Shown piece by piece: positions 1-64,000 of a stretch of 64,000 bases of DNA. Source of the stretch: Xiphophorus maculatus (Eukaryota > Chordata > Actinopteri > Cyprinodontiformes > Poeciliidae). How positions within the stretch are numbered: position 1 is the first letter of the stretch; each line of letters begins with the position of its first letter. A model generated the notes under the pieces. That model did not search any database. It had not been told where the DNA came from and was given only the letters and a program-made list of their open reading frames with translations. Made by a program: the position numbers and the translations under genes. The DNA lies in assembly GCF_002775205.1 (NCBI RefSeq), contig NC_036454.1, forward strand, positions 4,345,882 through 4,409,881, in the 5' to 3' direction.

Positions 1-60
1 GGCCTTTTCCAGTTATTACTTCGCCTTCGTAGGACTTCAGTAGTTTTTGCTTGAGAAACT

Positions 61-457
61 GACAGCTGCGCCATGTAGCTTGGCTGAAAGAGCGCAATTA
101 CGGTGAAAACTGAAGGAGCTTGTCGGCCGTTAATATTTCAAAACTTAAGGAGCTTGTAGAGTATCTATATTTCATAAACCGAACCGCATAAAGTTCATTT
201 TTCATCCCAATCCAGACTCTGTTTGGACCGTTTCCCTTATGTACGACCACCGCCATCTTTGTTTTTTGAAACTGCTCTGCTTAAAGATGAGCGGCGGCGC
301 CCTCTGCTGGATGGCGGCAGAATTACAACATAAACGAAGGTCTAAGTAAGCGCTGCAGACGTTAAACCACAATTATCTATAATGCTACTGATTGTTCGCA
401 TCCCTTGTCCTTTAATGCCGACAGGTCTCACTGTGAGCTCCAAGCCGGCCGGTTTAC
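61..457 (+). repeat. Interspersed repeat copy 1, carries YY1-like and CTCF-like motifs
   Basis: Shares an ordered set of blocks with 17190-17450 and 47690-48240: a 'TATATTTCA(A/T)AA' block, CCGCCATCTTTG (YY1-like, 250-261), GCGCCCTCTGCTGG (CTCF-like core, 297-310), then a tail related to TTCGCATCCCT. It fills the ASCC2 intron at the left edge. Ends are not sharply defined; class unknown, probably a hAT-type nonautonomous element because 17190 and 47690 copies abut 'gattaatcgatt' sequence and 'AGGGATGCA' ends. Confidence 0.6.
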
Positions 458-3400
458 CTGCTGAGGAAGCCGTGGGAGTGGAAGCTGGAACAAGCGGAGG
501 GAAAGATGTCCAGGAAGGTGTGGATGGTGGTGGTCGAGTCGCACAAGTACAAAACTATATCTACCAGCTCCTGTGATGGAAAAAAACCCAAAACAGCAGA
601 TTAACATACTTCCATATATTTAAATTACATTAGAAGAAATACATATAAACAGGTTTTACTTATGGTTTTCAATATGTGGCGATTTTAATGCCATTTTTAC
701 CACAAAACGTGTGATCTTTAATTACGTTAAAACTCAGAATGAGACTAATCTCAGAAATTTTCTAGAAAAAACGTGGAGATTTATGAGTTTGAAAATTTAC
801 AAATTTGCTTGAAAAGAGATTTTGAGCTTAATCTAAAAACATTTTAAGAAAAGGACATTTCTGAGTTATAAATTTGCCAGAAGAAAATCTGAGATATTGA
901 GATTAATCTCAGAATTTTTTTTAGTAAAAAGAAACAATAAAACTTTTCTAGAAAAAAAATCTGAAATTTTGAGTTTATCTTATACAATTTACAAAAAATA
1001 CAAAAATAATTCTGAGTTTGAAGGGTCAAAACGTTTATAGAAAAAAACTCAGAAAATCTAAGATTAATGTCAGAAATTTTCTAGAAAAGAAAAGAAAATT
1101 TCAGTTTCAAAGGTAAAAAATTTGCTAGAAAAAATTCAGAAGTTGTTTCTTTCTGGAACATTTCTGGGAAAAATCTAAAAATTTCAGAGTTTTCTGGCAG
1201 ATTTTTTCCCTAAACGGCGCCGCAGTTCGTCAGTGGCGTTCGGACTTGTTCTGTCTGACCTCCAGGTTCATGCTCATGGCCGTCGGATGTTTCTGCGCGT
1301 TCAGCTTCATCGGCTCCATGGCCGTGGCTCCTTCACACTGCAGACCACATTTCTCCAGGATTGTGTCAAACACCTGGACGGTTATAACAGTAATTACAAA
1401 CTTAAATAAAATAAAACAAAAAGGTGAAAACTGAACAGATGTTCTCAGGTGATTGTAAATCTCACCTGTAGCACTGTGGGAACCGTCTCCTCCAGGTCGC
1501 TGTAGTAAGCCGGCTGCTGAGTAAAAATGTTCTCTGAAATGAGTTTTTAACAGATAATTAGGACAGATAAACGTGTGAAAATCTCAGCCCTTTCTGCTCG
1601 ACTTATCAATATGATGTAGGGTTGACCAGTTGAATAGTTTTTAGATGAACTGATTAATAATTTAATCGGATATAGGAGATGTATTTTTTTTTTTTTACAA
1701 AATTTGAACCAGGTGAAGCAAAAACTTCCACTTGAGGAGTTCTGGGTAGAACATATTTACAGATAAAAAAGTTTTTTTTTATGTTAAATGTGTATCTTTT
1801 TTGAACAGTTTTGTAAATGTTGCTCTAATTTCTTTAGGCTTTATGCTCCAGTTAATGATTAATTGATGACTAAATTAGTTCATAACTATTTTTCAAAAAG
1901 ATCAATTAATCACGATTAATTGTTTCAGTTCTTCATTCTTTGTGATGTCACAGAATATCCTAGTTCTAATATTTTTAATTTATGCTTTTTATTCAAGGAA
2001 GAAAAAAATTCTCCTAAATTTCCCCAAGTTTTGTCATTTTCAGGATGAATTAAAACCATCATAGCGCCTCCACCGTGTTGGACAGTGACGGCTTATAGAC
2101 ATCTATTATTTCCTGAAATAGGGAAGTTCCCACCCTTAAGTTGTTCAGGTTTATACCACATATTCTGCTAATAATATCTGGTATTATTAAGCTATTATTT
2201 TCTGTGAATCTATGTTTTATTGAGTATTTTCGATTAAACGTTTCAGCTCTATTTTTGATTGAAGTAGATTTTCACCTATCATCTTATGAAGCAGCTGGCT
2301 GTTGCCCTTTCCAAAGAGAACGCACAAATCCAGAATTTTAGGAATGTCGAACACGAAGTTGTTGTAGATAATCTCTCCAAACACAGCCGGGGTGATAAAA
2401 TGTTCCTGTCGCAAAGAAAGAAAGAAGAAATGTTCATTTTCTAAGGAATCATCAGATAAATGTAACGTACATTATTCCCTCCGCCTGACCTTGGACTCTT
2501 TATGAGTGGCCATCCGGAGGAAGGTCAGGAAAACCGCCTTGTGGACGGTGCGCTGCACGTCGGCCACCGCCGGCGACAGGGGCAAGGTGCAAAGGTCAAG
2601 GCCGCGCGGAGCCAGCTCCAGGTACGAGTCGAGACACTGCAGCAGAGACTCATCAAACACCACCTGGTGGAGACACCACAGCGTTTACTCTGGACTCATT
2701 TAAACCGTAATAAATGGAACATGGACCAACATATCTGATGTTTACTGATGATTGGCAAACTATAACACCTGTTACTGGTTTTCACAACTGCTGACTGTAT
2801 GATGATAAATTATCCCAGAAGTTATTACAATAAATTCTAACATTATTGTTTAACACTGGAATTGGAAGACATTTTAAATATTCAAAATAAATAAAACAAC
2901 AAAAACGATAAATAAAATAAATTATAAAGTTTCTGTAAACAAAACTGTCCTTCAAAACAAGAGCTAGTTCCGACCAAAACACCAGACTGAAGACTTTTAT
3001 CATCCAGTTTTTGGTAGAAAGAGAAAAATGATAAATCAGGCAAATGGAAATTAAGCTAATTTTAATTTATCGTATGATTATTTGACTTATTGCTTGTTGT
3101 GACAGGCATAAATGATAAATCAATAAATTTGACTTATTGACTAATTTCCAACGATCGGAAGCGGCATCAGTCCCGTACCTGACACCAGAACTTGTCGTGA
3201 GGCAGCGCCAGCAGCCACTCCAGGTCTTCTGCTATAAACCTGGCGTGCTCCAGAAACTCCTCCACCTTGGCCGGAGAGCCGTCTTCTGGGGGAGGTTTGT
3301 AAGGCACGAAGCAGCGCTCCTCCTTCCTGTCTGGGTGCTGGTGGAAAACACAACAAAGACTTTAAAGGGGCAGAATCGTGTTTCCCAACCACATTGTGCC

Positions 3401-4039
3401 ATTTTAATGCACAATCTACGTTACCTTCTATGTTACCTTCAGTTGTTATAATAATGCTGCTTATATCAAATATGACTTAAAAAAAATTTACTTCATAATT
3501 AAATGCTTTGAAATTGGGCCTCTGTCTCTTTAAGAAGCTTCTGCTCTTTCTGAAACTCCGCCTTCAGGAAGTCATCACAAAATGGCTCCTCTATTGACCC
3601 TTTAATGTTTTTATCAGCGTTTCACTGAGAAGCCGCTCCTATAATGAGCTCAGCAGAGGTGGTTGCTAATTGCTGCTGGCTGAGTGGGGGAGGAGCTGCG
3701 ACTATAAGGCGGGGTTAGGTCCACCCAGGCGTTTTGTGCAGCTGAGTGGTTGCCATGGAAATTAAATTATTTCTCAAACATGCATGAAAGAATCGAAGCA
3801 ACACTCCAGGTATGTTTTTGATGAGGGAATAAAATTATAACAAGATGGAAAGCTCAAAAAGGTTGATTTAACATAATGCTGCCCCTTCAAGAAAATTGTC
3901 AAAATGCTGCTGGGGTCAAATGTCATTCAAACAAACATGAGGAAACTGAACCAACCAGTGCAGGCAGAGTGCGCTCCTTTCCCAAAGGGCCCAACTCCGT
4001 CACCTGCTGCTCATCCAGCGGCACTCGAGCGCAGGCCAT
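458..4039 (-). CDS. ascc2: ASCC2, N-terminal part (activating signal cointegrator 1 complex subunit 2), 5'-partial gene
   Basis: ASCC2 is the ubiquitin-binding subunit of the ASC-1 complex (with ASCC3 helicase and ALKBH3), acting in the nucleus in alkylation repair and transcription, and in ribosome quality control. Seven coding exons read on the minus strand, all with GT-AG borders and matching phases: 4039-3956 (start ATG), 3337-3179, 2663-2490, 2405-2276, 1533-1466, 1373-1260 and 570-458. They total 842 nt, 280 codons plus two bases. Recognisable blocks are YKPPPEDGSPAKVEEFLEHA, DLEWLLALPHDKFWCQ, VFLTFLRMATHKESK, FDIPKILDLCVLFGKG, NIFTQQPAYYSDLEE and DIVLYLCDSTTTIHTFLDIF, close to human ASCC2. 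The start is the first ATG after a good acceptor (4067) and gives MACARVPLDEQQVTE, like the human N-terminus. The part present is the ASCC3-binding region; the CUE domain (ubiquitin binding) lies off the left edge. The longest introns hold repeats only. Confidence 0.93.
740..1205 (+). repeat. Degenerate 'TTTTCTAGAAAAAA...CTCAGAAA' repeat array
   Basis: Within an ASCC2 intron, imperfect repeats of 'tctcagaaattttctagaaaaaa' and 'gagtttgaaaatttgctagaaaa' run for about 460 bp. The same sequence style returns at 29576-30182 and 34438-34742, where it is bounded by inverted termini. This copy is the most degraded. Confidence 0.6.
1618..1940 (+). mobile_element. hAT-like nonautonomous element (MITE)
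   Basis: Begins near AGGGTTGACCAGTTGAATAG and ends in 'gattaattgtttcag'. A closely similar sequence lies at 17805-18118 (shared blocks AATTTGAACCAGGTGAAGC, GAGGAGTT, CTCCAGTTAA(A/T)GATTAAT) and in reverse at 36640-36955. The best copies end in CAGCCCTA, a hAT-like terminus. No coding capacity. Confidence 0.55.
2765..3110 (+). mobile_element. Nonautonomous element, 'CCTGTCAC...GTGACAGG' family
   Basis: One of about ten copies in this window. Shared landmarks in order: a CCTGTCACAATAA-like left end, GATAAATTGTCCCAGAAGTTATT, ACACTGGAACTGGAAGACATTTTAAATA, CAACAGAAACAACAAATAAA, GAGACCAAA.CACCAGACTGAAGAC, ATCCAGTTTTTGGTAGAAAGAG and a TTATTG.GACAGG right end. The inverted ends suggest a hAT- or Tc1-sized MITE. 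This copy sits in the ASCC2 intron. Confidence 0.65.
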
Positions 4040-4882
4040 GGCTGCTCCTCTAAGGTTTACTCTGATCTGAAGGGAAACAGATTCTGGTGATTTTGTGGAA
4101 CATTGACTGCATCTTCTGTTGAGAAACCTGTCTGGATGTGTAATCGGAGCTTCACTGACACAAACGTCTTTCATAATTTCATAATTATAATTTCCATCCA
4201 TCTGGATTTACCCCTGCTGGCTTCTTCTGGTGCAGAATTATAACACGTCTAACGTCAATCATATAAAAGTCGGATAAAAAGAGACATGCAGACTGCACAC
4301 ACACTCGGTCGGGTATGTATCGGATTTAGTTCCACTTATGGAAGAAGCATAAATTTTATTTATTTAACTTTTTTGGATGAAAAGATTGGAATTGGGCCGT
4401 TCAGACTCCTGTGAACAGGATATGGGTCGCATTTGGACAAAATAACAAAAGATAAGTTGGATTTGGGTCACATTTACCTGCAGTGTGAAAATAGTATTCT
4501 TCTAAAGTACACCTTTACCAACTACAGCTGATTGTGAATTACTTTTTTTTACACTAAATGAGAGGCAGATGGTTGCATTAACACACATTTTTTGTCTGGT
4601 TGGTTCTAGAAGTCAAAACAGTAACAATGGCCTCCTAGTTTGTGCTTATTTGACCTCAGTTTTCCTCATAAAACATCAAATAAAACAACAACTCACCGCC
4701 AGTTCTGATAAATTGAAAGGAAACGGGAAAATATTTTAAACACACAGTTTCATTTTGAATGTTTTTGCTTTATTCTGAAAATTTATCCAGACATTGATGC
4801 AAAATTTTCAATTAATAGAAGTTTACACCAAATATTTATTTTTGAAATATTGTACACCATCCAACTGCTGTCTGTCGGACTA

Positions 4883-4887
<5 letters not shown>

Positions 4888-4940
<53 letters not shown>
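4888..4940 (+). repeat. (GATA)n microsatellite
   Basis: About 13 perfect tandem GATA units in the ASCC2 first intron. A shorter GATAGATAGATA run is at 14350-14362. Confidence 0.97.
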
Positions 4941-4941
<1 letters not shown>

Positions 4942-5257
4942 TTCCTGTAAACAAATGTGTCATGTTTTATTTAAGTCCTAAAGTCCTTAGCTAATAGTAA
5001 ACTTGTATAATATCAACACAAACAACCATCTAAACTTACGTTGTCTGAAACACGTACCTGTTAATGATAAACTTTTACTGTCATTTTGTTTAGTTTTAAT
5101 TATAAAAGCTGCTGCCGTTTAAAGCTTCGCTAACCTGTTAAATAGCAGCTGCTAATCAATGAAGAAACGTTTTAACCAACCGGCTGCCTAACCGGCGGTT
5201 CGGCCGTAACTCGGCGGAAATAACTGCCCGGAAACGAGGCTAAATGAAGCCGCTTAC

Positions 5258-5390
5258 CTCTAAACACGACACTCTGTGATTCAGTCAAGCCATCTCGACA
5301 TAGTCGACACAGTTTTCATCAGTTTCTGTTTCCAAACGTCTCTCTCACAGACATCTGCGCTGGCCAGGAAATGACGTCGTCTGTTTTTCT
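5258..5390 (-). promoter_or_regulatory. ascc2: ASCC2 noncoding first exon and core promoter region
   Basis: On the minus strand a strong donor, TTTAGAG then GTAAGC, sits at 5258/5257, followed downstream by the acceptor before 4067 that opens the first coding exon. This makes 5258 to about 5340 a probable 5' UTR exon. The region just upstream (5340-5400) holds CRE-like TGACGT sequences on both strands and no TATA box, as in housekeeping genes. The transcription start is inferred, not seen. Confidence 0.55.
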
Positions 5391-5407
5391 TTGACGTAAC
5401 GTCTTGA

Positions 5408-5424
5408 TCGCCCCCTGGTGGCAA
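5408..5424 (-). promoter_or_regulatory. CTCF-like motif upstream of ASCC2 promoter
   Basis: Plus strand reads CGCCCCCTGGTGGCA; the reverse complement TGCCACCAGGGGGCG matches the CTCF core consensus at essentially every informative base. It lies between the 3' flank of SLC39A14 and the ASCC2 promoter, a typical boundary position. Binding is inferred from sequence only. Confidence 0.5.
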
Positions 5425-6356
5425 TCAAGATAGAACAACTGCTGTTTCTGTGTTTTTAATCCGAAAATGTTCTTTAGCTCTTGTTTTTGTTTGTTTTAGC
5501 ATAACACCTCATTTCATTTGTGAAAATTATATATTTACCTATTAGCAATATTAAATCTTGTGCTATTATTTAGGGGTCCTTAAGAGATCCGTAATAATAA
5601 TACAAATTTCAGTCCGTAGGTTAGCGCTCTAACGGTCGTCCAAAATGGTCGCTCATCCCGTTTCCAGTTTACAAACTCAACTGATGGATTCGTGTAGATT
5701 TTCTCTACTTTTTTTTATTAAATTCGAAACTGTTTTATTTTATGGAGAGCCATTTGGAAGTTAAATGTCATCATAGAAGTATCTCCAAAGACCTGCTGTG
5801 CATGGTGATGTTGTCAAAGGCTCTCCAGTAGCAGTCAGTCTTACAACAGATCTGAAAAGCCTCTGACTTAAGACATGCTGACGTCTAAATATTGGCAAGC
5901 ATCACCATTCCACTTTATATTCCTCTGTTTACTGATTACTAAACCTTTTTTTTAAATAAAATTTGTATCACCTCAGTTAATTGGTACTCAAAATACTTTT
6001 TTATACCAATTTCAAATAAGAATTTCCCATTTTCACTTATGGAATTAAATATCAGATTTGAACCAGGACTCAATGAGGACAAAGACAGACACGACTTTCA
6101 TAGAAAATGTTTTATAAAAAGTTTGTCATGACAGAGAAGGCTAACAATAAACTACATTGCATACAATACTATGCAAATTATCTTCATATATGAAGGAGTG
6201 TTGGAATCGTTAAACTTCAGGACAGATTTTCTTTAAATGATTGCAGATTCATGAACTGGTTTAGCGTTCTTACACTCGTTTTCAGTATAGATTTAACATA
6301 CAGCTCAAACATGTAATACAGCAAGTTTTCATGATTTGCCAACTCAGGTCTCCAGT
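5425..6356. other. Intergenic stretch, ASCC2 upstream / SLC39A14 downstream
   Basis: No gene seen. Around 5795-5900 lies a reversed fragment of the repeat also present at 37570-37650 and 62095-62145 (shared CTCCAGTAGCAGTCAGTC). The rest is AT-rich unique-looking sequence. Confidence 0.5.
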
Positions 6357-9300
6357 TTTATTCCAAACAATAACGCAAAGACAAACGAAACAAAACCAGG
6401 AAACGTCACTGCTGCCATGGCTTGAAGTGTAAAGCATAAAATAAATATTTTATGGCTTGAAAAAAATATTAAATACTCCCACACTTCCTCAGTCAGCAGT
6501 GATTCTGCACTATCTATTCAGCTATCTCACCTTCACCGTCCAGGAATTGATTTAAGTTAATATTCTACAGTTCTTTCAAATACTATATATATTTATATAT
6601 AAAAATATATAGAATGGATCTAAGGAACGATGTGAAGGATTTAATCTCAGATCATTTTGGTTTTGCTGGATTTTTAAATCTATTTCTAGGATATCGGAAT
6701 ATTTAAAGGGCCAGCGATGCACCAAACTGGGAGTCATTTTCTACAAAAACACTAAACAAAACATATTCCCATGGTGCAATTTGCAACTAAAGTCATCTTT
6801 AATAATAAACTTAGTTACATTAACCGGCATAAAAACCAATTAGCCAAACGTTTCACTTAACACTTATTTTAACTTGTTCTTTAAAGGTTTTTAATAACCA
6901 TATGTGTCTGTTGTCATAGAACAAATAAATGCAGCATTAAAATCAATAATGCTGCCATTATTGCACATCTCTGGAGTTAATAACAATCACATACTCTTTG
7001 AAACGTATTTTATGAGAACTAAAAAGGGCTACAATGCCCCATACTATGACCTGAGTGAAGTTGTCCCTCCTACATTCTTCAAATCTAACAAAATTGTTGT
7101 CAAATGTTTGCGCTGCTTTTGGTTTCAAGATATTAATTAAAGTTAAAAGGTCAACAAACCCTCCCACATTACCCATAGCTAACAAAATTGGCGTCAAACG
7201 TTTGTGCAGTAAAAATTTGTGTTTGTGCCACTATCATTTTAAAGATATTAATAAAAAAGTTTCCAGAAGTCATCATCAATATCTTCAAATGAAAAGCAGC
7301 ACAAATAAAATTTTTGCTGCACAAACATAGCCGAGTTGATTGACACCAAATTTTTTTGCTTATCTAAACGTGACCTCTGGAAACGTTTTTTATTAACATC
7401 TTCAAAATGAGAGCGGCACAAACAAAAAAATGGCTGAACAAATATTTGACGCCAGTTTTGTCAGACTTGGCTAATGTGTTGGCAGGCTGGTTGACCTTTA
7501 GACTTTTTAGCTTTCATGAATATTAAAAAAAAAAATTGCAGCACAAATGTAGCTAAGTTGATACCAAATTTGTCTGATTTTGTAAATGTGATCTTAGAAA
7601 CTTTTCTATTAGTATCTTTAAAATGATAACGGCACAAATGAAAATTTTGTGTTAACACCAATATAGTCAGATTTGGGTAATGAGGGGGGGGGGCTGGTTG
7701 ACCTTTAAACTTTCATTGATATCCTCAAAGCCACAGCAGCACAAAAAACGTTTGCAGCACAAATGTAGAGTTTGATTTGAAGACCTTCCATGACCTCTGC
7801 AAACATTTATTATCATATTTTAAATGATTGCGGCACAAACGGGAATTTTTGCTGCACAAACGTTTGACACCAATTTTGTTAGATTTGAAGAAGACAGAGA
7901 ACCAACTTCACTCATGTCTATAATTAAAATCAGTTATAGTCAGTATGTGACACTTCACAGCAGTTTTTGCCTTCAAACATGAAAGTCCTCTTAGTTAAAA
8001 AAAAAACGAAACACTTTTCTGAGAGAATTTTCAGATTTTTGGGATCTAAAAGCTGGAAATGAAGCGATAGCAATGAGTTCATTTTGAAGAAAAGTAGATA
8101 ATTTGTTGGGATGGTATCAGTTTGTTTCAATCACACCATCTGAACTCAGGTACTCAGCTGTTCTTCTGTCATGTGCGCAATTAATTTCTAAAGACAGAGG
8201 CTCTTTTCTACCCTGCTGGACGGCAACTTTTCAGCTGGCAACTTTAGTGCCATTTCTCTGAAACTTGATTTTTCCTCCACAAAGAAACGTTTTGTTTTGT
8301 TCAACCAAGAGGCTCAAATTTGAGATAATTTGGTGATTGTTTTTTTTTAATTGCCTTGATTTAACATTTAATTGATTAGAAAAAAGTTTTATCTGGTGCT
8401 TCTTTTTCAGGCTCAAGTATTTAGCAGAAAATAATTAAATTTTTGGAGAAGTTTCAAGTTATCTAGTAGTTTTTTTAAACACCTGGTGATTCATAACGTA
8501 AACATTAATGGAATATATTTGATGGGTAACTTCAGCGAGGATTGGGTATCACTTATCACTAATCAATAAGTTGAGGAAGGTAAACACAGATAAGATCATG
8601 AACTCGTAAAAATTGGAAATCCACAGAATATTTGAGGACAAAAAAATAAAATAAAATAAAGCATGAGACCACAGATATGCACCCTGGATTACACATAATG
8701 AAAAAAAAATCTAAAAAACTATTTGCAGCTTTTATAAATGAAGGGCACAGATGGTAAACTGTAGAGAAATGCCACTGCATGGGCCTCTTGGAAAAAAAAG
8801 ACATTAAACATAATCTTCACAATGAAGGATCCATCACTGCATAAAGAAGACAAAGAAGCAATAATGTTCCAGGATCATCGTGTAGCCCTTCACCAAACTT
8901 TTCTCTAGTTTTTAAATGTTATAAACAAAATTCACACAAAAATGTTCAAATGGAAGGAATATTTCCACCTCAAAGTCCTTCAGGATTTGTGCTTTTTTGG
9001 TATAGGGAAAGCATAAGAAACAAACAAAAGTAAAACGTTCACAGCAGCTGTTATTTTGATCTGCTTTCACAAAGAATCACTGATATTTTCACCTGCGTGA
9101 ACTTTAACCGATCCCAGATCAGAGGAACGTCGAGGACAAACGAGCAAGAGGAAAACAAAGAGACTTTCAAAAGGAAAATGTGGTTAAAGGAGAACTGGGT
9201 TGATGTTTTAAAACCGTCATAAGAGAGAAAAAAAGTTAGAAGGTCATGAACTTTACTGCATGTCAGAGCTGCACAAAAGCAGCCAGTTCTTCTAAATACA

Positions 9301-9372
9301 GGACTGTGCGTTCCCGCCGCACAATCGGATCCCAGCAGCAGAACTGTGCCCCGTTTCTACCAGAGTCCGGCG
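6357..9372 (-). other. slc39a14: Probable SLC39A14 3' UTR / 3' flank
   Basis: Downstream (minus sense) of the SLC39A14 stop codon at 9373-9375 there is no other gene until ASCC2. The plus-strand TTTATT at 6357-6362 gives a minus-strand AATAAA signal that could end a 3 kb 3' UTR; other TTTATT sites (for example near 7388 and 7804) are alternatives. The UTR end cannot be decided from sequence alone. The stretch includes the decayed foldback array at 7050-7910. Confidence 0.35.
7050..7910. repeat. Decayed foldback array related in style to the 40.5-44 kb element
   Basis: Repeated blocks alternate in orientation: (A)AACGTTTGTGCAG, AAAATTT, GTTTGTGCC, AAGATATTAA, then the inverse AATATCTTCAAA, GCAGCACAAA, AAAATTTTTGCTGCACAAAC. 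About 7198-7330 folds on itself as an imperfect inverted repeat. CCCTCC.ACATT occurs at 7064 and 7158. The same word set (GTTTGTGCAGC, AAAATTTTCGTTTGTGC, AGATATTAA, CCCCCCATGTTG) builds the units at 40.6-43.9 kb. Relationship is an inference from word order, not an alignment. Confidence 0.55.
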
Positions 9373-26220
<16,848 letters not shown>

Positions 26221-26869
26221 AGTGACCCTGCCATGAGGAGACCAGATGGGCATGACTTCTTTAAAAGATGGCGGGCGTTATCTGCAGGCTGGAAACAAAC
26301 AATGAATCACACGTTTAAAGCTATGTCAGTCCAACTGAAAGACATAAATGTACATATATTCTGTTATAAGGTGACCTATTATGCTCCTTAAACAGGTTGC
26401 ACAGTGCAGTGTGTTGTCACGAGTGCAAGATCCCGCCCCCATCTCCCTGCTGGAGGGCAAAGAGTTTCTAGCTAATGATGACTAGCATTGATTTTAGCTG
26501 TTAAGTTATCAAATTAATGCGCTAAATCTTATATGTGTAATACATAAAAGAAAAATTGACGCAGCGCTTTGCAACTAATTGTCAACACTACGGCAACGAG
26601 ATAACAAGGTCAGGAAAAAGTTTTAATTAAGAAAAAAATAACAAAGAAGAGGGAAGTAGTTTGGTTATGCTAGCTTGACTATGACAATTGTAGCATGTAG
26701 TTTTGCTGTGGAATTTGGTGTTTCAGTTCAGTTAAAAATTTTTAAAAACAGCAAAGTAAACGCCAACTCTGATAGATCGTCAGTAGAGCAAGTGTTTAAA
26801 TTAGCTAATCAATTAGCTAACAGCACCAGTAGCTAATCTACCACAGCAATCACACATTAGCAGCGTTGC

Positions 26870-27470
26870 TGTCAGTTGCCATGGAAACAAGTCTGCGTAT
26901 AGCATAGCGGACACAGAGAGTAACAACAACAAAAAAAGAGTAGTTTTGAGTTATTCTTCAATGTCTTTTTTGTGCTAGGAAGACAAAAAAAAAATTAAAA
27001 ATTATTTTGGGTTTCAAGTCAGAAAAACAATATGGCCCGCTAATTATTTTCAACGTTGGGATTCTGGCTCATGTTTCTAAAAGCTTGAACAGCCCTTCTT
27101 TAAATCCAAATAAGCTGCTGCTGGCCACCTCCCCCCCAACTCAACCTTTATACTCACACGTGAACATGGCTGCAAATAGAAACACATTAAACAACTCTTC
27201 ACATCTTTGAAAAGCAGAAGTGGGGCCTCCTGCACAACTAACAAAAATGCAGCAAGTGGTTTCTACTGCATTCTCTGCATTGTCTGTTCCAGCAGCCATT
27301 GTACAGCACATAAAGTGGTAAAAACAGCTGACCAAACAAGCTGGAGTTCAGCTTGGGTTGCTAGGTAACAAACAGAACTCCGTTGGGGTTGCTAGGTAAC
27401 AGTGCAGCGTGACTCAACAATCAGGAGGTTTTTGAAATGGCTCAATTTCCAGACACCAAAAAACGTAGAC
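26870..27470. repeat. Two repeat fragments shared with 52650-52770 and 56220-56470
   Basis: 26870-26985 (GCCATGGAAACAAGT, ATAGCATAGCGGACACAGAGAG) matches 52650-52770. 27340-27460 (GTTGCTAGGTAACA twice, then AAATGGCTCAATTTCC) matches the reverse of 56345-56450. Lies upstream of the SLC39A14 coding start exon. Confidence 0.5.
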
Positions 27471-28842
27471 TTGTTGCCATTTATCTTGTTCCATGAATTA
27501 CAGCATGTGTACTGCAGACATGCACCGCTGCTGCAGAACCAATGGAAATTCAAGCATCCACAGCAATTACACAATAACGCATTACATAAACAAAATGGAA
27601 ACTTAAATGGTTCCATTCAATGTTTGATTCATTCAGCTGATGATCGTCCGACCACTACAGGAAAGTCATTGAACACTGACAATCATTTCCATACCGTCGG
27701 TTGTACCAATAAGATGAAAAAAAAACAAACAACAACTAACAAACTACGGAAAAAGTCCAACAGCAGAGACTGTGACGTCACAAAAAGTAACAACCCGGTC
27801 ACGACACAGAAGAACACTGTGAATTCACCCCATTGTTCAAATATAGATAAACGCAATCATTTCCATTTCAACAGAAATGCTTAATTGGATTAATTGTGAT
27901 AAGTAGTTCGTTTGCATTATTTTTTTTTTTTTACAAAGGTCCTAACTGACAGTTTTGCCCATCTGAGACTGATCATTAATATGTTTTCAATATATTATTA
28001 CTAATATATTGCATTTTGTTTGGCTGAGACTTCACAATCCATTTCACTTATTGTTGCAGTTGTTTTGTAAATTTCGGATATTTGAAATGTTTTCAAGTTC
28101 CAGTGTTAAATGTTCTTTAGAAATTAAAGTTTCTTGATCTTTGAGAAGGCCAAGTTGCATTATTCTGCCTTTATCGTTATATTAGTTAAAAATGACAATA
28201 TTATCCTTCATCGCAATAATTTCTAGGATAATTTATCTTCAAATTTGTCATTGTGACAGGCCTATATGTAATCAAAGTAATATCAGTTATCAGCAATGAC
28301 ACATTTTTATATTGGTGCATCCGTTTATTTTATTTTTTTTCTTCATTCAAAATTTAATTTATCAAATATTACAAGATTTTTAAGATCAGAGATAAAGAGC
28401 GATGTCTTTTCTGTTTAAATATTTTTCACCATGTAATTATGTTGAACATAATTAGATTAACTGGAAGACAGAAAGGTTCAAACCGAGTCAGGACATGCAG
28501 TTGATGATAATCAGGGTTCAGTAAAGCTAGAAAGGCAACAGCAGCTCAAATTACGCTCCTTAAAGCCTTGAAGGGACGTTGAACCCTGATGGAAGTTTTA
28601 GGCGCGCTGCTGAATCTAAGGCGGCTCTGAAAGCAAATGGGTCCCAAAATATCTTTACAGAACATAAACGGGTGCATCCATCTTGTTTTATTCACTTCCT
28701 GACACCAAGTTTGACGTTGAGATTAAATACAAGCCCAGCATTTCTGACCCTGATTCACTTTAGAGTTGCCTGGAGACGTAAATGTAAAGCTGGGCTAAAC
28801 AAACAGAAACATTCATGTTTGTGCCTGGGATGAAATGCTCAC

Positions 28843-28998
28843 CTTTCTCCTCTGGACTCCCTGATGGTAGTAAAGTGCTTGATTCAGTCCGTCTGGCCCG
28901 AGGCTGCGACCACGCAGAGCGATGCCCTCCGTTTACCTCCTAGCCAAAACGGAAAAACTGCCTGAAGGGAGCGGATGTGTCTTCAAGATAGAGCTGGA
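28843..28998 (-). other. slc39a14: SLC39A14 noncoding 5' exon (candidate)
   Basis: On the minus strand a good acceptor (TTTTATTTACAG, at 28999) and donor (GAGAAAG/GTGAGC, after 28843) bound 156 bp with no long frame. It lies between the coding start exon and the candidate promoter at 38.2 kb. No transcript evidence is available here. Confidence 0.45.
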
Positions 28999-29575
28999 CT
29001 GTAAATAAAAGAGATAAACATTAAGGTTAGACAGGAAAAGCAGAGTAAGAAACATGAAGTTTGATTCGACCCACTCAGTTTGTTTCTCCTCTATAACGTT
29101 CAAAGTTAAGCATTAAGCCATTCCTGATCTTTTCCAAAACTGTAGTGAGCATTCCGAGTTGATTTGTACCCAGTAATTTTAAAAGGGAAGGTCACTTAGT
29201 TTCCTGGTGTTGTACTCCAGACAGAGAAACATTACAGCCACAAAAACGCAGTTCAGCTGCAGTGAAGAAACACAGTAAACTGCAAAACTATCACATTTCT
29301 GTGACAGAGGGCAAAGAAAGCAACAATCAAATAAGCCTCCTTTAACAAAAATAGCTTCTTTTTTTAGCATATTTCTACAAACAAAACACAACATTAACTG
29401 TCTGCCCTCTCTCTGGATAGCAATTTAAAATGCACGTTCTAGTATAACATGAAAGCTCGAGAAAGTACTTTGTTACCTGCAGATTACAGGAAGCACCTTG
29501 TGCATTCTGGAAAGTAATCACCAAGTTTAGGAAAACCAACAAGTAACAATTTTACGACAGAGTACTAAAGCCAGA

Positions 29576-30182
29576 GTAGATAGGAAATAAAAAGAGGAGT
29601 AAATTAATCTGAGAAATTCTTTAGAAAAAAAATTTCTAGAACTTTTGGAGAAATTTCTGAGCTCCAAAAGTTGAACATTTTCAAGAATAAAACTTTTTTT
29701 TTAGATAAATCTCAGAACTTTTTTTCTCAAAAAACTGTTAATTGCTGAGCTCCAAAAGTCAAGAATTTGTTAGAAAAAAACTAAAACACTTTTAGATTAA
29801 TCTTAGAGATTTGCAAAAAAGAAAAGATTGGAAAATTTTGAGAAAAAAACCCTACTTTTTTAAGATTAATATCAGTAATTTTATAGAAAAAATTCAGAAA
29901 TGTCCAAACTCCAAAAATCAAAAAGTTCTAAAAAAAAAAAAAAACTTGGAAATTGCTGAGCTTAAAAAGTTAGAAAAAAAAAACTAAAAAATGTTTTAGA
30001 TTAATTTCCAAAATTTTCTAGAAAAGTTTCAAAAGTCAAACATTTTTGACTTTTACACTCAGACATTTCCAAGTTTTTCTGGAAATTTTTTAAGATTATA
30101 CTCAAAATTTTAGAGTTTTCTACTTTTGGAGCTCAGAAGTTTCCAAGCATTTTTTGGCAGAAATTTTTCCTCCCTTTTGTTT
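29576..30182 (+). mobile_element. Nonautonomous element with 'CTAGAAAAAA' interior
   Basis: Left end GTAGATAGGAAATAAAAAGAGGAGTAAATT and right end CAGAAATTTTTCCTCCCTTTTGTTTGTATCT are inverted matches. The interior is degenerate repeats of 'ctcagaa' and 'ttctagaaaaaa'. Same ends at 34438-34742. Confidence 0.6.
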
Positions 30183-31073
30183 GTATCTAAAATGCCCCTA
30201 ATACACATTCCTGCAATTGTCATGCAAATTTTGAACTAAATATTAAAATGTTGCATTAAAAAAATGCAAATCAGATCCAATTCTGTGCGTTTAAAACACA
30301 TGCATACATTTAAACGTATGAATCCATTGAACATTTAAATGTGAGCGTTTTCATCTATATTAATCCTGCACTGGGTTTGATCAACAAGGTTTCCTTTTCT
30401 TAACTCCTTTCCACATTTCTCTGGGCTGAAAGGCAACAACAAGGCTGTCGTCTTCGATTAGTCCACCCCTCTGAATCAAACTATACCCTGTCTGCAAAAA
30501 TCATTACGCTCCTGTTGATCAAATGGAGGCTTAGTGTAATAAGAGGGAATAAAGAGAAAAACTCAAAGAGGAAGAAAAAAACACCATAAGCCTCTTTATC
30601 CTTTACTTTCTATTTCTGTATCTCCGAGTATTTGCGGTTTCATAATCGAGCAAAGAGTTGGAGGGTTCGTTACTGGCAGCTCTTGTTGTTGTTCAGGAGA
30701 ACAGGAAGGACAAGGGTGGAGAATTATGCTGTAACAATTGATCTATCTAGAGACTAAAAACTGCAAACAGGACATTGAGTGAGTAATAGGCTAAATATTT
30801 CTGGCACTAAGCAAGAGATTCAAGGGTGTTGAAGCTTAAGATAAAATCTCAACAACTAACTAAACCTTGAAAGTAAAAAGTCTAAATCCTGTTTTTAATC
30901 GCCTCTAAGTGAATGAAACGAGAGAAAGTGACGATCATGATGACATCATCTTTTGGGTGACTTTGTCTCCAACAGCTAATTTATATATTAGCTAATATTT
31001 AACTATTTAATATCGTAGAAATAATCCACATTACCAGTAAATGCTGGATTTAACAAGCAGCCTGAACTCATTG

Positions 31074-31455
31074 ACTGCAAAACCACAAAATCTTACCAAG
31101 TATTTATGTTTTCTAGTGCAAATATCTAAGTTCACTTGAAAGAGACAAACTGACCAGCACATAACTTTTCAGTAAGATATGAGCTTACTGAAAACTCCTT
31201 AATATTGATTAAAAAAATACTTACTCCATTATCAGATTATTTCATTTATAACAAGACATTTTTCCAATGTTATAAGTGAAATAATCTGAGAATGAAACTA
31301 GTACCTTTTCAGGAATTATTGACTTAAAACAAACTTTTACATCTTAAAAGTTACTTATAAGTTAGTTTTGTCTTATTTCAAATGTACTAAGATATTTGGA
31401 CTAAAGATTAGCTAAAAAAATACTTGTTAATATTTTGTGTTTTTGCTGTGTTTAA
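31074..31455. mobile_element. Palindromic MITE, full copy
   Basis: Two arms of about 190 bp mirror each other: ACTGCAAAACCACAAAATCTTACCAAGTATT at left; the inverse at right ending in TTTTGTGTTTTTGCTGTG. Centre: CAGATTATTTCATTTATAACAAGACATTTTTC with TTATAAGTGAAATAATCTG. Full copies are at 31074 and 35125; half copies at 13200, 33600 and 54893. Confidence 0.75.
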
Positions 31456-31607
31456 CATATAACAGTCTTGAGTTTCTAATATGAATAAACACAAAGTGCC
31501 TTTATAACCAATATAAGCTGCCAGAAGTGAAGCAACATCTCCTTCCTCTTCCACATCCATTTTTTAATGTCTGTTACACAACAGACTGGGACATCCTGGA
31601 ATTCAAG

Positions 31608-31639
31608 TCTATCACCATCATCATCATCATCATCATCAT
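31608..31639 (+). repeat. (ATC)n microsatellite
   Basis: About nine tandem CAT/ATC triplets in the long SLC39A14 first introns. Confidence 0.9.
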
Positions 31640-32074
31640 AAAGCAAAACAAAGATAATTAGTAGAGCATAAATCAGATGTCCTCCATTTTAACAAGGCTT
31701 AATATTTCATGTTCCAGAAAGTAGATCAAGACGAAGAAATGCAACCAGTTAACTTTGGTTAATATGAAATGTACCAAACCGACTCCAACGTTGGCACTCA
31801 TTTAGACATTTCCTGTTTTTCAAAGAACTCGTTGGGAAAGATTTTTTAAATTTACTACAGCTTCAGAGTGAAAAAATAAAATCTGATAGAAACGACAAAC
31901 ACAGAAACACGTGGCTCAGTCTGAAATAAAATCCAGAGGAACTCTGATAACTTCCTCTTTCACTTCTGCGATACGGTTCTTTTTGTTTTCAGCCTCTTAA
32001 CAAAAGTAACATGATTGGAAAGGGAAAGATTTTCATTGGAAACTGGCAACAGAAAATAAAAATGATTTTTTTAA

Positions 32075-32692
32075 GCCTGTCATGTTAACATGACAGGCTG
32101 GATTTTGCTGGATGATAAAAAATCCTGAAAATTATTGCAATAAATGATAATAATGTAATTTTGATACCATTTTCAAGTAATATAATAATGACATAGTAAC
32201 ACTAGCATAACCTCTCAAAGATAAAAAAAACCCCTATAATTTCCAAGGAACATTCAATACGTTAACTAGAAAACATTTTAAATATCCAAATAGACCTGTA
32301 ACAATGAGGCGATAAATTGTCCCAAGAGTTATTGCAATAAACAATTATATTGTTGTTTTGAGATCATTTTTAACTGATATAATAGAAATGACACAATAAC
32401 ACAAGAACACGTTCGCAAAGGTCAATAAATTAAATCATAATAAACACTTCAAACATTTTAAATATCCAAAATAAATAAGCAAAACAACAGAAATAACAAA
32501 TAAAATGAATTATGAAGTCTCTCTAAACAAAATTGTCCTTCCAAAAAGGTTTAGTTGAGACCAAAACATCAGACTGAAGACTTTTACCATCCAGTTTTTG
32601 GTTGAAAGAGAAAAACAATAAATCAAGCAAATGGAAATCAATTTATCATGCGATTAATTGATTTATTGCTTTCTGCGACTGTCCTAGTTTTG
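32075..32692 (+). mobile_element. Two adjacent copies, 'CCTGTCAC' family
   Basis: A 5' fragment from 32075 (CTGTCATGTTAACATGACAGG, then GATAATAATGTAATTTTGA) to about 32290 is followed by a near-complete copy at 32295-32692 starting CCTGTAACAATGAGGCGATAAATTGTCCC and ending in TTATTGCTTTCTGCGAC. Confidence 0.65.
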
Positions 32693-33235
32693 ATTTAATT
32701 GCTGCTCCGAGTTGTGACACTTCCTGGATTGCAAACCTGCTCTTCAAGTCTCTATTCTTAGAAAGTCACTTGATTATGACATTTTATTGCGCTGTGAGTC
32801 CAGAGTAGCTGTGGACTCAGAAAAACACATAAAACCGGAGAGAAGCCACTGACTGTGATGAGCGGTCAGACTAGATCTGCTGCCCCCAGCAGGAAATGAC
32901 AACTTCATCGGCCAGAAAACGAGAATGAGGAGCCGACAAATTATAAATAGTCCAACATTCCCACATGCAAGCACGCATGAATTCACTCCAGTCGTCATCG
33001 GCTTCATCAGCTGACTAAGCAGAAAAACAACCTGGATGTCTGAGGTCAGGCACAGCAACAAACATCAAGCAGAAAACCAAAGAACACAGAAAGAACAGTA
33101 TAAAAAAGGTTTGTAATTACTCCCACTATCCAACAAATTCCCATTTTTTAAGTTTCCCCACAAAGGAAGAGTTTAAAACTCTTTAAATTGTGAATTAAGG
33201 CGACAGAATCGTTGATAGCTTCAGTGAAGTAGGCT

Positions 33236-33870
33236 GGTTATGATAAATATTGCTGGATGATGAAGTGTCTTGTGATAAATGATAATATTGTTTTGAGACC
33301 ATTTTCTAATTAATATACACATTCTCAAAGATCAATAAACTTTAGATTCTAATGAACATTTAACACTGGAACTGGAAGACATTTTAAATATCCAAAATAA
33401 ACAAACAAAACAACAGAAACAACAAATAAGATGAATTATGAAGTCTCTCTCAGCAAACTGAAAACTTTATCATCCAATTTCTGGTAGAAAGAGCAAGAAA
33501 ATGCTAAATGATTTAAATGGAAATTATTAAGCTTGTTTTATCATGCAGTTAATTGCTTTATTGCAACAGGCCTAACATTGATTTTACAAATTTGTAGCTC
33601 CACTGGCAGATCATTCAACTTATAACTAAACATTTTTCTCATGTTATAAGTGAAATAATCTGCCAGAGTAACTGGTACAATATTATTTACTTAAAACAAG
33701 CTCCTGTTTCTTGCTGAAAAGTTACTTATAAGTCAGTTTTGTCTTAGAGCACTAAGACATTTGCACTGGACACTAGACCAAAAATACTTTAAGATTTTGT
33801 GTTTTTCCATCATTCGTGGAATCCACGAATGATGTATAGTGCATTCCACGAATGATGTATTGTGCATTCC
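33236..33870 (+). mobile_element. 'CCTGTCAC' family copy, half palindromic MITE, small palindrome
   Basis: 33236-33575 is a copy of the 'CCTGTCAC' family. 33600-33805 is the right half of the palindromic MITE (TTATAAGTGAAATAATCTGCC ... AAGATTTTGTGTTTTT). 33813-33870 holds a perfect palindrome CATTCGTGGA-A-TCCACGAATG followed by two near-identical 30-bp units (TCCACGAATGATGTAT.GTGCAT). Confidence 0.6.
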
Positions 33871-34437
33871 AGTTTCAAGAGCATTCTGCAGGAACAAGAA
33901 TAACCAGCTTGTGGTCACAACTCTCTTTCTGCAGCTGCAGCTTAAACATCTCTCTGTTCCTAAAGTGCAGATTCATAAAATTATCTAAAAAGCAGCCGGG
34001 AGAACCCCCAGCTGCAGACGAGGTCTCCTCCTGCATCGGGTTTCATTTCAGCTCACTGAACTTTAAGTCTTCTAATCTCAGCTACAACCGTGCCAACACT
34101 GAGACTAAGAATCAATTAAACAGGCTGGAGAGGAGATTCACACAGCTTTACTTTTAGGTAATAATAGTGCTCTAATCTTCACTTAAAACTGTTTAAGTGC
34201 TGTCAGTGTTCTTGGTAAATTAATTACATTCATTTTGTTGCAGCGTTTTGCTTTTATGATCTGGCTGCTCAACAAACAAAATGACCAAAAGTCAAACAAT
34301 TAGACCTCCAAGACTGAATAACTAGAAATCAAAATAAGTACAGGAAATGAAACAAGCTGCAAATGTTCTCTCAGTCTTAACTCTTAGTCCTAGTAAATGC
34401 AAGGCCCAAATTTTACAACAGTGTATTATAGGGACGG

Positions 34438-34742
34438 TAGATAGAAAAAAAAGAGGAGTAAATTTCAGCCAAAAAACTTAAAGTTTAAAAGGTTGAAAAT
34501 TTGCTAGAAAAACACCAGACAGTTTTGAGAAAAAACAAGAGAATTTATGAGTTTGAAATGTCAAAAATATGCTAGAAAAATTGTCCATGTTTTTTCAAAG
34601 GTTTCTGAAAGTAGCCTCAAAATGTCTGAGTGTTTGTTTTCTAGCAAATCTTCTTTTCAAACTCAGAAATTTCCTTGTTATTTCTAGAAAAGCTCAGAGA
34701 TGTTTTGCCAGAAATGTATTCCTCCTTTGTTTCTATCTGTAA
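34438..34742 (+). mobile_element. Short copy of the element at 29576-30182
   Basis: Left end GTAGATAGAAAAAAAAGAGGAGTAAATTT, right end CAGAAATGTATTCCTCCTTTGTTTCTATCTG, inverted to each other, about 305 bp. Confidence 0.6.
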
Positions 34743-35124
34743 TATGCCAAAATGAACACAAAGTAACTGCATTTCATCATATTTTCAAATGTATTTATAT
34801 TTATTGATCTCACTGGAAAAACTTTGGAAAAAATAGTGACAACAGCAATTCTGACTATTTTAAGCATTAATTGGAATTTATTGTGAAAACAATAAATTAA
34901 AAAATTCTTAGAATGATAAGAAATGCATCACAATAACTTATAAATGATATGACAAATGCCCACACCAAGCAGCATGTTTATGGCCCGTCTATATTAAAAT
35001 GAATAGGACAAAAACAAAAGGAAAAAATATTTATCTTGTACCTAACATTTTTCATTTAAGAAAATTAAAGTCGGTCACTAAAGAAAACAACTAAAAATTA
35101 GACCAAGTTTGTACCATTCCAACC

Positions 35125-35513
35125 TACACTGCAAAATCAAAATCCTGCCAAGAATTTTTGGTCTAGAGGAAATGTCTTAGTACACTTGAAATAAGACAAA
35201 ACTAACTTACAAGTAACTTTTCAGCAAGCAATAAGAGCTTATTTTAAGTCAATAATTCCTTAACTTAACTTTTTTAAGTCAACTTAAAAAAGTACTAGAC
35301 ACTTTGGCAGATTATTATCTAACAAGACATTTTTCCCATTTTATAAGTGAAATAATCTGCCACTGGAATTGGAATGACTGACTTAAAACAAGATCATATT
35401 TCTTGATGAAAAATTACCTCTAAGTTAATTTAGTCTCATTTTAAGTGAACTAAGATATTTGAAATAGAAATTAGACCAAAACTACTTGGTAAGATTTTGT
35501 GGTTTTGCAGTGT
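35125..35513. mobile_element. Palindromic MITE, full copy
   Basis: Outer ends CACTGCAAAATCAAAATC and GATTTTGTGGTTTTGCAGTG are inverted. The arms mirror through a centre at CCCATTTTATAAGTG. Best-bounded member of the family in the window. Confidence 0.8.
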
Positions 35514-36639
35514 TACAGTTGGGAGCCTCACTTTGGACGCCTCTAATAATTGTTAACATAATGTTACTTTACCTTTAAGGAACAGAAACCCAGAAACCTC
35601 CTGACTCCCTGCTGTCGTCTCCACCAAACTGATCAGCCTCGTCCTCTGAGGATTTCACGTTTCTCATCTTGATTTATATTCAGCTGGAGGGCAGAGCAGA
35701 CTGATTCATCAGCCTAAACCTGAGACCCCTAATTACTGCCTCCCCCATTTCTCAGCCTGTTCCACCTGGAAACCCATCATTAGATGAGACAGTGGTGTTT
35801 ATGGGCATGATGTCAGCTCATTGTCTACGTCCTGCACACAGCAAGTCCTGTACAGCTGAAAATTAAAGGTTTTAGGAATGACTGCGGCTAAGTGAAGCGC
35901 TCACTTTTACCCCGGGGCTGGCTCTGAGGTCAGTAAACCAGGTAATGGCAGCCACTGAATATCCACTGATTTGTACTTTAGTCAATTCTTCAGCTACTTT
36001 AAAACAGGGACAGGGAGAAGTAGGTAATGGTTTTAAAGTATGGAGGCACAAATATGAAAATTTCGGCCAATTTCTAGCAAATCCTCACCTTCTCAAATAT
36101 CCAATAATAATATTTATGTTTTGGGTGATAAACGATATTTACCAATATATTTCTCAACCGTTTTGACATCTTTGGAAATAAAAATGACAAGAACCATTTC
36201 TTGATTCTTGCCAAGAAATTATTCTTTCATTTCTTGAAAGAATCAAGAAATTATTTTTTAAACAATGTGGAAACAAATACCAGTTGTTGATTTTGACCTA
36301 GTTTTAGTTATGGGACGATACGGATATGTTAAAAAAATGACTAAGATCGGTTGATACCAATGTCAGTAATGATGTATCGTGCATTCCTATTTTAAAGATA
36401 CATTTTCTACAGTGGCCAACATGTGCACACCGATAAATGTGAAGCAAACACATGAATGATGCAAAACCCACAACTAATGCAAACGAAAAATGTTGCAATC
36501 ATAGAAATTAGAAGCAAAAGACAAAATGCTACAAATTGAAAACAAAAAAAAGGGTATATTTGACTGAAAGAACAACATAATCAGAGCAGCAATTATGCCA
36601 AATCTGTTAAAAAATATAAACATTTTGCTTTTAAGACGA

Positions 36640-36955
36640 AAAACCTTCTTTGTCTGTGAATATGTTTTACCAAGAACTCCTTAAGTGGGACAGTTTTAGC
36701 TTCTCCTGGTTCAAAGTCTAAAAAAGGTGCCTTTTGCAACCAGTTATTAATCCAAAAAATAATCAACAGATTAGCGGACAGTGTTTTTTGTAGCTGCATC
36801 CTTTGAAACAAGTGATAAAGCATACACCAAATAATGATATACTAAAAAAAGAGGCTTGAGTGGTTAAATAAAAAATGTGCACAATGTGTCAATTTCTTTA
36901 TCCAGTTAATCGGCAGAATAATAGATTAATAAAATAACCATTAGCTGCAGCCCTA
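36640..36955 (-). mobile_element. hAT-like nonautonomous element, reverse orientation
   Basis: Reverse of the 1618/17805 family: TTAGCTTCTCCTGGTTCAAA, then ATCGGCAGAATAATAGATTAAT and AGCTGCAGCCCTAA. Confidence 0.5.
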
Positions 36956-37014
36956 ACATGCAATGATCTAAATATATTAATGGCATCCAGAGTTTGCAGA
37001 GCAGTAAAAACTTT

Positions 37015-37650
37015 GACGTGTCTCTGCCCGGATTTCTAATCATGCAGACCGACAGACATTTAAGGAGCGCCAAAAGCAAATGAGATGGATTAGGAGTGTT
37101 TGCTATGTAATTATAGTTATATCCCGGACATTTAACTGTGAAATATCATCTCTGATATTAAATATGTTAGGCTGCCATGGCAGTCATGAGCCTGTACAGC
37201 TACGTCTGTCACAATAACTAATGTTGCTGGATGATAAATTGTCCCAGAAGTTATTCCAATAAATGATAATATTGCACGAACACATTCTCAAAGATCATTA
37301 AACTTTAAATTCTGATTAGCTTTTAACCATGGAACAGGAAGAGATTTTAAATATAAAAAATAATAATAAAAGAAAAACACAACTGAAACAATACATCAAA
37401 TGAATTATTACCTCTCTATAAACAAAACTGTCTTACAATAAAAGGGCTAATTGAGACCAAAGCATCAAACTGAAGACCTTTGTCATCCAGTATTTGGTAG
37501 AAAGAGAGGGGGGGGAAAAACCAATAAATACAAACGGTAATTACTGAGTTAGTTTTAATTTATACTACATACAGCAGCATTGTTCTGTCAGAATCCTCTT
37601 TTGATTCGTAGGGAGACTGACTGCTACTGGAGATCCAGCATCATCATCTA
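37015..37650 (+). repeat. Repeat with nested 'CCTGTCAC' element; duplicated at 61905-62556
   Basis: Flanking blocks TCTCTGCCCGGATTTCTAA, CAAAAGCAAATGAGATGGATTAG and GACTGACTGCTACTG are shared with 61905-62145. A 'CCTGTCAC' element occupies 37206-37560 inside this copy; in the other copy it follows the block. Confidence 0.55.
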
Positions 37651-38233
37651 CAACCACTCTTTGAAAATACTTTGATTATATGAGTTACTACATTTCTTTT
37701 TTTTTTTTTTTTTGGGACAAATCAAACATATTTACCGTAAATTAAATCTGAATTTATACTGTGTATTTTTAAGTATTTTTCCATATTATTCTTTTCTGCT
37801 AAATGTCATCCCGTTTGACTAATTGTGTGCAACTCTACTTACTGTTTATCTCTGTAGCAATTCTTTTTTTAAACAGTCTGTTTTTCTTCTTCTGTGTATC
37901 CAAACCAATCCAAATAATGCAATTTATGCAAATATTATTCCCAGCAAAAAAGCGTCAGAGTGCGTGACTGGTAGATCTGTGCGTACTTTTAATCTGAAAA
38001 CACTTTTCAGCAAAAAACATCGATAGTAGAATAGAAGTAAAAGAAATGGTGATGCTTTGGTATGCTAGCTCGAAATCAACACATCTGGTTTAGCTACTGT
38101 CGTATATTTTATACTTTAGGCGGGTATTTTATGTCTGCCTTGTTAACATATAATAAGAAACGTCTTAATAAATCGGTATTAAGCTTGAATCAGGGTCGTC
38201 GGCGCCGGTTAGCCTTGATGATAGTTAGCTTAC

Positions 38234-38300
38234 CCGGTGGTGATGATGGAAGAGAGCAGGCTTTGACGTCAGCTCCACTCAGCCGCAGTGTCCACGCCAA
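38234..38300 (-). promoter_or_regulatory. slc39a14: Candidate SLC39A14 first exon and CRE-containing promoter
   Basis: The minus strand has a donor (CACCACCGG/GTAAGC) after 38234. The full CRE palindrome TGACGTCA is at 38264-38271 and a second TGACGTCG lies near 38454-38461 upstream. The local sequence is less AT-rich than its surroundings. ZIP14 is known to respond to inflammatory and ER-stress signals through CRE/ATF-type factors in mammals, which fits, but exon and start site are inferred. Confidence 0.45.
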
Positions 38301-38547
38301 ACATCCACGCTCACATTTGAGACAAAAATCATGTCCAGTGGGGGCAAACCTCGTCTGCTTTCATTCATTTATCTGGCTCTCTCTCCCCTGACCTCCGTTT
38401 CATGACCAAACACAACAGGACTGGAGGATGTCCTGATAGGCTCAGTTTCCGTGGTGACGTCGATAGTTTTCAGCCGGATGGATTTTGGTGACTGTGTCGC
38501 CACCAAGCGGTTGAAATACGACATTACAATAACTATATATTAGTGCA

Positions 38548-38790
38548 GAACAGGGTGTCCAAACTTTTGGTCAGGCGGGCCAAAATTGTAAAGTCAAAAG
38601 TACCCAAAAAATTTTTTTAAAACTACATAAATTCACTTTCCAACAATAAACTCAACATAGAATAAATCAATTATTATTTTTATTTTTTATACTTTGTTTT
38701 TTATTGTTTGTATGAATGAGAGCTACAAAGTGCCACATAATTTCTCTATGGGATCAATAAATTAGCTCTCTTATTAAACAACCAAAGAAT
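38548..38790 (+). mobile_element. Possible MITE starting CAGGGTGTCCAAACTTTTGG
   Basis: The start CAGGGTGTCCAAACTTTTGGTCAGGCGGGCC is a common hAT-type MITE terminus in vertebrates. A matching right end was not located with confidence. Confidence 0.4.
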
Positions 38791-39589
38791 TATGGTTTCT
38801 TTTTTGAGTTTTCCATGTTATTTAAAAACATCCAGTTTGCACATGCTTTTGGGCTCAAATAAAAAAAGAAGAAATAAAAAAAAAATATTCCACCTATTCT
38901 CAGCGGGATTTGGGTCACTTTCTCTTTAAAAACTCGTACTGTATCAACCAAAGTTTAATAAGTTAAATGAAAGCAGAGGGACGCAGCCGGCAGCGGCCAG
39001 GAAGAAGCTGATATGCTGAGCAGCAGGAGCTAAGCTGGGCTGAGAGGCGAATCTGATCGAGTTTACATTTTCTGCCTCATGGAGCTCAAACAATTTCCCA
39101 ACAGCCCAAACATCCACACTGGGTTCCCTGTTGAGGCAGGGAAATGCATATACTGTCCTGCTAAGATTCTGTCCATGTTCAAGTCTTAGGGAATGGCTGG
39201 ATGACGTGGCAGGGATTCTACAAATCACCTTTTTATGAGTCAGAGTGGCAAAGATGACAAAATAAATAAATATTACATGGTTCTATTGAGATGCTTAGGT
39301 ATTCTATTATTATTCTATGTCTTCATATATTTATGTAAATAAAACATCTTAATATATTGTAAATATGGGGAAAAAGAAATCTCTATTTTTCTGGGGTAGT
39401 GTGAAATTCAACATAAAAAGTTGAATGTAAATATTTAACATGAAGGTATTTTCAGGAAAGTCCTGGATGTTTTCATATGGTTTATAGTGGAAATATGTTT
39501 TGAATTCCAATTTTGACATGTTGAAATCTGTGAGTTTGATATGACAGGTTTTGTCTTTGTAGTGTTTTTGTTTTTGTTGTTAGGCTGTA

Positions 39590-39930
39590 GTCTGCCACGA
39601 TTTGCGGTAGAGAAGTGGTGAGGCAGACACAAAGGACCCAGGTAGGTGTGAAGGAAATTATGAATTTAATGATGTAGTCAGAAATACAAAGTCCAGGCAG
39701 CACAAAATGAGCAGAAAGCAAAGGCTCAAAACTGGTAGCGACTGGTAACAATGGACATCTGACAAAAGACTTGACCCAACAAGGAACACAGGTGGGTTTA
39801 AATAGTCAGGGAGACAATCAGGGGGAACAAGAGGCAGGTGTAACTCATGAAGGGGTAGATGGGACAACACAGAGACTCCACAGAACACAGAAACCTAATA
39901 AACACACAGAAAAACTCATCCTAACATAAT
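39590..39930 (+). repeat. Unclassified teleost interspersed repeat
   Basis: The stretch GAGGCAGACACAAAGGACCC, GAATTTAATGATGTAGTC, AACAAGGAACACAGGTGGGTTTAAATAG, CAATCAGGGGGAACAAGAGGCAGGTG resembles a widespread teleost repeat I recognise by its wording but cannot assign to a class. 39920-40500 beyond it is very AT-rich (40010-40270 almost only A and T) with nothing else seen. Confidence 0.45.
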
Positions 39931-40619
39931 AACACTTGTTCCAGGTGCATTGCTGTTGTTGAAATTTGGTTGTCAAAGCTCAAAATTACATGGCTACAGA
40001 GTTGAACAGCTCTATTGGAATCCGTTTCTCTAATATTTATAGGAAATATTTATTTATCTATATATAATGTATGATTATATTACATCATATATAATGATGC
40101 ATAGTACAGGATTTATATACATATATTAGATATAATCTGTATTATATTTTATATAAATATATCTTGTAAAATTATATTAATTTCATAATTTGTAAATTAT
40201 ATACATATGTATTATATTTGAAAATTATTACAATTTTATATTTCTAATTATTTTATATCTAAGTATTTGAACTGTTTTCCTTCTTTAATACAAAGTAAAT
40301 ATCAATATGTTAACAAATTTGCTTGTTTTTACTAAATTGCACATCATATGAAAGCAATTTACATTATGCATATAGAATAGAATTTATTGTCACCGTACAA
40401 TAATATTAAAGTCAGCTCCAAAACAGCGCAACCATTGTAAGACATTTATGAAATATAAACACACACTATGCCCCATTTTGCAAAGTGCCAGCATGTTACA
40501 CCTCGCCCAAAGCAAGAATCACAAGCCACGTCCACAAGGCCAAACCTCAACCTCAACCTCAACTCAGCTGAGTGAAGCTGACACCCCACCCACCTCAAAA
40601 AATTCAGCAAATAGTCTGA

Positions 40620-41535
40620 GTGGTTAGTGCTCCGTTAGTGCAGGTTTGTGCCGTTAAAATTTTCGTTTGTGCAGCTTTCGTTTTCGAGATATTAAAAATT
40701 ATATTTTAGGTCATCCAGAGTTCACCATCCCCCCATGTTGCTCCAAAACAAACCAAACTGGGCTACTTCGTTAGTGCTCCGTTTGTGCAGGTTTGTGCCG
40801 TTAAAATTTTCGTTTGTGCAGCTTTCGTTTTCGAGATATTAAAAGTTATAATTTTGGCCGATGACGTCACCATCCCCCCATGTTGCGCCAAAACGAACCA
40901 AACTAGGCTACTTCGTTAGTGCTTCGTTAGTGCAGGTTTGTGCCGTTAAAACGGACGTTTGTGCAGCTTTGGTTTCTGAAATATTAAAAGTTATAATTTT
41001 GGCCGATGACGTCACCACCCCCCCATGTTGCTCCGAAACACACCAAACTAGGCTACTTCGTTAGTGCTTCGTTTGTGCAGGTTTGTGCCGTTAAAATTTT
41101 CGTTTGTGCAGCTTTCGTTTTCGAGATATTAAAAATTATATTTTAGGTCATCCAGAGTTCACCATCCCCCCATGTTGCTCCAAAACAAACCAAACTAGGC
41201 TACTTCGTTAGTGCTCCGTTTGTGCAGGTTTGTGCAGTTAAAATTTTCGTTTGTGCAGCTTTCGTTTTCGAGATATTAAAAGTTATAATTTTGGCCGATG
41301 ACGTCACCATCCCCCCATGTTGCGCCAAAACGAACCAAACTAGGCTACTTCGTTAGTGCTTCGTTAGTGCAGGTTTGTGCAGTTAAAACGGACGTTTGTG
41401 CAGCTTTGGTTTCTGAAATATTAAAGATTATTTTTTAGGTCATCCAGAGTTCACCATCCCCCCATGTTGCTCCAAAACAAACCAAACTAGGCTACTTCGT
41501 TAGTGCTCCGTTAGTGCAGGTTTGTGCCGTAAGCT
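40620..41535 (+). repeat. Left arm: six tandem units of about 145 bp
   Basis: Units show two interchangeable middles: TTGGCCGATGACGTCACCA (type A, starting near 40855, 41001, 41293) and TTAGGTCATCCAGAGTTCACC (type B). All share CCCCCCATGTTG(C/G), CCAAAC(T/G)(A/G)GGCTACTTCGTTAG, GCAGGTTTGTGC(C/A)GTTAAAA and GTTTGTGCAGCTTT. Spacing between equivalent type-A sites is 145 bp. Apparent 67-codon frames in the array arise from the repeat. Confidence 0.92.
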
Positions 41536-42477
41536 ATCCATGCATACATCCTCTCTGCTTTGCATCGAGTCAACATTTTATATGAAACCTGAACATTAAT
41601 TTACTTACCTTGTTCAAAAATCAAAATCAGGGTTGGAAAAATTCCAAAGATGACTCTTTCAAAACGATTTCTTTCAAACTGCTAGAATAATTTCAACGAG
41701 AGGCTGAAATTACACTTGCTCTTCCGCAAAAACAACACTCGCTACAGTGTGGGTGGAGCCAATCACAGTTGACGTTGTGTGAGAACTTTGTCAAAGTTGG
41801 CAAAACATTTTACGTGCTTTTAAAAATCCTTGAAGATCACGCATATACATTTAATGTCAGCAATTGGATGAAATGAAACTCGTTGCATTTAAAATATATT
41901 TACTAAATATTAAGTACATTACTTGGATGAACTTTGTTGAACCAATGACCCTGCCATGCACTTCCGGTTTAACTCTGCAAAAACTTTATTTGCTCAAGAA
42001 ACTAGCATGTTAGCTATGGATTTTTTGTTGTTGTCGTTTTTTACCCTTTTGCTGCATAATCAGCAGAAAGTAAGTCAACAATGTGAATATAATTGTTGAA
42101 ACCACCTCCGAAACCAAAGCACAGTTGAACAGTCGTACAAATACACACATTACGTTACGGTCACGGCCGCATGTCCTGTCTTGACAGGATTCATTTATTG
42201 TGGAGAAAGTTATATTGGTGAGAAAACATTACTATCTAAAAACATTTCTTGAAATGAGACAAATTTCTTCTTGTTCGAAATCTTTATTGAAGTTCAAAAC
42301 AAAAGAAGGTACACATTGTACAACAGCTGAAAATCTGCAGAATTTAACTTACACAATAACATACGAAATTAATAACTGCTTGCTTTGTGGTTATGTCCAG
42401 AGCAGGCCACAGTCATCAATTTAGGTGAAGTCAGTTGGCGTATGAAAGAAAATTATGTAATATCTCATGATGAGCAG
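41536..42477. other. Unique centre of the transposon
   Basis: No transposase seen. Minus strand: GATTGGCTCC (inverted CCAAT, near 41757) followed by a strong donor GAACAAG/GTAAGT (near 41612). Plus strand: ACTTCCGG (ETS-like, about 41960) followed by ATG at 42007, a 21-codon hydrophobic start MLAMDFLLLSFFTLLLHNQQ(K) and AAA/GTAAGT donor at 42069/42070. This resembles two divergent promoter-plus-first-exon pieces, perhaps captured host sequence, but could be chance. Confidence 0.35.
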
Positions 42478-43935
42478 TAGCCCAGTTTGTTTTGTTTTGG
42501 CGCAACATGGGGGGATGGTGAACTCGGATGACCTAAAAAATAATCTTTAATATTTCAGAAACCAAAGCTGCACAAACGTCCGTTTTAACGGCACAAACCT
42601 GCACTAACGGAGCACTAACGAAGTAGCCCAGTTTGGTTTGTTTTGGAGCAACATGGGGGGATGGTGAACTCGGATGACCTAAAAAATAATCTTTAATATT
42701 TCAGAAACCAAAGCTGCACAAACGTCCGTTTTAACGGCACAAACCTGCACTAACGGAGCACTAACGAAGTAGCCTAGTTTGGTTTGTTTTGGCGCAACAT
42801 GGGGGGATGGTGACGTCATCGGCCAAAATTATAACTTTTAATATTTCAGAAACGAAAGCTGCACAAACGTCCGTTTTAACGGCACAAACCTGCACTAACG
42901 AAGCACTAACGAAGTAGCCTAGTTTGGTTCGTTTTGGCGCAACATGGGGGGATGGTGACGTCATCGGCCAAAATTATAACTTTTAATATCTCGAAAACGA
43001 AAGCTGCACAAACGAAAATTTTAACGGCACAAACCTGCACAAACGGAGCACTAACGAAGTAGCCTAGTTTGGTTTGTTTTGGAGCAACATGGGGGGATGG
43101 TGAACTCTGGATGACCTAAAATATAATTTTTAATATCTCGAAAACGAAAGCTGCACAAACGAAAATTTTAACGGCACAAACCTGCACAAACGAAGCACTA
43201 ACGAAGTAGCCTAGTTTGGTGTGTTTCGGAGCAACATGGGGGGATGGTGAACTCGGATGACCTAAAAAATAATCTTTAATATTTCAGAAACCAAAGCTGC
43301 ACAAACGTCCGTTTTAACTGCACAAACCTGCACTAACGAAGCACTAACGAAGTAGCCTAGTTTGGTTCGTTTTGGCGCAACATGGGGGGATGGTGACGTC
43401 ATCGGCCAAAATTATAACTTTTAATATTTCAGAAACCAAAGCTGCACAAACGTCCGTTTTAACTGCACAAACCTGCACTAACGAAGCACTAACGAAGTAG
43501 CCTAGTTTGGTTCGTTTTGGCGCAACATGGGGGGATGGTGACGTCATCGGCCAAAATTATAACTTTTAATATTTCAGAAACCAAAGCTGCACAAACGTCC
43601 GTTTTAACTGCACAAACCTGCACTAACGAAGCACTAACGAAGTAGCCTAGTTTGGTTCGTTTTGGCGCAACATGGGGGGATGGTGACGTCATCGGCCAAA
43701 ATTATAACTTTTAATATCTCGAAAACGAAAGCTGCACAAACGAAAATTTTAACTGCACAAACCTGCACAAACGGAGCACTAACGAAGTAGCCTAGTTTGG
43801 TTTGTTTTGGAGCAACATGGGGGGATGGTGAACTCTGGATGACCTAAAATATAATTTTTAATATCTCGAAAACGAAAGCTGCACAAACGAAAATTTTAAC
43901 GGCACAAACCTGCACTAACGGAGCACTAACCACTC
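42478..43935 (-). repeat. Right arm: ten tandem units of about 145 bp, inverted
   Basis: Reverse complement of the left-arm units; CAACATGGGGGGATGG occurs ten times. Five type-A units carry TGACGTCA. Three consecutive type-A units (about 43366-43700) are nearly identical to each other, suggesting recent unequal exchange or conversion. Confidence 0.92.
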
Positions 43936-44169
43936 AGACTATTTGCTGAATTTTTTGAGGTGGGTGGGGTGTCAGCTTCACTCAGCTCCTCAACTCAGGT
44001 ATTTGGAACACGAAGTGTGTGAGTGACGCATGCGTGATACGAAATATACAACGACAAAATTATATTAACTTGTTTTTCAAACTTTTAAACGGAATATGTT
44101 TAAAAATATTTGCTAATTACGTAATATACGTTTTATATGAACAAAAAAAATATTTAGAAAATAATCAGC

Positions 44170-44354
44170 GTCTTCCGATGACGTAGTGTCGTGAGACGGA
44201 AGTTGTTTTAATCGCGGAAGTGAAGTGGTACAGTAGTGCTGTTGTTGAAGCTGACTAGAGATCACATTTGGGATTCTTTACAACGTTCAGGGTTTATTTA
44301 TTTATTTTTGCTTTATGTAGGTTTCTGAGAGGCTCACGTTCTCGGGTAGACCAG
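44170..44354 (+). promoter_or_regulatory. stambp: STAMBP promoter and noncoding first exon
   Basis: TATA-less region with GATGACGTAG (CRE-like), GACGGAAGTTG and CGCGGAAGTGA (two ETS-like sites, about 44196-44222), then an exon ending GACCAG/GTAAGA (donor at 44355). The spliced partner is the acceptor before 48321. The intron 44355-48320 holds repeats and no gene. Confidence 0.6.
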
Positions 44355-45339
44355 GTAAGAATAAAAAAAATACCGTTTCTTTTTTATAATTGTTTATTTT
44401 CTGATCAAACCGTTGATAAAGTTGACGTTAGCTAAGTTAGCACAGCTAATGCGACGTCTTTCGGAAACATTGATCGCCTCCTCCTCAGGGACACGGATTG
44501 ATACAAGGACCGGCTGTGCACGGCTGAAACGTACATTTATGGCCCCGTGTTGTTGTTATTGCACCAACATTTTCCAGAAGAGGAGAAGGGAAGGAGAGTG
44601 GGGCTGGAAAAATGTTTGAATTTTGTTCTGGAAAGTTGTTTCACTAACCAAGCTTTATTTTTGACCAAATGTGTTAACTTTCTCGATTTTTCTCTTTAAT
44701 TATCTTTGATTTCTTAATTTGATTGTTGTTTATATCCCAAAATATCAAAAACATATTCCAAAACAATTGTGTTTGGATTAAAACCATTTATGATCCGCAA
44801 TTCACATTTAGTGACACTGACACCGCCTTTTGTGAAAGGAACAGAAACGCGTTGTTTCAGTTATAATTTTATTTCAACTTACATTTTTTTGGTGTTTGTT
44901 TTTAAATCTAACAGTTCTTTATTTTAAACTACTTCATAGTGCAAGTATGCTAATATAAATTGTGTAAACAAACCCAATGAAATTAGACTAGTTAAAACAG
45001 TATCAATGCTAAATGCATTATCTAATTTCATTTAAAGTATTTAAAACAATGATTGATTTCCTGATTTGATTCAAATCACAGGACAGTAGATGAGAGTTTT
45101 ATTTACACAAAAATATATTGTCCTTAAGCTCATGTTAACCTTGATATCCCACATGTACAGGTGCATGTTAATAAACTAGGAAACACTGAAAATGAAATTA
45201 GTTAATAGGTAATGTCACTATACAAACGTTTGCTTTTGTTCATTTAATTATTATAGATCAAACTAATTAAAATCAACACTCAGTTTCTCTGAACATAGAT
45301 AAGACCAATAAATAAAACATTTTTAATAGAAAAATACTG

Positions 45340-46015
45340 ACAGTTCAGCAGACAGTCATTGATTCCCTCCACAAGGAGAGTAAGTCACGAGAGCTCATTG
45401 CTTAAGCAGTGGGACATCTCCGAGCATTATGATGGAAAGTTGAGTGGAAGGAAAAAAGTATGATGTAATAATAGTTTGTCATAAACTTTGGTCTTCTGCC
45501 AATCCTAGTGAATCTCAGCAGACTAAGTCTGGACTAAGGCACAAAAAAAATGGAGTGTTGCTCAATGGTCAAATCTTTTCTTTTTAGATGAAAATGTAAA
45601 ACATTCATTTGGAAAATGCACAGGATGAATGTCTCTTGATTGTTAATTGTGAAGTTTTCACAGTTGGTGAAGATTTTGCGAGTCATGTCATCTGCTGGTG
45701 TTGGTCCGCTGCATTTTATTAAGTCCAAGATAAACACAATCATCTTTCAGGAAGTGTTAGAGCTTCCCTCTGCTGAGAAATTTAATGGTTATGAATTTAC
45801 CAGGAGGTCTTGGCACCTGCCCTCACTTCCTTAATTTAAAGAATATGGCATAACTGTGTTTGACTTGGTCTAACCCAAACCTTTGGAGTCTTGTCAAGGA
45901 AGAGGGAAGTTGGGATAGAAGTGGATATGTGGTCCCCACCAAAAGCCACTTCAGTTTACTGTTTTTGATGTGGAAAATTAGTGATAATACACCAACTGTA
46001 AGCGTTGTGGCCACT
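45340..46015. repeat. Probable decayed mobile element, unassigned
   Basis: This intronic block (TCATTGATTCCCTCCACAAGG ... GAGCTCATTGCTTAAGCAG ... CTGCTGAGAAATTTAATGG) has more even base composition than its surroundings and broken frames of 60-69 codons on both strands. I do not recognise it and assign no function. Confidence 0.3.
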
Positions 46016-47689
46016 TTTCTTGGATTTTGTAAATCATAAGTTCTGCCAATTTAGTTTTTCTTTGGGCAGTTAGAATATACTTTACGTTAGTTTAGAGCCA
46101 AAATCTGTAATTAATTAATGGTTTGTTCAACAGGTGGTTTGTTTCTTGAACGCACTTTTCGAACTTGTAACATCAGATTAAGTCAACTTTAACTTTCATC
46201 TAATTTGTAAGAGATTTTTAGTTATTGTTTTGTTAATATTTTTATGGAAATAAACTACATATACATTTTTTTAAACAATCAAGTCAGAAGTGTGTTCAAG
46301 AAACTAACTACCTAACTAACTACCTAACTAACTAACTAACTAACAGCCCTCTGCCTTTTCAATAAAAGTTTGGTTCTGGATCTTAGAAGGCCGCAACTTA
46401 TTGTAGTTTGAGCTACTATAAGTCTGAGCTCAAACTTATAGTAGCTACTTGTATTTAGTTCTCGTTTGTGACCTTGGGAGAGAGCTGGAACGTCAACAGA
46501 CCAGGAACTTGATCCAAGAATTCATCACTCTGGTAGAAAACATCAACACACTTTAACTCCTCCCCACCTTGAGGCAACATTTAAACCCCAACCTGGAGGG
46601 AATAGTCCACACACTTCTGTCCGCCGCAGTACAAGCCAAGAATAGCGAAAACATATGTTTAGTAATACAAAGAATGCTTTTAATGGTGCTCTACTGCTCC
46701 TTTTATCTCTGCCACACCCTCTTAATCTAAACCGTTTACAACTAACCGTCCCTTCAACCAGTTGGGAGTATGAAAGCTGCGCCTGCTGACGGACGATTCA
46801 TGATGACAGATTCATGATGTGATGATTCTTAGTCAAGGTGGAGAAGGTGTGGTCTCACATCTGTCTTTGATTCCAAGCAAATTTACATAACAGGATTATT
46901 GTTTTTGATCTTCAGACACACAAAAAGAAATTCCTAATTGAGGTTGGCCCGTTTGTCTGAATATGTTTTGAAGCAGGCTATTTTTGCTTTGTATATATAT
47001 CTCAAGTTTTGCTAACTCTGCAAACTCTAATACTCCCCATTGTCTAAATAAAATATTGGTGTGGTATATAAATAGGTTGGAGGTCGGTTCAACAGTTATT
47101 TCCCGAAATCTCTACACAATATGACTAAGGGAGTAGTAAAAGGGAGTTGTATGAAGTATATAATGAACTATAGATCCAGTTTTCCCCTACCATCATTTAC
47201 ATGAGGTTTCCAACTACAGTTTTGGTCAATATTTACATATACCCTTTCCAGCGTAATGTTTATAACTTTGTCTCTCATAATCATGACTTTAAAACCAGTA
47301 TTAATGACTTCCTGTTGGGCTTTTATTTTTTGTTTTGTGGCAGGAATTGGCTTCCTTGTTCTAACTGAAGCAGTATTTCCACTAAACATGAATGTCTTGC
47401 ATGAATGAGCAACCGTTTTCACTAAGACAGCAATGTCATGATGAGTTAGGTGTTAGAAAATCTACAGCCAGGCTCCCTTTACCTCTCTTTTTTTAAGTGT
47501 TTGTATTCACTGCAAGACAAAAGCACAGAGTGTTGTCTAAAATGGTCAACATGGGGTCAGATAACCTGATTTTTAAGAAAAGAAGTAACAAAAGGCATTC
47601 AGAAACTTGTTTTATTTTTATTTTTTAAAGCAAGGATTTCATTTCAGATTTGACTAATTCTCAGACCTCGTTAGGCGTAGCTATTAGGG

Positions 47690-48245
47690 ATGCAAGTTAT
47701 CAATGATCTAATCTAATGATTAATTGATAAGCGGCCATTTTCTTAGAAATATGAGTTTTCTTTTGTATCAAGAGTGTCAACCATTTTTGCATTAATGTTT
47801 TTTTTTAAAGCTTATCATTAAATTTTAACATCATTTTGTGTCAGTTGTATTAAATACTGACTGAATAAACTGAAAATTCTGGATTTCTCACATTGTTAAA
47901 CTGAGACATATTTATAAAATATAACCAAACAAACCCCTCTTAGGTTGCTGAATAGAAAAATAAAAAATGAAAAATAAAATATATAAAACACTTACCTGGT
48001 GAAATTTAAGGGGCTTGTTGAGTGTGAGTGTTTATATTTCAAAACAGAAGTTCTTTAAGTCCATTTTGCGTCTCAAACTAGACTTCATTTGAGTCGTTTC
48101 TCTTTACGGTTCTGTTGTGGCCGCCATCTTTGTTTCTCTATCAACTGGCTCCGGTTCAGGATGACCGGCGGCGCCCTCTTCTACAACACTAAAAGACTGT
48201 ATCAATTAATCGATTGGAACTAATTTTAGTCTAACAAACCATTAA
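47690..48245 (+). repeat. Interspersed repeat copy 3, YY1-like motif kept, CTCF-like motif lost
   Basis: Starts AGGGATGCAAGTTATCAATG and holds TATATTTCAAAACAGAAG, CCGCCATCTTTG (48121), GCGCCCTCTTCTAC (degraded CTCF core, 48171) and ATTAATCGATTGGAACTAATTTTAGTCTAAC. It ends under 100 bp before the STAMBP coding exon. Confidence 0.6.
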
Positions 48246-48338
48246 TAGTAAGTCGATATGAACCAGCGTTATCAGTGCATATTTGTGTCAAGCAGCTGCC
48301 CTGTTTCTTCAGTCTGTCAGGTTGAGCCGTTAGCTGAC

Positions 48339-51300
48339 ATGGCGGATCACATGGATGTCAACTTGCCGCCGGAAGAGCGAGTCCGCGCTCTGACCCAACG
48401 AGGCAGCTCGGTGGAAGTCAACGACGACGTGCCGCCGCGACGTTACTTCCGCTCTGGCATGGAGATGATCCGAATGGCCCACATCTACACAGAAGAGGGA
48501 AACCTCGAACGCGCCTTTGTACTTTACAATAAATATATTACGTGAGTTTTTAATAAAAAAATTAAGTCCAAGACTTGTCGCTTAGACCACATCCAGCAAT
48601 CGCCATAATTTTGTTGATTGTTTTATTTAAAAATAAAGATGTTAACCTGATTCTTATGTCTATTTTAAGGCTTTTTATTGAAAAACTTCCCAAACATCGG
48701 GATTACAAGACGGCAAACATCCCAGAGAAAAAGGACACAGTAAAGGTACCCAAAGAGTTTGGTGTTTTACCATTTATCTGATTGTGTCTTTTTTTCTTTT
48801 CTTTAATTTTTTTGTGGAAAACTCACAGCTTAACTTTGTGATTCCTCAACAGAAACTCAAAGATGTGGCGTTTCCGCAAGCAGAAGTTCTCAAACAGGCT
48901 CTTTTAAAAAGATTTGAACAAGAATATGCACAGTATCTGGTCAAAAAGGTAAGATGAAGCACCAGTCTATTACAAAAGTGTTCATTCCCCTGAAACTTTG
49001 TTTTACATTTTACCATTTTATTTGTATAGCATATTTTAATAAATGGGGTCATTCGAAGTGCGTTACATTATCAGAATGGCGATATAGCAAACGAGCAACA
49101 ACTTTACATCCAGTGGCAAAATAAGGGAAAATGACACCAAGTTAAAAGATAACTACACTTTAAGATGTTATAGTTATTATGAATCAAATGGAAAATGAAT
49201 CTGGCTGCGGTATACTGGGACCGTACCAGTTGGAAGCAGTCTACTGGAAAACAAATGGGGTTTTAACCTTGATTTAAGGAACTCAGTGTTTCTGTAATTT
49301 TGAAGTTTTCTGGAAGTTTGTGCCAGATTAGAGGAACATAAAAACTAACTTCTGTCATCCAGTTTTTGGTAGAAACGGGGAGAGAAAACAGAAAAAACAA
49401 TAAATAAAGCAAATGGAAATTATTGAGCTCTTTTTAATTTATCATGCGATTAATTGATTTATTGCTTATTGTGACAGGACTAGTTTTGTCTTAACAACTG
49501 CTCTAAGTAGGGGTGGGCATTTATTGTATTCTTTATCATGATTAATTTGTTATCATAATAAGAATATTGATTAATCATTGTCACAATAAGTTCCAATTAA
49601 TGGCGTTTTTAAAAAAAACAAACCGTCCTTATCATCAGGATTGATAGTTTTACCATTTTCTCCATTGAGTGTTGAATGAAAGCATCAATAATCACCAATA
49701 CACTTGAAAATTCAGTTACTCTGAGCAGTTTAGTGATACAAATCACACTGGTGTCCTTAAGAAACAAATTACAAATGGGAACTTTTCAGGAGCAGTATTT
49801 GTGTTTGTGGGGCTAATAATTGCTGTGGCACACAATCGCCTAAGAAGAAATAATAAATTACTCTTGTGTCACTTTTATTCTTATCACAGTAATACAGCAA
49901 AATATTGTGATAAAACGTTTAAGTCCATATGGCCCACTAAGAGCTCTGAGTGTGATGTTCTTTCAGCAAATGGCCCTTCTGAGAGTCTGCATACTCCAGT
50001 TAATGATTAATCGATTACTAAATGAGTTAATTTAGATAATACATCTAAATTAGATCTATTATTTGTCAATAATAGATCAGTTATAATAATTGTGATTTCA
50101 AATATGATTAATCACGATCAATTGTTATTAATCAATTATTGGAATAATCAGCTATTGAAATAATTCTCAACTAATTCAGCCAGCTAATTGTGATTAATTA
50201 GGATTTCAGTAATCAATTAATTAGGATTAACCATGATTAATCATGATTAATTGATTATTGAAATAATACTCAACTTATTTAGTATACAAACTCAAAAAAA
50301 GGCCATTTTTGAGTGTGTATAGTCAGACTCAAAATGTGTACATTAATTATGATTAATTGTGATTAATCAGATTAATAAGATGAATCATTTCAGTACTACA
50401 AACTAAGAGACCAGACCTTTCACTCAGCTGTGGTCTGTCATACCTGCAGAAAGCGGAGGAGGAGGCCCTGGCGCTGGAGCAGTCCAGGCAGCGTGCGCTG
50501 GACGCCGAGCGGGAACGCGTCGCCGTAATGCAACGGCGGCAGCGGGAGCAGGAGCAGTTCAGTGCCTTCGAGGAGATGATCCGTCGCCAGGAGCTGGAGA
50601 AGGAGCGCCAGCGAGTGCTTCTGGAGTTCGCCACGCCGTCCGCGCCTCCCGCCGACACGCCCCTCATTCCTGGCATCCAGGGCCCGCCGTTGGTGCCCCC
50701 CACCGCCCCGCTGAGCCCCGGCGATTTCGGCGCCAACGACTATCAGCACCATCGGCCCGCTGCTACGCCGGGCACGCCAGTGGCCGGCCCACCCAGCTTT
50801 GACCGCTCGCTCAAACCCGGGTCTCTGGTCAGCCCCGGGAACAACAGTGAGTTAATCATTTCTTTTCCCTGAGCTGCTTTGCATCTTTAGTTCCTGTTTA
50901 AACTAAAGATGCACTGATCTGATATTAATATCTGTAGAGGTCCTGACAAGAAAAAAAATTATAGAACGAGCTTCACAATTAAAGGGTCCCATATAGATCT
51001 ATAATTAGACCTGACACTGTGACAAATTTTGCTGGACAATAAATTGTCCCAGAAGTTATTGTGATTAACAATAATATTGTTGTTTGGAGACTATTTTTTA
51101 GTAATATAATGAAAGGAATAATAGTGCAAGAACACATTCTCAAAGACCAATAAACTTTCAATTCTAATGACCTTTTGACACTGGAACTGGAAAACATTTT
51201 AAATATCCAAAATAAATAAACAAAACAACAGAAACAACAAATGAAATTAATTATGGAGTCTCTGTACACAAAATTATCTTTCTGAAAAATGATAGTTGAA

Positions 51301-54300
51301 ACCAAAGCAGCAAACTGAAAATTTTTGTCATCCAGTTTTTGGCAGTAAGAGAAAAACAATAATTCATGAAAATGTTAATTATTGAGCTTGTTTTGATTTA
51401 TCATGCGATTAATTGATTTATTGCAACAGGTGTAGCGAGAATTATTGATCAGTTCTTTGTTTTAAATATCTGAAATACTACCAATCTGATGGCGTGACCT
51501 TTCCTGTTTCATCCAGTTTTCTCTCCACGTTGTCGTTTTTATTTTTAAGCATTTATGAGGCAATGTAGCAAAACCTAAAAACCGCTTCTGCGCCAGTTAC
51601 TCCACAAGTCGTTGCTAGGTAACCGAAGTTGGGGGGGAACTGCTTGTTACCCAGCAGGTTGTTGCTAGGGAACCACAGATTCCACCAACTCCCCTTTGGT
51701 CAGAGTTCAGTGGATATTCTATCCATTAAATATTGAATTATAAGCTGTATTATCTACTGGTATTGATCACATATCTATCGCAATATACATTGTTATTGAT
51801 TTATTGTCCGGCCTTGAGTCCGGGTGTCTGTGACAATGTGCCTGATCCATTAGGGCAGATGAAGCTATTGGTGTATTAAAATGTCCTGTACTGGTGCAAC
51901 GTTGTCAATAAATTTGTAATTTATGTATGTGTTTAGAAAAAAGAAATGTTTTCAGTCAATTCAGCGCTGCTTTTCTGTATCGGATCGGTATTGATCGATG
52001 CAGAACCTCAGATATTGGTATTGGAAATGGACAAAATGGACAGACTTCTCCATTCAGCTGCTGTTTTCCTCCTCTGTGTGGTTTTTTGCAGGTACAATGG
52101 TGGATGCCCTGCGGCAGCTGGCCGTTCCTGCTGAGCTGTGCCGCAGCTTCCTGAGGCTGGCCGAGGCCAACACCAGCCGCGCTGTGGAAACCTGCGGCAT
52201 CCTGTGTGGAAAACTGGTAAATCTTTGGAACGCAGCAGCTCACACAATTTGTTTTATTAAATTTCTCTATAAAATTTGCACATCTTAAAAGTTTACAGAA
52301 CTTTGCGAAGGTATTTATAGCCGTTAAAAAAAAATCTGTTGTAAGGCCAAATCTGTTGGTATGTCCTCTAGAGAAACAAAGTACAAAGTATTGACTCAAG
52401 AGGCTAAAAACAAATACACCGAATGGTGAAATGATTAATCATGATTAATTGATTATTGGAATAACAGCCAACTAATTTAGTAATCAATTAATTGTTAATT
52501 GTATTTTCAGTCATTTGCTAAAAAAACAAAACAGAGCACCAATTAAGACAAAACTGTAAAAAAAAAAAAATGCATTAAAAAATATAAAATTGTAACGGAC
52601 TGAAAGTTCTGTACTTTAAGAAATATTTGCGCCACGAATCCTGATGTAGTCAAGATGTTGCCAGTTGCTATGACAACAAGTATGTGTGTAGCGTAGCCGA
52701 CACAGAGAGCGAGAAAAAAGAAGAATACGAGTGGTTTTGCGTTGTTCTTCAAAGGTTTTTCTGTGTTATTTTTCCCTTTGCTGTGGTTCTCTGCACTAAA
52801 TTAATAATCCCAACGTCTCCAGGATTCATTTTGTTAACGAATTGTTCCAGCACGGCTATGGATGGAAAGTAAAAGGAGAGCCTTTTTGCTAAATTTCTGA
52901 TGTGCACAATAACATGTCCTATCCACACCACACTTTTCAGATTTTATTTTATTATTCTTCCTCTTCACAGTTATGTGTCACTATGTGGGTTGACTTCATA
53001 AAATCTTAAATATATAATCCATTAAAGTTCCTGGTCATTTATCAAAAGCATGACTCAGCATTCTTTGACTGGTTTGTGTTCGTTCCAGACCAGAAATGCG
53101 TTCACTGTGACTCACGTCATCGTGCCGAAGCAGTGCGGCGGGCCGGACTACTGTGACACTGAGAACGAGGAGGAGCTGTTCCTGATCCAGGACCAGCACG
53201 ACCTCATCACCCTGGGATGGATCCATGTGAGTGACAGGAAGCTGCTGGCATCACTTCCTGCTCTGCTCAGGGCAGACGCTCTGTCCTGAGGGAGAGGAAG
53301 CTCATCCAACCATCAACCAATCCATCCAACCGATGCGTCTGAAGCGTCCTTCTGTCTGTCGATTCTTCCTTCCTTCCTTCCTTCCTTCCTTCCTTCCTTC
53401 CTTCCTTCCTTCCTTCCTTCCTTCCTTCCTTCCTTCCTTCCTCCTTCCTTTCCTTCCTTCCTTCCTTCCTTCCTTCCTTCCTTCCTTCCTTCCTTCCTTC
53501 CTTCCTTCTCTTTCTTTCTTTCTTTCTTTCTTTTCTTTTTTCTTCCTCTCTTTCTTTCATTTTCTTCTTTCATCCCTTCCTTCCTTCTTTTGTTCCATAA
53601 TTCCTCTTTCCTTTCTTTCCTCCATCTTTCCTTTCTTCCATTCTTCTATCCTTTCTTCCTTCCTTCCTCCCTTCCTTCTCTCCTCTCCTTTTCTCTTTCC
53701 TTCCTCCTTCCTTCCATTCTCTCTTCCTCCCATCTTTCCTGTCTTCCTGCCTTTCCTCCCTTTTTGCTTGATTCCCTTCCTTTCTCTTTCCTTTCTTCCT
53801 TTTCTTTTTTCTTTGCTCCTTCCTTCCTCCCTTCCTTCCTTCCTTCCTTCCTTCCTTCCTTCCTTCCTTCCTTCCTTCCTTCCTTCCTTCCTTCCTTCCT
53901 TCCTTCCTTCCTTCCTTCCTTCCTTCCTTCCTTCCTTCTTGTTTTCTTAAGTTTTCTCTCTCCCTCCCTCAAAAATAGATCAACTTTCAACTTTGATTAT
54001 TGAACAGTTTGCATCTCTGTTCTGATCATTTTTTCTATCAGTTCCACTCCTACAAACATTATTTCCATTTTTAAAAAAAAGTCTCATTGCCACTTTTGAA
54101 TCAAACATTTTTGGTGTCTTTGATCGCAACTCGAAAAGTTTGGGAAACATCAAAGTTAGTTTTATGAATCAGAGAAAATCCACGTTTATTATTGAGCGAT
54201 AAATACCTTTAAATGCTCTGGAAGTTTATGTTGTCAATGTTAAAAGTTACTATATTAATAATATTTAGTAATATTTGTTCTTGTTTTCCCAGACTCACCC

Positions 54301-55341
54301 CACGCAGACCGCCTTCCTGTCCAGCGTCGACCTCCACACACACTGCTCCTACCAGATCATGCTGCCCGAGGCCATCGCCATCGTCTGCTCGCCTAAATTC
54401 AACGAGTGAGTCGAGGGTAAAACCCTGGAGTTTTCTGGTAATTTCCGCTGTGATTGTTTCAAACCTTTTCTGATTGTTTTCCTGGTCAGAATCGGCTACT
54501 TCCGGCTAACCGATCGAGGAACTGACGAGATCTCTTCGTGTAAACAGAAGGGCTTCCATCCTCACAGCAAAGATCCTCCTCTCTTCACAGTGAGTATAAA
54601 AATGTAAACTTTAATTTTATTTATTCATTTCCATCACGATACAACCTCTATTTAAATTTTTACGACAGTCTGAGAGGCTCAGTTTCAATGTTTTCACCCA
54701 ATTTGTGCCACTTCTACATGTGGAACTAAGTTGCATCCCATAGTTTTCAAACTGTCTGTAGTCTGAACAGTCATGTCGCATTTTATCCGACTTTTATGTC
54801 GTTAATGTGAGACAAGCGTCAGAATTCTGCACCAGAAGAAGCCAAGCGCGGTGAATCTGGACGTAATTCCTTAAAATCGCGAAAGAACCTGGTTCAGATT
54901 ATTTCACTTATAACAAGGCAAAAATGTCTTGTTACAAGTGAAACAATCTGCCAATAGAACTAGCGCTTTTTAATCAATATTAAGAAATTATTTACATTAA
55001 ACAAGCTCCTAATGTTTGCAGAAATGTTACTTGTTAGTTAGTTTTGTCTTATTTCAAGTGTATTAAGATGTTTGTACTAGAAACCAGACCAAAAATACTA
55101 GATCAGATTTGCAGTGCAGTAGAGGCGAAAAACCACCACATCCTTCTGTAAAAACCTTTTTTTTAAAAATCAAAATTACCATTAAGATAATTCATTTTTG
55201 TAATTCCAGTTCAATGTAAAGGCAGTTAGTGCAGCAGGTTGACTTGGTGGAGAGACGTTCTCTAAATGCGTTTCTCCTTTTCAGCACGCCGGACATGTGA
55301 ACATTACGGACGACTCTGTGAGCATGATGGACCTGCGGTGA
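48339..55341 (+). CDS. stambp: STAMBP / AMSH, K63-specific JAMM deubiquitinase (complete)
   Basis: AMSH is a zinc metalloprotease at endosomes that removes K63-linked ubiquitin and works with STAM and ESCRT-III in receptor sorting. Exons: 48339-48541, 48670-48745, 48853-48948, 50450-50846, 52092-52216, 53089-53226, 54293-54405, 54490-54589, 55285-55341; 1,305 nt, 434 residues (human 424). Residues 1-125 are the MIT-like N-terminal domain ([35 protein letters not shown]). 126-185 is a charged coiled coil ([20 protein letters not shown]). PSFDRSLKP at 240-248 fits the STAM SH3-binding motif. The MPN+ domain has E290 ([11 protein letters not shown]), H345-T-H347 and D358 ([14 protein letters not shown]) as the JAMM zinc site. 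The K63-recognition insert ([12 protein letters not shown]) and CKQKGFHPH structural zinc site are present. Ends MMDLR. The first exon lies after acceptor 48320. STAMBPL1 is the paralogue; the coiled coil and insert fit STAMBP better. All catalytic residues are intact. Confidence 0.95.
49508..50400. repeat. hAT-like 'GATTAATCG' repeat field in STAMBP intron
   Basis: Starts GGGGTGGGCATTTATTG and continues with many GATTAAT/ATTAATC words on both strands (50000-50390), ending just before exon 50450-50846. Two or more nested hAT-like copies are likely. A 'CCTGTCAC' family fragment (49360-49485) and a short SINE-like phrase TTTATTTGTATAGCATATTTTAA (49018) lie just before. Confidence 0.45.
51006..51435 (+). 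mobile_element. Nonautonomous element, 'CCTGTCAC' family, nearly complete
   Basis: From ACCTGACACTGTGACAAATTTTGCTGGACAATAAATTGTCCC to TTATCATGCGATTAATTGATTTATTGCAACAGG, with all internal landmarks. In the STAMBP intron between exons 50450-50846 and 52092-52216. Confidence 0.7.
53366..53940 (+). repeat. (TTCC)n microsatellite, compound, about 575 bp
   Basis: Two purer tracts (about 53366-53510 and 53820-53938) flank an impure pyrimidine-rich middle. All lies in the STAMBP intron just after the exon encoding the first metal-binding histidine. It produces spurious frames (FLPS repeats on plus, KEGR repeats on minus) of up to 239 codons that are not genes. Confidence 0.97.
54893..55117 (+). mobile_element. 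Palindromic MITE, half copy
   Basis: TCAGATTATTTCACTTATAACAAGGC, CTTGTTACAAGTGAAACAATCTGCC, TTAGTTTTGTCTTATTTCAAG and AGATTTGCAGTGCAG match the centre and right arm of the family at 35125. Confidence 0.65.
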
Positions 55342-58300
55342 TCTTCTGGTTCCACCCGAACACTCGAGGACTGTTTAACCGAACTGAACGTGTTTTACTG
55401 GAAGAAACTGAAAACACTCGTTTTATTTTCCTGGACGGTACTGAGAAAAGCGCCGACCACGTTTACCGTTTATTTTGACTTTTTTTCTTCTCAAGAGGAA
55501 CTGTGTTGAAAATTCATATATTATTGCACTTTCCAAACAAGCAAACTACTATCAGACTCATGGACTTCTGAACCTCTTGTGTTTTCCATGCTTCTGTTTT
55601 TTATCCTTAATTTGTTCTCTGTTCTGCTTTCTTCTTTCAACATGTGTGTCAGTGACCGCTGACAGGTGAGATTCTGATTCTACCTGACAGATAAAGTGCC
55701 AAGGATGAGAACATTCATACTTTGTTGAGTTTTTTGTTGTTTTTTCCCTCAACTGTTTCAAACTCTGGGTTTTTCTGCCATTAGCTTTTAGAGTGATATA
55801 ACTGATGAGATGCAAGCCAGCAGTAACTCAGGTATGCAGGCAGTGCTGCTGTTCCTGCCCGGTATTCAAGTTTCCCTTTATTCACAAAACGAAGAATTTG
55901 GTTTAAAAAGTTATTCCGGTTTGTGACGGGAGCCATCTTTTGAATCATTTCTTCATTCTTTGTATTTGTTTTCAGAGAAAGGCGGATAGTAGATCTAAGT
56001 TTTCTACTCGTCGTCATACGGTGGTGTGAATAAGCAATTGAGTGTGGGCGGCTGCTGTGACGAAAAAAAAACTGATTTATTTTGTTTTTGCTTTTTTTGT
56101 CGCCCTTAAATGTTTCAGATCATCAAGCAAATATAAGTAAATCTGAAAACCAGTTTTTAAGTGATAATTTAATTAATTAAAGGATAAAAAACTTGCTCCA
56201 TTGGGAAAACTGTGACTGAACAACTTCCACCCCCCCTTTTTATAGGAGACTTTTTATGCAAAATTCACTTTTTTGTGCTTTCATTAGTGTCAAAGCGCTA
56301 AATAAAACAAAAATTCATCCGCTTTCTGGCAATAATTTAATGTTTTGTTGGTGTTTGAGCCATTTCAAAAACTTTACAATATAGACGTCTCCTGTTGCTT
56401 AGCAACCCAAGCCCAGCCCAGCCCGTTACCTAGCAACGCCAGCAGAGTTCCGCACAATGGAGAAAAAACTTTTCTGGACAATAATGTTGTTTCAAAGCCC
56501 TTTTTACTGAAAGACATTTTAAATATCCAAAATAAATAAAACAACAAAAACAGTCAAATGAATTATTGTCCTTCAGAAAAGGGGCTGATTGAGACCAAAG
56601 CATCAGAAAGAAAGACTTTTGTCATCCAGTTTTTGAAAGAAAGAGAGAAAAGTGATAGATAAATGCAAATAGAAATTGAGCTTTTTTTAAATTTATCATG
56701 TGATTAATTAATTTATTGCTTATTGCGACAGCCCTACTCGTCAGTTTCTCCACTGTATGTACTGTGTAAAGACAAGTGAGTAAAATATAGTGAGTTGAAG
56801 GGGCGGGGCCAGTAGCAGCTTATTTGCATAAAAGGGACAGAGCCCTAAAACAACTCTTTCTGAAAGGAGCTCAAAATAGGCTGAACTGAGGAGGTGAAAT
56901 GTTATTATTTCAGAATAATTTTCTACAAAAAAAACTTGGAATTAACATGTTTTATACAGCCCATAAACCTATCCTAACTTGCTTAAAAAGAAGCGTAATA
57001 TATTCCCTTTAAGACATCCAAGCTCAATTTTACAATTTTTGATGATTATTGTAGACGTAATAATTAACTAGTAATTCCCAAGAGTTTGGGATGCGAGTGA
57101 ACCAAAATGAGATTCATAATCCACAAATGGAGAAAACATTCAGCAGTGGAGAAGCTTTGCAGGAAAGGTCTGTCAACCAAAGTTACTCCAAAACGCATCA
57201 AAGATTCAACCAGGAGGTCACAAAACAATCTAGAACAACATCTAACCACGGCAGACCTCGGTTTTGGCCAAAGTCACTGCTGACCCAAAAGAAACAAGAA
57301 CTCAATGTTACGTTTACCAAAAAGAAAACATGAAGATGAAGAGAATAATCCAAATCACAGCAGCAAGTCTACCTCTGAATGACTAATAAAAACAAAGCAA
57401 AGTGACAAAAATAGTTGCTAGTTTCAAAACTTCACCTGAATTTGTTTTACTTATTTTTGTCAAATATTTAAATTTATTTATGATCTGTAACATTTAGGTG
57501 TGACAAGAAGCAAAAACGATAGAAATCAGATTTTTTTTCACACCACTATTTGTTACTAACGTGTTCATTGTCCACATTGTTTTAATTTGATTGCTCCTCT
57601 CTCTTGTAGCCATAAATATCAATTATATGCCAAGAAGAAAATAAACTTATAGATGAAATTGGTTATTGTTTTATTTAAGGAGGCTGTGCATCGAGTGTGG
57701 TCATGGTTACAGCCACTCATTGTGGGCATGAATGAGCAGTTTTAATGCAAAAATAATAATAATAAAAATAATAATAAAGTAAAATCGTAGCATGATGCTA
57801 CCCTCTCCATTCTGTCCTGCTACAGAAAGCCACATAAAAAGAACATAGATAATCATTGTGAAGAATTTTATTGGTTTTTATAACTAATGTGATCTAGTGT
57901 TGAGTATGGAAGACCAATCTTGCCAAAACTGACAATTACAAGATAAATAAATGAGGAAATAACTACAACATATATTAATTAGTTTTTTCCTAATATATTT
58001 ATTTATCTATTTTCAATTATATTTTGTCATTAATTTATTTCCTAATTAATTAATTTATTTCAAAATATATTACCTCATTTATTTTCTATTTTATTATTGC
58101 TTTATTTATTATTATTGATTTTTCCCAATTTTGTCATGTATTTATTTTCAGATGTATTTATTTATTTAATTTTGGCTGAAATGGCTCTCTGTAGTTACTA
58201 TATTTCTTTATGGGATGCAGGAAATGTGAGAATTAGAGGAGAATATTGATCATGTAGTTGCGAAGTGCTGGTTAATCGAGTTTTATTATTTCAGTTAAAA

Positions 58301-58354
58301 TTGAAATCAGTTTTTGTAGAATAAATATCCTTTTAAGAGGCTTGTGATGAATGA
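55342..58354. other. STAMBP 3' UTR and intergenic region
   Basis: STAMBP 3' UTR probably runs to about 55700 (GATAAA variant signal at 55690; no AATAAA close by). Beyond are repeats: a fragment shared with 27095-27470 (56220-56470), a 'CCTGTCAC' family copy (56508-56735), the Tc1 relic and an AT-rich stretch with (AAT)n at 57748-57775. No gene seen. Confidence 0.5.
57065..57547 (+). mobile_element. Tc1/mariner-like transposon, internally deleted relic
   Basis: The 5' part matches the widespread fish Tc1 transposase gene in order: ATTCATAATCCACAAATGGAG, ACATTCAGCAGTGGAG, TTCAACCAGGAGGTCAC, AACAACATCTAA. It jumps to AGCAAGTCTACCTCTGAATGAC (a late transposase segment) and ends with TATTTAAATTTATTTATGATCTG and TTTTTTCACACCACT. 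Most of the transposase is missing, including the catalytic core, so it is inactive. Confidence 0.8.
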
Positions 58355-58528
58355 CTGATCCGGAAGATGGCGCTAATAAAGATGACTCAAAAATCTAAAA
58401 AGAAGAAGAAGAAGAAGAACGACACCAAACAAGAAGTACAGAGAAGGCAAAGCGCTTGTATGATATACCGTTAAAGTTTGATATTTTTTTATTGTATTTA
58501 ATAGTTCAGACCTGCTCATACAGTAAAG
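58355..58528 (+). promoter_or_regulatory. ppil2: PPIL2 promoter and 5' UTR
   Basis: CCGGAAGATGGCGC (58359-58373) fuses an ETS site with a YY1-type AAGATGGCG site, a signature of TATA-less housekeeping promoters that often marks the transcription start. A GAAGAAGAA run follows (58400-58419). The start codon is 58529. Confidence 0.6.
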
Positions 58529-61500
58529 ATGGGGAAGCGACAGCACCAAAAGGACAAAATGTAAGACTAAAACCTTTATGATGTCATAAAAATACGTTTT
58601 ACCTCCACCGCTAGCATGCTAGCACCCGTTAGCTTGTTTGTGGTGTTTCTTTAAGTTAAAAGCTTTGTGAGTGTTTATTCTTTATTTTTTATTAATGTTT
58701 GTGTGTTTTTACATTATTACAGGTACATCACATGTACAGAATACACCAATTTTTATGGAGGGAAACGAGCAGGTGACTTTCAATTACGTTAATCCTTTAT
58801 TTTAGATAACAGTTGTGACTGTCTTGTTTGTCTTGATCATGTTTTATGAAGGGCCTTTAAGTTGTCGATTTATTAGTGGTTTTATACGTCATTGTTTTAT
58901 AATATATGGAGATAGGTGTAAATCTTATTATGAGACTTCCGGAAATGGGAGAATGTGTAAAAAATAAACGATGTAATTCATCTATATCTAGAGCAGAGAT
59001 GGGAAGAGTACTTAAATATTGTATACTTTAAATAAGAATAGTATTACTTGAACATATATTTACTCAAGTTAAAGTAAAAGTTAGACATGGAGTTAGAAAT
59101 TAACGTAAGTCACTGTATAGTAACTGGACAGAACATCAGGTTGAAAATATATTGTTGAAACTTAAAATATGTCTTAAAGGAATAGAGTTTTTGTTTGTGA
59201 CAAATTCTTAAATTAAACTTAAGACAACAACTACAAAACCTGGACTTTAGCACAGCTTTGGGCTAACATAGTTGAACCCATAAGATGGTTGGATTTTCAG
59301 TTTTGGCTCTATTTTTCAGAAATCCCCCGATCAAACTTTAAACGGCTTCCGTTTGACCACTGCAGGTAAGAAGAAATCGCTTATCCTGCAGGAGACAAAA
59401 GCTGTTTTTATTCTGTGTTTCTGTTCTTTGTTTCATTTGTTCTGCCTGTCGGTCTTTTTACTAATCCAGCACTGTGATTATTATTATTATTACTGTTAAA
59501 GATCCAAAATCTTTAGCTGTTGCATAAAATATAACATTCCTTTCTTTATCAAGATTTCATGCAACTTCCTGGAACGTCCCCTAACATTTGTTTTTCGATG
59601 TTTTGTGAGGCGTTTGTTGACAGAAAACAATAAAAGGATGAATTCATAGTTCTCCATTTTGATTTTATTTAAATAACTCTATATTCTACCTTTCTTGGCT
59701 TCTTTTCAGCTTGTCCCTGCAGCCGTTTGAGTATCCCGTCTGCACTGAGGAGGGAGTCGTGTTTGACCTGCTGTGAGTAACTTGTACTGAATTTTAACTG
59801 GATAATTAATTATCACCCCTTTAAAAAGATGCAAGAATCTAACATACATTATCATTTCAATACAGTAGCATAATATTATATTGATTTATTTTTTTAAATT
59901 TTCCAGTTAGTGTTCAGTTGTTAAAAGAAATGAGTGGCTGTGTCACGTTTTATTTCTTCTGCAGGAAAACAGGCGTTGATTAGAAAGTAGACATTAATAG
60001 AAACCTAAAAACCCAGAAGAATTATTGAACAATTAGATTTTAATGTGGTACTTTTCCCCAATGAATAATATGCTCAAATTAATTATAGGTTGAAGTTTTC
60101 TAAAAATTTCAGTGCAAAATTAACAGTGAAATATATAATTTCAAGCGTCTTTTGAGTGTGGATGAACTGATTTGTCTCCTTTAGAATAACAGCTGTGTTG
60201 GTTTAGTTTTTACACAACTGTGATGAATATTTTGATAGATTATAAAACTGTTTTTGAAATAAAACAGCAGACTGTGAGAAATATGTATTTCTGCATTTAC
60301 TCTCTTTCTCAGCTTTCCTCTCTCCTCTTTTTTAGGAGCATCGTTCCGTGGATTAAGAAGTATGGAACTAATCCGATCTCTGGAGAAGTAAGAAAATTTA
60401 TTTTTCAGATATTGGTCGTGTTAACCGGGACTTTGAGGAAGATATTTAAGAATTAGGTCAAAATTTTAACATTTGTGTTTCATGTTTGCATATAAAGTTT
60501 TTTTTTGTATAAAAAGACGAAAACACAGGAGTGAAGCAGAAAGTGACTGTTTAGATGAACATTTACTCATTAAGACACTTGTCATAAGTAAACCGTTTTT
60601 CTTTAGAGAGAGAAATTTAGAAATAAGATTAGACATGTAAACATTTAGGAACTGAATTTTTATGGAGTGTTCTATATTTTCCATGTGATTGTTTTATTCT
60701 ATATGTATATTTAAATTTCCAGAGCTCATTTTGAAGCATTAAGCCGTTTTTTAGTGGCTTTTGTTGTTTTGCAGAAACTGGAAGCAAAGTCTCTTATTAA
60801 GCTCAACTTCGCCAAGAACAATGACGGTAATTTTGTTTTTCTTAAATTAATAACAAATGTGAACATTTCCTTCATGTGATGAGGATTAACTTACTTTGTT
60901 TTTGTGAAATAAACATGCTTTAGAGTTGCTGTTTAGCTCTAATTATTTGATATTTGGTCATCCCATGTATCCTAACACATCCAGGCAATTGAGTGTTGAA
61001 AAAATTTTCAAGTTGTTGCTGCTGATCCCCATGATAAATGATCATATTTAGAGTAAGTCTTCCTTCAGCCAACTGTTTATTTCCTTTAATGTTTTCGTTG
61101 TTGTTGCAGGAAAGTATCACTGCCCCGTTCTGTACAACGTCTTCACAAATAACTCCCACATTGTTGCCATCAAGGTCACTGGAAATGTGTTTTCCTACGA
61201 GGTTTGTGACTTTTGCTCCACACATCTTCACTGAAAATAGTTTTCAAACACAAACTGATGACATAATAAAGAGATGATATTGATTTTGGTTTCAGTTTTA
61301 AACCAAACAGGATCAGCAACAATATATTTACAAAATACTATCGTATGTCACAGGGTTTTGTGTACTAGATGTTTCATTTTCCCAAAAAAGCTTCATTTTG
61401 CTTTTAACAAACTTTTTTTGGGTTGTTTATTCACAATTAAAACTAACTAATTAAATTCAAGACATTTTACTAATAAGCAAACCAATTAGCAACAGAACAT

Positions 61501-62852
61501 AAAATAGATTTTTTGCTTTAATTTTAATTCATTCTGTTTCCCTTCAGGCTGTTGAGCAACTAAACATCAAGACCAAAAGTTATAAAGACCTGCTGACTGA
61601 TGAACCCTTCAGTAGAAAGGACATCATAATGCTTCAGGTCGGTGGCAGACTCATTCCTTTAGTTTATTTAAGTTTTTATTCTGAAAAACTGGTGACGTTT
61701 CTGTCGTTTTTGTTTCGTCTTTGAAGGACCCCACCAACCTGGATAAGTTCAATGTGTCCAGCTTTTTCCATGTGCAGAACAACCTTAAGGTGCTCGATCC
61801 AGGTTAGTGACTAACAAATCGTTTCTCATCAGAGGTTGTTAGAGTAGACTAACATTTTACCCAAGTTGGAGTAGTGTCAGTGCTACTCCCCTACTTCAAC
61901 GTCTCTTTGCCCGGATTTCTAACCATACAACCAGGCAGAAGTGTAAAAAGATGCAGCAAAAGCAAACGAGGTGGATTAGCACTTCTGATGGTGACATCAA
62001 GGATATTTTACTGTGGAATATTGTCTCTGCTTCTCTGAATTTGAGCTGTTAGCATGTCATGACAGTCTTCAGACTGTCATGCAGCAACAGACTTCAGTCA
62101 GAGGTCTCTTCTGATTCACTGCAAGACTGACTGCTACTGCCATAAATTGGCCTGTCACAAAAACAACTTCTGCTGGGCGATAAATTATCCAAAAAGTCAT
62201 TGCGATTAACGATAACATTTTTGTTTTGAGACCATTTTCAAGTAATATGATGGTAATAATAACGCAAGAACACATTCTCAAAGATCAATAAACTTTAAAT
62301 TCTGATGAACATTTAACACTGGAACTGGAAGGCATTATAATTATTCAAAATAAATAAAGACTACAGAAACAATAAATAAAATGAATTATGAAGTTTCTGT
62401 ACTATCCTTAAATAAAAAGGCTAGTTGAGACCAAAACACCAAACTGAAGAGTTTAATCACCCAGTTTTTGGTAGAAAGAATGAAAAGAGTAAAGCAATAA
62501 ATCATATATATGTAATAATCAATGTGATTAATTGGTTAATTGCTTATTCCAACAGGATTAGTTGCACTCATCTCTGTGTGCAGTTGGGGGAATGAAATTG
62601 TCTCAGAAAATGTCACTCAAACCTATAAATCTGTGTGAAAAGTGTTAAATTTCTGAGCCGTTTCCTCGATTCTGTCCCTGCGCCTGTTTAGATGAGGAAA
62701 AGGCCAAACAGGATCCAGCGTACCACCTGAAGAGCACCAACCTGGAAACCAGAGAGACCTTGGCGGAGCTCTACAAAGAGTACAAAGGGGATCAGCTGTT
62801 GGCCTCCACCATGAAGGAGCCTGAAGCCAAGAAGACAGACAAAATAAACGCT
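58529..62852 (+). CDS. ppil2: PPIL2 (cyclophilin-60 / CYC4), N-terminal part, 3'-partial
   Basis: PPIL2 is a nuclear U-box plus cyclophilin-type protein associated with spliceosomes. Exons: 58529-58560, 58723-58772, 59320-59365, 59710-59772, 60336-60387, 60775-60826, 61110-61201, 61548-61637, 61727-61802, 62692-62852; 714 nt, 238 codons, all phases consistent. It starts MGKRQHQKDKMYITCTEYTN, almost identical to human. Residues about 35-110 form the U-box (LPFDHCSLSLQPFEYPVCTE, IVPWIKKYGTNPISGE, KYHCPVLYNVFTNN). The linker has YKDLLTDEPFSRKDIIMLQ, DPTNLDKFNVS and DEEKAKQDPAYHLK. The last exon seen ends KTDKINA; the peptidyl-prolyl isomerase domain lies beyond the right edge. 62853-64000 is intron with nothing recognisable. 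The first start has no competing upstream ATG in frame. Confidence 0.95.
61905..62556 (+). repeat. Repeat copy plus 'CCTGTCAC' element in PPIL2 intron
   Basis: 61905-62145 is related to 37015-37200 and 37580-37650 (TTTGCCCGGATTTCTAACCAT, GTGGATTAG, AAGACTGACTGCTACTG). 62149-62556 is a near-complete 'CCTGTCAC' element with all landmarks. Confidence 0.65.
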
Positions 62853-64000
62853 GTGAGTAAACACAAAACGCTGGACAGCGTAGACGCTCCGGTAAATTCA
62901 AGAAACCAAAGCTCTCCCAGGAGTCGTTAAAAAAATATCCCCTGCTGCAGAGACTTTCTGGACAAACATGAGCTTTTTTATGCAGACATGTTGTTTTATG
63001 TTTAATAGTCTCCCAGATTTCTGCCACATTTTAGGAGTCGCCTTTTCAAGACATGTAATGTTTACTTTATACACAAGAGGGAGACAAACGGTTTATTATG
63101 CAGTGAATTTAAAACGGACAGAGACAAATAACTGGTTAGTCACTGGAAAAAAACATATTTACAGTTAAGTGAAGGTGTGAGGTTGTATTTTCTATAAAGT
63201 ACAGTGTTCTTCATATTTTGTCGCTTACTTCCTTTTTACATTTGTGATTTTAGCGATTATATCTAAGTTTAACCTGAAATAAGACCACTTTTTTAAACCG
63301 TTAATCATGTACAGCTGTGAATATTCAGAAATAGTTGGACCTCGTTTTTCTGCTGCTGCCTGTTCATAAAAGGTTTTCTTCTTCAAGCCGGAGCGTTTTT
63401 GTGAGTTCGCCGTCTGGTTTATATTTGGGGTGACAGGTTGATGGTCTCTGAGAAAACAGCGAATATAGGTCAGACTAAAAAAAAGACAAGGTGAAGTCTC
63501 AGCCTTCATAAGAATTGGAGCAGAAGATTGCTCTGGCTTTTCAGATGAAATTATACCTTTGAGCTTTTTTCTCTAGTGAGCTATCCTGTTGATTTAAGCA
63601 ACTTCTTCACTCTTACATAATTGTTTATTCGATTTATCTGATATAATCTCAGTAGCTGTGCTCACTAATTTAAAGATTAAATAAATCTAAGTTTAGGTGA
63701 GGTTTAGTGTTTTGGTTTAGTGTTTGAACAAACTGCAGATCCTGCCATTAAACCTGTTTGTTCACCTGGCAGGCTGAACAAACAGCAAGAGGTTTGCTCT
63801 TGCAGAAAACAACTCAAGATACAGAGCAAAGTTTTGATATTTCACAACAAATTTGATCTTTATAAAAGTCCAGTTCAATAATTTTCCAATTGTGGGTGCA
63901 ATAAATATTATTAAAAAATAATAATTCTCAAATAAGCTTAAATTTAAAAAACAACACTTTTTATATATCTTAATTTTTTTTCTTAAATTGTCTTAAATGA

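Follow-up and report, generated by a model that had tools for sequence, protein, structure and literature searches.

A stretch of 64,000 nucleotides of fish DNA (the window) holds at 40566-43987 a structure of 3422 bp (3.4 kb) in which two tandem arrays face each other in opposite orientation, and the questions that it raises are whether it is a transposon and, if so, which group of transposases would move it. The structure is, with little doubt, a foldback transposon, a non-autonomous DNA element of the cut-and-paste type, having the long inverted arms of tandem repeats that flank a middle domain as well as a target-site duplication, exact over 9 bp in this young copy. The foldback architecture had been proposed in an earlier note on this DNA, and the inverted arms of tandem units around a centre support it well.

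The boundaries of the element are exact. Identical 9-bp copies of CCTCAACTC flank it at 40557..40565, where the sequence terminates a short CCTCAA run, and at 43988..43996, and beyond these two copies no further CCTCAACTC is present on either strand of the whole window. Since AG opens the element and also follows the duplication in the right flank, the direct repeat may be taken as 9, 10 or 11 bp long (CCTCAACTCAG); symmetrical ends are obtained with the 9-bp reading only. When the end positions were allowed to vary over a 9 x 11 grid and the length over 8-10, a perfect duplication was seen in 0.65% of 2000 random site pairs, and for 9 bp at fixed symmetrical ends the arithmetic chance is 4^-9. 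Compared reading inwards, the inverted ends are identical over the first 194 bp, with cumulative mismatches of 1 by 204, 2 by 349 and 21 by 582, and a separate inverted-repeat measurement gives 96% identity over 582. Thus, the perfect 9-bp flanking duplication reported earlier stands, as does the exact inversion of the termini, while their reported length of 17 bp was too low.

Each end of the element begins with a unique tip of 57 bp, the left one (40566..40622, + strand) opening with AGCTGAGTGAAGCTGAC and the right one (43931..43987, - strand) being identical to it as the reverse complement. The left arm follows with six complete units, L1-L6, of 145-147 bp each (40623..41498, +), and its array ends in a partial unit, L7, a 32-nt fragment (41499..41530, +). 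Meanwhile, the right arm has ten inverted units, running from R10 at the inner side to R1 at the outer side (42474..43930, -). TRF finds two arrays of period 145, one with 6.2 copies (40623-41530) and one with 10.0 copies (42476-43930), so that the earlier count of six units on the left and ten inverted units on the right is confirmed by TRF and by the unit alignment, with the left fragment in addition. When folded as DNA, one unit (R1) was no more stable than its shuffles (z -0.15).

The centre between the arms (41531..42473) is 943 bp long, in agreement with the unique centre of about 950 bp described before, and occurs once in the window, where the best non-self match of the query 41546-42480 reached 28 bits with an E of 0.17. 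Its longest stop-to-stop frame is 79 aa, and a Pfam scan of 4 of the 13 centre frames of at least 35 aa reached no family cut-off and gave no match to a transposase, the matches below the cut-off being DUF5373, YajC and Fijivirus_P9-2. The element is accordingly taken to be non-autonomous, as had been claimed, since no centre frame exceeds 79 aa and the Pfam matches of the scanned frames are all below the cut-off. A homologue search with a 67-aa frame of the arm unit returned no candidate. The centre also has the words CCAAT (41759 and 41942), CACTTCCGG (41959) and GTAAGT (once, at 42070), and could speculatively be a captured promoter with a first exon or the remnant of the transposon's own gene; such short words arise by chance, which keeps the promoter and exon reading speculative.

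The units share a further regularity, the motif GTTWGTGC, which is present four times in each of the 16 full units. The left arm has 27 motifs, every one forward, and the right arm has 40, every one reverse, giving 67 in both arms and none in the centre; outside the element, six lie in an older copy described below and seven in the remaining 59,675 bp. The arm repeats of some Galileo subfamilies hold binding sites for the THAP-domain transposase (PMC3688188), and by this analogy the GTTWGTGC motifs are, fairly probably, putative transposase-binding sites as well. A transposase encoded elsewhere would then bind the GTTWGTGC array and the AGCTGAGTGAAG tips, pair the ends of the element and excise it, and insertion at a new site would follow with a 9-bp stagger. 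The autonomous partner that the earlier note supposed is a guess. The arm units also carry eight perfect copies of the CRE-like word TGACGTCA, three on the left and five on the right, with none in the older copy and two elsewhere in the window.

Regarding the source of the transposase, the Mutator group (MULE or NOF/Rehavkus) is the most likely one, a view held with moderate confidence because the duplication is 9 bp, the duplication length being the sole basis of this Mutator-like assignment. Rehavkus and FB/NOF form one group, and the element shares the 9-bp duplication of Rehavkus and NOF. Duplications of the Mutator superfamily are given as 8-11 bp (PMC6446971), a range that holds the duplication of the element, with 9 bp at symmetrical ends and 11 bp at the maximum. 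As in the element, a minisatellite lies within Rehavkus; however, it is placed before the 3' TIR, whereas the arrays of the element form both arms and lie within the inverted repeats, and the Rehavkus TIR is described as 26-400 bp long (PMC6446971). In the part of that survey consulted, Rehavkus is limited to arthropods and annelids, and its transposase bears a PHD finger (PMC6446971).

Two other foldback systems resemble the element. Tetris, a foldback transposon of Drosophila virilis described as non-autonomous and with no transposase found, has TIRs built from tandem repeats in varying number, a middle domain with no apparent coding sequence and duplications of 8-10 bp, but differs in its insect host, in its unit of about 220 bp against about 145 bp, and in an extra inner TIR domain (PMC4079207); this comparison is one of descriptions, not of sequences. 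Tm1, a Mutator/Foldback family of root-knot nematodes with coding and non-coding members, likewise has composite TIRs, varying numbers of tandem motifs and duplications of 8-10 bp, mostly 9 bp, but its repeated motif is of about 14 bp, its 7-bp outer motifs are asymmetric and its Phantom-like Mutator transposase is known (PMC3169594).

The strongest alternative opposes the Mutator-group part of this explanation and not its foldback part: the element may belong to another superfamily (P/Galileo-like, Merlin, hAT or another), its arms having become repetitive independently, which we consider a real possibility while not expecting it. The 9-bp duplication is a poor fit to the 7 bp of Galileo or to the 8 bp that hAT transposons duplicate; in contrast, long TIRs are known from different superfamilies. 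Galileo itself is like the element in its long TIRs, in the internal tandem repeats of some of its subfamilies and in its independently varying arms, and unlike it in its 7-bp duplication (9 bp here), its THAP transposase and its Drosophila host (PMC3688188, PMC3573991). It was filed as foldback-like before the discovery of its P-type transposase placed it in the P superfamily (PMC3688188, PMC3573991), and caution on the superfamily is needed because the foldback form thus arises in the P superfamily too. A THAP-domain fragment, the Galileo type of DNA-binding domain, lies in the window at 20642-20977 on the - strand (Pfam PF05485, E 7.7e-07) and is maybe a transposon relic, with no link to the element. 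The frames around this fragment are taken by us to be ZIP zinc-transporter-like exons, and a PDB search with one ZIP-like frame found no match.

Returning to the Mutator-group reading, the published records from vertebrates diverge. The survey judged vertebrate MuDR records unconvincing (PMC6446971), and MULE-NOF elements have been annotated in zebrafish, with 1159 copies (PMC4746887), in Orestias (PMC11184842) and in cyprinids (PMC7486454), as far as the consulted parts of these sources go. A bolder and tentative proposal, which we consider unlikely, is that the element represents a vertebrate lineage, mobile in recent times, of true Mutator-group transposons (MULE or NOF/Rehavkus), whose arms would be expandable arrays of putative transposase-binding sites (four per unit, 67 per element) and whose centre might be a captured host promoter with a first exon. 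If true, such a lineage would contradict the published view of vertebrate MULE records as misidentified. No fish foldback element with 145-bp arm units was found among the matches listed from the open-licence literature, in the parts of the texts consulted. Exact unit patterns gave no matches in viral contigs and none in genome contigs; since these collections are viral and prokaryotic, both zeros are uninformative on fish. Phage and plasmid DNA gave no match. The tip pattern matched six stretches of viral contigs, once each, which by a rough estimate is taken for chance.

The arms also bear on how the element changes. When the 16 full units were excised and aligned over 147 columns, 32 columns were variable, and 17 of these form two blocks, each with two states in perfect linkage, the first of seven columns (TTTT... 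or CGGA... states) and the second of ten columns, a GACGT/GAGTT difference among them. Each of the four possible pairings of block states is present, in four units apiece. Identical units are L2 and R7, L4 and R6, L5 and R2, and the neighbours R3 and R4. Because the units are mosaics of the two blocks in all four combinations, and because identical units sit in opposite arms, it seems that the arms have swapped or copied units, whether through unequal exchange, through slippage or through conversion of one arm by the other, processes by which they would also lengthen and shorten. The identity of neighbouring units, from which a near-identity had been claimed, is 83-100% with a mean of 90.6% over 14 neighbour pairs. 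Near-identity is thus not the rule among neighbours. Three differences or fewer separate the units of 17 pairs, of which nine are across arms, six join non-adjacent units of one arm and two are neighbours (R3-R4 and R9-R10), so that 15 of the 17 are not neighbours. Consequently, if the arms are homogenised in this manner, unit identity gives no date for the insertion.

The same identities could raise the suspicion that assembly, by collapsing or swapping units, produced the numbers and order of the units and maybe some of the identity between the arms, as the units that are identical across arms (L2-R7, L4-R6 and L5-R2) are not uniquely placeable by short reads. This is improbable to our judgement, as the arms are unlike in the number and order of their unit types, and the ends and the duplication are independent of the unit count.

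In addition to the intact element, the window holds an older decayed relative, absent from the earlier note, at 7049..7917 (ends approximate), 33 kb away, with a short left arm, a long right arm and no centre. Its tips, CTGAGTGAAGTTG and, inverted, ATGAGTGAAGTTG, are alike at 12 of 13 positions, and it contains one inverted repeat of 82 nt at 84% and another of 42 nt at 90%. By Blast (E up to 1e-3), similarity to the element elsewhere in the window is confined to 7200-7326. An nhmmer profile of the young units matches within 7105-7861 with E-values of 3.9e-10, 3.9e-5, 1.2e-4 and 0.0044; the next match (0.074) also lies in the old copy, the best elsewhere in the window is 0.65, and the best of the reversed-window control is 0.031. 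The TTTGYGC words of the old copy show a single strand switch, three forward and then nine reverse. At this copy no target-site duplication is recognisable, the best being 5/8, which 76% of 2000 random pairs match. Similar tips and homologous inverted units suggest that the element is probably one member of a non-autonomous foldback DNA transposon family. That the structure is instead a minisatellite duplicated locally in inverted orientation, with no transposon, is very hard to credit. The signs of unequal exchange in its tandem arrays and the short CCTCAA run in its left flank speak for this, but against it are the symmetrical ends with their exact duplication, the unique 57-bp tips that lie outside the arrays and a second copy 33 kb off with similar tips and inverted homologous units.

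As for age, the CpG observed/expected ratio is 1.03 and 1.07 in the arms, whereas the old copy has 0.51 and the remainder of the window 0.56. The decayed copy being depleted of CpG and the young arms undepleted, the family was probably mobile at least at two times, although the approximate ends of the old copy and its lack of a recognisable duplication count against this. The high CpG of the arms may be due to place or sequence instead of age, and the age reading is weakened because CpG is plentiful in the 3' flank as well (0.93) but not in the centre (0.69), and because the level of the arms (1.02) is attained in 6 of 240 overlapping windows elsewhere. Thus, the duplication, the length and exactness of the inverted ends and the second, decayed copy back the mobility proposed in the earlier note, and the recent insertion is favoured by the intact duplication and, with the caveat given, by the undepleted CpG, but not by the supposed near-identity of neighbouring units. 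No further fresh copy is seen in the window, which has one intact copy.

About 4.35 kb downstream of the insertion, at 48339, begins the first coding exon (PDB 2xze, E 2e-32) of a STAM-binding-protein-like (STAMBP-like) gene. Further exon-like words at 48680, 50384 and 54296 presumably belong to the same STAMBP-like gene. Next to the element, the CpG observed/expected ratio rises to 2.89 (44001-44200) and 1.89 (44101-44300), and this stretch has CGGAAGT twice, so a 5' exon or promoter around 44001-44300 is possible, in which case the insertion may sit just upstream of it. An effect on the STAMBP-like gene is conceivable, given the upstream position of the element and the eight TGACGTCA words of its arms.

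An intact and probably vertebrate foldback element, together with its fossil relative, offers in its tips and GTTWGTGC arrays a handle for finding the transposase, which would in turn be a way to test the real mobility of Mutator-group elements in vertebrates.

Rfam at gathering scores and ARAGORN found nothing over the whole window. Other repeats were observed in it: an imperfect CTTC microsatellite of 574 bp at 53365-53938 (143 copies, 77% matches), about 350 bp ahead of a STAMBP-like exon, and an AT-rich array of GCTAAATATTTAGC-type palindromic repeats at 9780-10330, with a period of 59 bp in part.
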